Source: Methanosarcina sp. KYL-1
Lineage (GTDB): Archaea; Halobacteriota; Methanosarcinia; Methanosarcinales; Methanosarcinaceae
DNA length: 64,000 nucleotides
NCBI RefSeq assembly: GCF_024372725.1
Contig: NZ_VOUA01000004.1
Span: 124,001-188,000 of the forward strand
Direction of reading: 5' to 3'
Translations under genes and position numbers: made by a program
Shown: positions 1 to 64,000 of the stretch, piece by piece
Layout: each line of letters starts with the position of its first letter
Numbering within the stretch: the first letter of the stretch is position 1
Notes under the pieces: model-generated
The model's database searches: none
What the model was told of the DNA's origin: nothing
The model's input: the letters and a program-made list of their open reading frames with translations, nothing else

Positions 1-1272
1 GTAACAATGGAAACCGGCGTCTGCCATGATCCCGGTCTGATCCCAAGAATGATTGCTCCGCTTAGAGATGGGGATTTTGATCTTGCTGTAGGTACCTGTT
101 TTAGCAAGCAAAGAAAAGGTTCCGAGAATGTCTTCCTCATCAACAACAAGGAATCCGAGAGCAAGCCAGTGGGTTTCATGGCCTTTTCAAGGGAGTGTCT
201 CTCGAAAATCAACTTTTCTCATGTTTATCTGTCTTCCATTCACTCTATCATGACTTCAGCTGAGGAAGCCAACCTGAGAATCTTGCATATTGACATTCAG
301 GAAGAGCACGAATCATCCCTTTTCAGGGCCTACAAAATAGGAGTCGTGGTCCCTGCATACAACGAAGAGAACCTTATCCAGGAGACAATTGACGGCATCC
401 CTGCCTACGTGGACAAGATCTACGTCATAAATGACTGCAGCACGGACCGCACAGCTGAGATCATTAACAGCACGACCGACCCCCGCGTAGTTCCCATCCA
501 CCACGAGGTCAACAAAGGCGTAGGTGCAGCCATCATAAACGGATACAAACGTGCCCTTGCCGACAGGATGGACCTGGTCGCAGTCATGGCCGGGGACAAT
601 CAGATGGACCCCACCCAGCTCCCCAAACTCATCATGCCCATTATCGAGGGCAAAGCCGACTACACCAAAGGCAACCGCCTCCTCTCCCGGGAAATGCGCA
701 CCGGGATGCCAGCCTGGCGTGCCTTCGGAAACGGCCTCCTCTCCCTTATCACAAAAATAGGTAGCGGCTACTGGCACATCGCCGACCCCCAGAACGGCTA
801 CACCGTAATCTCAGGCCATGCCTTAGAAACCCTCGACCTTGACTCAATTTACACTTACTATGGCTATTGCAACGACATGCTCATAAAAATGAACGCTTTC
901 GGGATGCGCGTAGTCGACGTCACAATGCCTGCCCGTTACGGCACCGAGAAGTCCAAAATAAGGTACGGCAAGTACATCCGCAAAGTCGCTCCCATGATCT
1001 TCAGGGGTTTCTTATGGCGGCTCAAGATGAAGTACATGGTCCTTGACTTTCATCCCCTCGTGCTGTTTTACATTGCAAGCATGGTGCTTGTCCCCCTGGG
1101 CTTCCTCTTCGGAGTATGGATCGTCCTGCAGAAAGTTGTGTTCCACGGTCCGGTTTCAGCGAATTATCCCCTGCTGGACGTGTTCATTTCGCTGATGGGT
1201 ATCCAGTTGCTGTTTTTTGCGATGTTCTTCGACATGCAGGTTAACAATAGCACAGATGTAAGGGCTGTTTGA
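1..1272 (+). CDS. Membrane-anchored GT2 glycosyltransferase, tandem-domain type (5' end outside window)
   Basis: The frame is open from the first base, so the gene begins upstream; the ATG at 7 is internal, because the protein aligns from here with residue ~110 onward of the 532-aa protein at 34225. The visible part is the end of a degenerate N-terminal GT2 domain, then a complete GT2 domain starting near IGVVVPAYNEE, with NDCSTDRT and the metal-binding-type stretch MAGDNQMDP. The C-terminus has two hydrophobic segments (DFHPLVLFYIASMVLVPLGF and the stretch before FFDMQ), so it is probably membrane bound. GT2 enzymes of this dolichol-phosphate-mannose-synthase type move sugars from nucleotide donors to lipid carriers. 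Donor and acceptor cannot be read from sequence. Codon use is GC-rich, unlike the AT-rich block that follows. Confidence 0.9.
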   Translation, partial: VTMETGVCHDPGLIPRMIAPLRDGDFDLAVGTCFSKQRKGSENVFLINNKESESKPVGFMAFSRECLSKINFSHVYLSSIHSIMTSAEEANLRILHIDIQEEHESSLFRAYKIGVVVPAYNEENLIQETIDGIPAYVDKIYVINDCSTDRTAEIINSTTDPRVVPIHHEVNKGVGAAIINGYKRALADRMDLVAVMAGDNQMDPTQLPKLIMPIIEGKADYTKGNRLLSREMRTGMPAWRAFGNGLLSLITKIGSGYWHIADPQNGYTVISGHALETLDLDSIYTYYGYCNDMLIKMNAFGMRVVDVTMPARYGTEKSKIRYGKYIRKVAPMIFRGFLWRLKMKYMVLDFHPLVLFYIASMVLVPLGFLFGVWIVLQKVVFHGPVSANYPLLDVFISLMGIQLLFFAMFFDMQVNNSTDVRAV

Positions 1273-1340
1273 AATTTTTGTTTGGAAAAGAGGTTGATCT
1301 CTTAGACTGGATTGTTTAAATATAAATCTGCGGTGAAAAT

Positions 1341-2147
1341 ATGAGAATTTATATCACTATTACGGAAGAACCCCTATTCATTAATCCATTCCTAAAAAAA
1401 GTTATCCAGTCTATCCCCTCGGAAATTATAGGTGTTGGCATTGTATCCGGTTCCCTTGTCAGCGGCAAAAGCCTATCTGATAAAATCAAATATCTGCTTA
1501 CAATTGCTTTAATTAGCGGACTTGTGGAGTTGTTCAGGAGATTTTTCCTGCTTGTTTCTTTCAATCTGTTCAACAAAATAGGATTTTTGAAAAGTAAAAA
1601 TCCATTATCCGTTTCACAGGTTGCTAAGGAATACAATATCCCTGTTAAATATGTTGCAGATATCAATTCGGAAGAATTCCTTGCATATTTGAAAGACCTG
1701 GAGCCGGACCTCGTTATCAACCAGGCCCAGGCAATATTGAAAAAGGATTTCCTTTCCATTCCCTCTGTAGGCTGCTTAAACAGGCATGCAGCACTTCTCC
1801 CTAAATATCGGGGCAGGCTTGCTCCCTTCTGGGCATACCTCAATATGGAAAACGAAACCGGTGTCAGCATCCATTTCATAGATGAGAAGATCGACAACGG
1901 CGACATAGTTGTCCAGAAAAAGATCCCGATTAAAAGATTTGATACATTTGACTCTTTGTTGAAAAAAGTATTTTCTGTTGTGCCTGATGCTATGCTTGAA
2001 GCAATAGAGGTTATCCGGTCCGGAAATTATGAATCTAGGCTAATCAAAAACAATCCAAATTTAGCAACTTATTATCCCAGTCCTACTTTGAATGATGCAA
2101 TTAGATATCGAAAAGTCATGTTGAAGAGGTTGCTGTATGGCATCTGA
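1341..2147 (+). CDS. Formyltransferase-family protein (Fmt/ArnA-like)
   Basis: This 268-aa protein has the formyl-transferase fold signature: N147-R-H149 followed by LLPKYRG, and D188 in IDNGDIV, matching the Asn-His-Asp catalytic set of 10-formyl-THF-dependent formyltransferases. The N-terminal ~90 residues are poorly conserved and partly hydrophobic (residues 51-80). There is no C-terminal tRNA-binding extension, so it is more likely a sugar-nucleotide or small-molecule formyltransferase than methionyl-tRNA formyltransferase, which archaea do not need. A GGTGA site lies just before the ATG. It sits between a GT2 gene and a duplicated scrap of that gene's 3' end, which suggests it was inserted. 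The substrate is unknown; an amino sugar of the local polysaccharide is a reasonable guess. Confidence 0.75.
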   Translation: MRIYITITEEPLFINPFLKKVIQSIPSEIIGVGIVSGSLVSGKSLSDKIKYLLTIALISGLVELFRRFFLLVSFNLFNKIGFLKSKNPLSVSQVAKEYNIPVKYVADINSEEFLAYLKDLEPDLVINQAQAILKKDFLSIPSVGCLNRHAALLPKYRGRLAPFWAYLNMENETGVSIHFIDEKIDNGDIVVQKKIPIKRFDTFDSLLKKVFSVVPDAMLEAIEVIRSGNYESRLIKNNPNLATYYPSPTLNDAIRYRKVMLKRLLYGI

Positions 2148-2170
2148 AATACTCATGCTACCCCATACTT

Positions 2171-2212
2171 GGCATGCAGGTGAACAAGAGCACAGATGGA
2201 AGGGCTGTTTGA
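2171..2212 (+). pseudogene. Remnant copy of a GT2 gene 3' end
   Basis: These 42 bases match 1231-1272, the last 13 codons and stop of the first gene, with only four differences. The match continues loosely into the downstream run ending AAAAGAGG. The formyltransferase gene lies between the two copies, so this looks like the scar of a duplication or an insertion into an ancestral GT2 gene end. Confidence 0.65.
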
Positions 2213-2327
2213 TTTTAAAAAGAGGTCCTTGAACAGATGAGGCTGAAAAGTATTGCTATGTTGCAAAACATGCTAAACTTATTTATTAAAATTTAATTAA
2301 AAAACCCATTCCCCCAGGTGACCCCCC

Positions 2328-3101
2328 ATGTTAAGTTTCGATACCCTTGACTTCACAATCCATGAATTCTGGGAACTATCAAATGCGTTAGTTAGCAACT
2401 ACGACACAATAACAATGTCCGAATACCTGAGTTCCAAAGAGCTTCCTGAAAAGTTTGCGCTAATCCGCCATGATGTGGACCGTCTGCCTGAAAACGCCCT
2501 GGAAACCGCTCGAATAGAATCAGAACTCGGAATAAAAGCCACCTACTATTTCAGGACAACAAAGAACGTTTTTGTCCCCGAAATCATAAAAGAAGTCTCC
2601 AACCTCGGCCACGAAGTAGGCTACCACTACGAAGTCCTGAGCGAGACCAACGGCGACTACGACAAAGCCATAGCCATATTTGAAAAGAACCTCAAAAAGT
2701 TCCGCAAGATCTGCGACGTCAATACGATCTGCATGCACGGTCGCCCCCTCTCTAAATTCGACAACCGCGACCTCTGGAAAGTCCACGATTTCCGGAAGTT
2801 CGGCCTCCTCGGCGAAGCCTACCTCTCCGCAGGCAAAGAACTCAACTACTTCTCCGACACCGGCAGGAGCTGGGGCTCAAAGAACAGCCTGAGGGACTTC
2901 ATCCCCGGAAAAACAGAAAATTTCTCCGTCGATACCACACCTGAACTAATCGACTTGGTTGAGAGCAAAAAATTAAATAACATCTACATCCTTAGCCACC
3001 CCGAAAGATGGTCCTGCTCAATGTTCGACTGGGGATTATATTTCGGCATGGACTTCGCAGTCAACTTTGTGAAAAAGGGGTTAATGGCGGTCAGGAAATG
3101 A
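2328..3101 (+). CDS. Polysaccharide deacetylase-like protein
   Basis: This 257-aa protein resembles the NodB/polysaccharide deacetylase (CE4) fold: RHDVD at residues 47-51 (H48, D49, D51), YYFRTT, GHEVGYHYE with H95 and H100, MHGRP at 136-140 and LSHPERW with H224. The spacing fits the atypical branch found in sugar-polymer loci rather than classical chitin deacetylases. The start is set by AGGTGA seven bases before the ATG. Its last bases overlap the next gene as ATGA, so the two are translationally coupled. It has no signal peptide and probably acts in the cytoplasm on an N-acetylated sugar intermediate. Codon use is GC-rich, in contrast to the genes after it. Confidence 0.8.
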   Translation: MLSFDTLDFTIHEFWELSNALVSNYDTITMSEYLSSKELPEKFALIRHDVDRLPENALETARIESELGIKATYYFRTTKNVFVPEIIKEVSNLGHEVGYHYEVLSETNGDYDKAIAIFEKNLKKFRKICDVNTICMHGRPLSKFDNRDLWKVHDFRKFGLLGEAYLSAGKELNYFSDTGRSWGSKNSLRDFIPGKTENFSVDTTPELIDLVESKKLNNIYILSHPERWSCSMFDWGLYFGMDFAVNFVKKGLMAVRK

Positions 3102-3754
3102 GAGAAGATTTCTACTTTGATCTCCATGTCCATTCTATCTATTCTAAAGATTCTCTCCTGAAACCCCATGAGATCATTAAAATTTCGAAAGCAAAAGGCA
3201 TTGATGCAGTTGCAATTACCGATCATGATACCATTCTTGGAGGTTTAAAAGCAAAGTCAATTAGCCAAGATTCAGTGATGGTAATTATTGGAGCGGAAAT
3301 CAAGACTGATTTTGGAGATTTGATCGGATTGTTCTTGAATGAAGAGATTAGATCTCGATCATTTCTAGATGTTGCTGATGAAATTAAGGCACAAGATGGT
3401 ATTGTAATATTACCTCATCCATATCGAAGAAAGAGATTTCCAACTACTGAGATGCTAAAAAATGTAAATGTTATTGAAGAAGTAAATGGGAGAACTTCCG
3501 ATGAATTGAATTGCAAAGCTCAATTTCTTGCGAAAAATTTGAGTCTGCCTGTAGTCGGAGGCAGTGACGCTCACTTTTCGTTTGAGTTAGGTAATTTTAT
3601 GAATTGCACTAAATCTCCATTCTTTGAGGAAGAGGAGTTGAGAAAAAGGATTTTGAGCAATAACTTGACGTTCTTCCGTAAAATGAATAATATTTTCGTA
3701 AGGGATTCGTGTATATTTTTAAGTCATTTCTTAAAGAAAATGCATATCTTTTGA
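3098..3754 (+). CDS. PHP-domain metal-dependent phosphoesterase
   Basis: This 218-aa protein carries PHP motifs: HVH (H10, H12), TDHD (D42, H43, D44), E67 in GAE, H107 in LPHPYR and D157/H159 in GGSDAHF. These are the usual metal ligands of TrpH/YciV-type phosphoesterases. The ATG at 3098 overlaps the previous stop as ATGA; the longer reading upstream has no support. PHP proteins of this size hydrolyse phosphate esters, or act as phosphatases next to kinases or ligases. Coupled to a deacetylase and followed by an ATP-grasp enzyme, it probably works on a sugar or small-molecule phosphate. This is the first gene of the AT-rich block. Confidence 0.8.
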   Translation: MREDFYFDLHVHSIYSKDSLLKPHEIIKISKAKGIDAVAITDHDTILGGLKAKSISQDSVMVIIGAEIKTDFGDLIGLFLNEEIRSRSFLDVADEIKAQDGIVILPHPYRRKRFPTTEMLKNVNVIEEVNGRTSDELNCKAQFLAKNLSLPVVGGSDAHFSFELGNFMNCTKSPFFEEEELRKRILSNNLTFFRKMNNIFVRDSCIFLSHFLKKMHIF

Positions 3755-3789
3755 CATTTCATATCACGTTTAATGGGTTTGGAGTATTC

Positions 3790-4941
3790 ATGAGTGCGTT
3801 TATCACTTCTTCTAATAGTTTAAAAGCACTGGTAGTAGCTCGGAGCTTGGGAAGAAAAGGAGTTGAAGTTACTACCGGGGATAAAAGTAATTCTTCTTTA
3901 AGTTCTTATTCAATATATTCAAATAACTTTGTAAGTTATCCCTCTCCTCAAAAGTTTCCTTCAGAATTCGTTACTTCTTTGATCCAAACTATTTCTAAAA
4001 ACAAATATGATGTTTTAATTCCAGTTCATTCCGAAGATACCTATCTTATTGCAAAGTACAAATCCAAGTTTGAGCCCTATACAAAAATCCCACTTCATGA
4101 TTATTCTACGATAATGAATGTTAATGATAAAGGGTATTTGATGAAAGTTGCAGATAATCTCGGTGTCAGGGTTCCGAAGACATTTTACCCAGGAAATTTG
4201 AATGAACTAGATTTCATTGCAAATGGGATTGGTTTTCCTCTGGTCATCAAATTGAGAAATAGTTTTAGTAGTATTGGTCTTTCATATGTCTATTCAAAGG
4301 AAGAATTATTCAAAAAATATGAAGAAACAATTTTAAAATTCAATCTTTCCCCTTCTGAATACCCCCTTATTCAGGAGTACATTGAAGGTGATGGATATGG
4401 TGTTTCACTTTTGTATAACCAAGGTTCATTGAGGGCCAAATTTACTCATAAGCGTTTAAGAGAATATCCTATTAGTGGAGGTCCCAGCACCTATAGAATC
4501 AGTGTAAAGCACCCTAAAATGGAAAAAATAGCCACTAAACTTCTGGATTACTTCAGCTGGCATGGTGTCGCCATGGTAGAATTCAAACTGGATCGGAAAA
4601 ATAATGAGCCAGTTTTGATGGAAATCAATCCCAGATTTTGGGGGTCAATAAATCAGGCGGTACAATCTGGAGTTGACTTCCCTTATCTTCTTTACACCAT
4701 GGCATTGGAAGGGGACGTTAAACCTGTATTAGATTATAAGGTAGGTGTCAAGACAAGAAATATGTTTATAGATTCTTTTGCAGTTATAAAAAGTTTCCAA
4801 AAAAATAAGGACTTCAAATTGGTAAAGGAATTTTTCCCATTCTCTGCTAAAGATGACGTTTTCTCATTATGTGATCCATTACCCAGTTTAAAATTTATCC
4901 AAATTGGTTTTGATGAATTGATTAATAGTAGATATAAATAA
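3790..4941 (+). CDS. ATP-grasp superfamily ligase
   Basis: This 383-aa protein has the ATP-grasp layout: an N-terminal Rossmann-like part, the nucleotide-binding region around GFPLVIKLRNSFSSIGLSYV, the hinge segment IQEYIEGDGYG, and the C-terminal metal/ATP site VEFKLD...VLMEINPRFWGS. Related carbamoyl-phosphate-synthase-like proteins occur in capsule and glycopeptide loci and join a carboxylate to an amine, thiol or similar group. The start at 3790 is preferred because the protein begins at the conserved fold there; 27 extra upstream codons overlap the previous gene and look unrelated. The substrate is not deducible. Confidence 0.8.
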   Translation: MSAFITSSNSLKALVVARSLGRKGVEVTTGDKSNSSLSSYSIYSNNFVSYPSPQKFPSEFVTSLIQTISKNKYDVLIPVHSEDTYLIAKYKSKFEPYTKIPLHDYSTIMNVNDKGYLMKVADNLGVRVPKTFYPGNLNELDFIANGIGFPLVIKLRNSFSSIGLSYVYSKEELFKKYEETILKFNLSPSEYPLIQEYIEGDGYGVSLLYNQGSLRAKFTHKRLREYPISGGPSTYRISVKHPKMEKIATKLLDYFSWHGVAMVEFKLDRKNNEPVLMEINPRFWGSINQAVQSGVDFPYLLYTMALEGDVKPVLDYKVGVKTRNMFIDSFAVIKSFQKNKDFKLVKEFFPFSAKDDVFSLCDPLPSLKFIQIGFDELINSRYK

Positions 4942-4978
4942 CTGAATAAACGATTTTATTCATTTTTGGTGTTTTCCT

Positions 4979-6196
4979 ATGAAAAACATAATGGTAATTG
5001 CTAGTAACTATCCTATAAATTCTACTAGCTCCTATGGTTGGTTTGTTCATGAGATTTGTAAACGATTGACAAATAAAGGATTTAATGTAGTTGTCTTGTC
5101 TCCTCATTGTTATGGTTCCAAATTTACAGAATCGTTTGATGGTGTAAATGTTTTAAGATTTCCCTATTTTTTCCCTTTTTCTTCACAGAAACTTGCGTAT
5201 GGGGATGGAATCCCATACAATATAAAAAAGAATATATTGGCAAAAATTCAGGTTCCTTTGTTTGTTCTCAGTGAATTCGTAAGTGCTTTGATTCACGTCA
5301 AAAAAGAAAAAATTGATCTCATAAATACACATTGGTTATTGCCGCAAGGATTAATTGGAGCTATTTGTCACAAGTTATTTGGGATTCCACATGTTACAAC
5401 GGTTCATGGAAGTGATATAAATACAATAAAAAAATCCAAGATTCTTAGGCGAATATGTGTATTTATTATCAAGAATTCTAATTGGATTACTACGAATAGT
5501 AATTATACAAAAGAACTGATTTTATCTATCGATCCAAGTGCTGGGGAAAAAGTATCAATCGTGCCTATTGGAGTAGATATTAATTTTTTACAACAGGGAC
5601 GAATTTTACAAGAAATGCATCAAAAGGATTCTAAAATCCTAAGTGTTGGGAGATTGGTGGAGTCAAAAGGTGTAGATGTTTTGATACTTGCAATGAAAGA
5701 AGTGGTAATTAAATTTCCAGATGTAAAATTATTCATAGTTGGTGATGGTCCCGAAAGAAATAAACTAGAGACATTAGTGGAGAATTTGAATTTAAATGAA
5801 AATGTGGTTTTTGTTGGTTCTGTAGAGCATTCTCTTTTACCATCACTTTATGCATCATCAGATATTTTCGTTTTGCCTTCACAAAATATTGGTGGTATTG
5901 TAGAAGGGTTGGGTGTAGTATTATTGGAAGCTATGGCATGCGGAACTCCTGTAATTGGCAGCGATATTGGAGGAATAAAGGATATTATAATAGATGGTTA
6001 TAATGGTTTTTTAGTTCCTGAAAAATCTCCTGGTGAATTATCTACTAAAATTATTGAATTGTTATCTGATTCGGAGATTGCAATAAAATTTACTTATAAT
6101 GGTTTTAACACTATTAAGAATAAGTTTTCTTGGGATCGGGTAATCGATGATTTTTCGACTATATATTATGACTGTGTGAATATTTATGATGTTTGA
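4979..6196 (+). CDS. GT4 glycosyltransferase
   Basis: This 405-aa protein has the GT-B fold of family GT4: an N-terminal acceptor domain opening with VIASNYP and the glycine-rich YGWFVHEICKRL, VTTVHGSD near the middle, GRLVESKGVDVL at the start of the donor domain, and the EX7E-type stretch VEGLGVVLLEAMACGTPVIG near residue 310. GT4 enzymes retain donor stereochemistry and use nucleotide sugars. A GGTG motif lies just upstream of the ATG. It is the first of five GT4 genes on this strand, presumably adding successive sugars of one repeat unit. Sugar specificity cannot be assigned. Confidence 0.88.
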   Translation: MKNIMVIASNYPINSTSSYGWFVHEICKRLTNKGFNVVVLSPHCYGSKFTESFDGVNVLRFPYFFPFSSQKLAYGDGIPYNIKKNILAKIQVPLFVLSEFVSALIHVKKEKIDLINTHWLLPQGLIGAICHKLFGIPHVTTVHGSDINTIKKSKILRRICVFIIKNSNWITTNSNYTKELILSIDPSAGEKVSIVPIGVDINFLQQGRILQEMHQKDSKILSVGRLVESKGVDVLILAMKEVVIKFPDVKLFIVGDGPERNKLETLVENLNLNENVVFVGSVEHSLLPSLYASSDIFVLPSQNIGGIVEGLGVVLLEAMACGTPVIGSDIGGIKDIIIDGYNGFLVPEKSPGELSTKIIELLSDSEIAIKFTYNGFNTIKNKFSWDRVIDDFSTIYYDCVNIYDV

Positions 6197-6265
6197 TTGT
6201 CTATTGGTCTCATATGGTTTAGTCTTTGTAAGATAAATTTAAATTATTCATCAGAGGGTATTTCA

Positions 6266-7264
6266 ATGAAAGTGATTTTTAAGCAAATAGTCGGTGGTTC
6301 TGGCGTAGATGTATGGGCTAATAATCTATCAAGTGGCCTGGTAGAAAATGGGATTGATAGCTCAGTTTCATATTTTTCTCCATTCTATGCATTTTTTCCG
6401 CAAGCTCTCTCTTTAAAAAAAGATTCTTATGACTTTTATATAACTCATTCAAACATTGCATACGGGTCTTATTTTAAAACAAGTGGTCCTTTAGTTGTTA
6501 CTGAACATCATTTGGTTCATGATCCTTCTTTCTCTCAATATACATCTCTCTCACAAAAAGCATATTATAAATTTGTATATCTATCTGAAAAAAAATGTCT
6601 GCAAGTAGCTGATACAGTCACTTGCGTTAGTAAATATACTAAACAAAAATTAGAGGAGGTGTTTGAATATTACGACTCTAAACTTATTTATAATGGAGTA
6701 AATACTAATGTTTTTAGGCCAATTTCAATAATTAAGGAAAAATATGGGGTAGATGCCGACAAAACGGTGTTATTTTTTGCAGGGAACTTATCTATAAGAA
6801 AGGGTGCAGATTTATTGCCTAAGATTATGAGGGAATTAGGTGATGATTTTTTGTTAGTAACTACTTCAGGGCTTCGCTCTAATTTTAAAGATCATTTTAC
6901 TAATATAATGACACTTGGAAGGCTCAGTGAAGACGAATTAGTGAATATTTATAATTTATGTGATATTTTTTTATTTCCATCCAGACTAGAAGGTTTTGGC
7001 TTGGCTGTTGCAGAAGCTATGTCATGTGGAAAACCTATTGTTACAACGGATTGTTCATCATTACCTGAGCTGGTTATGGATGGAAAAGGAGGATTCTTAT
7101 GCAACGTTGACTGTACACAAGAGTTTGTTGAATCTATACGTTTGTTGGCAAATGATGAGAATATGAGATTAAAAATGGGCAGATTTAATCGGAGGAGAGT
7201 CGAAAATCTTTTTTCTTCAGATCAAATGATTGATCAGTATATTAAACTTTATGCCAAATTATAA
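6266..7264 (+). CDS. GT4 glycosyltransferase
   Basis: This 332-aa GT4 protein starts at the ATG preceded by CAGAGGG; an in-frame TTG at 6197 would add 23 poorly supported residues. Visible motifs are VVTEHHLVHDP in the acceptor domain, FAGNLSIRKGADLLPKIM opening the donor domain, and SRLEGFGLAVAEAMSCGKP with the two glutamates of the EX7E motif. The short length indicates a compact N-terminal domain. It is co-directional with its neighbours, with about 70 bases of AT-rich spacer on the left. Confidence 0.85.
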   Translation: MKVIFKQIVGGSGVDVWANNLSSGLVENGIDSSVSYFSPFYAFFPQALSLKKDSYDFYITHSNIAYGSYFKTSGPLVVTEHHLVHDPSFSQYTSLSQKAYYKFVYLSEKKCLQVADTVTCVSKYTKQKLEEVFEYYDSKLIYNGVNTNVFRPISIIKEKYGVDADKTVLFFAGNLSIRKGADLLPKIMRELGDDFLLVTTSGLRSNFKDHFTNIMTLGRLSEDELVNIYNLCDIFLFPSRLEGFGLAVAEAMSCGKPIVTTDCSSLPELVMDGKGGFLCNVDCTQEFVESIRLLANDENMRLKMGRFNRRRVENLFSSDQMIDQYIKLYAKL

Positions 7265-7375
7265 TCTCTTTGCATTTGTATGAAACTGATACTTTAAATT
7301 ATATTGTATCATTTTCTTAAAAATTATTTAATTGTTTATTTCCTGATGAATATTAATCGAGCCGGTGATTTTATT

Positions 7376-8578
7376 ATGGATCCACAAAAAATTCTTGATA
7401 TTGCTCCTTTTGGGGTATTCCCTCCGACTAATGGAGGATCTATTCGGATAAACAGTTTAAATATGAGACTGTCTAAGGAATATGATATTTTTTTGTTTTC
7501 TCAAGGGTTAAGATCTCACGAGTTTCGATTGTCTTCTAAATCATGGGTCACTAAAATTAATCCCAATTATACAGAATATAGATTTATAAATATTCCTTCT
7601 TTATTCTTCACTCACCTTTTATCAAAAATGACAATACCGCCTGTATTTTTTAACGATATATTAAGATTCATTAATCCTTCATCCTTAAAAGATAGGCTTG
7701 AAACCAGCGATTTAATCCAAGTAGAACACCCTTGGCAATTTAAATATGCATTTTCAAATAAAAATACAACCACGCCTATTATTTTCGTAGAGCATAATGT
7801 TGAGTTATGTCTTCAAGATCAACTCCTAAGATCAAAATTTTCAAAGAATTTTCTACAATATGTGGAAAAAAATGAGGCTTTCGCTTTAGATAAATCAAAT
7901 GCTATTTTTTCAGTTTCTAATGAAGATAAAGATAAATTGATAGAGTATTATGATGTCGATAAGAGCAAAATTTATGTTGTTCCTAATGGGGTAGATACTG
8001 CTCTATTCAAGCCATCAACGGAAAAAGAGAAAGAGTTATTGAAGCAGAAGTTTAATCTTGTGGGGAAAAAAATCGTTTTGTTCACAGGTTGGGCGTATCA
8101 ACCTAATTATGAAGCAGTGGAGGAGATTATTCGTATCTCTAAAGAATTAAATGATGATAATTTAGTTTTTTTAATTGTGGGGAAAGTGGGTGAAAGATTC
8201 CTTTATGATAACAACAACACATTAAATAATATTCTTTTTACAGGCAGAGTTGAGTCAGTCGAACCTTATTATAAACTTGCTGATATAGCAATAAACCCGA
8301 TGAAATCTGGAAGTGGCTCAAACCTTAAAATGTTGGAATATCTTTCATCTGGGCTTCCTATTATCACTACTGATGTAGGAGCAAGAGGGTTAACTCTTAA
8401 TAATGGGGATTCAATTATTTGCTCGGTTGAAGACTTTGGAGCGAATATTGAAAAACTTCTCTATAATGAGAAATTATGCAAATCAATTGGGAGTAATGGA
8501 AGGAACGTAGTTTTAGAAAAATATGATTGGCAAAAAATTGGAGATGAAGTATCGAGAATATATAAGGAACTTATTTGA
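7376..8578 (+). CDS. GT4-like glycosyltransferase
   Basis: The 400-aa protein starts at the ATG behind GGTGA; an upstream ATG at 7304 has no ribosome site. It has an N-terminal GPGG-like loop (FPPTNGGSIRINSL), VEHNVELCLQ at the domain junction, VPNGVDTALFKPS, FTGWAYQPNYEAV and the donor-site stretch SGSGSNLKMLEYLSSGLP. The first glutamate of EX7E is replaced by a glycine/serine loop, as in a subgroup of GT4 enzymes. The gene at 10277 shares this variant, so the two are probably related paralogues. It lies in the same plus-strand run as the other glycosyltransferases. Confidence 0.82.
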   Translation: MDPQKILDIAPFGVFPPTNGGSIRINSLNMRLSKEYDIFLFSQGLRSHEFRLSSKSWVTKINPNYTEYRFINIPSLFFTHLLSKMTIPPVFFNDILRFINPSSLKDRLETSDLIQVEHPWQFKYAFSNKNTTTPIIFVEHNVELCLQDQLLRSKFSKNFLQYVEKNEAFALDKSNAIFSVSNEDKDKLIEYYDVDKSKIYVVPNGVDTALFKPSTEKEKELLKQKFNLVGKKIVLFTGWAYQPNYEAVEEIIRISKELNDDNLVFLIVGKVGERFLYDNNNTLNNILFTGRVESVEPYYKLADIAINPMKSGSGSNLKMLEYLSSGLPIITTDVGARGLTLNNGDSIICSVEDFGANIEKLLYNEKLCKSIGSNGRNVVLEKYDWQKIGDEVSRIYKELI

Positions 8579-8622
8579 TTTCTATATCAATAACTGTAGG
8601 TTTAATATTCAAAGGTGTTTTG

Positions 8623-10260
8623 ATGAAGTTTAACAAATTAAATAATAATTTATTTATGCTATCATATCTCTTATTTCTATTTGATTTAACTTTTTTTTGC
8701 TTCAAATTTTATTATGAAGGTGTAGTTTCTACTGAACTTAATGCAATTAGTCTGAGTTCTAAATCTTTTATTTTAGGGTATCTCATAGTTCCAGTAATAT
8801 CTAAGAGATCTAACTGTACTTTTTTAAATGGTAATAGTATATTTTTTCCACTCATACTGTTGTTTCCTTATTTTTTATCACAAGTCTCGATTTTTCCTTC
8901 AATACCAACTTCAGATATTTTATCTGTAACTACTGATGTTGAACTACTAATGAAAGGGATACCTCTAACTGATGTAGGATATGGCGGTTATCCTGCTCAC
9001 TTGATCCTAAATTGTATTTTAGGTTTGGTTACAGACATGGATTTATTCGAAATTTATCCCATTTATTTTGGTTTAATTTCCTTTTTAATAGTAATTTGTA
9101 TCTTTTTCATTTCTCAATATTTTTCAAACACTAATCTGGGGAGTATCTTATACTTGGCTACAGGATCTTTATTTTCCTATTATTACTTAGTTCCAGCTAC
9201 AATTGGACTTTTATTCTTTGCAATGATTGGATTTTGTTTCTTTAAACTATTGACTAATCAAAATGAAGTCAATTGGAAAATACTTCTGTTAATATTAATT
9301 CCAGCAATAATAACAGTTCATCTTTTCTCTAGCGTGTTTGCGTTTTTTTTCATATTAAGTGTGTTGATTATCAGCAAAATTTTTCCTTTATATAAACTTG
9401 CAGTAAGGTTAGTTGCTATTTTTCTTGTATTTATTTTAGCCCATCACATTTATATAAGTTACTTTATCTTTTCTGACGCTGTAAGTAATCTCTATAATTT
9501 TTTGTCTGGACAAGAGTTAGTAGCTGCCTATAATATCCCTGCGTATTTGGGATTACCTAATTCAGAAATGCTTCTCATAATAAAAAAAATATCCAGTTTA
9601 TTTAGATGGATTATTGCACTGTTAGCAATTTGGATTTCCTTTAATTACAAGAAGTTGACAAAAAAAGAACAAGAATTTGTAATACCATTGATCTGCATAA
9701 TAACTTGTATCGGATTTGGCGGTATACTTTTTAGATACTTAGCTCCATCTTATGGTTTGAGATTATCTCAATATTTATGGATATACCTTTGCTTACTAGC
9801 TTCCATTTCAGCCCAACATTTTAAAATTATTCATGGGAACTATACTTTTATTTTTTATTTTTTTGTGATTATTATCACATTTTTTGGATTCATTGATCAT
9901 GTTAATAGTCCACAAACTCAAGTTTCTATACAAGAAATGGCTTGTATGGAAAAAGTCACTCAATTTTCAATGAACGAATCCATTGTCGTTCCCGTGGATG
10001 AAAAAGCAAGCTTTTATAATTCAAATCCGACTGGGCGTTCAAACCTTATAAGTATCGATAATTTTTCTAGTTCTTTATCTTGGGAACATGCCTATACAGA
10101 TTTTAATGGAGCGAACTACGTCTTTTTACCACATGACGAAAAACTTGATTATTATAAAATTCGTTTTAATGTGGAGATTCCTTGGATTAAGATTAAATCG
10201 TTTTTATCGCATCAAATTTTATTTTATAATAATGGAAAAAGCAAAGTTTATTTGTTGTAA
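8623..10260 (+). CDS. Polytopic membrane protein, possible Wzy-like polymerase or lipid-linked glycosyltransferase
   Basis: This 545-aa protein has roughly twelve hydrophobic segments and a C-terminal soluble part of about 110 residues. I do not recognise the family with certainty. Its position inside a glycosyltransferase run, the large loops between membrane spans and the extracytoplasmic-looking tail resemble polysaccharide polymerases (Wzy) or GT-C enzymes, which work on lipid-linked sugars. The ATG at 8623 follows AGGTG; the TTG at 8575 overlaps the previous gene and is less likely. No obvious catalytic motif is visible, so the role is inferred from context. Confidence 0.7.
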   Translation: MKFNKLNNNLFMLSYLLFLFDLTFFCFKFYYEGVVSTELNAISLSSKSFILGYLIVPVISKRSNCTFLNGNSIFFPLILLFPYFLSQVSIFPSIPTSDILSVTTDVELLMKGIPLTDVGYGGYPAHLILNCILGLVTDMDLFEIYPIYFGLISFLIVICIFFISQYFSNTNLGSILYLATGSLFSYYYLVPATIGLLFFAMIGFCFFKLLTNQNEVNWKILLLILIPAIITVHLFSSVFAFFFILSVLIISKIFPLYKLAVRLVAIFLVFILAHHIYISYFIFSDAVSNLYNFLSGQELVAAYNIPAYLGLPNSEMLLIIKKISSLFRWIIALLAIWISFNYKKLTKKEQEFVIPLICIITCIGFGGILFRYLAPSYGLRLSQYLWIYLCLLASISAQHFKIIHGNYTFIFYFFVIIITFFGFIDHVNSPQTQVSIQEMACMEKVTQFSMNESIVVPVDEKASFYNSNPTGRSNLISIDNFSSSLSWEHAYTDFNGANYVFLPHDEKLDYYKIRFNVEIPWIKIKSFLSHQILFYNNGKSKVYLL

Positions 10261-10276
10261 ATATGAGGTCTAAATT

Positions 10277-11485
10277 ATGAAAAAAAAAAGCTCTCCGAGT
10301 ATTTGTATTTGCACAACGCATAGTCTTCAAGATAAATATTCTGGAGGAGTTAATAGAATAACTGAAATGGCAAAAAAACTTTCTGAATGCAATGTGGATG
10401 TTTATATTGTTGATGGGAACCGAAATAATTATTATCATGCTGAGAAAGCTGCACTTAATGAATTTCCGTATCCTTCCTATGTGAAACTTTTTTATGTTTT
10501 CAATATATTCTTGTTTATTTTTAGGAAAAGTATTGGATGTCTGATTGGTCCTTCTCATGAACTATCTCATATTTTATCTGAATATAACATTTTTATGCTC
10601 GTGAAGCTATTTTATGTAACAAAAGTAGAAAATATTGATGCCCTTCAAGGAGAACACCCCTCTGGCATGGGTGTTTGCGCAAAAATCAGTAAAATTTTTG
10701 GACTTCCCTCAGTATTCAGTGAACATAATGTTGAGTGGATACGAATTGAGAGACAAGGAGCTAATAAAATATTCACGAAAATTCTACAATCACTTGAATT
10801 AAAATATTGTAGAAAAAGCAATGTAATTATAGTTGTTTCAGAAGTAGACAAGAATTTCTTGATCTCTAATGGTGTATCGAAAGAGAAAATTCAAGTTGTT
10901 CCAAATTCTATTGATTGTAACATATATGTCCCTTCTGGACCCAATGTGAGAATGGAATTTTCACTTGATGCAATTACTCTAATTTTTCATGGTACTTTAG
11001 ATTATGTCAGCAATAAAGAGGCTGTAGAACTTATTTCCAAAAATATAATGCCTCAAATTAATAAAAGATATCCTTTTGTGAAACTCCTGTTAGTCGGAAA
11101 AAATCCTCCTTCAATTGATAATCCAAACATTATAATAACGGGACCTGTGGAAAATCTTAATCAGTATATTTCTAGTGCTGACATAGCTATTGTACCTTTG
11201 GTTAGTGGTGGAGGCACTAGAATAAAGATATTAGAATATATGGCTTCTGGAAAAGCAATTGTTTCTACTGCAATTGGGGCCGAAGGATTAGATGCATCAC
11301 ACAATCACGATATATTAATAGCAAACTCTCTTGATGAATTTGTTCGTTACATTGAGGTGTTAATTAACTCTCCGGAATTAAGAAAAGAGCTTGGCAACAA
11401 TGCAAGAAAAAAAGCTCAAACAAGATATGATTGGATTAATAACTGCAAACTTATTAAGGAAATATACTTAAATTTAGTTGATTAA
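10277..11485 (+). CDS. GT4-like glycosyltransferase
   Basis: This 402-aa GT4 protein follows GAGGT before its ATG. Motifs include GGVNRITEMAKKL in the acceptor domain, VFSEHNVEWIRIE, VVPNSIDCNIYVPS, IFHGTLDYVSNKEAV and SGGGTRIKILEYMASGKAIV in the donor site. Like the protein at 7376 it has a glycine loop in place of the first EX7E glutamate. It ends one base before the next start codon, so the two genes are almost certainly co-transcribed. Its specific sugar is unknown. Confidence 0.83.
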   Translation: MKKKSSPSICICTTHSLQDKYSGGVNRITEMAKKLSECNVDVYIVDGNRNNYYHAEKAALNEFPYPSYVKLFYVFNIFLFIFRKSIGCLIGPSHELSHILSEYNIFMLVKLFYVTKVENIDALQGEHPSGMGVCAKISKIFGLPSVFSEHNVEWIRIERQGANKIFTKILQSLELKYCRKSNVIIVVSEVDKNFLISNGVSKEKIQVVPNSIDCNIYVPSGPNVRMEFSLDAITLIFHGTLDYVSNKEAVELISKNIMPQINKRYPFVKLLLVGKNPPSIDNPNIIITGPVENLNQYISSADIAIVPLVSGGGTRIKILEYMASGKAIVSTAIGAEGLDASHNHDILIANSLDEFVRYIEVLINSPELRKELGNNARKKAQTRYDWINNCKLIKEIYLNLVD

Positions 11486-11486
11486 T

Positions 11487-12683
11487 ATGAAGATTTTACA
11501 CATACACGATGATTTTATTCAGCACGGAGGCGCTGAAAAATACATCCAAGGCTTGGCTGAATGCCAAAAAAGAAAGCAACATGAAGTATCCATTTTTTCT
11601 TTTAGTCCAGGTCTTGACTTCGAGAATTATTATTCTTTTTATAGAGAACCCTCTAATAGATTCTCCCGATTAATTGAGTCTTACATATTTTCTCCTTCTG
11701 TTTATTGTTCATTGAAACGTCAAATCAACGCCATTAAACCCGATATCATTCACATCCACCACAATTATAAGTACCCTTTTTCCGTATTGTTAGCTTGCCG
11801 TAATAATAACGTAGTTCAAACAGTTCATGATTTTGGAATAGTATGTTTCACTTCTTGGTATGTGGATAAAAAATATTTTAAGGTTTGCGGTGGAATTAAC
11901 TTTGATTGCGTAAAAAATGGCTGTATCTCGTTAAAGGCATTTTTATTGAAAAGTGTATTATATGGAATCAGATGTTTTTTGGTAAATAAATCTGTTAACA
12001 AATTGATTGCACCTAGTAAATGCTTGAAAGAGAAACTTGAATTATATGGATTTAAAAACGTCGTTAATCTTCCTAATTTTTCAGTTTATGAAATACAAAA
12101 TAAGCCAAATGAGTTACCGTCTGATGAACAAGATTATTCCATCTTGTCGATTGGAAGGTTGCAAGCGGAAAAGGGTATCTATTATTTGATTCAAGCAATG
12201 CCAAATGTACTTACGAATTTTCCAACAGCAAAATTACATCTCATCGGAAGTGGGCCTGAAGAAAAAGAGCTAAAGTTACAAGTTAAAAGGTTAAAAATTG
12301 AAGAAAATGTTATTTTTCATGGTTTTGTGTCTCAGAATGAAGTACATGAAGCATATAATGCAGCATCTTTAGTAGTAGTACCCTCTATATGGATGGAAAA
12401 TAGTCCACTTGTAGTTTATGAATCAATGGCTTATGGTAAGCCAGTTATTGGTAGCAATATTGGAGGTATTCCAGATCTAATTACAGATGGTGAAAGTGGT
12501 TTTCTAGTTGAACCACAAAATTCTGATCAAATCGCAGAAAGAATAATATATTTACTATCTAATGACGATTTGAGAAGAAACTTTGGAAATAACGCAATTT
12601 CTCTTCTACATAAAAATTTCACTTTGGAGAGTCATGTTGAAAAACTAGAACGTATATACGAATCATTATTAGCGAAAAGATGA
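11487..12683 (+). CDS. GT4 glycosyltransferase
   Basis: This 398-aa GT4 protein begins MKILHIHDDF with HGGAEKYIQGLAE, the usual first glycine loop. It also has QTVHDFGIVC, a cysteine-containing insert (KVCGGINFDC...NGC) often seen in GT4 enzymes of capsule loci, ILSIGRLQAEKGIYYLI, and MENSPLVVYESMAYGKPVIG, which has the EX7E pair. The start one base after the previous stop is chosen over an in-frame TTG at 11478. It is the last gene of the plus-strand run and converges on the broken acyltransferase gene. Confidence 0.85.
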   Translation: MKILHIHDDFIQHGGAEKYIQGLAECQKRKQHEVSIFSFSPGLDFENYYSFYREPSNRFSRLIESYIFSPSVYCSLKRQINAIKPDIIHIHHNYKYPFSVLLACRNNNVVQTVHDFGIVCFTSWYVDKKYFKVCGGINFDCVKNGCISLKAFLLKSVLYGIRCFLVNKSVNKLIAPSKCLKEKLELYGFKNVVNLPNFSVYEIQNKPNELPSDEQDYSILSIGRLQAEKGIYYLIQAMPNVLTNFPTAKLHLIGSGPEEKELKLQVKRLKIEENVIFHGFVSQNEVHEAYNAASLVVVPSIWMENSPLVVYESMAYGKPVIGSNIGGIPDLITDGESGFLVEPQNSDQIAERIIYLLSNDDLRRNFGNNAISLLHKNFTLESHVEKLERIYESLLAKR

Positions 12684-12705
12684 AGCAATCATTTAGGTAG
12701 CCTGG

Positions 12706-12816
12706 CAGTGTAGCTAAAGTTTTATTCTATGATTGATTCTGCATCCTGTTTGTTATGGTGGAGGAAAAAGGATACAGAATCAATCTATTTTTCCGACCCG
12801 AACTTTCGCTACACTG
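12706..12816. repeat. Nested inverted repeat at a convergent gene junction
   Basis: Outer arms 12706-12721 and 12801-12816 are complementary over 16 bases with one mismatch; inner arms 12731-12747 and 12769-12785 over 17 bases with one mismatch. The internal loops differ in length (9 and 15 bases). The right arms lie in the last codons of the minus-strand acyltransferase, the left arms in non-coding DNA after the GT4 gene. It may end transcription from both sides, or be an inverted duplication of the gene end. Confidence 0.75.
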
Positions 12817-12837
12817 TAACCGAATTTATTAAATGCA
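12780..12837 (-). pseudogene. Acyltransferase-3 gene, 3' fragment
   Basis: Once the IS1-type element (12846-14010) and one target copy are removed, the reading frame of the middle fragment continues here for about 19 codons and ends at a TGA at 12780. It supplies the native C-terminus (ending KVRVGKID). Confidence 0.75.
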
Positions 12838-12845
12838 AAAATAAA

Positions 12846-14010
12846 GGTCATCCATTTGTATCCGATTGGCATTATATATCATTAGTTATATATATGGTAC
12901 CCATGGGAAAGCGAGGTCCAAAAACGCAATTCACTAATGTTTCCTGTCCGAATAAGGAATGTGAACTCTATGGCCAAACTGGTCAAGAGAATGTTACTGG
13001 AAATGGAACATACATAAGCCGTGGGGAAAAAACAAGAAGATACATTTGCCATCATTGCGGCAAAGCATTTTGTGACCATACAGGCACTTTCTATCATGAT
13101 CTTCGCAAAGATGAGAATACCATCGATTTAGCTCTAAAAATGTCCATGAAAGGGATGAGTATTGAAGCCATTGCAGAGGTTTTAGAGGTAGATCCAGCTA
13201 GCGTAAAACGATGGTTAGCCCGTGCAACTGAGCAGTGTGATAAAGTAAATGACACTATGATGAAGGATTTGAATGTACCAAGGATAGAAATGGACGAGAT
13301 GTGGGTGATAGTGAAAAAAAGTAGTTCCAAGAATGGAAGTATATGAAGATGATGGTCCATGGATGTGGGTAGCTTTTGCACCAAATAGTAGGTTAATAAT
13401 TGCTTTTATCATCGGCCCAAGAAAACAGTATGTTGCGGATGAATTAGTGAAGTTAACGGCTAATCGTCTTTCTGAAGAGATACCTGTTTATGTCACAGAT
13501 GGGCTGGACTTTTACAGAGGAGCCCTCTTGAATCAATATGGAGTGCGCGTTGAGTATCCAAAAACAGGGAAAAGAGGTAGACCAAAGAATCCAAAGATTG
13601 TTCCTCCTGAGGATCTGAAGTACGCACAGGTAGTCAAAAAGAGAAAGGGAGGAAAGCTACAGAAGGTTGAGAAAAAGGTCATATTTGGAAAAGACATCGA
13701 GCAAAGCGCAATCTCAACAAACCTAATTGAAAGACAAAACCTAACCTTCAGACAGGACAACAATAGAGTATCGAGAAAAACAATCGGATTCTCTAAAGTA
13801 GCAAAATGGTTAGTAAATCAAATGAAGCTCTACTGTACCCATTTTAACTTCTGCAGAGAACATGGTGGATTGAGATATAAAGATGAAAGAGGCGTTGAAT
13901 GTGAGAATACGCCAGCAAGAGAAGCAGGGATTACCGATTCAAAGTGGAAGCTGAGAGACCTTCTAACATTTAAGTGTTTCAAAACACCAATCAGATAACA
14001 ATGGACGACC
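12846..14010 (+). mobile_element. IS1-family-like insertion sequence (1165 bp)
   Basis: The ends are imperfect inverted repeats, starting GGTCATCC on the left and ending GGACGACC on the right; 20 of the first 24 positions match. An 8-bp direct repeat, AAAATAAA, flanks it (12838-12845 and 14011-14018), as expected for IS1-type transposition. It carries one transposase gene, frameshifted once. Removing the element plus one target copy restores the acyltransferase frame, so the boundaries are well fixed. Confidence 0.9.
12894..13998 (+). pseudogene. IS1-type DDE transposase, frameshifted at an A7 run
   Basis: The N-terminal part (to 13346) has a zinc-ribbon-like start (CPNKEC...CHHCGKAF), a helix-turn-helix near SIEAIAEVLEVDPASVKRW and the first catalytic aspartate in EMDEMW. 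The second part, in another frame, has VTDGLDFYRGAL and IERQNLTFRQDNNRVSRKT, the remaining D and E of IS1-type transposases. The switch falls at seven A residues (13314-13320); losing one A would join both parts into about 367 residues. The element is therefore either recently inactivated or expressed by slippage. Start codons at 12894 or 12903 are both possible. Confidence 0.85.
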
Positions 14011-14355
14011 AAAATAAAAGGTAGTACTAAAATCAAAACGAGAAAAAGTTTCAAAATTGAAAAACCAAAATTTTCTTGTGGAATATCTACTCCTTGGATT
14101 ATAGAAATAACTTTGATTAAATCATGTATAATCCATAAAATTGGGCCATGTAAACTAAAAACTATTAAGCTGTTTTTTCCATAATACTCCAACACTTTTG
14201 AAGATTCCATCTTTTTGAATATATATACATATGAAAGTATCCCACTAAATGAATAAAAATAAAATTTTAAGTAGTTCTCATTGAATTGCCATGTGTTCAT
14301 ATCTGTGCCATGAGTCACATCTAGGGACAGTAAGGGGATCAGCATAAGAGGAACT
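14011..14355 (-). pseudogene. Acyltransferase-3 gene, middle fragment
   Basis: This stretch lies between the two insertion sequences and is read on the minus strand as hydrophobic segments (YSFSGILSYVYIF, SLIVFSLHGPILWIIHDL, LFLVLILVLPFI) typical of the C-terminal half of acyltransferase-3 membrane proteins. It is in frame with the 5' fragment across the ACAAC target site and with the 3' fragment across AAAATAAA. Confidence 0.82.
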
Positions 14356-14447
14356 ACAACTGTCAAGGCCGGTGAATAATTCCTCCTTTTGGCCGGGTTA
14401 TAATTCCCCCATTTACAATCCTTGAGAAAGCTCAAGGATCATAAATC

Positions 14448-15692
14448 ATGCTGAAAACGGAGGAATGGCTATTGATACGAGATTTGTATTCACGAGGCTT
14501 TGGCATCAATGAAATCGCCAGACAAACAGGTTTTGACAAGAAAACTGTGAGGAAATATCTTCGGCTTAAAACCTTGCCTGAACCCCAGAAACGTCCTGGA
14601 AGAAAGAGCAAGCTTGATCCTTTCAAACCTTACATTCTTGAAAAACTCAAAGAAGGTCCCTATACTGCTGCTCGCCTCTATCGGGAAATCAAAGAAATGG
14701 GTTTTGATGGAGGAATAACCATAGTCAAGGACTTCGTCCAAAAAGTCCGACCTGAGCGGGGAATCCCTGCCGTACTCCGCTATGAAACAAAACCAGGTGT
14801 CCAGGCTCAGGTTGACTGGGGAGAGTTAGGAACAGTTGAGGTTGATGGAAAGGTAAAGAAACTCTTTTGCTTCAACATGATTCTTGGATATTCCAGGATG
14901 AGATTTGTTGAATTTACACTGAGCATAGACACACCTACTCTTATCCAGTGTCATCTTAATGCTTTTGAGTACTTTAAAGGATTTACACAGGAGATTCTCT
15001 ACGATAACATGAAACAGGTTGTTATCAAAAGAGCCTTGAAATCATCAGATTCTGAATGGAACTCGCAGTTTGAGGATTTCTTCAAATGCTTTGGTTTTAT
15101 TCCCAGGTTATGCAGGCCTTACAGGCCTCAGACAAAAGGCAAAATTGAAAATACAGTCAGTTACGTCAAAAGGGATTTCTTCCTTGGAAGAAGGTTTACC
15201 TCTCTCGGAGACCTGAACGCCCAAGTTCACAGATGGTTGGAAAGGGTAAATTCAACTGTCCATGGAACTACTCATGAAATCCCTCTTGACCGCTTCAAGG
15301 AGGAAAAACTGAAACCTCTGGATCAGTTTCCTTCTTACAAAGTTGTCCATAAGGAGACCAGAAAGGTCTCCAGAGACTGTTATATTTCGTTCCTTGGAAA
15401 TAAGTATTCTGTTCCTTACAGGTTTGCAGGAAGAACTGCAGAACTTCGGATTTTTGAAGGAAAGTTAGAGGTCTATGTTGATTATGAGAAGATCTGTGAA
15501 CATGAAATCCTTCCTGGAAACTGCAGAGTTTCAAAGAAAAAGGAACATTTCCAGGGTCTCTTGAGTGAGATTCTTAAAGAGAACTCGAAATGCAAGAAAG
15601 GCTCACAGATTCCGTTGAAATTCTCAGGTCCTGAAGTTGAAAAGAGGTCTCTTGATGTCTATGAAACATTTAGCGAAGGTGGTGTTGAATGA
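14448..15692 (+). CDS. istA: IS21 transposase IstA
   Basis: This 414-aa protein has an N-terminal helix-turn-helix (residues ~17-40), an integrase core with D123 in VDWGE, D186 in LYDNMK and E234 in GKIENTVSYV, and a C-terminal beta-rich domain. These match the DDE catalytic set of IS21 IstA, which cuts and joins the element ends. AAGGAT lies a few bases before the ATG. The stop overlaps the istB start as ATGA, the normal arrangement for coupled translation. No frameshift is present, so the element may be active. Confidence 0.93.
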   Translation: MLKTEEWLLIRDLYSRGFGINEIARQTGFDKKTVRKYLRLKTLPEPQKRPGRKSKLDPFKPYILEKLKEGPYTAARLYREIKEMGFDGGITIVKDFVQKVRPERGIPAVLRYETKPGVQAQVDWGELGTVEVDGKVKKLFCFNMILGYSRMRFVEFTLSIDTPTLIQCHLNAFEYFKGFTQEILYDNMKQVVIKRALKSSDSEWNSQFEDFFKCFGFIPRLCRPYRPQTKGKIENTVSYVKRDFFLGRRFTSLGDLNAQVHRWLERVNSTVHGTTHEIPLDRFKEEKLKPLDQFPSYKVVHKETRKVSRDCYISFLGNKYSVPYRFAGRTAELRIFEGKLEVYVDYEKICEHEILPGNCRVSKKKEHFQGLLSEILKENSKCKKGSQIPLKFSGPEVEKRSLDVYETFSEGGVE

Positions 15693-16462
15693 ACAACTTC
15701 ACATACGAGAGGCTTCACAACAACCTGCAGTACCTGAAACTGAATACTGTTGAAGAGCTCCTTGACAACTGCCTTGAAATTGCTGCAAGGGACAGCAAGA
15801 CAACAATGGAAGTCCTTGATTATCTGTTTGAACAGGAAAAGAAGCACAGAGAAGCTGTTGCAATTGAGAGAAGGATGAAAAGTGCAGCTTTTCCTGTTAA
15901 AAAGAATCTTGAGGAATTTGATTTTGAGTTTCAGTCATCTATTGATAAAAAAGTAATCGAAGACCTTGCAACCTTGAGATTTGTCCATAATTCAGAGAAT
16001 GTTGTTTTCCTCGGTCCTCCTGGAGTTGGAAAGTCTCATCTTGCAATAGCTCTTGGGATTGAAGCAGCAAAAGCAGGGATTTCGGTTCATTTTACCAATA
16101 CCGGAAACCTTATTGAGAAGTTGAAAATAGCAAATCGAGAAGGGATGCTTGAAAAGAAACTCAAGGACTTGATGAAATATAAAGTGCTGATAATAGATGA
16201 AATAGGATATCTCCCCTTTGACGAAGAAGGAGCTCACTGCCTATTTCAGCTGATTTCCAGACGTTATGAAAAGAGTTCAACGATCTTGACATCAAATAAG
16301 TCGTATGGAGAATGGGGAGAGATATTCAAGGATCATGTAATAGCGGCGGCTGTACTTGATAGGATACTTCACCATTCAACGACGATCAACATTAGAGGGG
16401 AAAGTTACAGGCTGAAAGAGAGGAAGAAACAGGGTATAAAAACAGGAAATATGTACCAGTAA
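15689..16462 (+). CDS. istB: IS21 helper ATPase IstB
   Basis: This 257-aa AAA+ protein of the DnaC/IstB type has a Walker A motif GPPGVGKS at residues 109-116 and a Walker B motif VLIIDE ending at E171, followed by GYLPFDEEG and the sensor-like STILTSNKS. IstB assembles on target DNA and directs IstA to it. The length is normal and the gene is intact. It overlaps istA by four bases. Confidence 0.93.
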   Translation: MNNFTYERLHNNLQYLKLNTVEELLDNCLEIAARDSKTTMEVLDYLFEQEKKHREAVAIERRMKSAAFPVKKNLEEFDFEFQSSIDKKVIEDLATLRFVHNSENVVFLGPPGVGKSHLAIALGIEAAKAGISVHFTNTGNLIEKLKIANREGMLEKKLKDLMKYKVLIIDEIGYLPFDEEGAHCLFQLISRRYEKSSTILTSNKSYGEWGEIFKDHVIAAAVLDRILHHSTTINIRGESYRLKERKKQGIKTGNMYQ

Positions 16463-16558
16463 TTTCTAAAGAATTCATGAAAAACTGAGTAAAATTTATA
16501 TCAAAAAAGAGGGAAATTAAAACCGGCCAAAAAGGGGAAAATTAAATCGGCGTTGACA

Positions 16559-17196
16559 ACAACAAAATCTCCTACATTAAAAAATTTCTCTTCAAAGTAA
16601 TTTCTGAATAGATACCCGCCGGAGTAAAACGTCACAGCGCTTAATGCGGTGTCAGCAGACCAAGGTAAAGATCGAGGTAAATACTTGATTAAATAGTACC
16701 CAATCAATGAAGTCACAATTGTGGCTGAAATGAATGCTTTTGGTGAATGTCCAAAGAATCTGAACAACAGATAAAAAATCATTGATGTAATAAATAAACA
16801 AGGTAAAAACCATAAAGTCTGATTAATTATTACCAGCTCAAAATGCGTAGAATTGGCACTTGCATATAACATAGAATAGAAAGTCTTCATAATATCTCCT
16901 TCATATGGAAGAAGAAATTTATGCTCAGAAAGAGAATAACTTGTCATGACAAAAATTATGTAGCTAAGAAGTGTAAATGAAAAATATGGCCAAATTAGTC
17001 CTCTAATTCTCGAAGTTACATATTTTTTTGCTGTCGTATATTTTTCTTTGCTGAATAAGTATCCCGAAATAAAGAAAAATAACGGAATATGAAAAGAGTA
17101 GATGTACGTGTGGAGTTCTGGAAATGTAGGAAGATGACCCAAAATTACCAATATAATTCCAAATCCTTTAAGTGCATCTATCCATTTGTATCTCAT
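16559..17196 (-). pseudogene. Acyltransferase-3 membrane protein gene, 5' fragment (interrupted by two IS)
   Basis: The fragment begins MRYKWIDALKGFGI, the usual opening of acyltransferase-3 (OafA/fucose-4-O-acetylase type) proteins, and continues with ILGHLPTFP, SFHIPLFFFISGYLF and several membrane spans. These enzymes O-acetylate sugars of surface polysaccharides. The ATG at 17196 is preferred to a GTG at 17205. The native frame stops at the IS21 junction at 16559; reading runs on into the IS to 16501. Joined with 14355-14011 and 12837-12780 it gives exactly 347 codons including the stop, so the gene was intact before the two insertions. Confidence 0.87.
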
Positions 17197-17263
17197 GAAT
17201 TTCACATTTTGTTATTTTTATAAGTTACTTCCTCTATCATTCTCTGGAATACCTTATTTATTT

Positions 17264-17366
17264 CTTTCGGCAGGTTGACATTTAGTTTTTCATAATTTTT
17301 GCTGATGGCGATTTTGAAAAGACATCATGAAACATATTTTAATTCCTAATGTCGACCTGCCGAAAG
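17264..17366. mobile_element. MITE-like element with 19-bp inverted ends
   Basis: 17264-17282 and 17348-17366 are inverted copies over 19 bases with one mismatch, beginning CTTTCGGCAGGT. The 65-base centre encodes nothing. A 13-base part of the end (CGACCTGCCGAAA) recurs at 36510, so the sequence is dispersed. It fills the gap between the broken acyltransferase and the flippase gene. No clear target duplication is visible. Confidence 0.6.
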
Positions 17367-17491
17367 TAGGTTATTTTGGTGCTAATATACAGATAGCAAA
17401 TGTGAGACATAGTTACTTTGTGAATAATGCAATATTACTTTGTGAGTAATCATTTTGTTTTTTGCATTAAATACTGGCTTAAATATATAAG

Positions 17492-18931
17492 TTAATATGA
17501 GGATTTCAACGATGTAATAATTTTCACCTCATCTTTAGTAATTCCTTTCATTATATATAAACAAGTAAAATAAATAATTATTGAAGTAAATACTAAGGCA
17601 TATAAATTACTATTTTTGAAATACAATATAAATAGAGACATCGGTATTGCAGATATGAATGGAATTAATACCATTTTTTTCATTTCTACTTTACTTAAAT
17701 ATTTGCAAATATTGTAGTACAGAAGCGTTTGAACCATCATTTCTGTGATCACTGTTGCTACCCCAGCTCCAATATAGCTAAATTTGGGGATCAATATAAA
17801 ATTTAAAACGAGGTTGACGATTGTCCCCCATATCGTAATTTTGGTGTGCGAAGCTTGTTTATTTATTGAATTCAGTATTGTTCCAAATACATGTCCGGTA
17901 AATATTGGAATTGTTGCCCAAATCAGAATCTTGAGTGCATAGACCGATTGAATGTATGAATTGCCATATATCCATGTAATGATTTCTTCTGCTAATAATG
18001 TTGTGCCTATAGAGATAGGAATACTAATAATCAACATTAATTTCAAAGATACTTTATAATATCTTATTAATGAGTTTTTTGAAGTTAAATGTAATTTAGA
18101 AAATACAGGATATAAAGATGAAGTCACTGCACTTGGGATAAAAATCAATACTGTCAACAGCTTGTATGCTGCACTATAGAATCCAACTGCACTATTGTCT
18201 TTCATCAGGGCTAGCATTATGGAATCTATTTGGAAGTATATTATTATGAAAAGACTTGATAATCCAAAAGGCAGTGCAGATCTTATAACATAAGTCCAAA
18301 ATTTTAAATCGATTCTAATTCTAGGAATAAAAAATTTTTTAAAACAAATTACTGAACTATATGCTAAAATAATGCCATTTACGATTACATATATATAAGC
18401 AAAACTTACTACATCTAACTTTTGTTTTATGGCAAATAAGGCGCCTATTAACATAAAAATACTATTCAATATTTGCCCTACAGATATATATTCCATTTTC
18501 TCAGCTGCTTGAAATATTGAATTGAATAATCCCGTGAATGATGAAAAAATTATGGATAATGTAATAATAAGAACAACAACAAATGTTTGTTTAGGTATCG
18601 TTAACACTTTTAATGCTAAGACAATTATTACTACCATTGCTATGGAAAAAATTACTTTAATCAAAGTAATATTCTCAAAATACTTTAAGGCAAGGGATTC
18701 ATTCCTTGCAACTTCTCTAGTTGTTAACGTATTCATCCCGATGTCACAAAAAACTCCAAAAATTCCTGTAAATGCGATAGCGAATGAGAGAACTCCAAAA
18801 TTTTCAGCGCCAAGATAACGCGCAGTATACATTATAAAAAAAAACAAAAACATTCTGCTAACAACATTAGAAATCATCATCAATCCTATGTTTTTTATGA
18901 TCTTCTTTACAGATATGTTTATCATTTTCAT
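17492..18931 (-). CDS. Polysaccharide flippase (Wzx/MATE-like)
   Basis: This 479-aa protein has 12-14 hydrophobic segments and the N-terminal signature YTARYLGAENFGVLSFAIAF of the polysaccharide_synt (PF01943) exporter family. These proteins flip lipid-linked oligosaccharides across the membrane. The start is either 18931 or the ATG two codons later (18925), which has the better spaced GGATG. The gene at 23273-24724 is a clear paralogue (YTARYLGTEEFGVLSFALAF). Codon use here is AT-rich and there GC-rich, so the two copies probably have different histories. Confidence 0.9.
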   Translation of the reverse strand: MKMINISVKKIIKNIGLMMISNVVSRMFLFFFIMYTARYLGAENFGVLSFAIAFTGIFGVFCDIGMNTLTTREVARNESLALKYFENITLIKVIFSIAMVVIIVLALKVLTIPKQTFVVVLIITLSIIFSSFTGLFNSIFQAAEKMEYISVGQILNSIFMLIGALFAIKQKLDVVSFAYIYVIVNGIILAYSSVICFKKFFIPRIRIDLKFWTYVIRSALPFGLSSLFIIIYFQIDSIMLALMKDNSAVGFYSAAYKLLTVLIFIPSAVTSSLYPVFSKLHLTSKNSLIRYYKVSLKLMLIISIPISIGTTLLAEEIITWIYGNSYIQSVYALKILIWATIPIFTGHVFGTILNSINKQASHTKITIWGTIVNLVLNFILIPKFSYIGAGVATVITEMMVQTLLYYNICKYLSKVEMKKMVLIPFISAIPMSLFILYFKNSNLYALVFTSIIIYFTCLYIMKGITKDEVKIITSLKSSY

Positions 18932-19345
18932 CCACTTCTAATGCTAAAATCTATCTTCTTGGATTTGCCATGAATGATGTATGATTTTGTCTATCTTTCA
19001 AAGTGTACAGGATAAGTCCTAAAATAAAATATGATTTCACTTTGTATATTGAAGATAAAATTTTTGAGTTTTCATCAATCTATCCTACACTTTGCAGGTA
19101 ATTTGTATTTACTGGATAATTTCTTATCCTACGTTCCACGGATGTACACAGTAGTAGAATTTAGTTGCCGATTTGTCCAATATAGTTCATTTTAAGCGAT
19201 ATGATCATTTAAGCGGTTTTCATCTTAAGAAACTAGATGATTTTTGTGGACATCCGCTGAATATGGGTCTTATGATGCCTTTTGACATCTCTCTAAAAAA
19301 GCATCCTATACATTCAACAATAAACACGCTTTTACTTTATGTGGG
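18932..19345. other. Intergenic DNA, no gene recognised
   Basis: AT-rich DNA between the divergently oriented flank of the flippase and a MITE-like element. A 64-codon frame at 19173 on the plus strand has no recognisable domain and no ribosome site, so I do not call it. Confidence 0.5.
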
Positions 19346-19445
19346 TAGTGTCGAGAATTTGCTGTAAATTTGGTTCTCTTGAAGTGGGATTTCCTTCAAC
19401 ATTACTTATTGAAATTTGTTATTTTACAGTAAATTCGGGACACTA
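19346..19445. mobile_element. MITE-like element with 23-bp inverted ends
   Basis: 19346-19368 and 19423-19445 are inverted copies, 20 of 23 bases matching, with the core GTGTC...GAATTT...CTGTAAA. If the ends are read as GTGTC, a TA dinucleotide flanks both sides. The 54-base centre is non-coding. It lies between the flippase and manC genes. Confidence 0.6.
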
Positions 19446-19598
19446 TCTGTATGGAACCTAGGTCTCGAATATGTGTCAATCTTTTGTCAATCTTCTCAGT
19501 GTTTTTAATCTGGAATTATTGTTTCAAAACCGAGTCAATAGAAGTGTCTAAATTTTTATGCACTACTGACTTATTTTAATATTGAAATTATTTTTCTA

Positions 19599-20981
19599 TT
19601 ATATTCTTCCATATATATCTTCAAATCTTACAATATCTTCCTCTTCTACGAATTCGCCTAACTGCACTTCAATAATTTCGAGTGGAACTTTTCCTGGATT
19701 CGATAGCCTGTGCTTTTCGCCAGCTTTGATAAAAGTACTCTCACCTTGTCTAATGAAGAACTTCTCTTCATTAACCTGCACGCAAGCCATACCTTTCACG
19801 ATGACCCAATGTTCGCTTCTATGATAGTGGAGTTGCAGGCTTAAGCTGTGTTTAGGGAAAACTGTAATCTTTTTGATTTTATGTTTCCCAGATTTTTCAA
19901 GCAGTGTGTACCACCCCCAAGGTCGGTAAACAGTTTGTCCTATTTTAGCTCTTTCGTCATTTCTTGCCTTAAGTTCAGAAACTATTTCTTTTACTTTTTG
20001 ACTACTTTCTTTTGGGCAGATTAGAAGGGCGTCTGGGGTGTCAACAATGACCATGTTCTTGACATCAATTAAGGAGATCATTTTTTTGGGTCTTGAGTAT
20101 ACGATGTTTTTTTCTGAACCAAGAAGAATGTAGTCACATTCATTTATGCAGTTACCCGATTCATCTTTCTCAAATTCATCATAAATGGCAGTAAAGTTGC
20201 CAAGATCGCTCCAATGTTTTGTGAGTTCGACTACTGCAATCCTAGAGGACTTTTCCATTATCCCATGGTCTATTGAAATAGATGGGAGGCTTTGGTAGAT
20301 TTTGGGAATTTCAAGTATGTCTTCATTTTCTGAAAATTTGTTGAAAATTTCAGGAAAATGTCTTTTTAGTTCGGAAAAGAAAATCTCAGTGTTAAAAAGG
20401 AATATTCCACTGTTCCAGAGACAGCCTTCTTCAATGTAGTGTTTTGCAGTTTCAACATCTGGTTTTTCTCGAAATTCTGACACTTTATTTCCACACCTTG
20501 GCAAGAGAATCTTGTTGGTTTTGATGTAACCATAACCTGTGTGAGGATGAGTTGGACTTACTCCAAAAGTTACAAGATATTCGTTTGTCAGTTCTTCTGC
20601 ATCTTCGATCGTCTTCATTGCCTCTATGTCCAGTATATGATCTGATGAGAAGACTCCTACTACTACTTCTTCATATTTTTTCTTTATCTCCCACATCCCA
20701 TAGGTTATTGCAGGAAGCGTATTTTTTCCATCAGGCTCTATAAGGATATTTTCTTCTGGGATTTCATATCCAAGTTCCTCTATCTGACCTCGAATAAAGA
20801 ACTTTTGGGCTTCATTTGTAACTACAAAAATTCCAGAAATGTCTGATATTTCAAGGCAGCGAAGAACGGTGTCTTGGAAAAGAGAGTGATTGCCAAATTT
20901 CAAAAACTGTTTCGGGTATAGTTCTCGACTCAGTGGCCAAAGGCGGGTTCCAGAACCTCCCGCGAGAATAATACATTTCAT
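19599..20981 (-). CDS. manC: Mannose-1-phosphate guanylyltransferase / mannose-6-phosphate isomerase
   Basis: The 460-aa bifunctional enzyme starts with the nucleotidyltransferase signature LAGGSGTRLWPLSRELYPKQ, followed by REKPD near residue 170 and GILF-type segments (LWNSGIFLF). The C-terminal ~110 residues are a cupin with HSLSLQLHYHRSEHW, the type II phosphomannose isomerase metal site. It makes GDP-mannose from mannose-1-phosphate and can interconvert fructose-6-P and mannose-6-P. AAGGAGG lies seven bases before the ATG, one of the best ribosome sites in the window. GDP-mannose would feed the glycosyltransferases nearby. Confidence 0.95.
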   Translation of the reverse strand: MKCIILAGGSGTRLWPLSRELYPKQFLKFGNHSLFQDTVLRCLEISDISGIFVVTNEAQKFFIRGQIEELGYEIPEENILIEPDGKNTLPAITYGMWEIKKKYEEVVVGVFSSDHILDIEAMKTIEDAEELTNEYLVTFGVSPTHPHTGYGYIKTNKILLPRCGNKVSEFREKPDVETAKHYIEEGCLWNSGIFLFNTEIFFSELKRHFPEIFNKFSENEDILEIPKIYQSLPSISIDHGIMEKSSRIAVVELTKHWSDLGNFTAIYDEFEKDESGNCINECDYILLGSEKNIVYSRPKKMISLIDVKNMVIVDTPDALLICPKESSQKVKEIVSELKARNDERAKIGQTVYRPWGWYTLLEKSGKHKIKKITVFPKHSLSLQLHYHRSEHWVIVKGMACVQVNEEKFFIRQGESTFIKAGEKHRLSNPGKVPLEIIEVQLGEFVEEEDIVRFEDIYGRI

Positions 20982-21032
20982 ATTTTTGCCTCCTTATAAC
21001 TAGTTCCTAATATTTTTTATTTCAGTCGAATA

Positions 21033-21214
21033 CCCCGCAGCTTGCTGCGGGGATGGACACTTCCCCGAGAACCGTTGATGATATACGATTTCTCAAACCC
21101 ATTTTTTGTTTGTTAACTTCTGCTCGAACTAAACCGCGTCAGGTCTATTGTCTTCTTTTACGGAATTTTCAGCGGTGGCGCGAACATACCCCGTTGCTTG
21201 CAGTGGGGTGCGCC
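21033..21214. mobile_element. Internally deleted IS200/IS605-type end pair
   Basis: Two hairpins of the same design bound about 180 bases: CCCCGCAG-CTTG-CTGCGGGG at 21033-21052 and CCCCGTTG-CTTG-CAGTGGGG at 21189-21208. Such ATACCCC hairpins with a CTTG loop resemble the ends of IS200/IS605 elements. No transposase or TnpB frame remains between them. It lies just upstream of manC. Confidence 0.5.
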
Positions 21215-21693
21215 AGCGCAACTTTGATTCACATTTTTTGACCTTTTAGCTTATCAAGTGAACTTAAATGTTCTCAAGAATTTATACATTCTATGAATGC
21301 TGGTAAACTCTGGCCGGGTCCCGAGGATGATCACAACTTTCACGCGTTTTCTCTTGATTTTCATAAAGCTAATTTGACAACTATCTAAAAATCTTGCCCT
21401 GATACACTTCATAATTATTTAAGTGATTTGGTTATCAGAATAAAGCAGCGCTCTCCCTCATTTTTTTAACGTTTCCACTTTCCATCAGCTACCCCTCAGG
21501 TGCAGATAAATGTTGCCTGAGTCCCGAGCAAAAAATATAAGCCTCAGGACTTATTTCCCATCAAGAGGAGCACAAACCTCCGGTTATCCGTTGCATATTA
21601 AAATTTGAAATGTTTCGATTTATTTATATATATTAAAGTAACAAGTATGTACAGTTTTTCACACTATTAAGTCTACGCCCTGGTGATATATGT

Positions 21694-21849
21694 ATGAACT
21701 ATGTAAGAAAAATCTGCCCGGTCTGCGGCAGCGAATTCTCCGTTTTGAAAAATGCGGAAGAAAAGGCGGTTTACTGCACTCTTGAATGCCTGGCAAAGGT
21801 TCAGGAAACGTCAGGGAACAGGGAAGGCTTTTTGCCGGCTGAGCAGTAA
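21694..21849 (+). CDS. Small zinc-ribbon-like protein (51 aa)
   Basis: This short gene encodes 51 residues with CPVCG near the N-terminus and CTLEC 20 residues later, a four-cysteine set that probably binds zinc. GGTGAT lies a few bases before the ATG. It stands alone in a long intergenic region between manC and a GT2 gene. The family resembles small methanogen zinc proteins, but the function is unknown. The spaced cysteines and the ribosome site make it more than a chance frame. Confidence 0.65.
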   Translation: MNYVRKICPVCGSEFSVLKNAEEKAVYCTLECLAKVQETSGNREGFLPAEQ

Positions 21850-21980
21850 GTTTCGGCGGATTTCTTTCAGGTTTCTACTTTTTTTCTATGAATTTTTAAG
21901 GAAGTAAGTTTGGGTGAGCTCAGCGGGTTTAAACTGCCGGTTCATCGTGGAGCTGCGAACCGGATGAAAAGGTTGTCGTG

Positions 21981-22056
21981 GGAGTTGGGCGTGATTCGGC
22001 TAAGGTTATGTTGGGGGAGTTGGGCGTGATTCGGCTAAGGTTATGTTGGGGGAGTT
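21981..22056. repeat. 35-bp tandem repeat, two copies plus a partial third
   Basis: 21981-22015 and 22016-22050 are identical, each starting GGAGTTGGGCGTGATTCGGC, and a partial copy (GGAGTT) follows. The repeat lies in non-coding DNA between the small zinc protein and the GT2 gene at 22535. Confidence 0.85.
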
Positions 22057-22190
22057 CGGAGAGTATACCACCGACAGGTGAAATATAAAAAATGAGTTTT
22101 GAAATTATGCATTTGCTCTCATTTCCAAATAGCAGTTCGGCTGGATCAGCCAATTTTTTCTCCCCGGAAAACCTTTTTTCCTTTTCTTTT

Positions 22191-22256
22191 TCAGGTACCA
22201 GGGCTCTCACAGGGTGCCGAAGGCAGCCGGCTTTTTCCTTAAAATTGGTATATGAC
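22191..22256. repeat. Dispersed intergenic repeat, copy A
   Basis: This stretch shares CAGGTACC, GCAGCCGGC, a pyrimidine run, TAAAAT and GTATATGA in the same order and spacing with 56532-56592. Neither copy is coding. The GCAGCCGGC segment can pair with an upstream GGCTG-type stretch only in the second copy. Confidence 0.5.
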
Positions 22257-22534
22257 TGCTTTGGTATAAAATTCAAGGGTAGTTTTTTTGTTTTCGTGTT
22301 TTTGATTCAGGTTTTTCCGGGGGAGGGAACTTTTTGTTCCTGCGGAGTTTTTCGCCCCTGGGTAACATTTTTTATGAACTTTTGCTGAACATTTTTCAGA
22401 AACAATCTTTCTTAAGACTATTTCTTCGTTAACCTCATTTTCCAATGTATCTGAGTTTCTTACTTTATGTCTGAATCTCATATATCTCTGATATCTCTGA
22501 ATTTCTTACTTTGTTTGTATACGGGGGGGAGTGC

Positions 22535-23236
22535 GTGGACCGGGGTTCTTGCAGGATAGCGGTGGTTATTCCGGCTTATAACAGGGAGTTTTACATCGGG
22601 AGCCTTGTCTTGCTTGCGAAAAAATATGCGGGGCTGGTGATTGTTGTGGATGCCGGGAGTTTTGACTGGACTGCGGAGATCGCAGAAAGGGCGGGGGCTG
22701 TGGTGCTCAGGGGGTCTGGCAGGGTGGGGGCGCTTGATGCCTGGAAAATGGGGTTTGAGGCTGCAGTGGATGCCCTTGAAGGGGAGGGAGTGGTCGTTGC
22801 GTTCGATGCGGATTGGCGGCACGACCCTGCCGTAATCCCTGACCTGGCTGCGCCTGTCCTTGAGGGGGCGGCTGACCTGGTTATTGGGAGCAGGTGGCCG
22901 GGCTCCAACATCGGGCTCAAAATCGGGGAAAGACATAGTGGTTTCTGGGCTTTCTCAGCATCTGCGGCAGGCCTCTTCAGGTTTGAGTCCTGCGGCTCGG
23001 GCCCGGGCCCAGGCCGCGAAATCCTCGGGGATGCGGAAAGAGCAGGGCTCCGGATACAAATAATGGGATCCGGGGGCAGTCCCGGGGCAGCCGGTGGTTA
23101 TGTAAACCGGTTGAAGCTCGGGCTCGGGCTGCTTGTGGTGATCTTGAGGGGCGGGGGAGAATGGAAGCCGTTTTATCATATCGCGGTGCCGGTTTTCCTG
23201 TTCGAGCTTGCGGTTCTGGTCCTGAGCTGTTCTTGA
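22535..23236 (+). CDS. GT2-like protein, single-domain relative of the tandem GT2 N-domain
   Basis: This 233-aa protein starts at a GTG behind GGGGGGGAG. It begins RIAVVIPAYNREFYIGSLVL and retains an aspartate pair in AFDADWRHDP, where the fused relative at 34225 has lost it. IGSLVLLAKKYAGLVIVVDAGS aligns with IGSEVLLAASYADRVLVLDRGS in that protein. A C-terminal hydrophobic segment (YHIAVPVFLFELAVLVL) could anchor it. The DNA is unusually GC-rich (GGGGCGGGGG-type runs). It is a divergent member of the dolichol-phosphate glycosyltransferase group, and activity is uncertain. Confidence 0.7.
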   Translation: MDRGSCRIAVVIPAYNREFYIGSLVLLAKKYAGLVIVVDAGSFDWTAEIAERAGAVVLRGSGRVGALDAWKMGFEAAVDALEGEGVVVAFDADWRHDPAVIPDLAAPVLEGAADLVIGSRWPGSNIGLKIGERHSGFWAFSASAAGLFRFESCGSGPGPGREILGDAERAGLRIQIMGSGGSPGAAGGYVNRLKLGLGLLVVILRGGGEWKPFYHIAVPVFLFELAVLVLSCS

Positions 23237-23272
23237 AAAAAGAGGTCCGCATGCGGCATCCGTGAGTGGTTC

Positions 23273-24724
23273 TTACACGGCATCCATGGATGGTCCTTGC
23301 ATCTCATCTTCCCGCCGGAATAACATTTCATAGTCCTTTTTCGACACAACCCCGAACACGTTCAGCACCCCGAGGTATACGGCTGCCGAGCCCGCTATAA
23401 GCAAAATGAGATTTGCCCCCGGGAGGCTGAGAACGAAAAGTGCCATCCCCACATTTGCTGCCAGGAGTTTAAGGGCAAAACCGGTAAGGGGAATTTTGCA
23501 GGTCAGCCTGGAAGTGAAATAAAAGCCCAGGGTGAAGGATGTGGTGTAGGTCAGCACCGTGGCAAAGGCTGCCCCTAAAAAGCCGTACCCGGGGATAAGG
23601 AGGAGGTTTGCGACGATGTTAAGGGCTGTCGTGAAGGTGTTAATTTTCAGGGAGAGGACCTGCCGGTTTATGGAGGAGAAAAGGGTCCCGATAATGTAGG
23701 AAAGAAAGATCGGGGGGATTGTCCAGATCAGGATTTTGAGGGCAGGAATTGAAGGGGCGAATTCGCTTCCGTACATAAGCGGGACTATCCGGTCGGCAAG
23801 TAGGGTGGTGCCGATTGCTATAGGGAGGCCTGCTATTAAAAGGAGCTTGAAGGAGATTTCGTATGCAGAGTTCAGGGCCTCTTTTGAAGAGACGTGGAAC
23901 GTGGAAAAGACCGGGTAGAGGGAGCCTGCTAGGGATACCGGGACTACGTGCAGGGCTTCGATCAGCCTGTAGGCTGCGGAATAATAGCCGACCGCGGCAT
24001 CGCCTTTGAGCATGGAGAGCATGACCATGTCTATTTTGAAGGCGATTATGTTTACGGCTGCGGAGAGGAAGAAGGGGAGGGATTTTTTCAGTGTCTCCTT
24101 TAAGAAAACCCGGTCGATCTCGATTGCCGGGAGCACGTATTTCCGGGTGCAGGTAAAGAGGGCGTATGCAAAGGCAAGCCCGCTTGCCACTAAATAAATT
24201 GCCGAAATCGCCTCAAGCCCTAAGCCCATGGAAATTGCAAGCAGGGTCAGGGAAAGCAGGGTCACCTTATTTGTAACCAGTCCGACGGAGATCGGTCCCA
24301 TTCTTTCAAAAGCTCGGAAAATGGCGTTGAACATCTCGGTAAATGAAGTAAAAAGCACTCCTGCAGAGACCAGGTACACGGCCCTGGCAGTCTCTTCCGG
24401 GTACCCCAGAAGCTTTACGGAAAGGACGATCAGGGCAAAACAGCTTATGCCCAGCACGATCTTTACAGGGATGACGTTTCCCAGGTACTTTCCCGCAAGC
24501 TCCCTGTCCCTGGCAATCTCTCTTACACCCAGGCCGTCGAAGCCCATATCCACAAGGATCTTGAAAATCGCAGCAAAAGCCAGGGCAAACGAAAGGACCC
24601 CGAACTCTTCCGTTCCCAGGTACCTCGCAGTATACACGATGTATAAGAAACCCAGCGGGTAAGTCATAAGCTGGGAGAAAAAAAGGATTCCTGCGTTTTT
24701 AGCTGCTTTCCGGGCGGTATTCAT
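23273..24724 (-). CDS. Polysaccharide flippase (Wzx/MATE-like)
   Basis: This 483-aa, multi-span exporter has YTARYLGTEEFGVLSFALAF near the N-terminus and paired GYYSAAYRLIEALHVVPVSL segments; it is a paralogue of the gene at 17492. It would flip a lipid-linked glycan. GAGGT lies just before the ATG at 24724. Its leader holds a seven-copy CGGGTTTTTG tandem repeat (plus-strand reading), so repeat length changes could alter expression. Confidence 0.9.
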   Translation of the reverse strand: MNTARKAAKNAGILFFSQLMTYPLGFLYIVYTARYLGTEEFGVLSFALAFAAIFKILVDMGFDGLGVREIARDRELAGKYLGNVIPVKIVLGISCFALIVLSVKLLGYPEETARAVYLVSAGVLFTSFTEMFNAIFRAFERMGPISVGLVTNKVTLLSLTLLAISMGLGLEAISAIYLVASGLAFAYALFTCTRKYVLPAIEIDRVFLKETLKKSLPFFLSAAVNIIAFKIDMVMLSMLKGDAAVGYYSAAYRLIEALHVVPVSLAGSLYPVFSTFHVSSKEALNSAYEISFKLLLIAGLPIAIGTTLLADRIVPLMYGSEFAPSIPALKILIWTIPPIFLSYIIGTLFSSINRQVLSLKINTFTTALNIVANLLLIPGYGFLGAAFATVLTYTTSFTLGFYFTSRLTCKIPLTGFALKLLAANVGMALFVLSLPGANLILLIAGSAAVYLGVLNVFGVVSKKDYEMLFRREDEMQGPSMDAV

Positions 24725-24740
24725 GGGACCTCGTTTTTTT

Positions 24741-24845
24741 CGGGTTTTTGTTTTTTTCGGGTTTTTGTTTTTTCGGGTTTTTGTTTTTTCGGGTTTTTGT
24801 TTTTCGGGTTTTTGTTTTTCGGGTTTTTGTTTTTCGGGTTTTTTG
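24741..24845. repeat. 15-17-bp tandem repeat in the flippase leader
   Basis: Seven copies of CGGGTTTTTG followed by a T run start at 24741, 24758, 24774, 24790, 24805, 24820 and 24835. The spacing falls from 17 to 15 bases because the T runs differ in length. The array ends about 17 bases before the flippase start codon on the minus strand, so it is probably in the promoter or 5' leader. Confidence 0.85.
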
Positions 24846-24997
24846 GGATTTACTTTTCAGGAAGCTTTATTTTGCAGGAATTTTTAACTAAATTTTTCAT
24901 TCACTGTAAATTGTATAAACAGGTCCGCTTTTCCTGTGTTCTTTTCTTCTTGGCGGAATTTCTCCGGCTTTTTTGGCATGCCTGGGGCTTTGGGCTT

Positions 24998-25966
24998 TTA
25001 GTCCACCTTCGGGTTTTTCTCCAGGTCCAGAAGGGCTCTTGCCGTCTCCCTTACACTCCTCTCTGAGGAATACTCAGGTTCCCAGCCAAGTGCCTTTAAC
25101 TTTTCAATCCCCAGCCTCATCCTGGGCACGTCCCCTTTCCAGCCCCGGCTTCCGCCCGTATACGTAAACTTCACTCCTGAAAGTCCCATCTCCTCAACAA
25201 CGATCTTTCCTATCCCTGTGGCGCTGATGGTGTCTTCCGAACCGATATTGAAGATGTTGACCTCCTCAGGGCTGTTTTCCACGGCAAAGAGGATTGCGTC
25301 CACGCATTCCGAGACGTGCAGGTAGGACTTCTCCTGCTTGCCGTCCCCCAGGATTTCAAGCTGCTCCGGTTTTTCCCGGAGTTTCCGGATGAAGTCCACG
25401 GTTATCCCGTGGGTGGAGCGGGGGCCGACTATGTTTGCAAAGCGGAAGACCCAGGCCTGCATGTCAAAGGTATGGGAGTAAGAAGTTATCAGGGCCTCAC
25501 AGGCGAGTTTGGAGGCGCCGTAAAGGGAGATCGGGATCAGGGGGCCGTAGTCCTCCGGGGTGGGCATTATTTTTGCTTCCCCGTACACCGTGGAGGTTGA
25601 GGTGAAAGCAATTTTTCCGGTCCCGGTTTTCCGCATGGCTTCCAGGAGGTTGTAGGTCGCGGTTATGTTCTGGTCGAAATGGACTTTCGTGTCCGAAGCT
25701 CCCAGCTTGACGTCAGGGTTTGCGGCCACATGATAGACAAAATCGGTGCCCTGGCAGGCCTTCTCTATGGCCCCGGTGTCCAGGACGTCCCCCTCGATGA
25801 GCGTAAAGTCCGGGTTTTCAAAGTGCTGCTCTATAAATTCCGTGTGTCCGGAACTGAGGTTGTCAAAAACCACGACCCGGTTTCCCCTTTCCATCAGGCG
25901 GTCGACCAGGTTGCTCCCTATAAAGCCGGCCCCGCCGGTTACGAGTATTTTCTTTTTTGCGGGCAT
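24998..25966 (-). CDS. NAD-dependent sugar-nucleotide epimerase (GalE-like)
   Basis: This 322-aa short-chain dehydrogenase/reductase-type epimerase has GGAGFIG at residues 11-17, D35 ending the second strand, TSTSTVYGE around 122-130 and the catalytic pair Y149-x3-K153. The family interconverts UDP-glucose/galactose or the N-acetyl forms. The start at 25966 follows GGGAGAT; 21 extra upstream codons lack a site. It is divergent from galU. UDP-Gal or UDP-GalNAc could serve the surface polymer, for example a chondroitin-like matrix such as that known in Methanosarcina. Confidence 0.88.
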   Translation of the reverse strand: MPAKKKILVTGGAGFIGSNLVDRLMERGNRVVVFDNLSSGHTEFIEQHFENPDFTLIEGDVLDTGAIEKACQGTDFVYHVAANPDVKLGASDTKVHFDQNITATYNLLEAMRKTGTGKIAFTSTSTVYGEAKIMPTPEDYGPLIPISLYGASKLACEALITSYSHTFDMQAWVFRFANIVGPRSTHGITVDFIRKLREKPEQLEILGDGKQEKSYLHVSECVDAILFAVENSPEEVNIFNIGSEDTISATGIGKIVVEEMGLSGVKFTYTGGSRGWKGDVPRMRLGIEKLKALGWEPEYSSERSVRETARALLDLEKNPKVD

Positions 25967-26084
25967 AAGAATCTCCCAGTTATCTCCCTTCTCCGTATTA
26001 ATATTTTTATTCATTTGTTTTCCGCCCATCTAACAGGAAAAAATTAATTCTATTGCGATGTAAAAATACCCGTAACATAAACCG

Positions 26085-26250
26085 TAACATAAACCGTAAA
26101 ATAAGTTGGAACATAAGTTGGAACCTAAACCAGAACTAGCAGATTAAACATAGTAGATCAAACATAGCAGATTAAACGTAGCAGATCAAACGTAGAGATC
26201 AAATATAGAGATCAAATATAGAGATCAAATGTAGTAGAGTAAACATAGTA
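26085..26250. repeat. Degenerate AT-rich tandem repeats in a divergent promoter region
   Basis: Imperfect units of about 13-15 bases, such as TAGCAGATCAAACA, TAGAGATCAAATA and ATAAGTTGGAAC, follow one another between the epimerase and galU. The array occupies most of the 343-base gap and would lie in the promoter or leader of galU. Confidence 0.65.
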
Positions 26251-26309
26251 TAGCAAACATATAGATCATTGCCTGATTTGCAATATTTCCCTTCACCGGA
26301 GTGTCCATC

Positions 26310-27212
26310 TTGAAAGTAAAGAAAGCAGTCATCCCGGCTGCAGGCCTTGGGACCCGTTTCCTGCCTGCTACCAAGTCCATGCCAAAGGAAATGCTCCCGA
26401 TCATCGACACGCCCGTCATCCAGTACGTGGTAGAGGAGGCCATAGCTTCGGGGATCGAGGATATAATCATCATCACTGGAAGAGGAAAGAGGGCCATAGA
26501 AGACTATTTCGATGAGTCTCCCGAACTTGAGATGCACCTTGCAAAAAAGCACCAGACTGACATGCTGAAACTGGTCCGGGACATCTCTTCTCTTGTGGAC
26601 ATCCACTACATCCGCCAGAAAGAGCCAAACGGCCTGGGTGATGCGGTCCTCAGGGCAGAAAACCATATCGGAAACGAGCCCTTTGCCGTGCTCCTCGGAG
26701 ACGACATCATCGTAAACAGCCAGCCCTGCACAGCCCAGCTTATTGACAACTTCGAAAAATATGGGCGTTCCACGATAGCGGTGGAAGAGGTGCCCTATGA
26801 AAAACTGAGCAGCTACGGGATCATAAAGGGCCGCCCCCTGGAAGACCTCCTCTACATACTCGAAGACATAGTGGAAAAGCCTGCTCCCGAAGCCGCCCCC
26901 TCAAACATAGGGGCAATCGGGCGCTACGTCTTTACCCCCGAGATCTTTGACTGCATCAAAGAAGCCGGTTCAGGGGTCGGAAACGAGATCCAGCTTACGG
27001 ACGGGATCAGGGTCCTTAACCAGTCCCAGACCATCTATGCCTGCAAATTCAGGGGAAAACGCTTTGATACCGGGGACAGGCTCGGGTATGTAAAGGCGAT
27101 TCTGGACTTTGCCCTGGAAAACGATACCCTCCGGGACGACGTGCTCGAATACCTCGGAGAAGTCCTGGCCTCTCAAACCCCTGCCCCGGAAGCACAGGCC
27201 AAGGAAAAATAA
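26310..27212 (+). CDS. galU: UTP-glucose-1-phosphate uridylyltransferase
   Basis: The protein of about 300 residues begins VKKAVIPAAGLGTRFLPATK, the nucleotidyltransferase signature, and has PKEMLPIIDTPVIQYVVEEA, LLGDD and VEKP. It makes UDP-glucose, the precursor for the neighbouring epimerase and dehydrogenase. I place the start at the TTG at 26310 because GGAGTG lies at the right distance; a GTG at 26301 would overlap that site. The last ~20 residues (SQTPAPEAQAKEK) are low complexity. Confidence 0.92.
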   Translation: MKVKKAVIPAAGLGTRFLPATKSMPKEMLPIIDTPVIQYVVEEAIASGIEDIIIITGRGKRAIEDYFDESPELEMHLAKKHQTDMLKLVRDISSLVDIHYIRQKEPNGLGDAVLRAENHIGNEPFAVLLGDDIIVNSQPCTAQLIDNFEKYGRSTIAVEEVPYEKLSSYGIIKGRPLEDLLYILEDIVEKPAPEAAPSNIGAIGRYVFTPEIFDCIKEAGSGVGNEIQLTDGIRVLNQSQTIYACKFRGKRFDTGDRLGYVKAILDFALENDTLRDDVLEYLGEVLASQTPAPEAQAKEK

Positions 27213-27326
27213 GCCCGGGCATGGAACCCGGATTAAGGAATTGGGTAAAAGGAATAGAGGGGAATTTAAAAGAGAGGAAGGGAAAAGAGGGAAATTTAAA
27301 AGAGGGAACGAGGTTCTGCAGGTCTT

Positions 27327-28610
27327 TTACCAGCAGAGTCCTTCGTAATCCACGTTTTTCGCCTTGATGACCCTTCTTCCGTCGATCACTATTTTTTCTT
27401 TCATGCCCTCGAATTCGGAATCAAGGGTTTTGAACTCTTCCCACTCTGTCATCACCAGGCAGGCTTCGGCGTCCTTCAGGGCTTCGGCTGCGCTTTCGAA
27501 ATACTCGATTGTCGGGAAGACTTTTTTCATGCTGTCGGCAGCCATGGGGTCGTAGGCGGAAACTTTTGCCCCCAGCCTCAAAAGTTCGGCAATGACGGGG
27601 ATCGCTCTTGATTCCCTTATGTCGTCGGTATCGTTCTTGAAGGCCAGGCCCAGGACTGCAATTTTTCTGCCTTCCGGATCTCCGATTTTTTTCTGCAGCA
27701 GTTCGGTCATAAGGAGGGGCTGCTTTTCGTTTACGGCAATCACGGATTCCAGAAGCACGGGAGAGTACCCGATATCCTTTGCTTTTCCTATCAGGGCTTT
27801 TACGTCTTTGGGGAAGCAGGACCCCCCAAACCCGGCCCCTGAGTTAAGGAAGTTCGGGGAGATCCTGAAGTCCTTGCCCACAGCCTGCATGACTTCGTAG
27901 GTGTCAATCCCCATTTTCTTGCAGATGTTTCCTATCTCGTTTGCAAAGGAAATCTTGGTCGCCAGGAAGGAGTTGTTTGCGTACTTGATCATTTCCGCAG
28001 TCCTGGGAATCGTGCGGGTGACCTCACAGCCGAAGTCCCTGTAAAGTTCCGAGACCAGGTCTCCGGCTTTCCGGTCGATTGCCCCGACAACGATCTTGTC
28101 CGGGTGCATGAAGTCGTAGACGGCTTTTCCTTCCCGCAGGAACTCGGGGTTCATGGCAACTCCCAGGTCTTTTCCGGCTTTTCTCCCCGATTTTTCTTCA
28201 AGGATCGGGAGGACGACTTTTTCCGTAGTCTCGGGCACCACCGTACTCTTTACCACCACAACGTGGTACCCTTCTTTTTCTTTCAGGGCAGCCCCTATAC
28301 TGCCTGCCGCTGCCCGGACGATTGAAAGGTCGATGCTTCCGTCTTCTCCCGAAGGGGTCCCGACGCAAATAAATGAGATTTCAGTTTCTTTTACCGCAAA
28401 CTCGTAGTCAGTGGTTGCAATGAGCCTCTTTCCGGCATACTTTTGCAAAAGCTCCTCTAACCCTTCCTCATAGATCGGGGGGACTCCCTTATTTATCTGC
28501 TCCACTTTTTTCTCATCTACGTCCACGCAGACTACTTCATGCCCTGCATCGGCAAAACATGCGGCAGTGACCGAACCCACATACCCTGAACCTATTACCG
28601 AAACTTTCAT
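27327..28610 (-). CDS. ugd: UDP-glucose 6-dehydrogenase family
   Basis: This 427-aa enzyme has the N-terminal GSGYVG NAD loop (residues 7-12), CVGTPSGEDG, KSTVVPETT, NPEFLREG and the catalytic C265 in GFGGSCFPKD. The size and motifs match UDP-glucose dehydrogenases, which oxidise UDP-glucose to UDP-glucuronate. GAGGA lies seven bases before the ATG. It faces galU tail to tail, so the two activities form a short route to UDP-glucuronic acid. A related uronate dehydrogenase lies at 29352. The exact substrate (UDP-Glc or UDP-GlcNAc) is inferred from similarity only. Confidence 0.9.
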   Translation of the reverse strand: MKVSVIGSGYVGSVTAACFADAGHEVVCVDVDEKKVEQINKGVPPIYEEGLEELLQKYAGKRLIATTDYEFAVKETEISFICVGTPSGEDGSIDLSIVRAAAGSIGAALKEKEGYHVVVVKSTVVPETTEKVVLPILEEKSGRKAGKDLGVAMNPEFLREGKAVYDFMHPDKIVVGAIDRKAGDLVSELYRDFGCEVTRTIPRTAEMIKYANNSFLATKISFANEIGNICKKMGIDTYEVMQAVGKDFRISPNFLNSGAGFGGSCFPKDVKALIGKAKDIGYSPVLLESVIAVNEKQPLLMTELLQKKIGDPEGRKIAVLGLAFKNDTDDIRESRAIPVIAELLRLGAKVSAYDPMAADSMKKVFPTIEYFESAAEALKDAEACLVMTEWEEFKTLDSEFEGMKEKIVIDGRRVIKAKNVDYEGLCW

Positions 28611-28680
28611 TGATGTTCCTCTTTTTGTCCGAAAGTCGGGATGTATTTGAAAACCTTTCTTCCATATTTTTCGTTACGTT

Positions 28681-29160
28681 TTTTTACCTGTACCCAGGCT
28701 TCTTTTTCCCTGTACTCAGGCTTCTTTTAATATGAATGCTTTACTGAGTATCCCTGTTTCCCGGAATTTGAAAGTAGTTCTATTGAGCACATAGTTACGT
28801 TAATCGCCTTTAAATTATTTACTTCCTTATATTTTATGGCCTCAAATTTCAGTGCATTTCAGTATATTTCAGTTATTTCAGTGCATTTCAGTATATTTCG
28901 GGGCATTTCAGGGCAATAAAACAGGCACCTGGGGTTTTGGGGCATGCCAGGCCCGGGGTTTGCTTCACTCCGGTGTAATTCTGTGCCAAAAGCTGCAAAC
29001 CTTCTCCGGGCAGGCAGGCCGTGATGGGGTGTGAACCCTGGACCTTGGGCCCGATCCCTTAGCTTGATCCCCATGCCCGATCCTCCTGCCTGATACTTTA
29101 ACCCAATCCCTTAGCTTGATCTCCTGCCTGGTCCCTTAACTCGAACCCGATTCCCTAACC
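28681..29160. repeat. Several short direct repeats in a 740-base intergenic region
   Basis: Three groups are visible: CAGGCTTCTTTT twice near 28695-28730; about six 10-base units of the form AGTGCATTTC/AGTATATTTC from 28851 to 28909; and ATCCCTTAGCTTGATC at 29054 and 29106 within looser repeats. No gene is seen in 28611-29351. Confidence 0.7.
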
Positions 29161-29351
29161 AGGGAGTTCTGAGCTTTCCGGTTTTGATGCCTGTGTTGAG
29201 GCCTGTGGTTTTCTTCTCTCCGGTCCTGAGCTCTTTTCATGAACATCATTAAAAAAAGGCGAGCTGCTGCTGCAGCTGAACTAAGTTTTACAAGGGTCTC
29301 CTGGTGTCTTCTAAGGCATTTTATAGCCTTTTAATGCTTTTTAATGCTTTT

Positions 29352-30791
29352 TTATTTTAACTCATGCCCGTTTTTGTCTCCTCTCCCTATCCCCCGGTAC
29401 ACGAACCCTGCCTCTATAAAAGCGTCTGGGTCAACCACGTTCCTCCCGTCCACAACTACGGGACGGGCTTTTTCCATAAACTCTTTCAACTTTTCAGGCC
29501 CAAGGGCGAAGTACATGCTGTGCCCTGTGAAGACCACGGCTGCGTCCGCATTCCTTAAAACCTCTTCCGGCTCCTCCGAAATCTCCACTCCCGGATAGCT
29601 CCGGACATACGGGTCGTGCACCGCTACTTTTGCTCCGGCTTCCAGGCAGAGGTCCCTGAAAGGTTCCGAAGGCGTGTTCCGCGCGTCGTCCGAGTCCTTT
29701 ATAAAAGCCCAGCCGAGCATGGCAATCTTTGCCCCTTCCATCTTTTTCCCTGCCTTCTCAAGGGCTGCGGCGGTCAGGTTGTACATGTGCAGCGGCATGA
29801 AGTCATTAACCTTTCTGGCAAGCACATAGATCGAGTCCGCAGCTTCAGGGTAGTCCAGGGCGTTTCCTGCAAGTTTGACCCCCCTTTCCAGGTGGTAGGT
29901 GTCCTTGGTCAGGCAGTGGCCTCCTACCCCGGCTCCGGGCCAGAGGACGGCTCGCGTGATACCTTCGCCTTTGAGGCTGTCCACCCCGGTCCTCACATCG
30001 TAGACGTTTATGCCCATGGCTTCGCAGTAGAGGGCAAGCTGGTTGATAGCTGCTATCTGGAGGTCCCTGAAAGTGTTCTCTGTAGTCTTTGTGACTTCGG
30101 CTGCGGTGGCAGACATCGGGATAACCTTTCCCTTAGTGAGCACGGGGGAATACAGTTCCACGGCCCGGGCAGTGCTGGCTTCGTCAATGCCGCCAACGAT
30201 CCTGTCGTGTTCCCTGATGTTTTTCAGGAGTCTGCCCACCATCACCCTCTCGGGGGCGTGGGCCAGGGCAAAGTCTTCCCCTGCTTTAAGGCCCGATTCT
30301 TCCTCCAGGATCTGCTTTGCCATGCCTGTAGTTGTACCGGGAGTGATGGTGGATTCCAGCACCACGAGCATTCCAGGTTTGAGGTATTTCCCTGCCTTGC
30401 TGATGCCTTCGACAAGGGCGGAAAAATCAGGCTCCAGGTCTTTTTGGTCCTTAAAGGGCGTCTGGATTGCCAGAGTGACTGCATCAAGTTCGGATATCCT
30501 GGAAAAATCGGAGGTGCATTCGAACTTCCCGGCAGCGACAACCTTATTTAAAAGAGGCTCAAGCCCGGGCTCCTCCCCTTTAAGCGGGCTTTCCCCCCGG
30601 TTTAACATCTCTATCTTGTGTCCCGAAGTCTTTGAGTCGCGCTGGAAACCCAGCACCTTCTCAAAACAGGGGGCATCTGCAAAAAGCACTGCTGCGGGAA
30701 TTCCCACATATCCCATTCCTATTACCCCTATCTTTTTGATGGGGCCTCTTTTTTCAAGGAGGGCTCGGAGTTTGCTAGAGGACAAGTCCAT
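29352..30791 (-). CDS. Nucleotide-sugar dehydrogenase (WecC/WbpA type)
   Basis: This 479-aa protein has GMGYVGIP at residues 25-32, ESTITPGTT, ERVMVGRLL, a K-T-TENTFRDLQIA central helix and the catalytic C293 in GVGGHCLTKDTY. The longer form with this GGHC motif oxidises UDP-N-acetylhexosamines to uronic acids (WbpA, WecC). It follows the Gfo/Idh, aminotransferase and acetyltransferase genes on the same strand, so it probably supplies UDP-GlcNAcA for them. The N-terminal ~18 residues are a short extension. Substrate choice cannot be proven from sequence. Confidence 0.9.
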   Translation of the reverse strand: MDLSSSKLRALLEKRGPIKKIGVIGMGYVGIPAAVLFADAPCFEKVLGFQRDSKTSGHKIEMLNRGESPLKGEEPGLEPLLNKVVAAGKFECTSDFSRISELDAVTLAIQTPFKDQKDLEPDFSALVEGISKAGKYLKPGMLVVLESTITPGTTTGMAKQILEEESGLKAGEDFALAHAPERVMVGRLLKNIREHDRIVGGIDEASTARAVELYSPVLTKGKVIPMSATAAEVTKTTENTFRDLQIAAINQLALYCEAMGINVYDVRTGVDSLKGEGITRAVLWPGAGVGGHCLTKDTYHLERGVKLAGNALDYPEAADSIYVLARKVNDFMPLHMYNLTAAALEKAGKKMEGAKIAMLGWAFIKDSDDARNTPSEPFRDLCLEAGAKVAVHDPYVRSYPGVEISEEPEEVLRNADAAVVFTGHSMYFALGPEKLKEFMEKARPVVVDGRNVVDPDAFIEAGFVYRGIGRGDKNGHELK

Positions 30792-30830
30792 GTAACCACT
30801 TCAAACTGTTGGATTTCCGGTTGGATTTTT

Positions 30831-30900
30831 GATCTCAATCATCAGATCTCAATCATCAGATCTCAATCATCAGATCTCAATCATCAGATCTCAACCATTC
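30831..30900. repeat. 14-bp tandem repeat including the stop codon of the oxidoreductase gene
   Basis: GATCTCAATCATCA is repeated exactly at 30831, 30845, 30859 and 30873, and a fifth diverged unit continues into the coding sequence. On the minus strand the unit reads TGATGATTGAGATC, and the first TGA is the stop codon of the gene ending at 30884. The array therefore seems to have grown from the gene's own 3' end. Confidence 0.9.
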
Positions 30901-31819
30901 TTTCTTCCGTGTAAGACCGGATTGCAGCCATTGCCACTTCCAGGGCGTGCTTACCCTCTTCTCCTGAGGGTTTCGGGCAGGTGCCGTCCCGGGTACAACG
31001 GATGAAATGGGAAAGCTCTTTTTTCAGGGGCTCGGATTTCTCCACCCTGGCTTTCCTGATCCAGCCGTCGTCGTGCAGTTCCACACTCTGTTCCAGGTAG
31101 TCCAGATAAGCCACCCCCTTCAGGCCCACAGCCGTGAGTTGCCGGATTTTATGTGGGGTGAGCCAGTTTGTCTCCACAAGGCCCGAGTATGCATGGTTCA
31201 GGCGCAGGTGGATGCTTGCATGGTCTTCAAATGAATGTATGTCGGAACCGGCCACGGCATAGACCTGGTTTACCTTCATTCCGTAGAGGTAGGAGATGAT
31301 ATCGATGTCGTGCACCCCTATGTCCAGGATTACCCCTACGTCCCTTATTCTGGGGTTATAAGGCCCGACCCTCCGGGCTGAGATGGATACGATTTTGCCC
31401 AGGGCGCCCGAATCGATTATTTCCTTTAGTTTCAGGACTGCGGGGTTGAACCTCTCTATATGCCCAACCATCAGGTGCCTGTCGGTTTCCTCAGCCGATT
31501 CGATCATTGCGGCTGCATTTTCGATGCTGTCGGCAATGGGCTTTTCTACAAGCACGTCAACTCCGGCCCGCAGTGCATCAAGAGCTATCGGATAGTGCAG
31601 GGTGGTGGGGGCTGCAATGCTTACTGCATCGAGCTCAAGTTTTTCAAACATTTTTCTATGGTCTGCAAAAGGTTTTGTTTCATACCTGTCTGCCAGTTCC
31701 CTTGCCCTGGAAACGTTCGGGTCGGAAATCCCGAAAAGTTTTACGTCTTCCATTTCACTGTAAATTCTGACATGGTTCTCCCCCATGTAACCCGTTCCAA
31801 TGACTCCTACGCGTATCAA
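30884..31819 (-). CDS. Gfo/Idh/MocA-family oxidoreductase (WbpB-like)
   Basis: This 311-aa enzyme begins MIRVGVIGTGYMGENHVRIY (NAD-binding GxGxxG) and has the family's E92-K93-P94 triad in VEKPIADS, MVGHIERFNP, and the GVHDIDIISYL segment with the probable catalytic histidine. In bacteria WbpB oxidises C3 of UDP-GlcNAcA in concert with the aminotransferase WbpE, and both genes are adjacent here. The start is a TTG with GGGGGT eight bases upstream. Its stop codon lies inside a tandem repeat. Confidence 0.87.
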   Translation of the reverse strand: MIRVGVIGTGYMGENHVRIYSEMEDVKLFGISDPNVSRARELADRYETKPFADHRKMFEKLELDAVSIAAPTTLHYPIALDALRAGVDVLVEKPIADSIENAAAMIESAEETDRHLMVGHIERFNPAVLKLKEIIDSGALGKIVSISARRVGPYNPRIRDVGVILDIGVHDIDIISYLYGMKVNQVYAVAGSDIHSFEDHASIHLRLNHAYSGLVETNWLTPHKIRQLTAVGLKGVAYLDYLEQSVELHDDGWIRKARVEKSEPLKKELSHFIRCTRDGTCPKPSGEEGKHALEVAMAAIRSYTEERMVEI

Positions 31820-31918
31820 CGCTTTTTACCCCCCTAATATTTTTCCATGTTCCGGGTTTCCCCGTCCAATTTTCCGGAATTCCTGCAAAAATGAATCAGG
31901 ACACCACAAATCCGGTTT

Positions 31919-33001
31919 TCATTTATCAGTAAAGAAAGCTGTGACTGTTTCTACTATTTTTTCCAGGTCGGTTCCCGAAACCCCAGGATGCACGGGCAGG
32001 GAAAGCACTTCTTTTGCAGCTCTCTCAGCCTCAGGCAGCATGTCCCCGTATCCGAGCTTTTCGTACAGGGGCTGGGTGGGAATTGTTCCAGGATAATGGA
32101 CTCCGCTCCCTATTCCCTCTTCTCCCAGGAAGGCTGCCAGCCTGTTCCTTTGCTCAACCCGGACCGTATACTGGTGGAACACATGGGTACACCCTTCTTT
32201 CACCGAAGGGGTTTTAATCCCCGGGAGCCCCGAAAACCCACGGGACAGGAATTCCGCATTCTTCTGCCGGCAGGCGTTGAAACTGTCCAGTTTTCCCAGC
32301 TGTACAAGCCCTATTGCCGCCGAAAGGTCTGTCATGCGCAGGTTATACCCGAGCACATCGTGCAGGTACCTTGCTTTTGAACCGTGTGCCCGCAGCAGCC
32401 TTGCTTTTTCTGCAACCTCCCTGTCGTCGGTTGTGAGCATTCCTCCTTCTCCCGTGGTCATGTTCTTTGTAGGGTAGAAGCTAAACGCCCCTGTCCCTAA
32501 ACTCCCTACCTTCTTTCCCCGGTATTCCGCCCCGTGCGCCTGGCAGGCGTCTTCTATTACGGTGAGCCCGTAGTCCTCTGCAAGCTCCAGAATCGCTTTC
32601 ATTCCCGCAGGGTGCCCGTAAAGGTGCACCGGAAGGACGGCTCTGGTTTTCGAGCTTATTTTCTCCTGGATCTTTTCAGTGTCAAGAGTGAACGTTTCGG
32701 GTTCGATGTCTGCAAACACGGGCTTTGCCCCCGTATACAGGACAGAGTTTGCACTTGCAACAAAGCTGAACGGCGTTGTCACAACTTCGTCCCCTTTCCC
32801 TATCCTGTGGGCAAGCAGGGCGCAGTGCAGTGCAGCCGTTCCGGAATTCACGGCAACGGCATGTTCACATCCCACATACCCGGCAAATGCCTCCTCAAAT
32901 TCCGCAACTTTCGGGCCCTGTGCGAGAATCCCCGAACGCAGAACCCCCTGGACAGCCTCAACCTCTTCTACCCCTATTTGAGGCTCTGCAATACCTATCA
33001 T
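31919..33001 (-). CDS. DegT/DnrJ/EryC1/StrS aminotransferase (WbpE-like)
   Basis: This 360-aa PLP enzyme has VNSGTAALHCALLA near residues 51-64, TPFSFVASANSVLYTG, PVHLYGHPAGM, IEDACQAHGAEY (150-160) and the Schiff-base lysine K179 in FYPTKNMTTGEGG. The family aminates keto-sugars on nucleotide carriers. Between a WbpB-like oxidase and a hexapeptide acetyltransferase it most likely installs the 3-amino group of UDP-GlcNAc3NA. A GGGGGAT site lies slightly far (about 11 bases) from the ATG. Confidence 0.9.
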   Translation of the reverse strand: MIGIAEPQIGVEEVEAVQGVLRSGILAQGPKVAEFEEAFAGYVGCEHAVAVNSGTAALHCALLAHRIGKGDEVVTTPFSFVASANSVLYTGAKPVFADIEPETFTLDTEKIQEKISSKTRAVLPVHLYGHPAGMKAILELAEDYGLTVIEDACQAHGAEYRGKKVGSLGTGAFSFYPTKNMTTGEGGMLTTDDREVAEKARLLRAHGSKARYLHDVLGYNLRMTDLSAAIGLVQLGKLDSFNACRQKNAEFLSRGFSGLPGIKTPSVKEGCTHVFHQYTVRVEQRNRLAAFLGEEGIGSGVHYPGTIPTQPLYEKLGYGDMLPEAERAAKEVLSLPVHPGVSGTDLEKIVETVTAFFTDK

Positions 33002-33151
33002 TCTAAAAGTATCCCCCTATTTGAATAAATATTATTACAATATAAGTTTTAGGTTTATACTAAAATTATTTCTCAGTGGTCTTTCCCTGGCAGCAACCCC
33101 TTACTGTCCATTTAAATTGAAATTCCGGCCCCTATTTTTCCGGTATTTTAC

Positions 33152-33820
33152 TCATATCCTGTTCAGCTTTTTCAGGTCTTCGGGCAGCTTCCTGATTTCT
33201 GCAGGGACTCCTATGGCAAGGCTCCAGGGGGGTACGTCCTTTGTTACGAGAGCGCCTCCTGCAACCATTGCCCCCTCCCCTACCTCAACACCCGGAAGAA
33301 GGGTTGCGTTGGCCCCGATTGAAGCCCCTTTCCGGAGTACGGGCCCTTTTAGTTCGTATTCCTTCCGGATAGGGTATTTGTCATTTGCAAGCACGGCACA
33401 GGGCCCGATAAACACGTTGTCTTCGATCAGGACATTGGTAGGGATGTAGGCGTTTCCCTGGATGCTGACATTGTTTCCGATTTTCACGTTCCCGTCAATG
33501 ATCACGTTGCTCCCTACAAGTACATTGTCCCCTATTTCGGTATTCTCCCTGATCATCGCATTGTGCCCGGTTTTGAAATTTCTTCCGGTTTTCACTCTTG
33601 AAAAAATAGTCGTGCCGGGACGGATTGCTGAGTCAGGGCCTATTATGCAGCCCTGGAAGTCATGTTCTTCTATTTCTTTCCCAAGCTCCATTATTTCCTT
33701 GAGGATCCTGAATTCTGGATACCCGAGAATAGTATTTTCCAGGACCAGGCTGTTTTTGCCGATTACGGTGGAGCCATATATTTTTGCAGATTGATGTATT
33801 CTGGCAGCGGATGAGTCCAT
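33152..33820 (-). CDS. Left-handed beta-helix N-acetyltransferase (WbpD-like)
   Basis: This 222-aa protein is built of hexapeptide repeats ([20 protein letters not shown] and similar, residues ~85-205), with a conserved asparagine-aspartate loop in [16 protein letters not shown] and a C-terminal GVPAEIRK. It resembles WbpD/WlbB, which acetylates the 3-amino group to give UDP-GlcNAc3NAcA, a sugar known from methanogen N-glycans and from bacterial O-antigens. It is the first gene of the minus-strand wbp-like set. Its ribosome site GAGGGG is duplicated in the leader. Confidence 0.88.
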
Positions 33821-33855
33821 TTCTACCCCTCGTTATTTCTACCCCTCGTTAAATG
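33821..33855 (-). promoter_or_regulatory. Tandemly duplicated ribosome-binding site
   Basis: On the minus strand AACGAGGGGTAGAA occurs twice, head to tail, directly before the ATG of the acetyltransferase gene. Only the copy touching the ATG has usable spacing; the second lies one unit further up. Confidence 0.75.
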
Positions 33856-34224
33856 TATCTAAGGAGGAGATATAATACTTTTCTGCTGTTAAGGGAACCG
33901 GTGCAGGCCCGGGGAGATGTCAATTCCTGAGAACCGGTCCTTAGAAGGCGGGCTGCAAATACTGCCTTTGAGCCTGGCTAAGGGACACCTTCTGGATTTT
34001 TGCTCTGATTTCCCGGATCTCATGGTCTCCTGTCCCTCTTTTTCCTGATGCCTCTTTCTTTGGGGGCCGGATATCCCTAAAAAACTTTCTTCTATATACT
34101 TTAAACTTTATATTATATTTTTGTTTATTTATTTTTTATATGATAGCCTTTAATATTTTTGCATTTATATCCGTAAGGGGGGTTTTATATTCATATGTAC
34201 AGGTACCAGGGGAGTGAATAGGGT

Positions 34225-35823
34225 ATGTCTTCAGCCCTTGCTATAGGACTTCATTCTCTAATCTCCGATCCTATAAATATAGTGTCGTCTTCGTCCCAGC
34301 TTTCCGATAGGCTGATAAGGCATGAACTTACGGTCGTGATCCCGGCTTTTAATGAGGAATCTTCCATCGGCAGTGAAGTTTTGCTTGCGGCAAGTTATGC
34401 TGACCGTGTGCTTGTGCTTGACAGGGGTTCTACTGATCGGACTATGGAAGTTGCGGCTCTTGGGGGGGCAAGGGTCGTACCTCTTAACGGGGGAGAGGAA
34501 GCGCTTCTCAAGTCTCTTTACAGGGCTTCCCTTGATTCGGAACTTGTGGCGCTCATTTATCCGGAGTGCATGCAGGACATAGACTTGCTGTCTCACGTCC
34601 TTGAGCCTCTGAGACAGGGCGGCTGTGAACTTTCGGTGGGTTCCTGGCCGTGCAGGCTCTCATGCGAACTGGAAAACGTCATGCTTCTTAACGGGAAAAA
34701 AACTACCAGGGATAATGTGGGCTTTCTTGCCGTAACCGCGGCTTCACTCCAAAAACTCAGTTCCGGCCAGGAGAACCTGTCTTTAAAAGCTCTGCTCTCT
34801 GCCGCAAAAGCGGAAAACCTGAAGATTAATTACATGAGCTTTGAGGCGGACCCTCTGTTCAGGAAGCTTGAAAGCTGCAGGATCGGAGTTGTGGTGCCGG
34901 CCTACAATGAAGAACTGCTCATCGGGGATACTCTGAAGGGGATTCCGGAGTATGTGGACAGGATTTATGTGATCGATGACGGAAGCACGGACCGGACAGG
35001 GGAGGTCGTGAAAAGTTCCGGAGACCCCAGGGTCGTGTATTTCCGCCATGAGGTAAATAAGGGGGTAGGGGCAGGGATAGTTAACGGGTACAAACTGGCC
35101 TTAAGGGACGAAATGGATGTAGTTGCAGTTATGGCCGGGGATAACCAGATGGATCCTGCCCAGCTTCCCAGGCTGCTTTTCCCTATCCTTGAAGGGGAGG
35201 CAGACTACACCAAAGGCAACAGGCTTCTCTCCGAAGATTTCATGGTCGGGATGAGCAGGTGGAGGTCTTTTGGGAACCTGCTCCTCAGCCTGCTGACGAA
35301 GATCGGGAGCGGGTACTGGCAGGTCATGGACCCCCAGAACGGCTATACAGCCATTTCCAGGCGTGCGCTCGAGGTCCTTGAGCTGGACTCGGTTTATCCA
35401 TACTATGGCTACTGTAACGACCTGTTGATCAAACTGAACGCTTTCGGAATGAGGGTTATGGACGTGGTGATCCCGGCCCGCTACGGCAGGGAGAAATCGT
35501 CCATAAAATACAGCAAATATATCCTCAAGGTCTCACCCATGCTTTTCAGGGGCTTTCTCTGGAGGCTCAGGGTCAAGTACACTGTCCTGGACTTCCACCC
35601 GCTGGTTCTCTTCTATGTGGTGGGGATGCTTGCCCTGCCTGCGGGCATGATCCTTGGGTTCCTGATCTTTTTACAGTCACTGCTGCAAAACCCTCTTCCC
35701 TCCTACTACACCATGCTTGACCTCTTCATGCTGGGCATGGGGGTACAGATGCTTCTTTTCGGGATGCTCTTTGACATGCAGGCCGAAAAGAAAAGGAGTG
35801 AAAGTGGTAGAATTGATTTTTGA
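34225..35823 (+). CDS. Tandem GT2 glycosyltransferase: degenerate domain fused to intact domain and membrane tail
   Basis: This 532-aa protein has two GT2-like halves. Residues ~34-210 keep the fold opening (LTVVIPAFNEESSIGSEVLL) but lack a DxD motif: IYPECMQD stands where the second half has MAGDNQMDP. Residues ~218-450 are a full GT2 domain with VVVPAYNEELLIGDTL and IDDGSTDRTGEV. The tail has two membrane segments (DFHPLVLFYVVGMLALPAGM and a second before FDMQ). It is the intact relative of the gene at the window start. GGAGTG precedes the ATG by eight bases. The role is probably transfer of a sugar to a polyprenyl carrier; the first half may be regulatory. Confidence 0.9.
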   Translation: MSSALAIGLHSLISDPINIVSSSSQLSDRLIRHELTVVIPAFNEESSIGSEVLLAASYADRVLVLDRGSTDRTMEVAALGGARVVPLNGGEEALLKSLYRASLDSELVALIYPECMQDIDLLSHVLEPLRQGGCELSVGSWPCRLSCELENVMLLNGKKTTRDNVGFLAVTAASLQKLSSGQENLSLKALLSAAKAENLKINYMSFEADPLFRKLESCRIGVVVPAYNEELLIGDTLKGIPEYVDRIYVIDDGSTDRTGEVVKSSGDPRVVYFRHEVNKGVGAGIVNGYKLALRDEMDVVAVMAGDNQMDPAQLPRLLFPILEGEADYTKGNRLLSEDFMVGMSRWRSFGNLLLSLLTKIGSGYWQVMDPQNGYTAISRRALEVLELDSVYPYYGYCNDLLIKLNAFGMRVMDVVIPARYGREKSSIKYSKYILKVSPMLFRGFLWRLRVKYTVLDFHPLVLFYVVGMLALPAGMILGFLIFLQSLLQNPLPSYYTMLDLFMLGMGVQMLLFGMLFDMQAEKKRSESGRIDF

Positions 35824-35891
35824 CGTGTGAGACGGGAAGCCCGGTAAGGGCATTTTCATCTCACCGTTTTTATGATTCTTTTTTATCTCAC

Positions 35892-36449
35892 CTATTTTAT
35901 CAAGAATCCATTTTTTTTCATTAACTTGCTGCTTTTCATTTTCAGCCTTACGTAACTGGCCGTAAACAGCAGGGTAATCCCAAGCCCTATTATTTCGGAC
36001 GCGAAAACCCCTGCATAAACCGGGTCATAAGCACGGCCGAGAATTACCATGAAGTACTCAAGAAAATTCCCGTAAATCGTGTCCTGTGGAAACCCCCAGC
36101 CAAAAAGCGGCCAGAACAGGACTTCGGGGCTGTTCCAGATCCGGTCTTCGAGCAGGTGGCAAAAAGAGGCTCCTGCAAGGACCAGGGGAAGTGAATACAG
36201 TTTCCTCCGGTAAACTAAATACCCTGCAAGGCCTAGCAAAATCACGAAGAGCAGGGTATGGGCAAAAATCCGGCCGCTTCCGATAGTTTCCGCAAGGATT
36301 ATCCTTCCCAGGGGCTTATCGATGAAGTCAGGACAGAGCGACCCAAAGGCAACCAATTGGTAATCGAACCTGAAGTTTTTTTCAGGAAATAAATGGTCCA
36401 GTGAATAAAAAATCCCCAGGGTGATTCCTATATGCCCGAAAATGAACAT
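35892..36449 (-). CDS. YdjM-like membrane-bound putative metal-dependent hydrolase
   Basis: This 185-aa membrane protein has four or five hydrophobic spans and the conserved polar residues of the YdjM/LexA-binding-type family: H6 in FGHIGITLG, D41 and D44 in CPDFIDKP, H64 in FAHTLLF, and H98 with D102 in CHLLEDRIW. These probably bind a metal at the membrane face. The physiological substrate of the family is unknown. The ATG has no ribosome site, and a TATA-like TTATAAAAA lies about 25 bases upstream, so the transcript may be leaderless. Confidence 0.75.
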   Translation of the reverse strand: MFIFGHIGITLGIFYSLDHLFPEKNFRFDYQLVAFGSLCPDFIDKPLGRIILAETIGSGRIFAHTLLFVILLGLAGYLVYRRKLYSLPLVLAGASFCHLLEDRIWNSPEVLFWPLFGWGFPQDTIYGNFLEYFMVILGRAYDPVYAGVFASEIIGLGITLLFTASYVRLKMKSSKLMKKNGFLIK

Positions 36450-36509
36450 CGGGTTTTAAAAAAGCCTTTTTTTTATAACATATCTATTTGTTTATAATGT
36501 TTGTTGAGC

Positions 36510-36533
36510 CGACCTGCCGAAATGACCTGCCGG
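36510..36533. repeat. Fragment of a MITE end, present as a short direct repeat
   Basis: CGACCTGCCGAAA matches the end of the element at 17264-17366, and a shortened copy (TGACCTGCCGG) follows at once. It lies in the gap between the YdjM-like gene and mfnB. Confidence 0.45.
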
Positions 36534-36574
36534 CACAAAGTTCAGGTTTTCTTATTCAAAACTCGTGAAATATT

Positions 36575-37279
36575 TCAGGCTTGGCACTCACTTACCAGCT
36601 TTTCCACAAGCTCCTGCCGGATGACCGTGCTCCGGTCTCCGCCGCAGACCATGCCCCTGACTCCTATAATATCGGGTCCGATCCTTTCGAGTACGGGAAG
36701 GTCCTCGAATTTCAGGGAACCGGCAATTGCAACTTCAAGTCCGTGTTCGTGGGCAAGTTCCGCAAACATGGTAAGTTCTTTTTCGTCCATGAATTCAAAG
36801 GTGGATTTTCCGTCCTTGACTCCGGTGTCCACCATAACCACATCTGCCCCGGCCTCTGCGGCAACTGCGGGGAGCAGCATGGGAGAGATCGAATTGATGC
36901 GTTTGTAGTCCGAATACCCGGAAGCAACTACCTTTTTCGTGGGGTCGTAATCCTTTACAGCCTCTGTAATTCTGGTGAGCAGTTCAAGAGCCTGGGCTTC
37001 GGTCTGGATGTCGTACAGCCCCACCTTGATGTAGTCTGCCCCGGCAACTGCTGCCCCCAGGGCTGCAAGGGAGGCGGTCCCGGGCTTGTAGTTGAAGTCT
37101 CCTATGGTTGCGCTGATAGGTTGCCTGCCGTTTACGGCTTCTTTTACTTCCCTGATGACCCAGGGGAAATTGGCTCCGAGGGAACCTTCTTTAGGGTTTT
37201 TGACGTCAACGATGTCTGCGCCGCCATTGGAAGCGATGACCGCTTCTTCCCTGTTAATTGGACTTACAAGCAGTTTCAT
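36575..37279 (-). CDS. mfnB: (5-formylfuran-3-yl)methyl phosphate synthase
   Basis: This 234-aa TIM-barrel enzyme matches MfnB of methanogens residue for residue at the active site: D25 and K27 in DIVDVKNPKEGS, K85 in YIKVGL and K155 in VDTGVKDGK. MfnB condenses two glyceraldehyde-3-phosphate molecules into the furan precursor of methanofuran, the C1 carrier at the start of CO2 reduction. GAGG precedes the ATG. A divergent HisA-like gene lies 129 bases away. Confidence 0.95.
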   Translation of the reverse strand: MKLLVSPINREEAVIASNGGADIVDVKNPKEGSLGANFPWVIREVKEAVNGRQPISATIGDFNYKPGTASLAALGAAVAGADYIKVGLYDIQTEAQALELLTRITEAVKDYDPTKKVVASGYSDYKRINSISPMLLPAVAAEAGADVVMVDTGVKDGKSTFEFMDEKELTMFAELAHEHGLEVAIAGSLKFEDLPVLERIGPDIIGVRGMVCGGDRSTVIRQELVEKLVSECQA

Positions 37280-37408
37280 ATAATGCCTCTTATAAAATAT
37301 CTCTTATAATGCCGTGGGATTAGATTTCAAATAATGAATATTTTTTCTTTTATACAATGCATCTTATTTTTATATTTTTTTATAGGATGATGTAACTATG
37401 GGATAAGT

Positions 37409-38125
37409 ATGTTCCGAGTAGTTTTTGTAATGGACATATTTAACCGTAACGTGGTTCTTGCAAAAGGAGGAGTCCGGGAACATTACCGTCCCGTTTCGGA
37501 TTCCAGCAGCGTGTGCTCCGGTTCGGACCCACTGGAGATCGTTGGGGCTCTGCAGCCCCGGGAAGTCTACATTGCCGACCTCAATGTACTGCAGGGCAAA
37601 GGCTCCCCTGACATAAATGCGGAGGTAGTCAGGGCCGTGAGTTTGAAGGCGGACACAATGCTTGATTTCGGGGTCTCGTCTCCGGAAGGAGCAAAAAGAG
37701 CGTTGTCTATTGCGGGCACGGCAGTCGTAGGCACGGAGACCGGCACATTTGCATCGATCCGGGAAGCGGCTTTTGAAAATCCGGGGAGGATAAGTGTCAG
37801 CATTGATATGAAGCACGGAAAAGTGCTGAAGCAGGACCCTGAACTCCCGGAAGACCCCTTCGAAATCGTAAAGATGCTTAACGGGCTTCCCCTTAAAGAC
37901 CTCATTTTCCTTGACCTTGACAGGGTCGGGACTGCTTCCGGGTTTGATTCTGAGTTCCTCAAAGAACTGGCCGAACAATCGGGACACAGCGTGCTGCTGG
38001 GAGGAGGAGTCAAGGATATGGATGACCTTTTTACCCTTGATAAGCTCGGAGTCAGGGGCGCTCTGGTAGCAACAGCTGTTCATTCGGGCGCTGTCTCTCC
38101 GGAAGTGCTGAGGTCAGGGCTTTAA
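37409..38125 (+). CDS. HisA/HisF-related TIM-barrel protein
   Basis: This 238-aa barrel has the HisA-like half-barrel signs MDIFNRNVVLAKGG at the N-terminus, EVYIADLNVLQGKG (second phosphate-site aspartate), LIFLDLDRVGT and LLGGGVKDMDDL near the C-terminus. It is the archaeal hisA/hisF-related family, distinct from the true histidine enzyme, with unproven activity. Divergent from mfnB and sharing its control region, it may act in cofactor synthesis. Histidine biosynthesis is less likely because no other his gene is near. Confidence 0.8.
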   Translation: MFRVVFVMDIFNRNVVLAKGGVREHYRPVSDSSSVCSGSDPLEIVGALQPREVYIADLNVLQGKGSPDINAEVVRAVSLKADTMLDFGVSSPEGAKRALSIAGTAVVGTETGTFASIREAAFENPGRISVSIDMKHGKVLKQDPELPEDPFEIVKMLNGLPLKDLIFLDLDRVGTASGFDSEFLKELAEQSGHSVLLGGGVKDMDDLFTLDKLGVRGALVATAVHSGAVSPEVLRSGL

Positions 38126-38261
38126 GGAGTTTTTTTGAGGCCCTGGTTGGGTGTGTAGTCAGGGTGTGTAGGGACTGATAGGGACTATATAAGATCTTGA
38201 GTATCATTTATATGAGATCAGTTGATTTCATCTTAAACACAGATTTCATGAGGTTTACAGC

Positions 38262-38570
38262 ATGGCAAAGAAGAAAATAACCGAGGAGATCATTGAGGAG
38301 AGTACCGAGGAGAGTACCGAAAAGAGTACCGAAAAGAGCGTTGAGGAAAGCTCTGAGGAAAGCAGCGGAGACGGGTATGTGGAAATAAAAATGGGAGGCG
38401 GATGGTACATGACTGTTTCCCTTGCTCACAGCGACCGCTTCGAAAAAGAATACGTCGAACTCGCAAAAGAGCGGGGGGGCGTAAAAAAGTCCCGGTTCAA
38501 CCTGAACCCCTCCCATGTCAGGATGCTCGGGGAAGCCCTTATCAAATTTGCAGATGACAACGGGCTGTGA
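38262..38570 (+). CDS. Small acidic protein with a four-residue repeat (102 aa)
   Basis: I do not recognise this family. Residues ~7-37 are an acidic low-complexity region built on repeats EEST, EEST, EKST, EKSV, EESS, EESS, encoded by a 12-base tandem unit. Residues ~38-102 look like a compact globular domain (GGGWYMTVSLAHSDRFEKEY and RFNLNPSHVRMLGEALIKF). There is no strong ribosome site. It stands alone between the HisA-like gene and tmk, which converges on it. Confidence 0.7.
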   Translation: MAKKKITEEIIEESTEESTEKSTEKSVEESSEESSGDGYVEIKMGGGWYMTVSLAHSDRFEKEYVELAKERGGVKKSRFNLNPSHVRMLGEALIKFADDNGL

Positions 38571-38664
38571 CCTGTATACCTCTGCCCCAGGTAGTCTCTT
38601 AAGGTCTTTCAGGGGGCTTTTTTTCCTTTTATCTTTCTTTTTTCTCTCCTTCACTCTCTGTCAA

Positions 38665-39279
38665 TTACTGCCGGAGAAATTCCAGGAGTTTTTCCACCAC
38701 TTTCCTTTCCACGGCTTCCTGGGGTTTGCTGGCATCTATTATCATGAAACGTTCGGGCTCTTTTGCGGCAAGTTTCAGGAAGATTTCCCGCACTCCCCTT
38801 AAAAACTCGATTTTTTCGAACTTTGTCTGCTCTCCCCTCTTTCCACAGCGTTCAACTGCGGTTTCGGGTTCTATGTCAAAGAGGAATGTCAGGTCAGGGA
38901 CAACGGTCCAGCCCCTGTGCAGGTTCCTGACCCATTCAAGGGGGTTTTCCATGCGGGTTTTCAGGGTCATACCCTGGTAAGCGTAACGGCTGTCCGAGTA
39001 GCGGTCCGATATTACGGCTTTTCCGTCCTCAAGGGCGGGCTTTACGAGTTTTGCCAGATGTTCGGCATGGTCGGCGGTAAAAAGGAAGAGTTCGGCAAGC
39101 TGGTCGGTGTCCGACTGGATGGCCTGTTCAACTGCATCCCCGGTCAAAGTCCCGCGGGTGGGTTCCCGGGTAAATACCGGGTTAAGTCTCAGGAGTTCCG
39201 GGTTTTCCTGCAGTTTTCTTGCAACCGTGCTTTTGCCGGAGCCGTCAATGCCTTCAAGAGTTATCAGTTTGCCTTTCAT
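38665..39279 (-). CDS. tmk: Thymidylate kinase
   Basis: This 204-aa P-loop kinase has GIDGSGKST at residues 10-18, the FTREPTRG DRY-loop partner, ISDRYSDSRYAYQG (the DRY/DRS signature) and a LID region near GKRGEQTKFEK. It phosphorylates dTMP to dTDP. The gene is minus strand and divergent from the DUF166 gene, whose family has been linked by annotation to thymidylate synthesis. A run of CTT triplets (39294-39340) lies just upstream of the ATG. Confidence 0.94.
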   Translation of the reverse strand: MKGKLITLEGIDGSGKSTVARKLQENPELLRLNPVFTREPTRGTLTGDAVEQAIQSDTDQLAELFLFTADHAEHLAKLVKPALEDGKAVISDRYSDSRYAYQGMTLKTRMENPLEWVRNLHRGWTVVPDLTFLFDIEPETAVERCGKRGEQTKFEKIEFLRGVREIFLKLAAKEPERFMIIDASKPQEAVERKVVEKLLEFLRQ

Positions 39280-39399
39280 ACGACCGCCGTTTTCTTCTTT
39301 TTCTTTTTCTTCTTTTTCTTCTTCTTCTTCTTTTACAGGGTTTTTACTGAAATGCTTTTTGTTATTTATATCTCTATGTGGGGTTTTTCCCCGGGGCCG

Positions 39400-39478
39400 A
39401 AGGAGGGGCCGAAGGAGAGGCCCAAGAAGAGACCAAAGGAGAGGCCAAAGGGAGGCCGAAGAGGGGCCGAAGGAGGGA
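39400..39478. repeat. Degenerate purine-rich 12-bp repeats
   Basis: Imperfect copies of GGCCGAAGGAGA follow each other about 65-140 bases before the DUF166 start. They are non-coding on both strands. Confidence 0.6.
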
Positions 39479-39510
39479 CAGACGGCCGAATCCGATATAA
39501 AATAAGCACC

Positions 39511-39520
39511 TATATATACA
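39511..39520 (+). promoter_or_regulatory. TATA box of the DUF166 gene, probable leaderless transcript
   Basis: TATATATACA lies about 27 bases before the ATG at 39543, at the archaeal TATA-to-start-site distance, and no ribosome-site-like purine run separates them. Confidence 0.5.
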
Positions 39521-39542
39521 ATATCAAAAATAACTTACAGTA

Positions 39543-40205
39543 ATGACTGTAATCGGAGTTATCACCCGGGGCAAATACGGGCACCGGTTGATTGAGGCCG
39601 TCAGGGAACACAGTGATTTTTCGGTTGTTTCTACCGACCTGCCTGAGTTTGTGCCCGTGTTCATTGAGGAGCCTGATGAATTTCTGGAGAACCTGAATTT
39701 TGACCGGAGGGTATTTTCGGCTGAGATAGTGATTACCTATTCCCTGCATCCGGACCTTACCTCTGCAATTGCCAAACTTGCAGCCAGAGCCGGTGTACGC
39801 TCTTTGATCGTGCCGGGCGGGCCTTCCAGGGCTTCCATTCCGGAACTTGAAAAGATCTCCGCAGACTCTGGCATGGACATTGAAGTGGACGAGATCTGCT
39901 GTACTCTGGAAGCCAACGCCTGCAACCGGCCCTTTGCGGATATTTTCGGGTCTCCTGTCCTGAAAGTAAAGACAAAGGATGGAAAAATTGCCGGGGTTGA
40001 AGTTATAAAAGGCGCACCCTGCGGAAGCACCTGGCACATGGCAAAAGAACTCGTAGGAGTTCCCGTAAAGGACGCCCCCCCTAAAGCCGGGCTTATTGTC
40101 CAGCAGTACCCCTGCCGTGCGGTCCGGGGGGAAATGGGCGGGATCCATATGTCCGGGGAACTGCATAAGCAGGCGCTGATAAAAGCACTTGAAAATGAGG
40201 AGTGA
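39543..40205 (+). CDS. DUF166-family protein
   Basis: This 220-aa protein matches the archaeal DUF166 family: it opens VIGVITRGKYGHRLIEAV, has several conserved cysteines (CCTLEANACNRPFAD, GAPCGSTWHM, QQYPCRAVRGEMGGIHMSG) and ends with a short helix. Members have been called thymidylate synthase-like in old annotations without firm proof, and the divergent tmk gene fits that only weakly. The cysteine clusters suggest metal or Fe-S binding. Confidence 0.78.
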   Translation: MTVIGVITRGKYGHRLIEAVREHSDFSVVSTDLPEFVPVFIEEPDEFLENLNFDRRVFSAEIVITYSLHPDLTSAIAKLAARAGVRSLIVPGGPSRASIPELEKISADSGMDIEVDEICCTLEANACNRPFADIFGSPVLKVKTKDGKIAGVEVIKGAPCGSTWHMAKELVGVPVKDAPPKAGLIVQQYPCRAVRGEMGGIHMSGELHKQALIKALENEE

Positions 40206-40339
40206 CTATATATTCTTTGAAAAAATATCTTCTATATATGGCCGGTTTTTTCGTGGGGTTCGGTTTTTTCTGAGAATTTGCCGGCTTTTCTACCTGCACA
40301 GGTTATTAATGCCGTGCCGGGGGTGAGAACATTAAATCC

Positions 40340-40756
40340 ATGACAATATCCGAAGACTCAGGGCCTGAAGAACTCGAAGCAATAGCATTTGCCGTGCATT
40401 CGCTGGTGGGGCTTCCAACCACCATCCGAAGTCTCAAGCGAAAGGGGCTTCGCCTGGAAAAGGGAAAAATCCTTGACAGGGACTACACGGGCCCGATACT
40501 CGAAGAGGTGCTCAGGACCAACAAAATCGCACATGAGGTCCCCAAAGAAGGCATGTACAGGGGAAAACATGTGGCAGTTGCTCCCATCCGCTCAAAGGAA
40601 GGCGAGGTTGTTGCAGCACTCGGGATAGTGGACCTGCTGGCAACCATTGACCTCTCTGTTGTCTTCCAGGGATACCCTTCCGTACTGGAGGAAGTCGAGG
40701 AAGCAAAGAAGTGTGTGGAAGAAAAAAAGCTTGAATCTGGTGAAGAACAAATCTGA
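40340..40756 (+). CDS. DUF2111-family protein
   Basis: This 138-aa protein resembles the methanogen DUF2111 family, with AFAVHSLVGLPTTIRSLKRKG near the start, LDRDYTGPILEEVL, GKHVAVAPIRSKEGEVVAALGIVDL (a PAS/GAF-like beta-sheet segment) and a charged helical tail. The function is unknown. It lies between DUF166 and mtd, which converges on it. A GGTGA site is about 13 bases before the ATG. Confidence 0.72.
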   Translation: MTISEDSGPEELEAIAFAVHSLVGLPTTIRSLKRKGLRLEKGKILDRDYTGPILEEVLRTNKIAHEVPKEGMYRGKHVAVAPIRSKEGEVVAALGIVDLLATIDLSVVFQGYPSVLEEVEEAKKCVEEKKLESGEEQI

Positions 40757-40900
40757 GTAATAAAAGGGATGTATTCTCCTGAATAAAAAAAGGGATGTAT
40801 TATTGGAGGGTTTTGTCCCTTGCTTGATTAGCCCGGGACAGTTTCCGGTTTCCTCCAATTAAGATCCTTATTTTAATCCTTGAAAGACTTTTTCCGGTGT

Positions 40901-41731
40901 TTATTCCGGCTTTTCGTACAGTCCGGTCTTTTTCAGCAGTCTGCCGTCCTTTGCGTGGGGCTGCCTGAAGACTGTGTCGTTGGATTTCTCGATTTCCCTT
41001 GCCTGGGTTGCGAGCTGGGCAGCGGCTCCCATGATCTCGTGTCCGGCTGCGGCTGTAAGGCATACCTGTTCTATGTCCTTTAACATGAAGCAGGCAGGGA
41101 AGTTGACCTGTGCGACTTTTTCAGCCATGTGCAGGGCAGCAAGAGCTTTTGCTTTTGCATAGGGGTTTGCAAAGCCTGTGTGCTCTACGCATTTTTCGGC
41201 TTTTGCGAAGATGTGGGGGAGTTCGAGTTCCTTCCCGGATTTCCCGGAGGCTACCTGCTCGGTTACCCTGTCGAGTTCTTCCTGGATAAGCCTAACAACA
41301 CCGCAGATTGAAAGCACTTTCATTGCATCGGAATTGAAAGATGCCATCTCTACGGGGTCCAGGAACTCTCTCTTTGCTCCGATGAGGGGGTCTATTGGCA
41401 GGATAATATATCCGAAGCCTTCGTCTTCAAACGCCTGGCGGGCTTCCTTCTTGGTGGGGCCGTCAGAGACCACGATGCAGGGTGTGTCTTTCCAGAGTTC
41501 ACGGGCGGCAGTCGGGCCCGGAGCCCCTGCGTTCGGGCTGATGATGACTACAAAGTCAGGGTTCCACTGCTTGAAGCTTTCAGTGTCTGCGGCTTCAGCG
41601 GGGCTCATCTTGGCGCCTGTCCCGAAAACGCGTACGGTGATTCCCTCTCGTGCTGCAATTTCATCCTGGATCAGGTTGATAACCTGACTCATTCCCAGGT
41701 TGCCCAGTTTTAAGAATCCTATGTTGACCAT
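40901..41731 (-). CDS. mtd: F420-dependent methylene-H4MPT dehydrogenase
   Basis: The 276-aa protein begins VNIGFLKLGNLGMSQVINL and contains the highly conserved VVIISPNAGAPGPTAARE, SDGPTKKEARQAFEDEGFGYI, LIGAKREFLDPVEMASFNSDAMKVL and AAAGHEIMGAAAQLA of Mtd. It reversibly converts methenyl- to methylene-tetrahydro(methano/sarcina)pterin with reduced F420, a core step of methanogenesis. The ATG at 41731 is chosen; 16 upstream codons lack conservation. It faces serB divergently across a 406-base gap. Confidence 0.97.
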   Translation of the reverse strand: MVNIGFLKLGNLGMSQVINLIQDEIAAREGITVRVFGTGAKMSPAEAADTESFKQWNPDFVVIISPNAGAPGPTAARELWKDTPCIVVSDGPTKKEARQAFEDEGFGYIILPIDPLIGAKREFLDPVEMASFNSDAMKVLSICGVVRLIQEELDRVTEQVASGKSGKELELPHIFAKAEKCVEHTGFANPYAKAKALAALHMAEKVAQVNFPACFMLKDIEQVCLTAAAGHEIMGAAAQLATQAREIEKSNDTVFRQPHAKDGRLLKKTGLYEKPE

Positions 41732-42137
41732 TTTTTCAAAATCCTGTGTTGACCTTTTAATCAATATTGGAATTCCCATAGGGTTTATAATCCTTTTGGA
41801 GATTCCCTCTTCTTATCAACGATATTTTATAAATATTCTTCCTATTTATAATGATTATTCGGCACATTCTCCCTCCCCTCCGAAAAGCTTAAAAGGGATG
41901 TGATTTATTTCAGTCAAAAACGTTGAGATCAATGCTGTTGTTTTGTGGTTTTGTTTCTGGCAAAATCCATATTATGATTTGAAATAGCTTTCTCCGTTGG
42001 TGGGCTTTTAATGTCAGGGCAAATATGTTACACTAATCTGCGGGGGTACCTCTAAAGCGGTACTTCGGGTAGTGTGCCCTTTTTCGGGAAATGGTCCCGG
42101 TATATATCTATCATCATCAGGTCCAGGTTTTGATTGA
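41732..42137. other. Divergent control region between mtd and serB
   Basis: No gene is seen. A TATA-like TATATATCTA at 42101-42110 is placed to serve serB. Several AT-rich stretches around 41820-41860 could serve mtd. GGTACCTCT and GGTACTTCG form a loose direct repeat near 42045. Confidence 0.5.
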
Positions 42138-42845
42138 GTGAACTGTCCTACGCATATTTCCAGTGAATGTAAGCTGATCGTTTTTGATATGGATAGCACC
42201 CTTATAGACGCTGAGACTATCGATGAGCTCGCCAGGGCCGCAGGTGTTGTAAGCAAAGTGGAGGAGATTACGAAGAGAGCGATGAGTGGAGATCTCGATT
42301 TCGGGCAGTCGCTTGCCGAAAGGGTCGGCCTCCTTAGAGGTCTTTCCCTTGAAAATGCCCTGGCAGCGGTGGACCGGATCCCCTTTATGCCGGGAGCAGC
42401 AGAGCTGGTTCGTTATGTCAAGGAACTGGGTTATAAGACTGCAATGATTTCTGGCGGATTTACCATCTCAGCTGACAGGGTCGGAAAGGCGCTTAATATC
42501 GACTTCGTGGTTTCCAATGAATTGCTTGTGGAAGACGGCTGCCTCACGGGTGAGGTAATCGGTCCAATCACAAAAAGTGATTCCAAAGCAACGGTGTTTG
42601 AGGAACTGGCCCGAATCAACGGGGTCAGGCCTGAACATTGCGTGGTTGTCGGTGACGGCGCAAACGATGCCTGTATTTTTGAACGGGCAGGGTTTGCAAT
42701 AGCTTTTAACCCCAAGCCCATTCTGAAGGAATATGCGGACGTGGTCATAACCAGAAAAGACCTCAAAACCATAATTCCTATCCTTGAATCTCTTTCTCAT
42801 CCATCTCGTAACCAGGCACAGCATGTCGACAACGAACAGGAATGA
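42138..42845 (+). CDS. serB: Phosphoserine phosphatase
   Basis: This 235-aa HAD enzyme has the nucleophile motif VFDMDSTLIDAETIDEL (D17, D19), the cap-domain start, MISGGFTISADRVGKAL as motif II, and VVGDGANDACIFERAG as motif IV. It makes serine from phosphoserine. The length and motifs are standard. The start is a GTG. It is followed 48 bases later by a coiled-coil gene on the same strand. Confidence 0.93.
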   Translation: MNCPTHISSECKLIVFDMDSTLIDAETIDELARAAGVVSKVEEITKRAMSGDLDFGQSLAERVGLLRGLSLENALAAVDRIPFMPGAAELVRYVKELGYKTAMISGGFTISADRVGKALNIDFVVSNELLVEDGCLTGEVIGPITKSDSKATVFEELARINGVRPEHCVVVGDGANDACIFERAGFAIAFNPKPILKEYADVVITRKDLKTIIPILESLSHPSRNQAQHVDNEQE

Positions 42846-42893
42846 GCTACTAAAATGCCAGCTTTTTTGCTGGACCGGGAGGTACAATAAGAG

Positions 42894-43751
42894 ATGCTAA
42901 AAGAACTGCAGAAAAAAAGAACTGATTTAAAGACCATTTCCGAGGAATCCAAGGAAAAAAGGAACTCTTTAAATGCAGAAGCAAGCACCCTCGCTGCAAA
43001 GCGCAACGAGCTGAACAAGAAGACGAAGGACCTCATCAACGAAGCCCAGGAACTTAAGGTTGCCAGGGATGAAATCAACGAGAAGGTCAGCGAATACAAG
43101 AACAAGCGCGACGATACCAATGCCAAGGCAAATGAACTGTTTGCAAAGGCCGATTCCATCAGGAAGCAAAACAACCTGGGTGGCCCCTCGATCAAGGCCC
43201 TTAGGAAGGACATCGACCGCCTTGAGTTTGCCCAGCAGACCGAAGTGCTGAGCACCAGCAAGGAAAGGGAACTCGTCGGCAAGATCACTCAACTCCAGAA
43301 GCAGTATCATGTTAAAAAAGTCCAGCTCGAGAACAACCTCGAACTGAAGGATATCCTGGACGAAGCCCAGAAGATCCGCGACGAGGCTTCTGAGTTCCAC
43401 AATGAGCTGGCAGAGTATGCCCGGCAGGCCCAGGAATACCATGAGAAGATGATTGCCGCTTTCAAAGAAGCTGACAAGACCAGGGCAGAGTCGGACATCG
43501 CCCACAGGGACTTTGTAAAAGCCCAGGAAGCAGCTGACGAGCAGCATAAGGTCTTCATCAATGCCCAGAAAGAAATCAGGGAAATTGACAAGGAACTCTT
43601 CAAGCTTAAGAAAAAGGACAAGGACGGTAAGTCCCGCGTTGTCAAGTCCGAACTCCAGAAAGATGCCAAATCCATCTTCGAGAAGTTCAAGGGCGGCGCA
43701 AAACTCACCACTGAAGACCTGATGACTCTTCAGAGATCAGGCCTTGTTTAA
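42894..43751 (+). CDS. Coiled-coil protein
   Basis: This 285-aa protein is predicted by eye to be almost wholly alpha-helical, with heptad-like charged repeats (KRNELNKKTKDLINEAQELK and EEAQKIRDEASEFHNELAEY-like stretches) and no signal peptide. A short non-helical link (NNLGGPSIKAL) lies near residue 95, and the C-terminal segment GGAKLTTEDLMTLQRSGL may be a small module. GGGAGG stands before the ATG. Its place behind serB suggests co-transcription, but not a shared reaction. The function is unknown. Confidence 0.85.
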   Translation: MLKELQKKRTDLKTISEESKEKRNSLNAEASTLAAKRNELNKKTKDLINEAQELKVARDEINEKVSEYKNKRDDTNAKANELFAKADSIRKQNNLGGPSIKALRKDIDRLEFAQQTEVLSTSKERELVGKITQLQKQYHVKKVQLENNLELKDILDEAQKIRDEASEFHNELAEYARQAQEYHEKMIAAFKEADKTRAESDIAHRDFVKAQEAADEQHKVFINAQKEIREIDKELFKLKKKDKDGKSRVVKSELQKDAKSIFEKFKGGAKLTTEDLMTLQRSGLV

Positions 43752-43971
43752 TCCAGATCACGGATATTTGCATCCCTGAAGATATTTAATTTCCGTAGCA
43801 GGTGCAGGCTTTAACCTGCATCTCTTTTTTTCCTTTGAAATTTTTCCGGTTTAGCCGGAGCTGTGGCCTTTTCCGTTGCCCTGCTGGTAGTCCTGGTCAC
43901 GCCTCAACCTCCCCCTAACTCCTTAACCCCGAAGAGGACATAACCATCGTGAAAAACCCGGGGGCCCAGAT

Positions 43972-44136
43972 ATGAAGATCATCATCAAGGAAAAAGGGCA
44001 GCCAATTGAGGTCCTGAACATGACCAACAATATCGGCGGGGAAACCGGAGAAGCCCTGGGGACGGCCTACAGGCTGGCAGACGGCAGGGTGATTTACGTC
44101 CCGGAAAACGGGGAAGCGAATGAAACGGCTGCATAA
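43972..44136 (+). CDS. Small conserved-looking protein (54 aa)
   Basis: A 54-residue frame reading KIIIKEKGQPIEVLNMT, then ETGEALGTAYRLADGRVIYV, ends at 44136. The residue pattern (beta-strand-like start, glycine loop, beta-strand end) looks like a real small protein. No domain is recognised and the ribosome site is weak. A 15-bp tandem repeat follows. Confidence 0.45.
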   Translation: MKIIIKEKGQPIEVLNMTNNIGGETGEALGTAYRLADGRVIYVPENGEANETAA

Positions 44137-44164
44137 TGCCTTTCGTTTCAATCCCGTACGATAA

Positions 44165-44222
44165 TCAATGCTATATTTGTCAATGCTATATTTGTCAATG
44201 CTATATTTGTCAATGCTATAAT
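44165..44222. repeat. 15-bp tandem repeat between convergent genes
   Basis: TCAATGCTATATTTG is repeated exactly three times from 44165, with a fourth partial unit ending at the radical SAM stop region. Confidence 0.88.
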
Positions 44223-44225
44223 TTT

Positions 44226-45365
44226 TCAGTCCGAAAGTTTCAGGTACTTTTCCCTGAATTCCGGGTCCCTCATCAGGCAGGACTTTGCATTATATGCGGT
44301 GTCCCTCCTGATCTTTTTCCATACGTCCTGTATCTTATCTGTATGGACGTTTCCGTAAGGGATGGGGATGCAGGCGCAGGGGAGGATGTTTCCTTCGGGG
44401 GTGATGTGCAGCCATTTCCGGCCTGCCATGCAGCCTGTGGTCCTCATTACCTGGGGGATTGCAAAGACCCTCGGGCCTTCTTTTTCCCTTGCCCTGGCCA
44501 CGAAATCGTCAAATTTTCTCAGGTCTTTGGGGGTCAGGATCTCGGTTGCGTGTTCCATCCACCTGCCCGTGGGCACGATTTCGTAAAAGGAGAGTTCGTG
44601 GACGCCGAGTCCTGCGGCAAGGGCGTAGATTTCGTCAAGCTCGTTTACGTTGTCCCTCGAAAGCACCACGTAGATGTTTACCAGCAGCCCGGCAGCAAGC
44701 CCGTTTTTGACGGCGGATACCGCACTTTTAAAGACCCCTTCCCTGCCCCTCACGTAATCGTGCTTTTCCTCAAAGGCGCTGTCAAAACTGACGGTCAGGG
44801 AGTAGAGCCCGGCAGCTTTGAGGCTCCTGGCCCGCTCTTCGGTCAGCCCGACCCCCGAGGTGAACATGCCGGTGATGGCCTTTTCGGGGTCCACGTACCT
44901 TATAAGGTTTTCCAGGCCGGGATAGGTCAGGGGTTCGCCCCCGTCAAAGATTACAAAGGTCGTGCCCATCTCAAGCACCTGGTCGATTGCGGCTTTCACG
45001 GTTTCGGGGGCAAGTTTCGAGCGGTTTTTCGTGTCCGGAAGGGCGCAGTGAATGCAGTTGTTCGGGCAGTCCTCGGTAATGGAGATCGTAACCTGGTCAG
45101 GGACCATTTTCCCGAACATTGCCAGGAGCTGGCTTCTTACCAGGCGGTCAAAACCCGGCCCCGGGATGGGGGGCATCCAGGTAGAATAGATCAGCCGGCC
45201 GCCCTCCACTTTTGCAGGCTTTTCGCCTTCGAAGATAGAGAAGTTCCCTGAAACGGCTTTTTTCATGAAGGGGGACGCTATCCCCCCGGTCTTCATCCGC
45301 AAGCGCCCGTTTTCTATTTCGGCATAGGCCCTGAAGAGGGGGTTTTTGTAAAAATCGTACTGCAT
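44226..45365 (-). CDS. Radical SAM protein with SPASM-like C-terminus
   Basis: This 379-aa enzyme has the radical SAM cluster motif C100-x3-C104-x2-C107 in EDCPNNCIHCALP, GGEPLTYPGL, and a C-terminal cysteine set (GCMAGRKWLHITPEGNILPC, then C-I-P) as in SPASM/twitch proteins that bind extra clusters. The N-terminal ~90 residues are a separate small domain. The gene is third in a minus-strand run after a UbiA prenyltransferase and a geranylgeranyl-reductase-like gene. The role is probably in modification of a prenylated compound; the substrate is unknown. Confidence 0.88.
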   Translation of the reverse strand: MQYDFYKNPLFRAYAEIENGRLRMKTGGIASPFMKKAVSGNFSIFEGEKPAKVEGGRLIYSTWMPPIPGPGFDRLVRSQLLAMFGKMVPDQVTISITEDCPNNCIHCALPDTKNRSKLAPETVKAAIDQVLEMGTTFVIFDGGEPLTYPGLENLIRYVDPEKAITGMFTSGVGLTEERARSLKAAGLYSLTVSFDSAFEEKHDYVRGREGVFKSAVSAVKNGLAAGLLVNIYVVLSRDNVNELDEIYALAAGLGVHELSFYEIVPTGRWMEHATEILTPKDLRKFDDFVARAREKEGPRVFAIPQVMRTTGCMAGRKWLHITPEGNILPCACIPIPYGNVHTDKIQDVWKKIRRDTAYNAKSCLMRDPEFREKYLKLSD

Positions 45366-45470
45366 GTCTTTTCCGGTCCCTGGCTTTTCCTGCTTTTCTT
45401 GTGTCTGTCCTGTCCCTGTTTTACTTTTCCCGTTTTTTGTTTATTCCGGTTTCCGCTTTAAATAATGGGG

Positions 45471-46628
45471 TCATTTGTTCCTGAGAAGTGCCCTGTACTT
45501 GAGCATTGCCGTGGGGTTTTTCTTCAGCATGAAGAAAAAGACCTGTGTTGCCTGGTCAAAGGCACTGCCGTGGATAAAAGAGAGGTCTTCTTTTTCAAAG
45601 ACTTTTGCCATGTCGTCAATTTCCCGGTCCGTCATCTTCCTGAGGGTCTCAAGCCCTATCCTGCCAATGTAGTGCTCGGTCTTAAACTCTTTTTCCCAGG
45701 TCTTCCGGTATTCCGAGAGGGCATGTTTTGAGACGTCGCCTTTTTTGACTGCATCTGCTGCCACGTCCCCGCAGATCTGCCCTGCCCGCATGGCATAGCC
45801 GATCCCTGACTGCCCGGCTGCGCCCCCTACAACCATTACCCCGTCGCTTATGTACTCGTTCGGGATGGTCACGATGGGATCTCCTCCTGCAAGTTTCCTT
45901 ACGACTTCAAGCTCTTCTATGCCCTTGAGTTTCTTGAAACGCTCAACCCAGGCATTAAGGTAGGGTTTTGCGTCCTTCCCGCACCTGCGCACATAGGCCC
46001 CGATTGCGGCATTATCCCCTCCCCTGGGGGCGTAGGTGGTCTTCCAGCCGGGGGCGTGGTTTCCCACATAGTACTCGAACATGTCCTGTTCCCCGAGGCC
46101 AGGGGCCCGGACTTCCATTTCAATGCCCCAGGCGATGTCTTCCGGGTGTTTCATGGTCTTTAAGCCAAGCAGGGATGCCATCTTTGAATTGATCCCGTCG
46201 GAAATGATCACAAGCTTTGACCTGAACACCCCGTCCGAACTGCTGACTGCAAATTCTCCCCCGTCCTTGAGGATATTGAAAGTTTCTATCCCGGTGCGGA
46301 GGTTAACACCTGTTTTTGTGACTTTCTCCGCATAAAACCTGTCAAACTTCGTCTTGTCAATGGAGTATCCCGGGGTTTCCACCACTATCTCGCGCTTTGA
46401 GGGCGAAATGATGCGCATGCCTTTGAGGTTGTGGACCACGTATGAAGGGTCTGCCTTTTCTCCGCATCTGTCAAGCATCCCCTTGAAAAAAGAGTTTGCC
46501 GGATGGGGGGGATGCCCGATCTCTTCTTTTTTTTCCAGCAAAAGGACATCCGCGCCTTTTTCACAGGCATTCCGGGCAGCCATCAGCCCTGCCGGAGATG
46601 CCCCGATTACAATGATATCCGCATCCAT
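45471..46628 (-). CDS. Geranylgeranyl reductase-family flavoprotein
   Basis: This 385-aa FAD enzyme begins DIIVIGASPAGLMAARNACE, with the dinucleotide-binding glycine loop, and has LLEKKEEIGHP, TKFDRFYAEK and the C-terminal FAD site IPNEYISDGVMVVGGAAGQS. It belongs to the GGR/BchP group, which saturates double bonds of prenyl chains. AGGAAAG precedes the ATG. It sits between a UbiA-like prenyltransferase and a radical SAM protein on one strand, so the prenyl group added by the first could be reduced by the second. Confidence 0.9.
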   Translation of the reverse strand: MDADIIVIGASPAGLMAARNACEKGADVLLLEKKEEIGHPPHPANSFFKGMLDRCGEKADPSYVVHNLKGMRIISPSKREIVVETPGYSIDKTKFDRFYAEKVTKTGVNLRTGIETFNILKDGGEFAVSSSDGVFRSKLVIISDGINSKMASLLGLKTMKHPEDIAWGIEMEVRAPGLGEQDMFEYYVGNHAPGWKTTYAPRGGDNAAIGAYVRRCGKDAKPYLNAWVERFKKLKGIEELEVVRKLAGGDPIVTIPNEYISDGVMVVGGAAGQSGIGYAMRAGQICGDVAADAVKKGDVSKHALSEYRKTWEKEFKTEHYIGRIGLETLRKMTDREIDDMAKVFEKEDLSFIHGSAFDQATQVFFFMLKKNPTAMLKYRALLRNK

Positions 46629-46692
46629 TCTTTCCTATCCTTATTAAGCTTTAATTTCTCCTTCTGCCTTAAGCATCCGTTTATTAGGGTTT

Positions 46693-47634
46693 TTACCAGA
46701 GGATGGAGGTGTAAGCTCCAAGATATATGCACAGCATAACGTCCAGGATCATGGACCCGAACATGATTGCCCTGTAGTTCGAGCCGTTCAGGAAGAGCCT
46801 GCCGCCCCGCTCCGGTGTGGGGTTCCTGATAAAGTCAAAACACTGGGCAAGCATCCAGAGCCCTGAGGCAAGGGCACCTGCGAAGTACACGGGCCCCAGT
46901 CCGGCTGACCAGCCTATGATAACCGAAGCTATGACTCCCACGATCCACCAGAAGGTAACAAACCTGGCGGTAAAGGGGATGCCGAAGGTAACTGGCATGG
47001 TCGGGGCACCTTTCAGCCTGTCTCCCTCCACGTCCCGGGCCACGCCTCCCAGGGTAAAGGCCCAGTCCGTAACGCACATCATAAGCCCGAAGCAGACGCC
47101 TGCGAGGGGCAGGATAACCCCGTCACTGCCTTTCAGGACCCCTGCAGGGTCAAAGGCCAGCCAGATCCCCACAGGCACGAGCCCGTAGGAGATGCCCACA
47201 GGCAGGAAGCTCAGGAAGGTGTTCCGCTTTGCAAAGATGGAGTAGATGGTTATGGTTGCAGCTGCGATAAATAGGACTACAAGGGATTCCGGGTTCAGGT
47301 ACAGGGCTGCTGCGCCTGCGATTAATAGAAGAAAGAGGGCGTACCCCATTGCCGAGTTCCTTGAAATTTTCGAGGAGGGCAGGGGCCTGTCCGGAATGTT
47401 GATGGTATCAATGTCAATGTCGAAGCAGTCATTAAAAACGTATGAACTGGTGATGGCCGCAAAGCCTCCGATAACGGCAATAAGGAAGGGAAGGAATTCA
47501 GGGAGCCCTCCGGTTGCCAGGTAGGAAGCCAGGATTGCACTTGCGGCGGGGAGGGTCAGGTCCATGTAGTAGAGTTCGGGTCTCAGCAACCGGAGATAAG
47601 GGCTGAGTTCCCCTATTCTTGCTGTAAGGGACAT
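46693..47634 (-). CDS. UbiA-family prenyltransferase
   Basis: This 313-aa membrane enzyme has the two aspartate-rich motifs of the UbiA family: N68-D69 with D72, D74 and D76 in FNDCFDIDIDTINIPDRPLP, and D201-x3-D205 in ARDVEGDR. It has about nine hydrophobic spans. It transfers a prenyl diphosphate to an aromatic or glycerol acceptor. The motifs look most like chlorophyll-synthase/DGGGP-synthase type members. AGGTGA lies just before the ATG. It is the first gene of the run with GGR and radical SAM. Confidence 0.9.
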   Translation of the reverse strand: MSLTARIGELSPYLRLLRPELYYMDLTLPAASAILASYLATGGLPEFLPFLIAVIGGFAAITSSYVFNDCFDIDIDTINIPDRPLPSSKISRNSAMGYALFLLLIAGAAALYLNPESLVVLFIAAATITIYSIFAKRNTFLSFLPVGISYGLVPVGIWLAFDPAGVLKGSDGVILPLAGVCFGLMMCVTDWAFTLGGVARDVEGDRLKGAPTMPVTFGIPFTARFVTFWWIVGVIASVIIGWSAGLGPVYFAGALASGLWMLAQCFDFIRNPTPERGGRLFLNGSNYRAIMFGSMILDVMLCIYLGAYTSILW

Positions 47635-47838
47635 CTTTTCACCTGTGCTTTTCTGGTTTGTATCCGGGGTTTGTTATGTTAGGGGGTTGTTTTTAAGGGT
47701 GGTGTGGGATTTCGGGGATTTCTTTTTTGAGAGTAGGAGCAAGTCCTATTAACGTTCGCATATCAAAAAAGTTTTCTTTTTTATCCTTTTTAGAAAGGTG
47801 GGTGTCCGCAGGAAGGGCCTCTTCCTGCAGGCGGAGTT

Positions 47839-49311
47839 TTACTCTTTTTTCCAGGCGTCCCTGTATACCAGTTCTGCTTTTTCCTTTATCTTTTCGAGAA
47901 GGGGGTGTTCGAACTCAGGTTCGCAGACGAAGGTAAACTCTGCCTTCGGGTTCAGCTCTATCAATTTTAGGGTATTTGAAAGGGCTGTTTTCAGGGCTTC
48001 GTAATCGGGAGCTTTTGAGACCTCGGCATTGAAGGGGTACACTTCTTCCATTTCCACAGGAAATGCTCCGAACGGGGCTTTGAAGGCAAGGACCTGGTCA
48101 TAGCTTCTTTCGCCTTTTACGGGACCTGCCCGGATAAGGGCTTTTCCTTCAATATTAAACCGTTCCAGGCGCTTTCCGAAGCGCAGGACTTCGGGGCGGG
48201 AGGCGGATTCGGGCCCGCAGTAGAAAAAGGTACCTTTGGTGGCGGGGTCTAACTGTTCCAGCCAGGAGGAATGGGTGTAGAGCTTTTTTAACCCGTCAAG
48301 CAGCTTCGGGTGGGCACGGCAGCGCTGCTCCACAAGTTCGAGCAGTTTTCCGTCCTTTATGCACTGCTTGATCAGCCGGATTTCTGCAAAGGTTGCGTAG
48401 AGGTTGTGCCTTCCCAGGAGTTCGTCCCGGTTTTTGGCCTTTTTCAACTCTTCAGCAGTGTATTTTGAGCAGATCGGGCAGGAACAGGGCAGGTAGTTAA
48501 GTTTGTCCAGGTGGTATGTTCCGGTTGCGGTAATGTAGCGCCCGTCCTTTGCATAGAGAGCGTAAGCTGCCGAGTCAAAGAGGTCGCAGCCAAGGGCCAC
48601 GGCAAGGGCGAACATCATCGGGTGCCCTGCTCCGAAGAGGTGGACGGGAGCTGTCGGGGAAAGCCCTTTTTTGGATGCGGCAATCACGTCTACGAGTTCT
48701 GCATACCGGTAGGATTCCATAAGTGGGACAACCGCCCCGAGGGGGTATACTTCAAAATTAAGGTCTTTCAGGTGGGAGGCTGCTTTTTCCCTGAGTTCCG
48801 GATAAGTTGAGCCCTGGACCGGCCCTGCCAGGAGCTGTTCTCCCTGCACGAATTTCCGGGCGGCTTCCAGGCGCTCGGCTGTGACTGCAAGTTCTTCCTC
48901 TGCTCTCCTGTAGTGGACGTCCGGTGGTGTCGGGATGTCCAGGGGGACGATGATATCGCTTCCTATCTTCTGCTGGAAGCCCAGGATCTCCTCATTCGTA
49001 ACTTCCACTGAACCGTATACGGAAAGCTGGAAAGACCCCGAGTCGGTCATGATGGGCCCGTCAAAGCCCAAAAGCCCGTGCAGCCCCTTTTCCAGGGCAA
49101 CGTTTCGCAGTTCTTCCTTCCGGTAGATGATATAGGAATTGGTGATCAGGATTTCTGCCCCGAAGCTTCGCATCTCATTCGGGGGGATAAGCTGAATGTT
49201 CGGGTTGATCACAGGCATGACGGTGGGCGTCTCTACGGTCCCGTGAGGGGTCCTGAGTTTTCCAATCCTGCCGCCTGCGTCCTTGTCGAGAATTTCGAAT
49301 ATAGCTGACAT
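47839..49311 (-). CDS. tgtA: Archaeosine tRNA-guanine transglycosylase
   Basis: This 490-aa enzyme has the TGT catalytic start MTDSGSFQLSVYG (D90), LDIPTPPDVHYRRAEEEL, the nucleophile region CDLFDSAAYALYAKDGRY and the zinc ligands CSCPICSKYTAEELK. It swaps guanine-15 of tRNA for preQ0. Archaeal TGTs of about 580 residues carry a C-terminal PUA domain; this one ends after the C1/C2 region without it. A ribosome site is weak. Confidence 0.93.
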   Translation of the reverse strand: MSAIFEILDKDAGGRIGKLRTPHGTVETPTVMPVINPNIQLIPPNEMRSFGAEILITNSYIIYRKEELRNVALEKGLHGLLGFDGPIMTDSGSFQLSVYGSVEVTNEEILGFQQKIGSDIIVPLDIPTPPDVHYRRAEEELAVTAERLEAARKFVQGEQLLAGPVQGSTYPELREKAASHLKDLNFEVYPLGAVVPLMESYRYAELVDVIAASKKGLSPTAPVHLFGAGHPMMFALAVALGCDLFDSAAYALYAKDGRYITATGTYHLDKLNYLPCSCPICSKYTAEELKKAKNRDELLGRHNLYATFAEIRLIKQCIKDGKLLELVEQRCRAHPKLLDGLKKLYTHSSWLEQLDPATKGTFFYCGPESASRPEVLRFGKRLERFNIEGKALIRAGPVKGERSYDQVLAFKAPFGAFPVEMEEVYPFNAEVSKAPDYEALKTALSNTLKLIELNPKAEFTFVCEPEFEHPLLEKIKEKAELVYRDAWKKE

Positions 49312-49579
49312 GCCGGCGTTATAGATGCCTCTCAGATATATTTAACTTTGGGAACTAAAAGGGATGCCCGGGTGGGGCGGGTTTGGCAGGGTTTTTTCAG
49401 AAGGCTCCTGCACTTTTTTTCAGTTTTCCTCTTTACCTTTTATTTTTTCCTGGAATATTTCAGTTTCTGCCGGGTCCTTAAGCATTTTTCCTTTTTGTAT
49501 AGTTTTGCCTCATCCATGCACAACCGTTATATCCCTCTACAATCAAGAGTTATGCAGCAGAAAACGTACAGGTGATAAT

Positions 49580-49987
49580 ATGACTGAAGACCCGAAAAAA
49601 TTGTTATTTGACTTTACGGCCGGACTCGGAGATTTTGCTTCCGAAACCGAAGTTCAGGGAAAGCAGGCTGCAGCGTTTATGGGCATGGTCGGGGCAAGCT
49701 TTGAAACTTCGGTCCTTGACTTCAAAACCAAAGAGCTGATTGCTATCGGCGTTGCTCTCTACCACCGCTGTCCTTACTGCATCTCCCTCCACGCTTTCAA
49801 TGCCCTTGAGGCCGGAGCCACAAAAGAAGAGATCATGCAGGCTTCCATGGTTGCGGTTGCCTTTGGCGGCGGGCCTTCTATGTCCTTTGCAGTGACCCTC
49901 CTGAAGAACGCGGTTGAGACCTTCCAGGGTGAGTCCTTTACAGAAGAAGACCGGATGGAGATCCTCAAAAGGCTTGGAATGGCTTAA
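49580..49987 (+). CDS. Carboxymuconolactone decarboxylase/AhpD-like protein
   Basis: This 135-aa all-helical protein has the AhpD motif HRCPYCISLHAFNALEAGAT (C64, C67, H71), a redox-active CxxC followed by histidine. Such proteins reduce peroxides or act as thiol relays. AGGTGAT sits just before the ATG at 49580; a longer upstream frame is not conserved. Its last codons are part of a 23-bp tandem repeat. Confidence 0.87.
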   Translation: MTEDPKKLLFDFTAGLGDFASETEVQGKQAAAFMGMVGASFETSVLDFKTKELIAIGVALYHRCPYCISLHAFNALEAGATKEEIMQASMVAVAFGGGPSMSFAVTLLKNAVETFQGESFTEEDRMEILKRLGMA

Positions 49988-50072
49988 AATCAGTTTTAAG
50001 GATGGTTTAAATCCCATTTTGAGGATGGCTTAAATCCCATTTTGAGGATGGCTTAAAAACTGTTTTAAAATA
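49981..50072. repeat. 23-bp tandem repeat that includes a stop codon
   Basis: Units at 49981, 50004, 50027 and 50050 are each 23 bases and carry GG(C/T)TTAAA; units two and three differ by one base. The first unit holds the final GCT-TAA of the AhpD-like gene, so the repeat grew from the end of that gene. Confidence 0.88.
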
Positions 50073-50143
50073 GAAATGGACTGCCTCTTTGAGGCTGGGG
50101 CCCATTCACTTTTTATCTTCTTTACTTTTCTGTTTATTCTTTT

Positions 50144-50731
50144 TTAGTCTTCTTTTGCCCGGGGCATGGCAATGATTTCCCTTACCTGCAGGGAGAAAAA
50201 GTCGCCGCTGTGGGCAGGCCTGAGCACAAGGGCCACGTCTGCGCCCCACCGCGTGCCGCCGATTGCAATGATCTCCGTATCCTCGGAAACGGGGATGTGC
50301 CCGGAGTCTGCGGCCATTATGGCAACCTCTATTGCGACCTTAAAGCCCTTCCCGAAGAGGGAACGCAGGGTATCGGAAATCACTTCTATCCGGGAATAGC
50401 CTCCGAACTTTTTGGTAATGGACCTCTCTATTCCGGAAAACATGTGGGACTGGGTTGTGATTACGGCTCCGAGCTCTTCAAGTTTCCGTTTATATTCTTC
50501 TTCCACTTCCCATTCGCCTTTCTCTTTCTGCCCGTACTGATGGCTTATGCCGATTACCTTTATGCCGCTGCCTTTTACCGCCTCTGCCATCTTGAGAGCG
50601 GTTTTTCCGCTGGTGCTTGCGACCACGATGTGGGATATCCCCAGTTCTGCGGCTCTCTTTGCCGATGCTTCCACAACGGCGCAGGTATTTACTTCTCCTA
50701 CATTGTCCAGGTAAAGAATTGGTTTTTCCAT
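50144..50731 (-). CDS. Pyruvate kinase C-terminal-domain-like protein
   Basis: This 195-aa single-domain protein resembles the C-terminal (allosteric) domain of pyruvate kinase as found alone in archaea, with VEASAKRAAELGISHIVVAS, STSGKTALKMAEAV and IIAIGGTRWGADVALVLRPA. It lacks the catalytic barrel, so kinase activity is not expected. GGAGA precedes the ATG. The function is unknown. Confidence 0.85.
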   Translation of the reverse strand: MEKPILYLDNVGEVNTCAVVEASAKRAAELGISHIVVASTSGKTALKMAEAVKGSGIKVIGISHQYGQKEKGEWEVEEEYKRKLEELGAVITTQSHMFSGIERSITKKFGGYSRIEVISDTLRSLFGKGFKVAIEVAIMAADSGHIPVSEDTEIIAIGGTRWGADVALVLRPAHSGDFFSLQVREIIAMPRAKED

Positions 50732-50784
50732 GTATTTTTCTCCTCTTATTCTTATGTTCTGATTTTTTTACTTCCTGTAGGGCT

Positions 50785-50965
50785 CTTTTTTCTTTTTCTT
50801 TTTGCGGTACTCCTCTCTTTTTACCTCTCTTTCCCTTCTTTTTCCTTCCCTTTCCTTTTTCCCCTTTCCTTCCCTTTCCTTTTTCCCCTTTCCTTCTCTT
50901 TCCCCTCTTTTTCCTTCCCTTTCCTTTTTCCCCTTCTCTTTTTCCCCTTCCCTTTTTTCTCCTAT
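50785..50965. repeat. Long polypyrimidine tract (purine leader on the minus strand)
   Basis: The plus strand is almost pure C and T for about 180 bases, with repeated CCCTTTCCTTTTTCCCC-like units. On the minus strand it lies directly upstream of the pyruvate kinase-like gene, as a GGAAAGG-rich leader that offers many ribosome-site-like motifs. Confidence 0.75.
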
Positions 50966-51211
50966 ATTCTCTTTTCCGGTGCTTTCTCAGTACGGCTCCG
51001 GTCAAAAAAGGGGAAGTCCCGCTCCGTCTTGATTTTTTTCATGTTAATTATTTTCTAAAGTCTGAAGAAAAGATATATATCAAAAAGATTCTTTTTTACT
51101 AATAGAGAGGGTATGGTTTTTCAAGAGCCTCAAAACTATCTATATTTTTTGCCGTGAGGTGCACAGGAGGCGCCGCAGGCCGGGCCGCTGGGAAACTTGT
51201 TTATGTAGGAT

Positions 51212-51275
51212 TAGCTCAAATATAATCATAGGGGCGTATGCATTTAGCTCAATAGTCATATGGGCGTATGCATTT
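51212..51275. repeat. Two-copy direct repeat in the PAC2 gene promoter region
   Basis: AGCTCAA...CATA-GGGCGTATGCATTT occurs twice (about 51212-51245 and 51246-51275), the second copy three bases shorter. It precedes the TTG start at 51295. Confidence 0.75.
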
Positions 51276-51294
51276 ATTTCATTGAGGTGGTTCT

Positions 51295-52041
51295 TTGTCG
51301 ACTACGGACTATGATAACAATGATGTAAAGATTATTACCAGACCTGTGCAGTCAAAAAACCCTGTTTTGATTGAAGGTTTTCCCGGAATCGGGCTTGTGG
51401 GGAATATTGCAAGTCAGCACCTGATCGAAGAAATGAATATGGAATACATCGGTTCCATCGAATCCAGGTATTTCCCCTCGATTGCAGTGCTCTATGAGGG
51501 GCTCATCAACATGCCTGTCCGGATCTACGAAAGTGTGGAACACAACCTGATCATCGTGATCTCCGATATCCCGATCAGCCATTCGGTTTCCTACGATGTC
51601 AGCAACGCCCTGGTTGACTGGGCTGAGTCCATAAACGTCAGGGAGATTGCCTCAATTGCGGGAATTGCCATCATGGACAAGGAACACAAAGTCTTTGGGG
51701 CAGCCACCACTAAGGACATGCTGGAAAAAATCAAGGAAAAGGTGGAAATTTTCCAGATGGGGACGATTTCAGGGATTTCAGGCAGCGTAATGGCCGAGTG
51801 CCTGCTCCGCGGGATCCCTGCACTGAGTTTGCTCGGAGCTACCAGGACCCAGAACCCGGACCCGCGAGCTGCTTCTGCTGTCATTGAAGTCCTGAATGAA
51901 CTCTACGGGCTTTCGGTCAGTACCGAGAGGCTTATAGAACAGGCCGAGCGCATAGAAACCGAACTCCAAAAGCTTGCTGAAGATGTAAGCACCACCGAGC
52001 AGAAGGGAGAAGTTAAAAAGGAATTCCCAATGTACGGGTGA
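51295..52041 (+). CDS. PAC2-family (proteasome assembly chaperone-like) protein
   Basis: This 248-aa protein has LIEGFPGIGLVGNIASQHLI near the N-terminus, RIYESVEHNLIIVISDIPI and GISGSVMAECLLRGIPALSL, typical of archaeal PAC2 proteins related to eukaryotic proteasome-assembly chaperones. The start is a TTG seven bases after GAGGTGG. The C-terminal ~45 residues are helical and charged. A DUF473 gene follows four bases later, so the two form an operon. Confidence 0.88.
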   Translation: MSTTDYDNNDVKIITRPVQSKNPVLIEGFPGIGLVGNIASQHLIEEMNMEYIGSIESRYFPSIAVLYEGLINMPVRIYESVEHNLIIVISDIPISHSVSYDVSNALVDWAESINVREIASIAGIAIMDKEHKVFGAATTKDMLEKIKEKVEIFQMGTISGISGSVMAECLLRGIPALSLLGATRTQNPDPRAASAVIEVLNELYGLSVSTERLIEQAERIETELQKLAEDVSTTEQKGEVKKEFPMYG

Positions 52042-52045
52042 TTCT

Positions 52046-52435
52046 ATGGAGTATATTGCATTAACAGGGATTGCCGACTCCGTGATCGAAGTCCTGAAAA
52101 ACCACACCATCCGGACTCTTGAGATCCGGACCCCTCAAAATTTCTTCGGAGTGCTCGGGCTCAATGCAGGGGACTATGTCCTCCTCACCTCCACCAGCTT
52201 CCACGACCTGACTGATGGGACCACAGGCCTGGTAGCAAAAGTTTTGCAGAGGCAGATCTCTACCCATTCCGTGATAAGTGCAAGTGAGTTCTACATTGAG
52301 GAACGTGAAGCTGTCTCTGCCCGCATCCAGCTTGAGTGCAGGTGCATGGCAAGGGTCCGCAATGTCGTCTCAAACGAACTGGGAAAACCGGTAGTTGTAG
52401 ATGCCAGGGAGATTTCCTGCTACGAAGCCCGATAA
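52046..52435 (+). CDS. DUF473-family protein
   Basis: This 129-aa protein matches the methanogen DUF473 family: ALTGIADSVIEVLKNHTIRT at the start, FFGVLGLNAGDYVLLTSTS in the middle and a cysteine-containing end (LECRCMARVRNVV). The function is unknown. It follows the PAC2 gene by four bases and is likely co-translated. Confidence 0.8.
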   Translation: MEYIALTGIADSVIEVLKNHTIRTLEIRTPQNFFGVLGLNAGDYVLLTSTSFHDLTDGTTGLVAKVLQRQISTHSVISASEFYIEEREAVSARIQLECRCMARVRNVVSNELGKPVVVDAREISCYEAR

Positions 52436-52847
52436 ATTAATTGTTCTAACAAAACAGTTTCCGGTACTTATCCCGTTTTATTACCTGAAAAGTTTTTCCT
52501 TTTCGGAACCAAAATTCGTTTAAAAGGTGCAAATCTCTTCAAAAAACGGTTTTTCTCTTTTTTCTTCAAAAAGGTTCGCAGGATCTTCTTTCTATTGTGG
52601 ATGGAATCCCTTTATTGCGAATAGAATCCCTTGCCTGTCAGTTCTGATCTCTGTCAGTTCTGATCCCTGATCTCTGTCAGTTCTGATCTCTGACCTCTGT
52701 CAGTTGTTCTCCGATCCCGGTCCGTTATGATTGTCAGTTCCGACCCGGCGAGTTAATTAATAAAAAAGATGGTTTCCGGAAACCCGGGAATTTTTTAATC
52801 CTGGGCTTTTCCGGTAACCCGTGGTTTGTGAGTTTTTGAAGGAAAGT
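52436..52847. repeat. Intergenic region with degenerate tandem repeats
   Basis: Two 20-base units around GAATCCCTT (52591-52632) are followed by loosely repeated CTGTCAGTTCTGATC units to about 52745. The genes on both sides converge here. No coding frame is credible. Confidence 0.65.
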
Positions 52848-54470
52848 TTACATATCTTCAGGCATTTCTCCGCCGGCGCCGCCTGGGCCTGCTCTCATGC
52901 CTGAGGATGCAATTACGTCGTCAATCCTGAGGATCATGATTGCAGCTTCGGTTGCTGCGTTGATTGCCTGGGTCTTGATCCTGAGGGGTTCGATGACGTT
53001 GTTCTCGAACATGTCCTCGACCTTGCCGGTGTAGACGTTGAGGCCTGCCCTCTTGTTGCCCTTCTCGTGCTGGGAGCGCATCTCAACGAGCATGTCGATG
53101 GGGTCGAGACCTGCGTTTTCTGCAAGGGTCTGGGGGATGACTTCAAGGGACTCGGCAAACTTCATCACTGCAAGCTGCTCTCTGCCTTTCAGGGTTGCTG
53201 CGTATTCTTTCAGCCTGAGGGCCAGCTCGACTTCTGCGGAGCCGCCGCCCACGACGATCTTCTGGTCTTCAAGGGCAACGCCCACGACTCTGAGGGCATC
53301 TTCAAGGGCCCTTTCCAGGCCGTCAACCACATGCTCGGTCCCGCCGCGGAGGAGGATGGAGGTGGTCTTGCTGTCCTTGCAGCCTGTGACGAAGGTCATC
53401 CTGGAGCCTGTGACATCTTTCTCTTCCACAAGGCCTGCGTAGCCGAGGTCGGAATCCTCGATCTCGTCAAGGTTGGTGATTACGCTTGCGCCGGTTGCCC
53501 TGGAGAGCTTGTCCATGTCGCTCTTCTTGACCCTGCGCATGGCAAAGATGCCTGCCTTTGTCATGTAGTACTGGGCAAGGTCGTCAATGCCCTTCTGGCA
53601 GAAGACTACGTTTGCGCCGGTCTTGATGACCTTTTCCACGATTTCCCTGAGCATGGCTTCTTCCTGGTCTAAGAAGAGCTGCATCTGGTCAGGGGTGGTG
53701 ATCTTGATCTCGGCTTTTGTTTCTGTCTTCTTGAGTTCGATTGGCACGCTTAAGAGCAGGACCTTTGCGTTTTCCACAAGTTCCGGCATAGCGGTGTGGA
53801 CACGTTCCTTGTCAACAAGAACGCCCTGGATAATCTCGGAGTCTCTGATGCTTCCGCCTGGCCTCTTTTCGGTCTTTACGTCCTCGATGTCAACGGTGAT
53901 CTTCCCATCTTCGCTTACCTCGACAACGGACTTCACGGCCTGGACTGCAAGGTTGGAGAGGTGGTCCTTGTGGGCTTCTGCTCCCTTTCCTGTGATTGCG
54001 GTTGCTGCCAGTTTCTCAAGGGTTTCGGTGTCTTCCGGAGAAACGCTGATTGTGATGCTGTCAATGATCTTTTCGGCCTGGTTTGCTGCGAGCCTGTACC
54101 CGCTGGCAATCAGGGTGGGGTGCACGCCACTTTCCAGCAGTTCTTCTGCCTTTTCCAGGAGTTCTCCTGCAAGTACGGCTGCGGTGGTGGTCCCGTCTCC
54201 TACCTCAGCGTCCTGGGTCTTGGAAACTTCCACGATCATCTTCGCACCCGGGTGCTCGATGTCCATTTCCTTGAGGATGGTTGCCCCGTCGTTGGTGATG
54301 ACAACGTCTCCCATGGAGTCTACAAGCATCTTGTCCATACCCTTTGGCCCAAGAGTGGTCCTGACTGCCTCAGCTACGGCCTTTGCGGCCATGATGTTGT
54401 TGTGCTGGGCGTCGGAACCGTGTGTCCTCTTGCTGCCTTCTCTTAAAATAAAGATTGGTTGTGCTGCCAA
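52848..54470 (-). CDS. Thermosome subunit (group II chaperonin)
   Basis: This 540-aa chaperonin has the ATPase signature [49 protein letters not shown] and the C-terminal acidic/glycine tail [11 protein letters not shown]. It folds proteins in an ATP-driven double ring. The start is a TTG, seven bases after GGAGAT. A TATA-like TTATATAG on the minus strand at about 54580-54590 would give a leader of roughly 90 bases. Which paralogue of the several in these archaea it is cannot be told here. Confidence 0.96.
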
Positions 54471-54579
54471 GCTTCAATCTCCTTTATAATGATATGAATT
54501 TTATATGAATTTTTTATTAGTTGAATCCTTGAACACGCGATTTTTGCTGCGTAATTTTCCTATTCTTAATGCAAGCACT

Positions 54580-54590
54580 TCTATATAAGA
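54580..54590 (-). promoter_or_regulatory. Probable TATA box of the thermosome gene
   Basis: On the minus strand GGAATTC-TTATATAG has the look of a BRE plus TATA box, about 115 bases before the TTG start. The rest of 54471-54837 shows no gene. Confidence 0.45.
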
Positions 54591-54837
54591 ATTCCTCCGG
54601 GTAGAAGCACTTTAAATGTGTGAAATGCGCCTCCTGATCCTTTTCATCCTCTTTTCGGGTCCCTTTCTCAGGCTCTGTCCCGAAGTCCGGGTGTATGGGC
54701 CTGGCCGTATACACTTTCTAGTGCAGGTCCTTTTTTCCTGCTTCAAATGAAAAGCCCTTCAGGGAGTTTTCTCCCCCCTCCCCCCTTTGAGCCCCTCTGC
54801 TCAGTATTCCGGGAAATTTGTAAAAAATCCTGAACTT

Positions 54838-55890
54838 TCAGAACAGGACATTAAGGGCATAACCCATCAAAAATAGCATAATTACAATATTTGCCAGAAG
54901 TACGGTTGTTTCTTTTTTCCCGAGGACCTTGAGCAGCATGAAAAACGAGGTCACGCATATTGCCGTCGAACTAAGGGAAAACACAAGAGAAGCCCCCATG
55001 GGCAGCCTGCCTCCCTCCATAAGAGGCCTCAGTACAAAAACATCTCCTCCGTTGCACAAATATGCAGGGATGCCCAGGCCCAGGGCAACGAAGATACTTC
55101 CAACTTTACTCGAAAGAAGGGAGGATAAGCTGGCAAGTTCAGGGGAATACAGCTCGAATAAAAGCCCTGCGACTCCTCCTAGCATGAGATAGGGGAACAC
55201 GGACTTGAATACATCAAAGGTTGACTCGTAAACGTCCTTTTCCGGTTTCCTTGTCGAGGGTCCGGTTTCGGTCACTCCGTTCAAACCGGGGTTTCCCTGA
55301 ATGGGGTGCAGGGAAAGTGTCCGTGAAGTCCCGGGAGCTGTTGCAGGGTTTGCGGAAACTTTTTCAGGCCCTTTCCAGCTTTCCGTTCTTAGCTTCTCCA
55401 CAATGATTCCGGTGGACACTGCAAGCACGAAAGCACAGAGAATCCTGAAGATGCCGAATTCCACGCCCAGTACGGAGAAGGAAAGTATGATGATATAAGG
55501 GTTCAGGATAGGTGCCGCTACAAGGAAGGTTACGAGTGTCCTCAGTTTCATCTTGTCTTTCATGGTTTCGACAAAGGGAATTGCCGTACAGGAGCATAAA
55601 GGCAGGATGGATGCGTAAATGAAGGCGGTGACCTGCCCTTTGGGATAAAATTTCCCGAATCTTGCAAAATAACGGCTCAGGAGCACTGCCAGGAAGACGC
55701 TTACCAGAAGTGTTACTGTGGATTCTACAAAATACTCAAAGAAAAGCCTCTGAACTTCGGGAAGATTCGCATAAACAAAGCACTGTTCCTTGGAAAGGTA
55801 ATTTATGTCGTTTACTGTTTTGTATACCCAATCAAAAGCTGTGAACAGTATTGCAAATAAAATCAACGTTTTGGCCAGAAATCTTCTCAT
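54838..55890 (-). CDS. UPF0718-type permease
   Basis: This 350-aa membrane protein matches the UPF0718/ArsP-like (PF03773) permeases: LPLCSCTAIPFVETMKDKMK, APILNPYIIILSFSVLG and, in the second half, GIPAYLCNGGDVFVLRPLME. There are about eight to ten spans in two halves joined by a soluble linker (residues ~190-225). Family members export organoarsenicals or other compounds, but most are uncharacterised. The start at 55890 follows GGAGA; 16 upstream codons lack conservation. Confidence 0.85.
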   Translation of the reverse strand: MRRFLAKTLILFAILFTAFDWVYKTVNDINYLSKEQCFVYANLPEVQRLFFEYFVESTVTLLVSVFLAVLLSRYFARFGKFYPKGQVTAFIYASILPLCSCTAIPFVETMKDKMKLRTLVTFLVAAPILNPYIIILSFSVLGVEFGIFRILCAFVLAVSTGIIVEKLRTESWKGPEKVSANPATAPGTSRTLSLHPIQGNPGLNGVTETGPSTRKPEKDVYESTFDVFKSVFPYLMLGGVAGLLFELYSPELASLSSLLSSKVGSIFVALGLGIPAYLCNGGDVFVLRPLMEGGRLPMGASLVFSLSSTAICVTSFFMLLKVLGKKETTVLLANIVIMLFLMGYALNVLF

Positions 55891-56531
55891 GTTCTCTCCT
55901 TTCCATGGGCAATGCTCAATCTTCTTTCTCCTTTTCATTATATCGTTTTTAAAACAAAACCTTCCCTGAAATCCAGGCTTCCACTTCTCAATTAATATTT
56001 TTGGAGCTTTTTCGTGAAGGCTACTTGTACTGCTTATAAATTTTTTGATAAATTCCCTGAGAACCTATTTAATTACCTGTAGGTCTTTATCATAAAAATA
56101 TTTATCTTTTAATTTTTCTTTTTTACATCCTTTCTTCTAATATTTTGATGTCCCCCTTCTCTTATTTTAAGCCCCAACATTATGAAAACTGAACTCCTGC
56201 ATACGTACCGTACTTAGATAAGTTCGGGTACTTTCCATGCAGAAACTCCGAAAATGTGAATAACCACTACGTATAAAAAATATTTCAATGTTTGGGCGTG
56301 GGTTTCGCGATTCATAGACTCTGTTTTAAATGTCCGGCCTTTTAAGCTGACCTGACGGACCTTTAAGTTCGAGCAGGCTGGAAACTTTTCCTGCTATCTC
56401 CTGGCAGGCTCAGTATGCCGGTCCGGGGGCTTGCAGTATAAAATATCCGCAGGCTTTCTGTTTCTCCTCTTTTTCACTGTTGGCATTTATTTGGTTAAAT
56501 CAAAAAAATAAAACCTTTTTCAATTTGCTTT

Positions 56532-56592
56532 TCAGGTACCGATACTCTCTCCGGCTGCAAAGCAGCCGGCCTTTTCCGTAAAATGTATATGA
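56532..56592. repeat. Dispersed intergenic repeat, copy B
   Basis: It has the same ordered blocks as 22191-22256 (CAGGTACC, GCAGCCGGC, TAAAAT, GTATATGA) and a short GGCTGC-AAA-GCAGCC hairpin. It is non-coding. Confidence 0.5.
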
Positions 56593-56737
56593 AGAAGCAA
56601 AAAGCAGCTGGATAACTCGTATAAAGGGGTATTCAGATTATGGCAAGTATATTTTGATGCCCATAAAGGGCATCTGAGTGACCTGAAACTGTATCGGTAT
56701 AACAAAAAAGAACAGTCCGATGACGTGTGAGATCTAA

Positions 56738-56977
56738 GAGCGTGTCTTAAAATTCAATTTGACTATACAATTGGGATAGGACTCACGGATTTGGATCCCA
56801 TATCGGTAGCGTTAAACCGTTAAATGTCTAAAGTGTAAATTTTAACCATGATGTCTAATGCATTTGATATTATTCATCGGGCAAATAAGTCTGATGTAAT
56901 TAATTTACAGTTTGAACTTAAGATCAACAAACCCTACTATCCAAATGTAGAAATGGTTTGAATTTTAAGACAGCCTC
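56738..56977. mobile_element. MITE-like element with IS5-type TAA duplication (240 bp)
   Basis: The ends read GAGCGTGTCTTAAAATTCAA on the left and the inverse of GAGGCTGTCTTAAAATTCAA on the right, with two differences. TAA flanks both sides (56735-56737 and 56978-56980), the TNA-type target duplication of some IS5-family groups. No transposase is present; the centre is AT-rich. It lies in a 1.4-kb gene-poor region (55891-57320). Confidence 0.75.
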
Positions 56978-57071
56978 TAAGAAAAAAGTACAGGGTCCAA
57001 TTTGGATTAATTTGCTGGCCGTCACAACCTGAAAATATATTATCCTTTTAATTTTGTGCTTCTTTCAGAGT

Positions 57072-57140
57072 AACATTCTACTTTTTAGGAACATTCTACT
57101 TTTTAGGAACATTCTACTTTTTAGGAACATTCTATCTTTT
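57072..57140. repeat. 18-bp tandem repeat
   Basis: AACATTCTACTTTTTAGG is repeated exactly three times from 57072, with a partial fourth copy. It is about 180 bases after the end of the FAD/Fe-S gene. Confidence 0.88.
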
Positions 57141-57152
57141 ATTTTCATTTTT

Positions 57153-57190
57153 GGGAGGCGCCGCCAGGCAAGCTGGCGGGGTGCCCTCCC
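57153..57190. terminator. GC-rich hairpin downstream of the FAD/Fe-S gene
   Basis: GGGAGG-CGCCGCCAG and CTGGCGGGGTGCCCTCCC can pair into a strong stem with a GCAAG loop. It lies about 130 bases past the stop of the minus-strand gene. A terminator role is a guess; archaeal ends usually rely on T-runs. Confidence 0.4.
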
Positions 57191-57320
57191 GTATCACCTG
57201 AAATGAAAAACGGTTTCCGGGGTCAAGGGAAAACTTCCAGTGTCATGTGGAGTATTTCTCCATTACTCAGTTTCTCATTACTCAGGTTTCAATTGTTCCT
57301 GAATTCACTGCTTTCAGGTT

Positions 57321-60300
57321 TCAGTGCGTCTTTATGTACTCGATCATCCTCGGGGTCAGCAGCGGGATAATCTGGGGCAGCATGTTAGGCATGAGGTTTT
57401 CCATGGCTTTTGGCATGAGGTCAGGGAGCTGCTCTTTCATGTGATCGGGCATCGGGACCCGCCTTTCCACGGCCTTGAGCATGTCAGGCATGACTTTGGG
57501 CATGACCGAAGGCATGAGCCTGGGCATCATTATGGGCATCATGGGCTTCATCATGGCATCCATGCCAGGCACGTATTTGACCATTTTCATCATGGCCTGA
57601 AGTGGAGAGGGCATGGCTGCCATCATCTCGGGCAGGAGTTCTACCATCAAGTCGGTCATGTTTTCGGGCTGCATGAGTGCGATCATTTTCTCAAAAGGCA
57701 CCCATGACTGCAGGGCGAAGTTTGTCGTGTCCGGGATGTCATAGCCGAGGCTTCTGGCCACAAGGGCGCCGAGGTCCTGGGACTCTATGTTCATGTTGTT
57801 TTTCTCGGCTGCGACACGGAACTGGACCGTACAGCAGGGGCACAGGGCCGCAAGGATGTCTGCATTCACATCTACAGCTTCCTGAAGCCTCATACCTCCA
57901 AGTTTATATGCAACCGGAGGCTCGGCAATAAGGCTCACCACCGAGCCGCAGCAGTGGGCATGTTCCCTGTTGTGCTCAAGTTCCCTGAACTGGAGGCCGG
58001 GGATGGCTTTCAACAGCTCTCTCGGAGGTTCGTACACCTTCCCGCCGGCTCTTCCCAGGTGGCAGGAGTCATGCCAGGCAACCACTTTATTCAGAGGTTT
58101 TTTGAATTTGGGCTTCAGCACGTCCAGGCGCTCCACCAGGACTTCGGAATAGTGCTTTGTCTCAAGCCCGTACTCGATCCCCAGTTTTTCCGCCCACTGA
58201 GGATAGACTGTATGCCACATGAGCCAGCAGGCAGGGCAGGAAGTGATCACGGTTTTTACGCCTTTCTTTTTCATGTTAGCGACGTTCATCCTCATGATCT
58301 TTTCAAATACGTCCCACTTTCCTGCAACGAGCATGGGAATTCCACAGCAAGCCTCCTTGTCAAAAAGCCCCGTGAATTCGACACCTGCATCATCGAGCAT
58401 ACGCACAGCTCCGACAGCAACGTCTTTTTCCACAAAGGAGGCGGTGCAGCCTGCAAAGTAAGCGTATTCGGCTTCGTCCTTCATCTTTGCCCGGATATCG
58501 TCCGGGATCCATTTGTCCCGGTCTTTCCTGTAGTTTGCCCAGATGTTCCTTTCTTTCAGGAGGCTTGCAGCCATGATCTCAAAGGGCGGGAAGGTCATTT
58601 TTTTCTCTTCTTCAATCAGCTTTCCGCGCATGGTCATCCAGGCATGTTCGATTGGCATGTCCAGTTCACAGCGGGAGTCGCACATCTGGCAGGTGGTGCA
58701 GGCAAGGAAGGTGTTTGTCTGCCTCTGGTCAAGCTTTTCCCGGCCTGCCAGGTATTCCTTGATGAAGAACCATTTTCCCCTGGGCGACTGGGACTCCCAG
58801 CCCCTTCCGTAGTACTGGTCACATTCGCTCACGCAGTACCCGCACTGGGAACAGGAGTAGGCAAGTTCGGCAATGTCGGCCGGAATGCCTTTTTCGTCTT
58901 TGAAGGAAACTTCCCCGATCCCTGACATGTTCCCCACAAGCCTGCCCATGGGTTCGAAAGAAGAGCCAAGGGAGACTGCGGTGTTCAGGAGCCCCTTTCC
59001 TTCCAGGGTCTCGGGGTTCATGATCCCGTTGGGGTCGAATTCTTTCCTGAGGGCTTCGATTTCCGAAAGCCTGTCCCCAAAGACGCTCTTTTTCTTTGAG
59101 GCGAAGAAAAGCCCGGAAGAATAAGCCCTGCCCCCGTTTTCTTCCGCAACCTTCAGGATGCTCAGGGAAAGGGCAAAAGCTGTGTTGAAAAGGACGGAGC
59201 GCTCGGAGTGGCGCATGAAACAGAGGAGCACGACGTTTCCATCCCCTATCACCATGCCTTCGGTAAGTACCGGGAGTTTTACCCTCTTTTTTATCTCTTC
59301 AAAAGTAATGTCCATCTTCTCAAGGGGCACCAGGACCTCGGCAGGGATGAAAGAGGGGCCGAGCCTTTTGACCTTCATGGACTTGAACCATTCCTCGGTC
59401 TCGTGCTTTGCAATCTCCTCGGGAAGGACCGTGCCGCCAGCGCTCTCTATTGCTTCTTTTAAGCCTGAGATGGCCCTCGAGGCAGGGTACATGAAGGTGC
59501 AGACGTAAGCCACGGGCAGCACTGGCCTATCTTTGTCCACGATTTCCCCGTAGTGGAGTTTTCTGGGCGCCTTATTCTTCATGTCCGCCCATTCGGGGTT
59601 CAGGAATGAGATCGACCAGAGCGGGATTTTCTTTTCCCTTATGGTTTCGACTGCTTTTTTCATGCTTGAAGCATCAGGGAAACTTGCGGAAACAGCCCTT
59701 CTCTCTTCTTGTTTCTGGACCTTCAGGGTTATTTCGGTGATAATGCCCGTCGTCCCCATAGTCCCTGTGATCTTCCTGAGTTCGGGGCCTGAAAATTCCT
59801 TTATTTTTCCGTTGGGGAGGACAACCCTGACTTTTTCCATGCTCTCGTGGCCCCAGCCGAACTCATAACTTCCATATCCGGCCCCACTCTGCATGAGCCA
59901 GCCCCCGACGGTCGAAGAAGGGGCGCTTGAAGGAATTGCCCTGACCGAGAGGCCCTCTTCATTCAGCTTCCTCTCAAGCTTCTCCCAGATTATCCCGCTC
60001 TCCACAACTGCTTTTTGCCCTTCGGGGTCGATGCTGAGCACCCTGTTCAGCAGGGTGACATCGGCAACAATCCCTCCTTTTGTAGGGATTACCCCTCCGT
60101 ACCCCGAGGATGCCCCTGCACGGGGGACTACAGGAATCCTGTGCCGGTTTGCAAATTCCAGGAGCTTTACGGCGTCTTCTTCCGTCCGGATTTTTACAAC
60201 AGCTGCCGGATCAGTGTTCCCTACCACTTTTTTGACAAGAGGGGGTAGGGCTCCTATATCGTGGTTGTAGTAGTGGCGTTCGCGTTTGTCAAGATTGACG

Positions 60301-60368
60301 CATTCTCCGAAGAGCTCGGAGAGTTCTTTTTTCTGTGCAGCTGATAGTTCCGGGACGCGGCTTGTCAT
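57321..60368 (-). CDS. FAD-linked oxidase fused to Fe-S/CCG domains (D-lactate dehydrogenase/GlcD-HdrD type) with Met-rich tail
   Basis: This 1015-aa protein has an FAD_binding_4 domain (residues ~50-220, with GASSGYGGVIPTKGGIV), an FAD-oxidase C domain (~225-455), two 4Fe-4S motifs (C506-x2-C509-x2-C512-x3-C516 and C557-x2-C560-x2-C563-x3-C567) and two CCG-type modules (C641, C674-C675, C711 and C714; C769, C806-C807, C843-C846). This resembles 2-hydroxyacid or D-lactate dehydrogenases coupled to heterodisulfide-reductase-like electron transfer. The last ~120 residues hold 28 methionines in MPxxM-type repeats. GGAGG precedes the ATG. Confidence 0.88.
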   Translation of the reverse strand: MTSRVPELSAAQKKELSELFGECVNLDKRERHYYNHDIGALPPLVKKVVGNTDPAAVVKIRTEEDAVKLLEFANRHRIPVVPRAGASSGYGGVIPTKGGIVADVTLLNRVLSIDPEGQKAVVESGIIWEKLERKLNEEGLSVRAIPSSAPSSTVGGWLMQSGAGYGSYEFGWGHESMEKVRVVLPNGKIKEFSGPELRKITGTMGTTGIITEITLKVQKQEERRAVSASFPDASSMKKAVETIREKKIPLWSISFLNPEWADMKNKAPRKLHYGEIVDKDRPVLPVAYVCTFMYPASRAISGLKEAIESAGGTVLPEEIAKHETEEWFKSMKVKRLGPSFIPAEVLVPLEKMDITFEEIKKRVKLPVLTEGMVIGDGNVVLLCFMRHSERSVLFNTAFALSLSILKVAEENGGRAYSSGLFFASKKKSVFGDRLSEIEALRKEFDPNGIMNPETLEGKGLLNTAVSLGSSFEPMGRLVGNMSGIGEVSFKDEKGIPADIAELAYSCSQCGYCVSECDQYYGRGWESQSPRGKWFFIKEYLAGREKLDQRQTNTFLACTTCQMCDSRCELDMPIEHAWMTMRGKLIEEEKKMTFPPFEIMAASLLKERNIWANYRKDRDKWIPDDIRAKMKDEAEYAYFAGCTASFVEKDVAVGAVRMLDDAGVEFTGLFDKEACCGIPMLVAGKWDVFEKIMRMNVANMKKKGVKTVITSCPACWLMWHTVYPQWAEKLGIEYGLETKHYSEVLVERLDVLKPKFKKPLNKVVAWHDSCHLGRAGGKVYEPPRELLKAIPGLQFRELEHNREHAHCCGSVVSLIAEPPVAYKLGGMRLQEAVDVNADILAALCPCCTVQFRVAAEKNNMNIESQDLGALVARSLGYDIPDTTNFALQSWVPFEKMIALMQPENMTDLMVELLPEMMAAMPSPLQAMMKMVKYVPGMDAMMKPMMPIMMPRLMPSVMPKVMPDMLKAVERRVPMPDHMKEQLPDLMPKAMENLMPNMLPQIIPLLTPRMIEYIKTH

Positions 60369-60655
60369 GTTCTTTTCCTCCTGGAGTTGCGGTCGGATTG
60401 CACACAGTTGCGGAGGTGTGCACGGATGGCCGCTTTTGACCGTCAGGCAACTTGATTTATACAGATTTTATCAGGCGGTCCTATATATTATATTATATAA
60501 CGATGTCTTAAAAATATTCTTTTTAAGATATTTTATCCGTTTGCAGGATTTTTTTCTTTTTTCTTTCCGTTTTTTCTGAAAAACTTAACAAATTGAAACT
60601 ACTTATAAATAAATTTAAAAAATAAATTAAAAAATATCTTCAAATTAAATAATAA

Positions 60656-61273
60656 TTAGAAATGCAGGGCATCTTTCGGGCAGACACTCACACAGCGTCC
60701 GCATTTGATGCAGTCGGGCTTTGTCTCGTTTTTGCAGACCTTAAGCTGCATGGGACAGGCTTTTTCGCATTTCTTACAGTTGATGCACTTGTCTTTTTCA
60801 AGTTTCAGCTGGTACTTCTTTCCTCCCAGCAGGTTCTGGGCTGTTCCCATGGGGCAGAAGGAACACCAGGCCCTCGGGCTCAGGAAGCTGCCGAGAAGGA
60901 CTGCGATTGCCGTTGTCACAATACACATGGTAACAAAGACCATGCCGACTTTTTCGAAAATGTTCAGTGTCCCTATTATGCTTGCAATCCTGTAGCCCAT
61001 GAAGCCCATGAGCAGGATAAAGATCGGAAGGCGTATCCAGAGGCTTCTGAAAATTCCGGGGATCTTCCCTCTCTTTGAAATCTTGCTGACCCAGAAGTCA
61101 ACCAGGCTTCCCCGCGGGCAGAGGTTCCCGCAGAACCACCGGCCCCTGAAGGGGCTGATAAGGAAGATTGCGGCAAAGATGAGCAGCATGAAATACCCGA
61201 GGGCCGGATACCAGAGCCCTCCGATTGAGACGATAAGTACCAGGATTCCCAGGTAAGGTGTTATTTTTAACAA
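60656..61273 (-). CDS. NapH-like membrane polyferredoxin
   Basis: This protein has four to five membrane spans, the NapH-type CGNLCPRGSLVDF and CSFCPMG motifs on the membrane loops, and two C-terminal 4Fe-4S motifs (CINCKKCEKACPM, CIKCGRCVSVCPK). It probably passes electrons at the membrane. I place the start at the TTG at 61273, which follows CGGAG and lies five bases after the regulator stop; a TTG at 61339 would overlap the regulator gene by 62 bases. The regulator and ferredoxin probably form an operon. Confidence 0.85.
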   Translation of the reverse strand: MLKITPYLGILVLIVSIGGLWYPALGYFMLLIFAAIFLISPFRGRWFCGNLCPRGSLVDFWVSKISKRGKIPGIFRSLWIRLPIFILLMGFMGYRIASIIGTLNIFEKVGMVFVTMCIVTTAIAVLLGSFLSPRAWCSFCPMGTAQNLLGGKKYQLKLEKDKCINCKKCEKACPMQLKVCKNETKPDCIKCGRCVSVCPKDALHF

Positions 61274-61277
61274 GTTA

Positions 61278-61637
61278 TCAAGCTCCGTTTTCCCATTGTT
61301 CCAGTTCTTGCCCGAGCCTCTCAGCCCAGGTCCGGACAACGTTCATGATTATGTTTTTGATTTTTGTTCTCGAATGGACTTTATATATGAAGATGTAGCC
61401 ACCCCCGTCCAGGTTCTGCTGTGACCTCTGCAGGATCTCTTTTTCATGCAGTTTTTTGGCGGAACGCTGGACTGTGGAGATGTCGAGTTCAAGTTTTTTT
61501 GAAAGAGTGTCAGTGTCAAACCAGTGTTCAGTGTCATTGAAGAAATGCTTCAATACCTTCAGGTCGGCTCTTGTAAGGTTCAGGGAGCATTTTATTACGT
61601 CTTCTACCTTGAATTCTTTACAGGCAAAATCTATCAT
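61278..61637 (-). CDS. Winged-helix transcriptional regulator, copy 1
   Basis: This 119-aa protein has a winged-helix DNA-binding domain (residues ~23-72, LTRADLKVLKHFFND then LSKKLELDISTVQRSAKKLHE) and a beta-wing GGGYIFIYKVHS, like TrmB/MarR-type archaeal regulators. GAGGT precedes the ATG. It lies just upstream of the NapH-like gene and probably controls it. A near copy (about 91 percent identical) is at 62069. Confidence 0.88.
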   Translation of the reverse strand: MIDFACKEFKVEDVIKCSLNLTRADLKVLKHFFNDTEHWFDTDTLSKKLELDISTVQRSAKKLHEKEILQRSQQNLDGGGYIFIYKVHSRTKIKNIIMNVVRTWAERLGQELEQWENGA

Positions 61638-61650
61638 CGCATTACCTCAT

Positions 61651-61670
61651 AACTACTGCAGTACTGTTAT
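61651..61670. promoter_or_regulatory. Operator-like palindrome before regulator copy 1
   Basis: TACTGCAGTA at 61654-61663 is a perfect palindrome with partly paired ATAAC/GTTAT flanks. It lies between a TATATATAT run (about 61683) and the ATG, where a repressor would block the start site. A related ACAGTAC stretch occurs before copy 2. Confidence 0.45.
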
Positions 61671-61956
61671 AAGTTGGCCGCCATATATATACGCTGAGAA
61701 GTACGGAATCCTGCCGTCAAAAAACCGAAGTTCTGTAATTTCTTGATTCCCATTAGTATTCCTGAAAGGGAAATGTTTCAGGCAGCTTCAGCTGTCAAAT
61801 CGAGAACAAGTGACCTTCAAATTGAGAGTGGGTGACCGTTGAATAAATAACATAAATAAAGAACATGTGACCATCAAGTAGAGAGTGGGTGACCATTAGG
61901 TAGAAAACGAGTGAGTTAGAAAATATCCCTGCCCTGCCTCATGGGTAACTTACAGT

Positions 61957-62066
61957 TTAAGTTGTGACGAGGCAGGTGACGGCAAGGATCATGCCGACCT
62001 TTTCAAAGGCTTTCGATAAGGGCCGGAATTTCCGGGTATCTGTTATCCCGGGAGGTTTGAGAGGGT
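61957..62066 (-). pseudogene. Remnant of a second NapH-like gene
   Basis: On the minus strand this stretch translates to FEKVGMILAVTCLVTT and then a stop, closely matching FEKVGMVFVTMCIVTT in the intact NapH-like protein. A shorter upstream block (near IPG) also matches. The rest of the gene is gone. It lies just after the second regulator copy, so the regulator-ferredoxin pair was duplicated and this copy decayed. Confidence 0.72.
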
Positions 62067-62068
62067 GA

Positions 62069-62428
62069 TCAGGCTCTGCTTTCCCATTGCTCCAGTTCCT
62101 GCCCTAGCCTCTCAGCCCAGCTCTGGACAACGCCCATTATTATGTTTTTGATTTTTGTTCTTGAATGGACTTTATAGATGAAGACATAGCCTCCCCCGTC
62201 CAGGTTCTGCTGTGACCTTTGCAGGATCTCCTTTTCATGCAGTTTTTTGACGGAGCGCTGGACCGTAGAGATGTCGAGTTTCAGGGCTTTTGAAAGGGTG
62301 TCAGTGTCAAACCAGTGTTCGGTATCGTTTATGAAGTGCTTCAATACCTTCAGGTCAGCCCTGGTAAGGTTCAGGGCGCATTTTATTACGTCTTCTACCT
62401 TGAACTCCTTGCATGCAAAGTCTATCAT
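62069..62428 (-). CDS. Winged-helix transcriptional regulator, copy 2
   Basis: This 119-aa protein differs from the copy at 61278 by 11 residues, including K48/E50 changed to A/K in the helix-turn-helix region and several at the C-terminus. GAGGG precedes the ATG. Its original downstream partner, a NapH-like gene, survives only as a fragment. It may still act on shared sites or be free to diverge. Confidence 0.87.
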   Translation of the reverse strand: MIDFACKEFKVEDVIKCALNLTRADLKVLKHFINDTEHWFDTDTLSKALKLDISTVQRSVKKLHEKEILQRSQQNLDGGGYVFIYKVHSRTKIKNIIMGVVQSWAERLGQELEQWESRA

Positions 62429-62439
62429 TCCATCCCTCT

Positions 62440-62460
62440 GTAATATTACGGTACTGTATT
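62440..62460. promoter_or_regulatory. Operator-like palindrome before regulator copy 2
   Basis: GTAATATTAC (62440-62449) is a perfect palindrome, next to GGTACTGTATT, which on the other strand shares ACAGTAC with the copy-1 site. It lies between a TATATTCG stretch and the ATG. Confidence 0.4.
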
Positions 62461-63036
62461 ATTATCACAGCATCGAATATAAAATGGTGGGTCTGAATTA
62501 CAGTCTTCAACAAAACATAAGCACTGTAGCTTTTTTATCATTATTGGGCTTTTTATACGGCTTTTTATTGGGCCTTTAAATCGCCCCGAATAATTCCTAT
62601 TCCGGGAATCTCCGGATTATTCATAAATAAATCTAAATCAAATCTACTTGATTAATCATTATCCTGGTTCCCCGGGCTCCGGGTCTTTTCCGTAAATCTA
62701 TCTTATCCGGAATAGCTGTCTTTTTTCTCTTTTTGTGTTAGTGTCTTTTTAATCCACAGAGTTTTTTCTACTATTGTCTCAATAGCTGGCCATTTCCTGG
62801 CTGGGACGGATACCTTTTTATATCCCCTGTTTAATTTGAAAATTGCGGTTTAATGAGCGGTACTTGCTCCCTGGTTTCTTCTCCACAAAGAAATCCGGTC
62901 CTGAGTCATGCTTTCAGCTCATTGAAATCCACATATACTCCACAATACTCCACGAAAACAGCCGGCAGGTTTGATCCTTTTTCCCTGCCGGCTCCACACC
63001 TCTTTTTTAATTAAACTATTGTTGATTTCGCGGCTC
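62461..63036. other. Intergenic DNA, no gene recognised
   Basis: About 575 bases of mixed AT-rich sequence between the second regulator and the Suf gene. The 110-codon frame at 62247 is a shadow of the regulator. I see no RNA gene. Confidence 0.45.
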
Positions 63037-63118
63037 GATATTCCGATTGATATTTCTATTGATATTCCGATTGATATTCCGATATATTCCAACTGATATT
63101 TCTATTGATATTCCGTTT
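63037..63118. repeat. 12-bp tandem repeat
   Basis: About seven units of GATATTCCGATT and its variants (GATATTTCTATT, one shortened) lie from 63037 to 63118, 34 bases past the SufB/D stop. Confidence 0.85.
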
Positions 63119-63151
63119 CGATCTTTTTCCGAATTTCTCAATGAGAGGCGT

Positions 63152-64000
63152 TCACATCCCGAGAGCCGTCTGGGTGATCGTATCCTCAATTTCGCTTCTC
63201 AGCTCCTCCGGGATTCCTCTGATCCCTACATCCAGGAACCCGCGCACAATCATGCCCACGGCTTCTTCTTCACTAAGGCCCCTTGCCATCAGGTACTCCA
63301 CCTGATCCTTGGCAATCTTTCCGACGGCTGCTTCATGGGTCAGCTCAATGTCGTCCACGTTTGCTTCCAGGATGGGGATTGCCCTCTGGCTGCCTTTTTC
63401 GCTCAGGACCAGCCCTTTGCATTCCAGGTGCCCTTTTGCACCTTTGGCATTGCCTATCATTTCACCTCTTGCGATTACTTTCCCGCCTGTGGTGATTGTC
63501 CTGGAGATGAGTTCGGCTCTGGTTCCCGGGGCATTGAAGAGGGCTTTGCTCCCGAGGTCAAGTTCGGAGCCCGGATGGGCAATTGCGATGGTGTTGAGCC
63601 TGGCTACGGCTCCTTTTCCTTCGAGCCTGACCGTGGGGTAGGTCTGGACCGAACGCACGGGTTTGAGGCAGATGTAATTGCTTATGAAAGTCCCGCCTTC
63701 TTCTACATGGACCACGGTCCTCGGGCGGACCCCTATCTGCTCGGCCCAGTTGTGGATCATGGTAAAGTTAAGGGTGGCTCCTTTTTTAACGTACATCTCG
63801 GAAATTCCCAGGTGCAGCCCTTCTTCCACGCCTTTTTTTGTGGTACACCCCGTTATGATGTCGAGCTGGGCTTCCTCTTCGACTATTACGATGTTGTGCA
63901 CGGTCTGGGAGACCTTTTTGCTTCCGAGGAGGAGGCAGGTCTGGACCGGAAGGGCACTTTTCCTGCCCGCAGGCGCCCGGATGAAGTACCCGTCGGCATC
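63152..64000 (-). CDS. SufB/SufD-family Fe-S assembly protein (5' end outside window)
   Basis: The frame is open through the right edge, so the gene begins beyond 64000; 282 residues are visible. It has the SufBD-core beta-helix pattern: LHLGISEMYVKKGATLNFTMIHNWAEQIGVRPRTVVHVEEG broken into strands, IAHPGSELDLGSKALF, and the C-terminal HEAAVGKIAKDQVEYLMARG with the conserved histidine. SufB/D forms the scaffold of the SUF iron-sulfur system with SufC. A matching SufC would be expected beside it outside the window. Confidence 0.9.
   Translation of the reverse strand, partial: DADGYFIRAPAGRKSALPVQTCLLLGSKKVSQTVHNIVIVEEEAQLDIITGCTTKKGVEEGLHLGISEMYVKKGATLNFTMIHNWAEQIGVRPRTVVHVEEGGTFISNYICLKPVRSVQTYPTVRLEGKGAVARLNTIAIAHPGSELDLGSKALFNAPGTRAELISRTITTGGKVIARGEMIGNAKGAKGHLECKGLVLSEKGSQRAIPILEANVDDIELTHEAAVGKIAKDQVEYLMARGLSEEEAVGMIVRGFLDVGIRGIPEELRSEIEDTITQTALGM

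Follow-up and report, generated by a model that had tools for sequence, protein, structure and literature searches.

A tandem array of 23-bp units holding the stop codon of an AhpD-like gene in Methanosarcina sp. KYL-1, and its single-copy relatives

In Yersinia pestis, 10 VNTRs contain a stop codon compared with six at starts, and the authors considered that the copy number of the stop-overlapping VNTRs might affect the ORF less (PMC3689786). Stop-overlapping tandem repeats have also been reported from Borg elements, where the repeats were described as of recent origin and each confined to its own locus (PMC9879509), and from Beggiatoaceae, where direct repeats of TAACTGA overlap the stop codon in 13 genes and insertions of this motif were considered to succeed chiefly in the peripheral parts of proteins (PMC4679880). 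Methanosarcina has been singled out for its satellites, of which 1908 were recorded in nine species, those with units of <30 nt being the most numerous group, and the birth of these satellites was ascribed to DNA replication anomalies (PMC6749651, main text). The term ‘stop codon’ is absent from that main text, and position with respect to gene ends is not discussed in the sections consulted. No statement on arrays holding stop codons in Methanosarcina was found in the open-access literature searched.

An array of this kind was investigated at the end of a gene of Methanosarcina sp. KYL-1, within a window of 64,000 nucleotides (the whole stretch of DNA analysed). Its features, in window coordinates, were as follows.

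49580–49987, plus strand: CMD/AhpD-like gene of 135 aa with stop codon TAA at 49985–49987 (ORF and gene call, Pfam, orthologues)
49979–50001, plus strand: repeat unit 1, comprising Met-Ala-stop (ATG GCT TAA) and then 14 bp of 3' flank
50002–50024, plus strand: repeat unit 2
50025–50047, plus strand: repeat unit 3, one base different from unit 2
50048–50070, plus strand: repeat unit 4, joined to the downstream sequence in the same way as the single copy of relatives
50071–50112, no strand assigned: conserved flank 3' of the array; it could form a weak stem-loop, which the terminator scan did not score as a terminator
50112–50153, minus strand: weak array of two 22-bp units containing the stop codon of the convergent gene
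50144–50731, minus strand: convergent gene with a pyruvate kinase C-terminal-like domain (PK_C)

The array adds a clean example to the stop-overlapping tandem repeats already known. As in the Y. pestis VNTRs, the stop codon of the gene lies inside the repeat, here in the first unit, and the protein is unaffected by copy number. Y. pestis is a bacterium, however, and its VNTRs came to light as markers for typing strains, and their copy number is known to vary (PMC3689786), whereas the array differences seen here were between species, each represented by one genome. The Borgs are extrachromosomal elements of Methanoperedens with perfect units (PMC9879509), whilst the units of the present array were 85 % alike; in Beggiatoaceae a single heptamer is dispersed throughout the genome (PMC4679880), whereas here there was a separate unit for each locus.

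The product of the gene matched the Pfam family CMD (carboxymuconolactone decarboxylase, PF02627; E 1.3e-19) and shared 74–96 % identity with its orthologues, the closest matches being Methanosarcina records. The array spanned positions 49979–50070, with units starting at 49979, 50002, 50025 and 50048, and was reported by TRF with a period of 23, 3.5 copies, 85 % matches and a score of 111; units 1 and 4 were more diverged than units 2 and 3. A preliminary description, made from the sequence alone, had placed four 23-base units at 49981–50072, which describes this array in a different phase, and had correctly located the stop codon (TAA, 49985–49987) in the first unit (49979–50001 in the present phase). 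The array is real and not a product of chance: 1000 local dinucleotide shuffles of positions 49941–50110 never scored above 47, compared with the real 111, and 20 shuffles of the whole window yielded in total three arrays scoring at least 50 and none scoring at least 80, compared with 28 arrays in the real window. A pyrimidine-rich tract of 150 bp with overlapping short repeats (50811–50963) was also observed upstream of the PK_C-like gene.

Comparison with relatives revealed the single-copy state. Three genomes (G005, G026 and G029) carried one unit between the equivalent gene end and the downstream flank, slightly altered in G026 and G029. The gene end of G005, ATGGCTTAAAAACTTTTTTAAAATAA, runs into AAATGGAC, and the distance from the ATGG of the unit to AAATGGAC was 26 nt in G005 vs 95 nt in the window, a difference of 69 bp, or 3 × 23. 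The protein C-terminus was identical in the one-unit relatives, and the array was absent from all eight relatives examined at the ahpD locus. A search of the 4.04-Mb genome for the 23-bp unit, allowing up to three mismatches, matched only the array itself. Because the relatives hold a single unit, the gain amounts to 69 bp and the unit is absent elsewhere in the genome, the array was formed at this site, within this lineage, when the gene end and 14 bp of 3' flank were duplicated in tandem. The locus thus offers a clear before-and-after case of an archaeal minisatellite born across a stop codon. In G026 (locus L129) the spacer between the ahpD and PK_C genes contained its own independent array (about 18 bp × 3), beyond the stop codon of the convergent gene; that unit was not present in the window.

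The proposed course of events is that, in this lineage, the stretch reaching from the last two codons across the stop codon into the 3' flank underwent three tandem duplications of a kind seen at many Methanosarcina loci, with replication slippage or unequal recombination as the probable cause. Slippage would be the mutation at the ahpD site; inspection by eye of the unit junctions and of the relatives' single-copy sequence detected no convincing exact short direct repeats. The alternative that a mobile or dispersed repeat was inserted at the stop codon drew on nothing but the recurrence of the layout at other loci, and is highly improbable: the unit is the gene's own end and was found nowhere else in the genome, and the units of different loci were mostly unrelated. 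Among the 200 arrays of this genome scoring at least 80, only 24 had a unit 12-mer in common with another array, so the units arise locally; neither the ahpD array nor a second stop-holding array, at position 30831, was among the 24. The single-copy relatives, the genome search for the unit and the 12-mer comparison all contradict a mobile origin.

The period of 23 is not a multiple of three, as in frameshifting repeats, which would suit a phase-variation (contingency) locus, where the end of the protein varies with copy number. The stop codon lies within unit 1 and the array extends downstream of the gene, however, so copy number cannot alter the protein, and any number of copies from one upwards specifies the same product. 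Phase variation is barely conceivable at this locus and is contradicted by its anatomy.

A role for the array as a functional 3'-UTR element (a terminator, or an RNA-processing or stability element) was considered in the light of folding predictions and a terminator scan. Small AU-rich hairpins were predicted in units 1 and 3 (−2.9 and −3.4 kcal/mol, respectively), and the array lengthens the distance from the stop codon to the conserved flank, both of which would be compatible with such an element. The region 49960–50105 as a whole, however, folded barely better than its shuffles (z −0.92, with 40/200 shuffles as good), and a scan of positions 49900–50200 for intrinsic terminators (a GC-rich stem with a T run) yielded none. 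The best two of the seven sequences folded were the unit 1 hairpin (z −2.25, 8/200 as good) and the G029 flank (z −1.98, 7/200). The relatives also manage without the extra copies, and the copies have diverged. With nothing in the folding or the terminator scan clearly above chance, the array probably has no function, and the 3'-UTR reading is improbable.

Very probably, therefore, the array reflects background minisatellite formation that was tolerated at a stop codon, three further tandem copies of the gene end having been added in this lineage. Toleration would follow because frame, C-terminal residues and stop codon are all retained in the first copy, so that copy number does not affect the protein; the additional copies would then be decaying 3'-flank sequence.

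In order to place the locus in a wider setting, 864 kb of this genome (21 %, window included) and 780 kb from seven relatives were surveyed for arrays (TRF, period ≥8, score ≥50). Genes were called with a simple, crude hexamer model, in which starts are less certain than stops. In this genome 408 arrays were detected (47 per 100 kb), compared with 227 in the relatives (29 per 100 kb, range 10–61) and 60 in 685 kb of bacterial loci (8.8 per 100 kb). Within the genus, array density thus varied approximately sixfold between sampled genomes (from 10 to 61 per 100 kb). A stop codon was included in 37 of the 408 arrays of this genome and a start codon in nine; the corresponding numbers in the relatives were 21 and seven. 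In a stricter set (genes ≥200 aa, score ≥100) there were 19 stop-arrays vs four start-arrays. The preliminary description had regarded the layout as a coincidence should the genome hold no further genes with a stop codon in a tandem repeat; 37 stop-holding arrays were found in 864 kb, and further cases therefore exist.

Whether stop codons hold more arrays than expected was assessed with a placement model in which each array was positioned at random within its own intergenic gap, with intrusion into either neighbouring gene by up to one unit. In this genome, stop codons were included about as often as expected (37 seen vs 33.4 expected, p 0.23), whereas start codons were included far less often (nine vs 24.0, with none of 1000 placements as low). 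The departure from chance in this genome is thus a shortage at start codons and not an excess at stops. In the relatives, 21 stop-arrays were seen vs 12.7 expected (p 0.014), and the shortage at starts was not significant (seven vs 9.1, p 0.29). The ‘recurring process’ proposed in the preliminary description is borne out to the extent that tandem duplications including a stop codon recur here and in relatives; targeting of stop codons was not supported in this genome by the 37 vs 33.4 expected.

The excess in the relatives is what would be expected if the 3' ends of genes actively promoted tandem duplication, for instance at points where transcription terminates or collides with replication, with stop codons truly enriched. 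The array edges of this genome, which peaked in density between about 15 nt upstream and 50 nt downstream of the stop codon, point in the same direction: per 10,000 sites there were 30.6 edges at 4–15 nt before the gene end and 30.5–35.7 at 0–49 nt after it, so that the first 50 nt past stops held 30–36 compared with 17 further out. Part of the fall-off with distance is to be expected, however, because an array must fit into its gap, and this genome's own count of stop-arrays was close to that expected (37 vs 33.4). Active favouring of 3' ends is therefore unlikely. That short tandem duplications of Methanosarcina occur preferentially at gene 3' ends, where transcription ends, with minisatellites born at stop codons more often than selective tolerance alone explains, is likewise doubtful, whilst a mild preference for gene 3' ends is possible. 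A real 3'-end excess across whole genomes, if true, would indicate a mutation process tied to transcript ends.

Background formation with selective toleration accounts for how far the arrays reach into genes. Edges were about equally dense on either side of the gene end; deeper inside genes, their density dropped to 6.9 and then 0.5 per 10,000 sites, vanishing about one unit further in. Intrusion into the gene was limited to one period in 31 of the 37 stop-arrays of this genome and in 14 of the 21 in relatives, and was deeper than one unit in the other six and seven, respectively. The period was a multiple of three in 17 of 37 stop-arrays and 100 of 281 intergenic arrays, compared with 72 of 77 arrays inside genes (stop-arrays vs arrays inside genes, Fisher p 3e-8). 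Neutral tolerance predicts this edge pattern, the one-unit limit and the absence of a 3n bias in stop-arrays: when the duplicated unit includes the stop codon, the first copy is left untouched, and the protein therefore remains intact in any frame. A simple rule is that an array may enter the 3' end of a gene by about one unit without frame constraint, and is rare across starts. The stop-holding array is in these terms an ordinary outcome of background duplication and selection.

Two further stop-holding arrays of the window were compared with relatives.

30831–30898, minus strand: array of 4.9 copies of a 14-bp unit, holding the stop codon TGA (30884–30886) of gene 30884–31819
44165–44228, minus strand: array holding the stop codon of gene 44226–45365 (minus strand)

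The former had been cited in the preliminary description as having the same layout as the ahpD array, and it does contain the stop codon of its minus-strand gene. By eye it was not seen in either full-length relative (L118 and L135), the fragments of a broken copy in G026 (L127) having been left out of this comparison. That G026 counterpart matched only piecewise and in several frames, as if broken. The array at 44165–44228 was absent, by eye, in the three relatives whose match extends to the gene end.

Five more stop-arrays of this genome were each compared with seven relatives, and 31 of the 35 relative loci were without an array on the stop codon. These 31 include the seven loci of gene 74567–76309 (contig C1), which are uninformative on the ancestral stop because the relatives align only to residues 502–572 of 580; with these excluded, the array was absent in 24 of 28. 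The four relative loci with an array on the stop codon had other unit lengths, 20 bp in three cases and 14 bp in one. They comprised 20-bp stop arrays in three relatives at the C1:104314 gene, compared with a 12-bp array here, and a 14-bp array in one relative at the C1:36298 gene, compared with a 15-bp array here. At the C1:104314 gene the relatives' stop codon was approximately three to four codons earlier than here, and the stop is therefore not at the identical codon there. Arrays are thus gained and lost by lineage. In the C1:104314 gene (C1:103428–104327) the 12-bp array of this genome consisted of 7.3 copies, each unit of which read in frame as Ile-Ser-Asp-stop, and the three relatives with 20-bp arrays of their own were L200, L201 and L203.

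What the first reader, a model, noticed from the sequence alone, without database searches (positions are those of the whole stretch)
57321..60368. Methionine-rich tail on a FAD/Fe-S oxidoreductase
Residues 895-1015 contain 28 methionines, many in PxxMP steps such as PMMPIMMPRLMPSVMPKVMP. The catalytic parts end near 880. Such a tail could bind copper or another soft metal, attach to a membrane, or act as an oxidant sink.
Basis: partly seen in the sequence, partly recalled or inferred. Interest (0 to 1): 0.66.

Follow-up and report, generated by a model that had tools for sequence, protein, structure and literature searches.

The report
Methionine-proline tail domain on flavin enzyme
A flavin and iron-sulfur enzyme of a methane-producing archaeon ends in a conserved, folded, methionine- and proline-rich helical domain that also occurs on the same enzyme across many bacteria; it has no named family or solved structure and may dock the enzyme to the membrane.

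Summary
A 1015-residue FAD/Fe-S protein lies on the minus strand at window 60368..57321, and residues 895-1015 hold exactly 28 Met (P about 1e-19). The genome is a Methanosarcina-type archaeon.

The tail is neither a stray extension nor disordered. It is an undescribed domain that marks one clade of oxidoreductases across archaea and about ten bacterial phyla. In whole-protein searches of three groups, close homologues (at least 47% identity) run through the tail, while more distant ones (at most 38%) stop near residue 880-890. The tail is as conserved as the catalytic domains. It has no Pfam family, no PDB sequence relative and no Foldseek match.

AlphaFold predicts (pLDDT about 90) four short helices and then a long hairpin (936-970, 975-1014) built of four-residue Pro-x-hydrophobic-Met repeats. 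The enzyme part is a D-lactate-dehydrogenase/AGPS-like FAD domain without the usual metal-binding histidines, two Fe-S clusters, and two complete HdrB-type CCG sites.

I favour a membrane-interface or quinone-access module that lets one soluble chain feed the quinone or methanophenazine pool (confidence 0.4, untested). Ligand or partner binding and a structural role remain open. Metal binding and an oxidant sink are less likely.

The parts
57321..60368 (-). CDS, 1015 aa FAD / Fe-S / CCG oxidoreductase with Pro-Met tail domain
   Evidence: ORF and translation; ribosome-binding-like AGGAGG just upstream of the ATG
59793..60209 (-). FAD_binding_4 domain (residues 54-192)
   Evidence: Pfam E=1.4e-33; fold match to D-lactate dehydrogenase LDHD and AGPS
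59010..59711 (-). FAD-oxidase_C domain (residues 220-453), lacking the GDGNxH / EHG metal-site histidines of D-2-hydroxyacid dehydrogenases
   Evidence: Pfam E=7e-6; alignment with the Methanosarcina GlcD-type protein (MA4631 by position)
58656..58856 (-). 4Fe-4S dicluster domain (residues 505-571), eight invariant Cys
58227..58448 (-). First CCG site (C641, C674-C675, C711-x-x-C714)
   Evidence: all five Cys invariant in 25 representatives
57816..58082 (-). Second CCG domain (residues 763-851; C769, C806-C807, C843-x-x-C846) plus family-specific invariant C845
57324..57731 (-). Tail domain (residues 880-1015): Met/Pro-rich, all helical, no Pfam or PDB relative
57582..57725 (-). Four short tail helices (residues 882-929)
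   Evidence: AlphaFold2 models
57459..57563 (-). Hairpin helix 1 (residues 936-970), Pro-x-hydrophobic-Met tetrads, the most apolar part, basic polar stripe (K941, R950, invariant K958)
57327..57446 (-). Hairpin helix 2 (residues 975-1014), Met at 973/977/985/989/993 (981 Met in most relatives) in a four-residue stripe
60656..61339 (-). Upstream neighbour: NapH-like membrane 4Fe-4S protein (Fer4_5), conserved upstream in Methanosarcina and one other genus
   Evidence: 287-bp AT-rich gap, so co-transcription is uncertain
61278..61637 (-). Upstream neighbour: winged-helix regulator (DnaD_N / MarR-like)

Best explanation
The protein is a self-contained dehydrogenase. Substrate electrons would enter at FAD, pass two ordinary [4Fe-4S] clusters, and reach two HdrB-type CCG (noncubane Fe-S) sites. 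The tail is a folded all-helical domain fused after the second CCG site; its core is a long helical hairpin in which Pro-x-hydrophobic-Met tetrads give each helix soft apolar stripes and an interrupted backbone hydrogen-bond ladder. I propose that the tail is a monotopic docking module. It would sit in the membrane interface, or form a soft pocket for a lipid-soluble carrier, next to the CCG sites, so that the soluble enzyme can deliver electrons to the quinone pool (methanophenazine in Methanosarcina, menaquinone elsewhere) without a separate membrane subunit. Shown: the architecture, the conservation, the tail's strict link to this clade, the periodicity, and the absence of the metal-site histidines. 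Predicted: the fold. Inferred: cluster occupancy, membrane or quinone contact, direction of electron flow. Unknown: the substrate.
For: The tail sits directly after the CCG domain, and in a split homologue it stays on the CCG subunit (L064). It runs through the close homologues and is missing from the distant ones, and it is less diverged than the body in 84% of pairs. It is strongly apolar and amphipathic with exact four-residue periodicity (0-3 of 500 shuffles) but has no transmembrane segment (19-residue hydropathy at most about 0.7 in the windows sampled). No dedicated membrane subunit recurs next to the gene, so the chain has to reach its acceptor alone. One Aminicenantes locus places it directly behind cydAB, a quinol oxidase. 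Precedent: the CCG subunit SdhE of methylmenaquinol:fumarate reductase is a membrane anchor without transmembrane helices, with membrane association attributed to amphipathic helices (PMC2680327).
Against: No membrane binding, quinone binding or activity has been measured. Fifteen of the 28 Met are kept at 90% or more (2 of 28 in the body), which a generic hydrophobic anchor would not obviously need. Neighbours are heterogeneous, and cydAB was seen at only one locus. Some Methanosarcina lack the gene, as do all but one chance hit of the sampled family f6 of the same class, which probably is Methanothrix. AlphaFold helices with a Pro at every fourth residue need experimental proof. The attempted link to membrane cytochromes (Pfam PF02665) was uninformative.
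Confidence: 0.4

Rival explanations
1. The tail is a soft hydrophobic binding domain for a ligand or partner protein, working like the methionine-rich M domain of SRP54: flexible Met side chains form an adaptable groove for a hydrophobic substrate, a peptide or an electron-carrier protein.
For: Met identity itself is selected at about half the positions. FadL/TodX-type hydrophobic-compound transporters lie directly downstream in two bacterial loci (L094, L146). The FAD half also resembles the lipid enzyme AGPS. SRP54 shows that Met-rich helices can do this (PMC2568955).
Against: No sequence or fold relation to the M domain. No recurring partner gene. The Met stripes may simply be the internal interface of the hairpin.
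Confidence: 0.25
2. The tail is structural: the Pro-Met hairpin is a dimerisation or oligomerisation arm, or a clamp that shields the solvent-sensitive CCG clusters, with no membrane or ligand role.
For: It is predicted to fold confidently on its own (pLDDT 89.8). Antiparallel covariation at i+j=1945 matches Met/hydrophobic stripes facing each other in the hairpin. It evolves in step with the body (Spearman 0.83).
Against: Tail-less paralogues with the same domain order manage without it. A second apolar stripe on each helix is left over after the hairpin is formed. The covariation is modest, and a parallel band scores similarly at the matrix edge.
Confidence: 0.22
3. The tail binds Cu(I) or another soft metal through Met thioethers.
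For: 28 Met, 10 of them invariant in 25 representatives. ArsR-family regulators precede the gene in 16 bacterial loci, and an ArsP permease with a heavy-metal domain precedes it in one (L086).
Against: 12-13 of the Met positions swap with Leu/Ile/Val/Phe. Cys is absent in 24 of 25 representatives and there is no conserved His. The protein starts without an evident export signal, and Met-only copper sites are typical of exported proteins (own knowledge). The adjacent ArsR-type regulators show one recurrent Cys and no CxC metal motif.
Confidence: 0.06
4. The tail is an oxidant sink: sacrificial methionines protect the clusters, with repair by Msr.
For: Several loci have oxidative-stress genes beside it: desulfoferrodoxin (L104), rubrerythrin (L086), AhpC/TSA or thioredoxin-like proteins (L112, L142, L091), cydAB (L126).
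Against: A sink needs many exposed Met but not fixed positions, whereas here the Met positions, the Pro positions and the predicted fold are all conserved. At the variable positions Met is replaced by non-oxidisable Leu/Phe/Ile.
Confidence: 0.03

Closest known systems
SdhE (CCG-type membrane-anchor subunit of E-type succinate:quinone / methylmenaquinol:fumarate reductases, PMC2680327)
   Same: HdrB-like CCG domains, no transmembrane helix, amphipathic helices thought to hold it at the membrane, quinone-linked
   Different: SdhE is a separate subunit of a three-part enzyme. Here the CCG part is fused to a FAD dehydrogenase and carries a Pro-Met tetrad hairpin; no such tail is reported for SdhE in the passages read
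HdrD / HdrB of heterodisulfide reductase
   Same: Two complete CCG motifs and a preceding 4Fe-4S dicluster domain as in HdrD
   Different: Fused FAD dehydrogenase, no HdrE beside it, an extra invariant Cys (C845), a Pro-Met tail
Fused FAD/Fe-S D-2-hydroxyacid dehydrogenases (YdiJ, GlcD+GlcF, LDHD)
   Same: FAD_binding_4 fold and FAD-plus-CCG domain order
   Different: Metal-binding histidines of the GDGNxH and EHG motifs are absent; NCBIfam YdiJ (47.6 of 1350 bits) and GlcD (106 of 568 bits) cut-offs not met; no Pro-Met tail is known for these families (own knowledge)
E. coli respiratory D-lactate dehydrogenase (membrane-binding domain, Pfam Lact-deh-memb)
   Same: Same FAD superfamily, peripheral membrane enzyme feeding quinones (own knowledge)
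   Different: Its membrane-binding domain is a different family; no Pfam match here
SRP54 M domain
   Same: Methionine-rich helical domain used for soft hydrophobic recognition
   Different: No sequence or fold match; no Pro tetrads known there

Membership tests
FAD_binding_4 (VAO/PCMH) oxidoreductases | FAD_binding_4 fold | tested here: met
   Pfam E=1.4e-33; Foldseek E down to 8.5e-23 with LDHD structures
D-2-hydroxyacid dehydrogenases (GlcD/LDHD/D2HGDH type) | Active-site metal histidines in GDGNxH and EHG motifs | tested here: not met
   The motifs read GDGNVVLL and AYSSGLFF in the window protein and are equally absent in the four diverse tailed relatives shown, whereas the Methanosarcina GlcD-type protein has them
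D-2-hydroxyglutarate dehydrogenase YdiJ | NCBIfam equivalog cut-off (1350 bits) | tested here: not met
   47.6 bits
CCG (HdrB/HdrD-like) proteins | Two complete CCG cysteine motifs (C, CC, CxxC) | tested here: met
   C641, C674-675, C711, C714 and C769, C806-807, C843, C846, all invariant in 25 representatives
Heterodisulfide reductase HdrDE | Neighbouring cytochrome b subunit HdrE | tested here: not met
   No recurring membrane cytochrome beside the gene; the PF02665 genome survey was too insensitive to add anything
SdhE-type monotopic CCG anchor | CCG domain with no transmembrane helix but amphipathic helices | tested here: met
   Hydropathy at most about 0.7 over 19 residues in the windows sampled; amphipathic with four-residue periodicity
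SdhE-type monotopic CCG anchor | Membrane association and quinone reactivity | not testable with these tools
   Needs fractionation and enzyme assays
Lact-deh-memb membrane-binding domain | Pfam match | tested here: not met
   No match for the window protein or 83 tail sequences
SRP54 M domain | Sequence profile or fold match | tested here: not met
Met-rich copper-binding proteins | Conserved thioether (with His/Cys) ligand set | tested here: inconclusive
   10 Met invariant in 25 representatives, but 12-13 of 28 positions swap with Leu/Ile/Val/Phe; no conserved Cys or His in the tail

The most novel reading that the evidence does not exclude
The tail is a new protein domain with an unseen architecture: long alpha-helices made of four-residue Pro-x-hydrophobic-Met repeats, paired as a hairpin. 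It would act as a soft membrane-interface or quinone-binding device that turns an HdrD-like FAD enzyme into a single-chain quinone (or methanophenazine) reductase, an electron-entry point in archaeal and bacterial respiratory chains that has not been described.
Probability: 0.3. Interest if true: 0.82.

Novelty: new variant of a known kind. Interest (0 to 1): 0.6.

Why it matters
A conserved domain spread over archaea and about ten bacterial phyla appears to have been overlooked: no Pfam family, no PDB relative, no fold match, and no paper found in the literature searches made here. Proline at every fourth residue is normally thought to break helices, so a stable helical hairpin built that way would be a new structural motif. 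If the tail docks the enzyme to the membrane or quinone pool, it explains how a single-chain HdrD-like dehydrogenase could work without a membrane subunit, and it adds a candidate electron input to methanophenazine in Methanosarcina. All of this is directly testable with a truncation at residue 880.

Tried and rejected
(1) Identity with M. acetivorans 'D-lactate dehydrogenase' MA4631, reported to work with CydAB in O2 detoxification (PMC11619418): rejected. By position beside tgtA, MA4631 is a separate GlcD/GlcF gene pair, while the true orthologue is at L073:5812-8862. (2) Transmembrane anchor: rejected, hydropathy too low. (3) Intrinsic disorder: rejected, two models with high pLDDT and strong conservation. 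(4) Tail as a mobile module on other proteins: not seen. The own genome has one copy and all distant loci carry it on the same enzyme. Two weak tail hits (G395, G110) were low-complexity reading frames. (5) PF02665 as a marker of membrane cytochromes for a phylogenetic profile: abandoned, it misses many Methanosarcinaceae. (6) Plasmid records: only tail-less relatives at about 25% identity. (7) Literature: no description of the tail found.

Full report
Observation. The named interval encodes, on the minus strand, one open frame of 1015 codons. Residues 895-1015 contain exactly 28 Met and 19 Pro; against 2.4% Met in the other reading frames of the window this has P = 1e-19, and no other 121-residue stretch in the window exceeds 11 Met. 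The window is from a 4.0-Mb Methanosarcina-type genome (the orthologue in the 5,751,492-base genome G015, which I take from its size to be M. acetivorans, has the same neighbours).

Enzyme part. Pfam gives FAD_binding_4 (54-192), FAD-oxidase_C (220-453), a 4Fe-4S dicluster domain (505-571) and CCG domains up to residue 851. The model of the FAD half matches D-lactate dehydrogenase LDHD and alkylglycerone-phosphate synthase structures. Both CCG motifs are complete, and an extra Cys (845) is invariant in the tailed family but absent from the tail-less paralogues compared. The metal-site histidines of D-2-hydroxyacid dehydrogenases are missing in the window protein and in the diverse tailed relatives inspected, so 'D-lactate dehydrogenase' is not a safe name. 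A lactate-racemase-like gene does lie upstream in one relative (L023), so a hydroxyacid substrate is not excluded.

Distribution of the tail. Searching with the whole protein in 60 relatives, the close homologues (48-93% identity) that are not cut by a contig end or broken run to residue 1013-1015, and the best tail-less ones (at most 38%) end at 877-883. The tail alone is found in 98 of 200 genomes of the class (a few of these are fragments or chance low-complexity hits). A scan of one genome per species found 212 relatives, of which 80 were fetched. They include Aminicenantes, Chloroflexota, Gemmatimonadota, Actinomycetota, Bacillota, Deltaproteobacteria/Syntrophaceae, Planctomycetota, Spirochaetota, Elusimicrobia, KSB1 and Methanoperedens, nearly all as the same roughly 1030-residue enzyme at 44-55% identity outside the Methanosarcinales, the rest being cut by contig ends or split frames. 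That scan selected for the tail, so I repeated it without that bias using a whole bacterial protein: in 120 Anaerolineae-class genomes all 15 hits (51-100%) reach the tail end. In 148 genomes of the Syntrophaceae phylum all eight close hits do (one of them broken by stop codons), while all hits at 30% or less stop before 892. One homologue is split into two genes, and the tail stays with the CCG half (L064). The tail is therefore a defining part of this clade, found once in this genome, and not a portable module.

Conservation. Among 25 representatives below 70% identity, mean pairwise identity is 0.57 in the tail and 0.63 in its core, against 0.55 (FAD), 0.64 (Fer4) and 0.56 (CCG). Tail and body distances correlate (Spearman 0.83), and the tail is the less diverged in 84% of pairs. 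Fifteen of the 28 tail Met are Met in at least 90% of representatives, against 2 of 28 body Met; the other tail positions change almost only to Leu, Ile, Val or Phe. The selection is therefore partly for Met itself and partly for soft hydrophobicity.

Fold. Full-length and tail-only AlphaFold2 models agree (mean pLDDT 90.4 and 89.8): helices 882-898, 901-910, 912-918, 921-929, and two long helices 936-970 and 975-1014. In both long helices hydrophobicity repeats at 3.9-4.1 residues, not 3.6 (0-3 of 500 shuffles), with Pro, a polar residue, a hydrophobic residue and Met in turn. Covariation between the two helices peaks on the antiparallel register expected for a hairpin (i+j = 1945; 6 of 1000 permutations), though a parallel band at the edge of the matrix scores similarly, so this is weak support. 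No PDB or viral model matches the tail fold and no Pfam family covers it. Helices with a Pro in every fourth place are unusual, and the model needs experimental proof.

Context. In Methanosarcina and one other genus a winged-helix regulator and a NapH-like membrane Fe-S protein precede the gene, but a 287-base AT-rich gap with a TATA-like run suggests that the enzyme gene has its own promoter. In 16 bacterial loci an ArsR-family regulator lies directly upstream on the same strand, with one recurrent Cys and no CxC motif. Other direct neighbours are scattered: cydAB (L126), desulfoferrodoxin (L104), rubrerythrin (L086), AhpC/TSA- or thioredoxin-like proteins (L112, L142, L091), FadL/TodX transporters (L094, L146) and enolase-superfamily genes. 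Several belong to oxygen or redox handling, but none is frequent, and I did not test enrichment against a background. No dedicated membrane subunit recurs.

Mechanism. The order FAD, two [4Fe-4S], two CCG sites is established by sequence; cluster occupancy and electron flow are inferred. Because a single polypeptide carries all cofactors, no partner recurs, and an apolar folded domain follows the last cluster domain, I consider docking to the membrane interface or to a lipid-soluble carrier the most likely role (0.4). SdhE, a CCG subunit without transmembrane helices that anchors a menaquinol-linked reductase, with membrane association attributed to amphipathic helices, is the closest working precedent (PMC2680327). 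An SRP54-like soft binding groove (0.25) or a purely structural role (0.22) remain possible. Soft-metal binding (0.06) and an oxidant sink (0.03) fit the substitution pattern poorly. Some Methanosarcina lack the gene and one carries only decayed fragments of the tail (G007), so it is dispensable.

Evolution. The tree of the enzyme body groups the Methanosarcinales with Syntrophomonadaceae-type Firmicutes (support 0.95) and places Methanoperedens among bacterial sequences, which points to transfer between domains.

Verdict. A real and well-conserved feature, more interesting than first described: an unnamed Pro-Met tetrad domain defining a cross-domain family of FAD/CCG oxidoreductases. Function and substrate are untested.

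Noticed in passing
window 61278-61637 and 62069-62428 (minus strand): Two tandem winged-helix regulator genes of 119 aa, 91% identical, a recent duplication; only the nearer copy is followed by the NapH-like gene.
   Followed up: partly
window 57072-57140: Short tandem array, 3.8 copies of AACATTCTACTTTTTAGG, about 180 bases beyond the 3' end of the enzyme gene.
   Followed up: no
G007:C6:22210-22539 (locus L071), L019, L027: Decayed tail remnants or broken copies of the gene in some Methanosarcina genomes, and apparent absence in others (G001, G008, G016, G019, G022), so the gene is being lost in parts of the genus.
   Followed up: partly
L080, L081, L109, L116, L125, L128, L131, L133, L136, L140, L143, L144, L148, L149, L153, L158: ArsR-family regulator with one recurrent Cys near its N terminus directly upstream of the tailed enzyme in 16 bacterial loci; its inducer could reveal the enzyme's role.
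   Followed up: partly
L126:1003-6498: cydA-cydB followed by the tailed enzyme on the same strand in an Aminicenantes genome, a possible quinone-to-oxygen operon.
   Followed up: partly
L094:6625-7878 and L146:6523-7851: FadL/TodX outer-membrane transporter directly downstream of the tailed enzyme in two unrelated bacteria, hinting at a hydrophobic substrate.
   Followed up: no
G000:C12 (locus L076:3184-5901): A tail-less paralogue (37-38% identity) in the same genome, also FAD + Fer4 + CCG, of unknown role.
   Followed up: partly
window 54838-55938 (minus strand): ArsP-type permease (Pfam PF03773, E=1.8e-32) a short way downstream of the enzyme.
   Followed up: no
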